A stretch of 5,000 nucleotides of DNA, taken from positions 1 to 5,000 of the forward strand of contig JAUZQA010000341.1 in assembly GCA_030705665.1 (NCBI GenBank), in the 5' to 3' direction. Both the position numbers and the translations under genes were made by a program. This document shows positions 1 through 5,000 of the stretch, in pieces. The stretch is from Bacillota bacterium. GTDB taxonomy: Bacteria; Bacillota; Bacilli; Bacillales_B; DSM-18226. The notes below the pieces were generated by a model. It was not told where the DNA came from. It did not search any database and worked only from the letters and a program-made list of their open reading frames with translations. Each line of letters opens with the position of its first letter. The first letter of the stretch is position 1.

Positions 1-59
1 AGTATTCTTGAGTATCCTAACGTCAAACTTGCCTAATTAAGCAGTTGACCATTTTATAT

Positions 60-419
60 GGGGACGCTACGGATTCGACAGGGGTAGTTCGAGCTTAGGT
101 TGCGAGTCGAGGGGATCGGCCTCGTTAAAACGTCAAAGCCAATAACTGGCAAAACACAAAACTCTTTCGCTTTAGCAGCTTAATAGCTCTTTAGCGGTTC
201 CTCCCTCCATCGCCCATGTGGTAGGGTAAGGGACTCACTCTTAGTGGGCTACGCCGGATTCCACCGCCTGAGGATGAAGGAAGAGAACAACCAGGCTAGC
301 TGATCGGACGCCTGTCGATAGGCAAAAGAATCAGCGAAGCGCCAATATGTCGACTACACTCGTAGAAGCTTAAGTGCCGATATCTTTGGACGTGGGTTCG
401 ACTCCCACCGTCTCCACCA
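60..419 (+). ncRNA. ssrA: tmRNA (transfer-messenger RNA)
   Basis: This RNA rescues stalled ribosomes. With SmpB it enters the empty A site as an alanyl-tRNA mimic, then serves as a short message that adds a degradation tag and supplies a stop codon. Both ends are clear. The 5' GGGGACG (60-66) pairs over seven positions, with one G-U, with CGTCTCC (409-415), followed by the discriminator A and an encoded CCA (417-419). The T-arm is intact: GTGGG (392-396), TTCGACT loop, CCCAC (404-408). The conserved 5' block GGATTCGACAGGGG follows the acceptor strand, as in Bacillus ssrA. Its 360 nt length fits Bacillaceae tmRNA. No convincing promoter is visible in the 59 bases upstream; the best, TTGAGT (8-13) with CCTAAT (32-37), is weak at 18 bp spacing. 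The upstream gene is outside the window; in related bacilli it is usually smpB. Confidence 0.97.
148..186 (+). other. tmRNA tag-peptide reading frame, tag (A)GKTQNSFALAA
   Basis: This is the message part of the tmRNA. After the conserved AATAACT the resume codon is GGC at 148. The frame reads GKTQNSFALAA and ends with TAA at 181-183, backed by an in-frame TAG at 184-186. The first alanine of the finished tag comes from the charged tmRNA itself. The ALAA end is the classic recognition signal for ClpXP-type proteolysis. The tag resembles the Bacillus forms as I recall them (B. subtilis AGKTNSFNQNVALAA, B. megaterium AGKSNNNFALAA) and is the best taxonomic clue in the window. The resume codon was placed by comparison with B. 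subtilis. Confidence 0.92.
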
Positions 420-441
420 AATACATATTTGGTGGTTTTTT
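414..441 (+). terminator. Rho-independent terminator of ssrA
   Basis: A perfect 9-bp stem, CCACCAAAT (414-422) with ATTTGGTGG (427-435), has a 4-base loop ACAT and is followed by six T residues (436-441). The 5' arm starts inside the tmRNA and includes its 3' CCACCA. The terminator fold and the last acceptor-stem pairs therefore cannot form at the same time. The primary transcript presumably ends at the T-run and is trimmed back to the encoded CCA. Confidence 0.9.
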
Positions 442-541
442 ATTTGTCTTTGTGACTTAAACTATAATTTTGCCGAATTGGCAACGAAAGACTTCCATAT
501 ACTTTAGGCAAAAATATACTTCATCACATCATTTGCTGTTG

Positions 542-576
542 AAAGAACTGTAGATAATAGGCTGCAGTTCTTTTTT
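542..576. terminator. Hairpin with T-run, probable terminator between convergent units
   Basis: AAAGAACTGTAG (542-553) pairs with CTGCAGTTCTTT (562-573), a 12-bp stem with one T-G wobble around an 8-base loop. Three more Ts follow, giving a T6 run at 571-576 on the + strand. The best T-run is on the + side, where it could back up the ssrA terminator. The same hairpin lies about 40 bases beyond the stop of the leftward sugar-kinase gene (616) and could also stop that transcript, although the T-tract in that direction is poor. The rest of 442-615 holds no reading frame with a ribosome binding site and no other structure I can support. Confidence 0.55.
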
Positions 577-615
577 ACTTTTCTTCTTAGTTTGCGCTTT
601 AACTTAACTTATAGG

Positions 616-1506
616 TCATCTGGCCTGTTTTTGTATGAGATGATACAGGGCTCCTATCATTCCAGCGTCATTTTGGTATTTACATCTCTCAACCGGAACC
701 TGAATATCTTTCCACCAATGAATCTGGTTAAGTTTATTTTTAATAGCACTTAACAAACCTTGTTGGGAAGAGACCCCGCCACCGATGAGAATTTTTTGCG
801 GGTTTAGGGTAGCCGCAAGGTTAAAAATTCCATAACTAATGTTTCTTGCCCAGTCATCAATAAGTCTTTTTACCGAAGGATCAGTAACCGCTTCTAAAAA
901 AATCGTCTCTCCCTTAATGTTTTCAGAGCCACTAATACCCTTGAGCTTTTTATAAGAATGAATTAAGGCAGCAGTAGAGGCATTGCAATGCCAAATATCA
1001 CATTGCTCCCTGCCGGCTTGGGTAATCATATAACCAAATTCACCACCCCTGAAGCTGTGACCACGCAGAAGCTTCCCATTAATAAAAATTCCCCCCCCAA
1101 CACCAGTTCCTAGTATTATACAAATAAAATCAGAACATTTTTTTCCGTTTCCGCTTATTTTTTCAGCCAAAGCAGCACAGTTTCCATCATTTTCAATTTC
1201 AACCCGCAGAGAAACTTTTTTTTCTAATAAACTTTTGAGATTCTGATTGTTTAGTGCTGTTACAGAGCCTGCGAGCTCTGAATAGCCTATATCGGGATTT
1301 ATATATCCTGGTAAACTAATCCCAACACCACTGATGTGATGATTTTTCTTATACATATTAATTGTATCTACAATATCTTTTAAAAATAATTCCAGATTTG
1401 TGCAGTGCGTATCGTAGTTACCTTTTGAAAGGATAGAACCGTTCTCAAACAACAGTCCATGCTTTACTTTTGTTCCACCTATATCAAAAGATATATATTT
1501 TTTCAA
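616..1506 (-). CDS. ROK-family sugar kinase, beta-glucoside kinase (BglK)-like
   Basis: This is a predicted cytoplasmic ATP-dependent sugar kinase of the ROK family, 296 residues. The motifs are in order: N-terminal phosphate loop DIGGTK (8-13), catalytic-base region IENDGNC with the likely base Asp107, second phosphate loop GTGVGGG (133-139), GGEFGYM (154-160) and adenosine-side IGGGVSS (241-247). Typical ROK glucokinases and NagC-type proteins carry ExGH and a CxCGxxGCxE zinc cluster; here Tyr159 replaces the His and the cysteine cluster is absent. From memory, Klebsiella BglK (about 297 aa) has the same GEFGYM variant and the same length. That makes phosphorylation of beta-glucosides such as cellobiose the best guess, though another hexose remains possible. 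No DNA-binding domain precedes the kinase, so it is not a ROK repressor. The start is TTG, chosen for its strong ribosome binding site. It lies 32 bases downstream of the P-loop kinase gene and is probably cotranscribed with it. A G8 homopolymer encodes part of the second phosphate loop. Confidence 0.85.
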   Translation of the reverse strand: MKKYISFDIGGTKVKHGLLFENGSILSKGNYDTHCTNLELFLKDIVDTINMYKKNHHISGVGISLPGYINPDIGYSELAGSVTALNNQNLKSLLEKKVSLRVEIENDGNCAALAEKISGNGKKCSDFICIILGTGVGGGIFINGKLLRGHSFRGGEFGYMITQAGREQCDIWHCNASTAALIHSYKKLKGISGSENIKGETIFLEAVTDPSVKRLIDDWARNISYGIFNLAATLNPQKILIGGGVSSQQGLLSAIKNKLNQIHWWKDIQVPVERCKYQNDAGMIGALYHLIQKQAR

Positions 1507-1512
1507 TTTTTA

Positions 1513-1521
1513 CCGCCTCCC
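1513..1521 (-). promoter_or_regulatory. Ribosome binding site fixing a TTG start for the ROK kinase
   Basis: On the - strand GGGAGGCGG is followed by six bases, TAAAAA, and then TTG. The TTG codon begins a frame that enters DIGGTK after seven residues, the expected position for a ROK protein. This settles the non-ATG start. Confidence 0.8.
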
Positions 1522-1538
1522 AGTCTGCATAAATATTC

Positions 1539-1970
1539 CTAAACAACCTTAATAATGGTTCCCTCCTGTGAGGTTGGCTTTTCGAATTCTTTGTAAATTT
1601 GTGTTAAAACATTTTCTGGCAGGCGAGTCAGTACTTTATTACGTTTTTTACAGGTTTCAAAATCGGTATCAACATGAAAAATTGTTAAAGTGAGACCAAA
1701 TTCCTTCGCGACACGGATCCATCTTTTACGACGTTCTCTGGTTCTATTAGTGGAATCCACAATTACCTTATGACCGCTTTTGAGCAATGACCGGACCATA
1801 AGCTCTGCACTTTCCCACACGCGTGGTTCGGCTTCAGCTTTATATATTTGGCCATGCGATGCCAGCCTGATATCATCAAGAGATACTCGCACCCAGCCTT
1901 GTGTTTGCAGTAATTTACCGTACGTTGTTTTCCCGCTAAGCGGTATCCCGCACATAATTCCCAGTTTCAC
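1539..1970 (-). CDS. Small P-loop kinase, T4 polynucleotide-kinase-like (AAA_33 type)
   Basis: This 143-residue cytoplasmic protein has the fold signature of the P-loop kinases grouped with the 5'-kinase domain of T4 Pnkp. The Walker A motif GIPLSGKT lies at 8-15. LDDIR (31-35) matches the acidic substrate-side motif after strand 2. KVIVDSTNRTRERR (68-81) holds the second acidic strand and the conserved TN(R/x)xxR segment. A lid-like region CKKRN (97-101) leads to LPENVLTQIYKEFEKP, which resembles the lid and C-terminal helix of this family. It probably transfers the ATP gamma-phosphate to a hydroxyl. The acceptor (polynucleotide 5'-OH, nucleoside, antibiotic or other small molecule) cannot be read from sequence, and family members are often annotated only as AAA ATPase. 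The phosphatase and ligase domains found in full RNA-repair proteins are absent. It starts at GTG with a good ribosome binding site and is first in a probable two-gene operon with the ROK kinase. Confidence 0.8.
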   Translation of the reverse strand: MKLGIMCGIPLSGKTTYGKLLQTQGWVRVSLDDIRLASHGQIYKAEAEPRVWESAELMVRSLLKSGHKVIVDSTNRTRERRKRWIRVAKEFGLTLTIFHVDTDFETCKKRNKVLTRLPENVLTQIYKEFEKPTSQEGTIIKVV

Positions 1971-1977
1971 TTTACAT

Positions 1978-1984
1978 CTCTCCT
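1978..1984 (-). promoter_or_regulatory. Ribosome binding site fixing a GTG start for the P-loop kinase
   Basis: On the - strand AGGAGAG lies seven bases before GTG (1970-1968). The intervening ATG at 1977-1975 is followed directly by TAA and cannot be used. The next in-frame ATG (residue 6) would cut into the first beta strand just before Walker A, so GTG is preferred. Confidence 0.75.
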
Positions 1985-2062
1985 AAATCAAGTCAGAAAT
2001 AGTTTTTTTGCTTATGATACAAGCCGTTTCACGTTCATCTCCATTTACATAATAATAAGACA

Positions 2063-2091
2063 ACTCTAATTTTTTCCACCAGCATTATCAA
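2063..2091 (-). promoter_or_regulatory. Candidate SigA-type promoter for the leftward kinase operon
   Basis: On the - strand TTGATA (2091-2086, five of six matches to TTGACA) is followed after exactly 17 bases by TAGAGT (2068-2063, four of six to TATAAT). Transcription would begin near 2056 and give an untranslated leader of about 85 bases before the GTG at 1970. It is the best-spaced pair I found in the divergent region, but weak -10 matches are common in AT-rich DNA. No equally good pair was found on the + strand for the galU-like gene, and no clear operator or riboswitch stands out in 1971-2186. Confidence 0.35.
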
Positions 2092-2186
2092 ACTCTAGAG
2101 GGATCAGGCGGAAATCGTCGAACATTAAAGTGCTTTTTGCTAGGTAAAAGAAAATTTAAACAACTATCAAAGAAGGTGGGAAGGTA

Positions 2187-2987
2187 ATGGTAAGGAAAGC
2201 AATTATCCCTGCCGCAGGATATGGTACTCGAAGTCTCCCAATAACAAAGGTAATACCTAAAGAAATGTTTCCTTTAGGTTTAAAACCAGCCATTCATTAT
2301 ATAGTTGACGAGGCAGTTAATTCAGGCATTGAACAATTACTTATCGTAACCTCGAAATTAAAAAACATAATTTTGGACTATTTTGATCGTTCATTGGAGT
2401 TGGAGGCTTTTTTAAGATGCAAAAATAAAGAATATTTGCTTGAACATTTAGAACTTCCAAAGATAGATATTTCTTTCGTAATACAACCATATGCAAAAGG
2501 GCTTGGAGATGCTATACGACTTGGAAAAGAATTTGTCGGAGATGAGCCTTTTGGAGTACTGTTACCGGATGATTTTATTCTTACAAGGGAAACTCCAGCT
2601 CTTAAACAATTAATTGATGTATACAAAAAAACAAATAGCAGTGTGATTGGATTAAAGCAAGTAAAACCGGAACTATTAAAAAACTATGGGGTTATCCAGG
2701 GAGCGAATCAAACGGAGCTTATTGAAATTGAAAATATCGTGGAAAAACCTAAATCAAACCCTCCTTCAGATATGGCTGTTATCGGCAGATATATTTTTAC
2801 TCCTGAGATTTTTCGATGTTTAGAGGACACAAATGAAGGTGTTGACGAGGAAATTCAATTGACAGATGCTATCAAAGGCTTGGTGGAAAAGCAGTCCGTA
2901 TATGGAAAGATCATTTCTGGTGACCGTTACGATATTGGTATTTTAAGGGATTATATAGAACTGATGAATATAATGAGTAAAAAATAA
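2187..2987 (+). CDS. GalU/GtaB-like UTP-sugar-1-phosphate uridylyltransferase, short form
   Basis: This is a predicted cytoplasmic nucleotidyltransferase making a UDP-sugar (most simply UDP-glucose) from UTP and the sugar 1-phosphate. The GalU signature is continuous: PAAGYGTR (8-15) for the nucleotide loop, PKEM (24-27), KGLGDA (104-109), metal-site LPDD (126-129), VEKPK (185-189), EIQLTDA (222-228) and GDRYDIG (245-251). At 266 residues it is some 25-35 shorter than GtaB (about 292) and E. coli GalU (about 302). The shortfall is mostly at the C-terminus, where the family's final helices are missing. Two usually conserved positions differ: KGLGH is KGLGD, and the aspartate of DKP is leucine (LKP, 32-34). 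The sugar specificity may therefore not be glucose, and a dedicated paralogue separate from housekeeping gtaB is plausible. The ATG is supported by AAGGTGGG (2173-2180), six bases upstream. The next gene follows after 37 bases on the same strand, so the pair is likely an operon supplying donor sugar to that glycosyltransferase. Confidence 0.85.
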   Translation: MVRKAIIPAAGYGTRSLPITKVIPKEMFPLGLKPAIHYIVDEAVNSGIEQLLIVTSKLKNIILDYFDRSLELEAFLRCKNKEYLLEHLELPKIDISFVIQPYAKGLGDAIRLGKEFVGDEPFGVLLPDDFILTRETPALKQLIDVYKKTNSSVIGLKQVKPELLKNYGVIQGANQTELIEIENIVEKPKSNPPSDMAVIGRYIFTPEIFRCLEDTNEGVDEEIQLTDAIKGLVEKQSVYGKIISGDRYDIGILRDYIELMNIMSKK

Positions 2988-3008
2988 CAAATCCGTAGTT
3001 TTTTATAG

Positions 3009-3017
3009 AAAGGAGAG
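3009..3017 (+). promoter_or_regulatory. Ribosome binding site fixing a GTG start for the glycosyltransferase fusion
   Basis: AAAGGAGAG ends seven bases before GTG at 3025. From there the frame reads VLEKISIIIPFQ, the usual first beta strand of a GT-A glycosyltransferase. No ATG in this frame occurs before residue 33, which would remove that strand. Confidence 0.85.
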
Positions 3018-3024
3018 AATTGTA

Positions 3025-5000
3025 GTGTTAGAAAAAATTTCAATCATTATTCCTTTCCAAACGGACCACGGTCCAAGAGCGAAGGCATTTGAATGGATCA
3101 AAAAGTATTATACTAGTGTTATGCCTGAGGCTGAGTTATGTATCGGTACAGTTGATGGAATGGAAATTAATAAATCCAAGGCTGTAAATTCAGCGGCAAA
3201 AAGAGCTACAAGAGATATTTTTGTAATAGCGGATGCGGATGTCATTTATGACCCTGAAATTATTGTTAAGGCTGTTAGATTGCTTAAGGAGGCAGCGTGG
3301 GTAGTTCCTTTTACTGAAATCTTCAATATTGAAAAGTCAGGTACAAAAAGATTATTTCAAGAATCTCCAAAATGGCCTATTGATGTAAAGCCAGAGGAGT
3401 GTAAAAAGGCAAATTGGATTTATGAAGGATTCGCCGGGAAACTATTAGTTATTCCTAAGGAGAATTTTGAAGCAGTTGGTGGTTTTGATGAACGGTTTAT
3501 TGGTTGGGGAGGAGAGGATGATGCTTTTTCCCATGCAGTTCGGACGATTTGTGGTGAAAATGTAAAAATTGAAGGTGAAGTCTATCATTTATGGCACCCC
3601 AGTTCAAGCTATCAAACAAATCCACATGGAAAGGAGAATGCTGAGCTTCTCTATCGTTATCATTCTGCAAGTGGAAATAAAGAGGAAATGATGAAGCTCA
3701 TTCGTAAACGGAACAGTGAACTGGGAAGACCTCAAAAACAAAATAATATTGCTGAAAATGAATGGATTCATTCGCCCGAAAGTAAAATTTGTTTTGCTAT
3801 CCTTGTTCATGAAAATAGGAAGCTAGTCAAACAACTAATTGATAATGTTCGATTCTATTGCCCTAATAGTGCAATTGTTTTATATAACGGAGGAGATGAT
3901 CCAAAACTTTGTGATGGTTTAGGAGTTCCCGTCTGCCCTTCCAGCCGAAAATTGAATCACGGGTGGACGACCATCTATTTTTTGGAGACCATGGAATGGT
4001 TAGAAGAATTGGGTGTTCAATATGAATACTTTATTAATATTGATTCAGATGCATTGTTTTATAGAAAAGGATATGAAGAATTCATTCAAACTGAAATGAA
4101 AGATACTGATTATATGGCGGTCCTGCTTAGGATTCCAGAACTAGATTGGTTTATAGGAAAAGAACTGCAGAAGGACAATAATAGATGGAAAGAATTATTT
4201 AATCTAAATCCCTTTTATGGCGTTTTTAATGTTGGCCAGGTTATTTCAAGACCACTGGTTAAGTCATTACTTCAACCAGATAGAAAGAAAAAGTTAAAAA
4301 AAGTTTTATTGGAAACAGTATCCTTCGGTTCGGATGAAATCCTTTTTGTCAATATGGCAAATGAGCTTGGGTTTAGGATAAAAAAATATCCAAATCCAAT
4401 GGATGCAAGGATGATCCGATATCGTCCTTATATTACAGTAAATGAAATGCTTTCCTGCCTAAATAGCACTCAAAGCGGTTTTCTATGTCACCCCGTGATT
4501 CGAGAAAAAAATAACTCGGTAAGAAAACTAATCCTAAATATTCAAGGTGATAATAAAACAAAACAATACAAAAGCAAGGAATATCCATGGCATGAGGAAA
4601 ATTCAAATAATTATTCTATTTCTCTTCCAATCAAAAGTAAATTTGGCAATTTAGAGCTTATTGTTCGTTCAAATTCTTCGTTAACTCACTATTGGAGGCA
4701 TCCAAGCAGGAAGTGGTATAAAAGTGAGACGTTTGCTCAGGGTGTTATAGGAAATCCGGTATTTTTTGAAAATAATTCCGGACAATTTGTGGTAGTTTGT
4801 AAATTAAAAGGCGGGGGAGTTGGGCTTTGGAAAAGAAATAACCAAGCACAGGGCCTCCCATGGACAGGACCATCTGTTATTTTACATGAAAATGCAGACC
4901 CCATAATGGGAAAACAGCAGAAGGACGGCAGCTATATAATCGTTTTTAAATATAACAATAAATTCTTTTATTTTGTAATAGGAAAAGGGGAGTCGTATAT
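3025..5000 (+). CDS. Large multidomain glycosyltransferase with two GT-A-like domains and lectin-like repeats (3' end outside window)
   Basis: The frame is open from GTG to the window edge: 658 codons are visible and no stop is reached. Domain 1 (about 1-240) is a GT-A glycosyltransferase: strand EKISIIIPF at the start, a DAD metal motif (70-72) in VIADADV, GWGGEDDAF (160-168), which is the acceptor/catalytic motif of the galactosyltransferase-type C-terminal region (Glyco_transf_7C), and YHLWHP (187-192). Domain 2 (about 253-480) starts with a fresh beta strand (KICFAILVHENRKL), has a DSD motif (340-342) in FINIDSDALF and a late SDE (436-438). It looks like a second, divergent GT-A domain, faintly like the core-2 branching type. 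From about 541 the protein has repeats resembling PLL-type lectin beta-propeller blades. No signal peptide or membrane segment is visible, so it should act in the cytoplasm or be peripheral. It is probably translated from the same mRNA as the galU-like gene. Family assignment of domain 1 is fairly firm; domain 2 and the substrates are inference. Confidence 0.8.
   Translation, partial: MLEKISIIIPFQTDHGPRAKAFEWIKKYYTSVMPEAELCIGTVDGMEINKSKAVNSAAKRATRDIFVIADADVIYDPEIIVKAVRLLKEAAWVVPFTEIFNIEKSGTKRLFQESPKWPIDVKPEECKKANWIYEGFAGKLLVIPKENFEAVGGFDERFIGWGGEDDAFSHAVRTICGENVKIEGEVYHLWHPSSSYQTNPHGKENAELLYRYHSASGNKEEMMKLIRKRNSELGRPQKQNNIAENEWIHSPESKICFAILVHENRKLVKQLIDNVRFYCPNSAIVLYNGGDDPKLCDGLGVPVCPSSRKLNHGWTTIYFLETMEWLEELGVQYEYFINIDSDALFYRKGYEEFIQTEMKDTDYMAVLLRIPELDWFIGKELQKDNNRWKELFNLNPFYGVFNVGQVISRPLVKSLLQPDRKKKLKKVLLETVSFGSDEILFVNMANELGFRIKKYPNPMDARMIRYRPYITVNEMLSCLNSTQSGFLCHPVIREKNNSVRKLILNIQGDNKTKQYKSKEYPWHEENSNNYSISLPIKSKFGNLELIVRSNSSLTHYWRHPSRKWYKSETFAQGVIGNPVFFENNSGQFVVVCKLKGGGVGLWKRNNQAQGLPWTGPSVILHENADPIMGKQQKDGSYIIVFKYNNKFFYFVIGKGESY
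4645..5000 (+). repeat. Protein-level repeats, putative PLL-like beta-propeller blades
   Basis: Within the large glycosyltransferase, three related units begin near residues 541, 586 and 635 (bases 4645, 4780 and 4927), a period of 45-49 residues. Each opens with G/D-x-aromatic-or-L followed by a hydrophobic strand (GNLELIV, GQFVVVC, GSYIIVF). In the first two comes an aromatic strand with tryptophan (LTHYWRHP, VGLWKRNN), then W-x-G/S and a G/N-P or G-P-S turn before the next strand. This is the pattern of fucose/sugar-binding PLL-type propellers with HYWRD-like blades. The third unit is cut by the window edge, so the full blade number is unknown. The repeats are visible in protein only, not in DNA. 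Confidence 0.55.

What the first reader, a model, noticed from the sequence alone, without database searches (positions are those of the whole stretch)
3025..5000. Two glycosyltransferase domains fused to a lectin-like repeat domain in one protein
Seen: one uninterrupted frame with two separate DxD-type motifs (DAD at residues 70-72, DSD at 340-342), a GWGGEDD motif between them, and 45-49 residue repeats from about 541. Known: GT-A enzymes use DxD for metal and nucleotide sugar; GWGGEDD belongs to the galactosyltransferase-type C-terminal region; PLL-type propellers bind glycans. Inference: a bifunctional transferase that may build a two-sugar unit or alternating polymer, with a propeller that holds the growing glycan or its carrier. 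I do not recall a named, characterised Bacillaceae system with this architecture.
Basis: partly seen in the sequence, partly recalled or inferred. Interest (0 to 1): 0.72.

Follow-up and report, generated by a model that had tools for sequence, protein, structure and literature searches.

The report
Two sugar transferases plus partial lectin
A Neobacillus-like bacterium carries a single enzyme that joins two different sugar-adding active sites to three blades of a sugar-binding propeller; both sites look functional, each piece resembles something known, and I found no described enzyme with this combination.

Summary
The open frame at 3025 probably ends about four codons past the window; near-identical P0002 is 662 aa. 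It has three parts. D1 (1-237) is a GT-A transferase of the beta-1,4-galactosyltransferase (GT7-like) kind. D2 (about 252-512) is a second GT-A transferase that no Pfam or NCBIfam model covers in this protein; its fold is nearest xylosyltransferase/core-2 GlcNAc-transferase, while its DxD, acid and histidine resemble GT31. Residues 516-662 are PLL-type lectin repeats, about three blades of what is a seven-bladed propeller in PLLs. D1's DxD aspartates are invariant in 58 of 58 sequences, D2's D342 and E438 in 120 of 120. D2-lectin occurs without D1 (Paenibacillaceae, Bacillaceae); three D1-lectin proteins look as if D2 was cut out. A GalU-like UDP-sugar synthase gene lies directly upstream in 7 of 16 examined fusion loci, and two kinase genes track the system across Neobacillus. 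Best reading: a soluble bifunctional inverting transferase that adds two beta-linked sugars in turn while the lectin blades hold the product, resembling human chondroitin synthase (GT31-GT7) with the domain order reversed. Donors, acceptor and product are unknown. New variant of a known kind.

The parts
3025..3735 (+). D1, residues 1-237: GT-A transferase, GT7/beta-1,4-galactosyltransferase type; DAD 70-72, GWGGEDD 160-166, HLWH 188-191
3736..3777 (+). flexible linker, about residues 238-251
   Evidence: pLDDT below 50 at 235-251
3778..4560 (+). D2, residues about 252-512: second GT-A transferase without a Pfam/NCBIfam match in this protein; DSD 340-342, E438, H489
4570..4998 (+). PLL-type lectin repeats, residues 516-658 in the window (to 662 in P0002), about three blades
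2187..2987 (+). GalU-like sugar-1-phosphate nucleotidyltransferase, 37 nt upstream, probable operon partner
   Evidence: NTP_transferase 1.1e-34; galU TIGR01099 302.8 bits, below the 326.8 cut-off; directly upstream in 7 of 16 examined fusion loci
1539..1970 (-). AAA_33 P-loop kinase, divergent, co-occurring gene
   Evidence: AAA_33 7.5e-23; close homologues (73-83%) in 11 of 61 Neobacillus-genus genomes, all 11 among the 16 with a D2 match
616..1506 (-). ROK-family sugar kinase, divergent, co-occurring gene
   Evidence: ROK 7.8e-51, BglK-like 216 bits below cut-off 550; matches at E <= 1e-90 in 12 of 61 genomes, 11 of them among the 16

Best explanation
A soluble, cytosolic, bifunctional, metal-dependent and inverting glycosyltransferase. 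D1 (GT7-like) and D2 (GT31/GT14-like) each use a nucleotide sugar, at least one probably a UDP-sugar supplied by the adjacent GalU-like enzyme, and add two different beta-linked sugars one after the other to the same acceptor. D2 and the PLL-type blades form one rigid unit, with D1 tethered by a flexible linker. The blades bind the growing glycan or its already glycosylated carrier and keep it near the two active sites, much as the lectin domain does in mucin-type GalNAc-transferases (recalled). Shown here: domain identity, fold by prediction, conserved residues at catalytic motifs, gene order, modular gain and loss. Inferred: donors, linkage, order of addition, acceptor and the lectin's role.
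Against: No assay or substrate evidence. D2's sequence link to GT14 or GT31 is weak: hhalign to PF02485 probability 3.8%, P 0.011; Galactosyl_T in 9 of 37 D2-only relatives, best 2.6e-4, in 3 of 39 D2-lectin proteins, best 0.019, and not listed for the window protein. Glycos_transf_2 hits about as many D2-only relatives (8 of 37, best 1.2e-4). UDP-galactopyranose mutase lies beside a D2-only gene (L079) and a DUF707-D2 gene (L075), yet 0 of the 16 genomes with D2 has it, so relatives may use a different donor. The GalU-like gene is absent directly upstream of 9 of 16 fusion loci. Sugar-binding residues of the blades were not tested one by one.
Confidence: 0.6

Rival explanations
1. Alternating-copolymer synthase: D1 and D2 take turns on one growing chain, as in K4 chondroitin polymerase, heparosan synthase and human CHSY1/3, and the blades act as a product clamp.
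For: Foldseek ranks K4CP first (1.3e-12), with PmHS2 entries among the top 13 rows, for the whole protein; human CHSY3 combines GT31 then GT7, the same two classes in reverse order; both sites look intact.
Against: The whole-chain matches have rmsd about 20 A and TM about 0.23, so the two domains are placed differently. D2-lectin without D1 is common (42 of 113 hits) and D1-lectin exists (3 of 113), though in two of those three loci the lectin match runs across a stop codon, so they may be decaying. D1 also pairs with a GT8 domain (P0088, P0092). Among the four genes of the window that were scanned there is no UDP-glucose dehydrogenase or export gene.
Confidence: 0.22
2. Only one domain is catalytic in the window protein; the other, with the blades, is a substrate-binding or scaffolding module, as in CHPF.
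For: Human CHPF/CHPF2 show that two-GT proteins can keep inactive domains (passages).
Against: The catalytic signatures of both domains are nearly invariant, whereas donor-binding residues are not conserved in CHPF/CHPF2.
Confidence: 0.1
3. A spore-surface glycosylating enzyme: the glycan is put on a spore coat or crust protein in the mother cell.
For: In two (L071, L072; 93% identical D2-lectin proteins, so nearly one observation) a CotS-family spore coat kinase gene is near, 174.3 and 171.9 bits against cut-off 172.7, with Ser/Asp-tailed small proteins (three copies in L071, one in L072). In the third (L073) a YhcN/YlaJ sporulation lipoprotein gene is near, above the Pfam cut-off but below the NCBIfam one. 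The ytdA-ytcABC genes take part in the B. subtilis crust (passages of PMC7439481; that ytdA is a galU homologue is recalled).
Against: No spore gene was recognised in the window, and upstream alignments gave no clear sporulation promoter. This rival concerns where the enzyme acts and is compatible with the main mechanism.
Confidence: 0.3

Closest known systems
Human chondroitin synthases CHSY1/CHSY3
   Same: One chain with a GT31 and a GT7 domain, both with DxD, acid and His residues (CHSY3)
   Different: Order reversed (GT7-like first); no membrane anchor; lectin blades added; heterodimer partner not looked for; substrates unknown
E. coli K4 chondroitin polymerase and P. multocida heparosan synthase 2
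   Same: Bacterial single-chain pairs of GT-A domains; top Foldseek matches of the whole protein
   Different: Domains placed differently (rmsd about 20 A); D2 is nearer GT14/GT31 folds; lectin blades
Beta-1,4-galactosyltransferase family (GT7)
   Same: D1 fold, DxD, GWGGEDD and HxxH signatures
   Different: About 20% identity; bacterial; fused
Core-2 GlcNAc-transferase and xylosyltransferase (GT14, recalled)
   Different: 11-15% identity; D2 carries a [DE]xD motif; sequence profiles do not link them significantly
Photorhabdus PLL lectins
   Same: W-motif repeats, significant profile match
   Different: About three blades instead of seven; fused to enzymes
Mucin-type polypeptide GalNAc-transferases (lectin role and chemistry recalled)
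   Same: GT-A catalytic domain plus C-terminal lectin that steers acceptors
   Different: Beta-trefoil lectin and retaining chemistry; one catalytic domain

Membership tests
GT7-type galactosyltransferase (D1) | PF02709 match over cut-off | tested here: met
   40.5 bits against 23
GT7-type galactosyltransferase (D1) | DxD, GWGGEDD and HxxH active-site residues | tested here: met
   D70, D72, D165, H188, H191 58/58, E164 57/58; positions
GT7-type galactosyltransferase (D1) | GT-A fold of beta4GalT type | tested here: met
GT7-type galactosyltransferase (D1) | transfer of a Gal/GalNAc/Xyl-type sugar | not testable with these tools
   needs assay
GT14 (D2) | GT-A fold of C2GnT/xylosyltransferase type | tested here: met
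GT14 (D2) | sequence profile of PF02485 Branch | tested here: inconclusive
   not listed by hmmscan up to E 1; hhalign with 13 bacterial Branch proteins probability 3.8%, P 0.011; controls (three single sequences, D2-D1, D1-Branch) P 0.078-0.45
GT31 (D2) | sequence profile PF01762 Galactosyl_T | tested here: inconclusive
   9 of 37 D2-only relatives, best 2.6e-4; 3 of 39, best 0.019; window protein not listed
GT31 (D2) | DxD plus acidic base plus metal histidine | tested here: inconclusive
   conserved residues exist, but equivalence rests on order and spacing, not on a superposition
PLL lectin family | W-motif repeats homologous to PLL | tested here: met
   6.2e-10, 3.6e-10
PLL lectin family | closed seven-bladed propeller in one chain | tested here: not met
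   about three blades in P0002, four in P0065 by strand count; only 151 and about 190 residues align to PLLs of about 340-353
PLL lectin family | sugar binding between blades | not tested
   needs glycan array
bifunctional GAG-type synthase | two GT-A sites with catalytic motifs in one chain | tested here: met
bifunctional GAG-type synthase | alternating polymer product | not testable with these tools
   needs assay

The most novel reading that the evidence does not exclude
A bacterial, domain-order-reversed counterpart of chondroitin synthase that makes an unknown alternating beta-linked polysaccharide, with an open three-blade PLL clamp that is completed into a sugar-binding ring only when subunits assemble. 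D2 would found a new glycosyltransferase family.
Probability: 0.13. Interest if true: 0.75.

Novelty: new variant of a known kind. Interest (0 to 1): 0.5.

Why it matters
D2 is an uncharacterised GT-A domain (120 proteins aligned here) with conserved residues at its catalytic motifs, so it is a good candidate for a new CAZy family. The fusion joins GT7-like and GT31/GT14-like chemistry, otherwise best known from animal glycan enzymes (recalled), with an open lectin fragment. A soluble single-chain enzyme of this kind could be easy to express and become a tool for making defined glycans. The natural single-transferase forms (D2-lectin, D1-lectin) allow each step to be tested alone.

Tried and rejected
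Galactofuranose as the donor of this enzyme: suggested by UDP-galactopyranose mutase genes beside D2 relatives in L079 and L075 and by a Foldseek match of P0065 to a galactofuranosyltransferase. The mutase occurs in 9 of 61 genomes of the genus and in 0 of the 16 with D2 (Fisher p 0.096). So it is disfavoured here, not excluded, and stays open for D2-only relatives.

GT14 membership by sequence: weak, collinear, not significant. Deeper D2-only profiles gave no solved-structure sequence match better than E 0.12.

A sporulation promoter upstream of the galU-like gene: an alignment of four loci (window, L001, L002, L004) showed a CATAAnnATA-like stretch in three of them only; inconclusive.

Plasmid origin of the window: the only plasmid match covers window 52-429 at 86.5%, which is the tmRNA gene.

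Literature: ten searches of the open-access library. Nine concerned the enzyme, its domains or its possible role; the tenth was on PLL lectins. No listed title or abstract start described this architecture; I read passages of three papers only. Subscription papers and preprints were not covered, so absence from print is not shown.

Limits of the counts. The Fisher tests are not corrected for kinship, and the identity limits for 'close' homologues (73% AAA_33, 68% GalU) were set after seeing the lists, at gaps in them. The 16 D2 genomes include stand-alone or degenerate D2 frames (G465, G475, G478, G480) besides fusions. Neighbourhoods of four further fusion loci (three in G502, one in G488) were not examined. 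The D2 tree is one FastTree run; support for the D1-D2-lectin clade is 0.60; P0038 was not in it. First-look limits scored only part of the candidates in some genomes (4 or 8 of 13 in G001), so those counts are lower bounds. Two of the three D1-lectin proteins (P0045, P0047) end where their genome match runs across a stop codon, so they may be decaying copies.

Full report
What is there. The window holds a tmRNA gene at 60-419, a ROK sugar kinase gene (616-1506, minus), an AAA_33 kinase gene (1539-1970, minus), a GalU-like gene (2187-2987, plus) and the finding's frame (3025-5000, plus). It is probably chromosomal DNA of a Neobacillus-like species (inference from the tmRNA gene and from the named relatives). 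No whole genome is held for it. The frame starts with GTG behind a good ribosome-binding stretch, 37 nt after galU. P0002, 662 aa, differs at 7 of 658 positions, the start codon included, and extends four residues further.

Relatives and architecture. Of 113 hits, my domain profiles find D1+D2+lectin in 38, D2+lectin in 42, D1+lectin in 3, D1 only in 25, D1+D2 in 3 and D2 only in 2. Two of the 38 are short: P0044 (476 aa, 2020-base contig) and P0048 (448 aa, only a remnant of D1). P0103 among the D1+D2 is doubtful, since Pfam finds only GT2/GT7 domains in it. P0057 among the D2+lectin carries GT4 and GT2 domains instead of D1. On the D2 tree the 36 full-length fusions (P0002-P0037) fall in one clade of 39 tips with P0039, P0042 and P0044, support 0.60. 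The three D1-lectin proteins match P0004 over residues 1 to 239-254 and resume at 484-508, as if D2 had been cut out; two of them end at a stop codon inside the lectin match. Some D2-lectin proteins (P0046, P0048, P0050; not P0049) start with a short stretch resembling the D1 start, E 1e-4 to 0.002, which hints at loss of D1. D2 also occurs with other transferases: D2-GT4 and DUF707-D2, GT2-D2 (P0133).

Distribution. With the D2-lectin profile: 16 of 61 genomes of the genus of N. citreus, 17 of 193 of its family, 11 of 398 of its class, 1 of 398 of its phylum, that one being N. citreus itself. The 16 include stand-alone and degenerate D2 frames.

Gene neighbourhood. Among 16 distinct full-fusion loci that I examined (window, L001-L011, L081, L083, L084, L089; duplicates L082, L085, L087, L088 removed) the GalU-like gene lies directly upstream in 7, a ROK kinase gene in the fetched stretch in 10 and the AAA_33 kinase gene in 9. 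In L004 the kinases lie about 7 kb away, beside a D1-lectin gene. Across the 61 genomes, close AAA_33 homologues occur in 11 of the 16 D2 genomes and 0 of 45 others (p 1e-8), ROK matches at E <= 1e-90 in 11 of 16 and 1 of 45 (p 1e-7), close GalU homologues in 7 of 16 and 1 of 45 (p 2e-4). Kinship is not corrected for, and weaker homologues exist elsewhere (AAA_33 in 18 of 61, GalU in 61 of 61). The kinases and GalU could feed a UDP-sugar to the transferase (inference).

Mechanism. The nearest enzyme classes GT7 and GT31 are inverting and form beta links. The protein has no membrane segment by hydropathy. I therefore favour sequential addition of two beta-linked sugars by two metal-dependent sites, with the blades holding the product. 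A polymerase is possible, but the natural single-transferase forms speak against an obligate one. In three examined Paenibacillus-like loci the D2-lectin gene is followed by a HipA-like kinase gene (the L073 copy by 48% identity), and in two of them a CotS-type spore coat kinase gene and Ser/Asp-tailed small proteins are near. So a spore-surface glycan is a reasonable place to look, but the window itself gives no such sign.

Verdict. The combination is a new variant of a known kind, bifunctional GT-A enzymes; D2 may merit its own family.

Noticed in passing
window 60-419 (+): tmRNA gene with tag GKTQNSFALAA; the GT locus lies downstream of it, a place where mobile elements often insert (recalled).
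   Followed up: partly
window 616-1970 (-): ROK and AAA_33 kinase genes track the D2 genes across Neobacillus genomes; the AAA_33 protein (PSTK-like, Zeta_toxin-like weaker hits) may phosphorylate a sugar and deserves study.
   Followed up: partly
L084 7463-10670: A D1-lectin gene is directly followed by a full D1-D2-lectin gene: a natural with/without-D2 pair in one locus, though the D1-lectin match runs across a stop.
   Followed up: no
L078 8374-11082, L079 8752-11483: Two D2-only genes in each gene cluster; in L079 a UDP-galactopyranose mutase gene lies upstream and a 382-aa enolase-superfamily-like gene between them.
   Followed up: partly
L071 10778-13414: Three tandem copies of a small protein with a Cys and Ser/Asp-rich tail beside D2-lectin, HipA-like kinase and CotS-family kinase genes; no NCBIfam match.
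   Followed up: partly
L015: Record titled Paenibacillus sp. BSR1-1, but its genome (G006) is listed within the genus of N. citreus, so the name is probably wrong; it holds a D1-only gene.
   Followed up: no
P0088-P0095: D1 with a GT8 domain in proteins named for Geobacillus, Anaerobacillus, Bacillus and Neobacillus: another two-transferase combination (domain lists; family scan of P0088 and P0092 only).
   Followed up: partly
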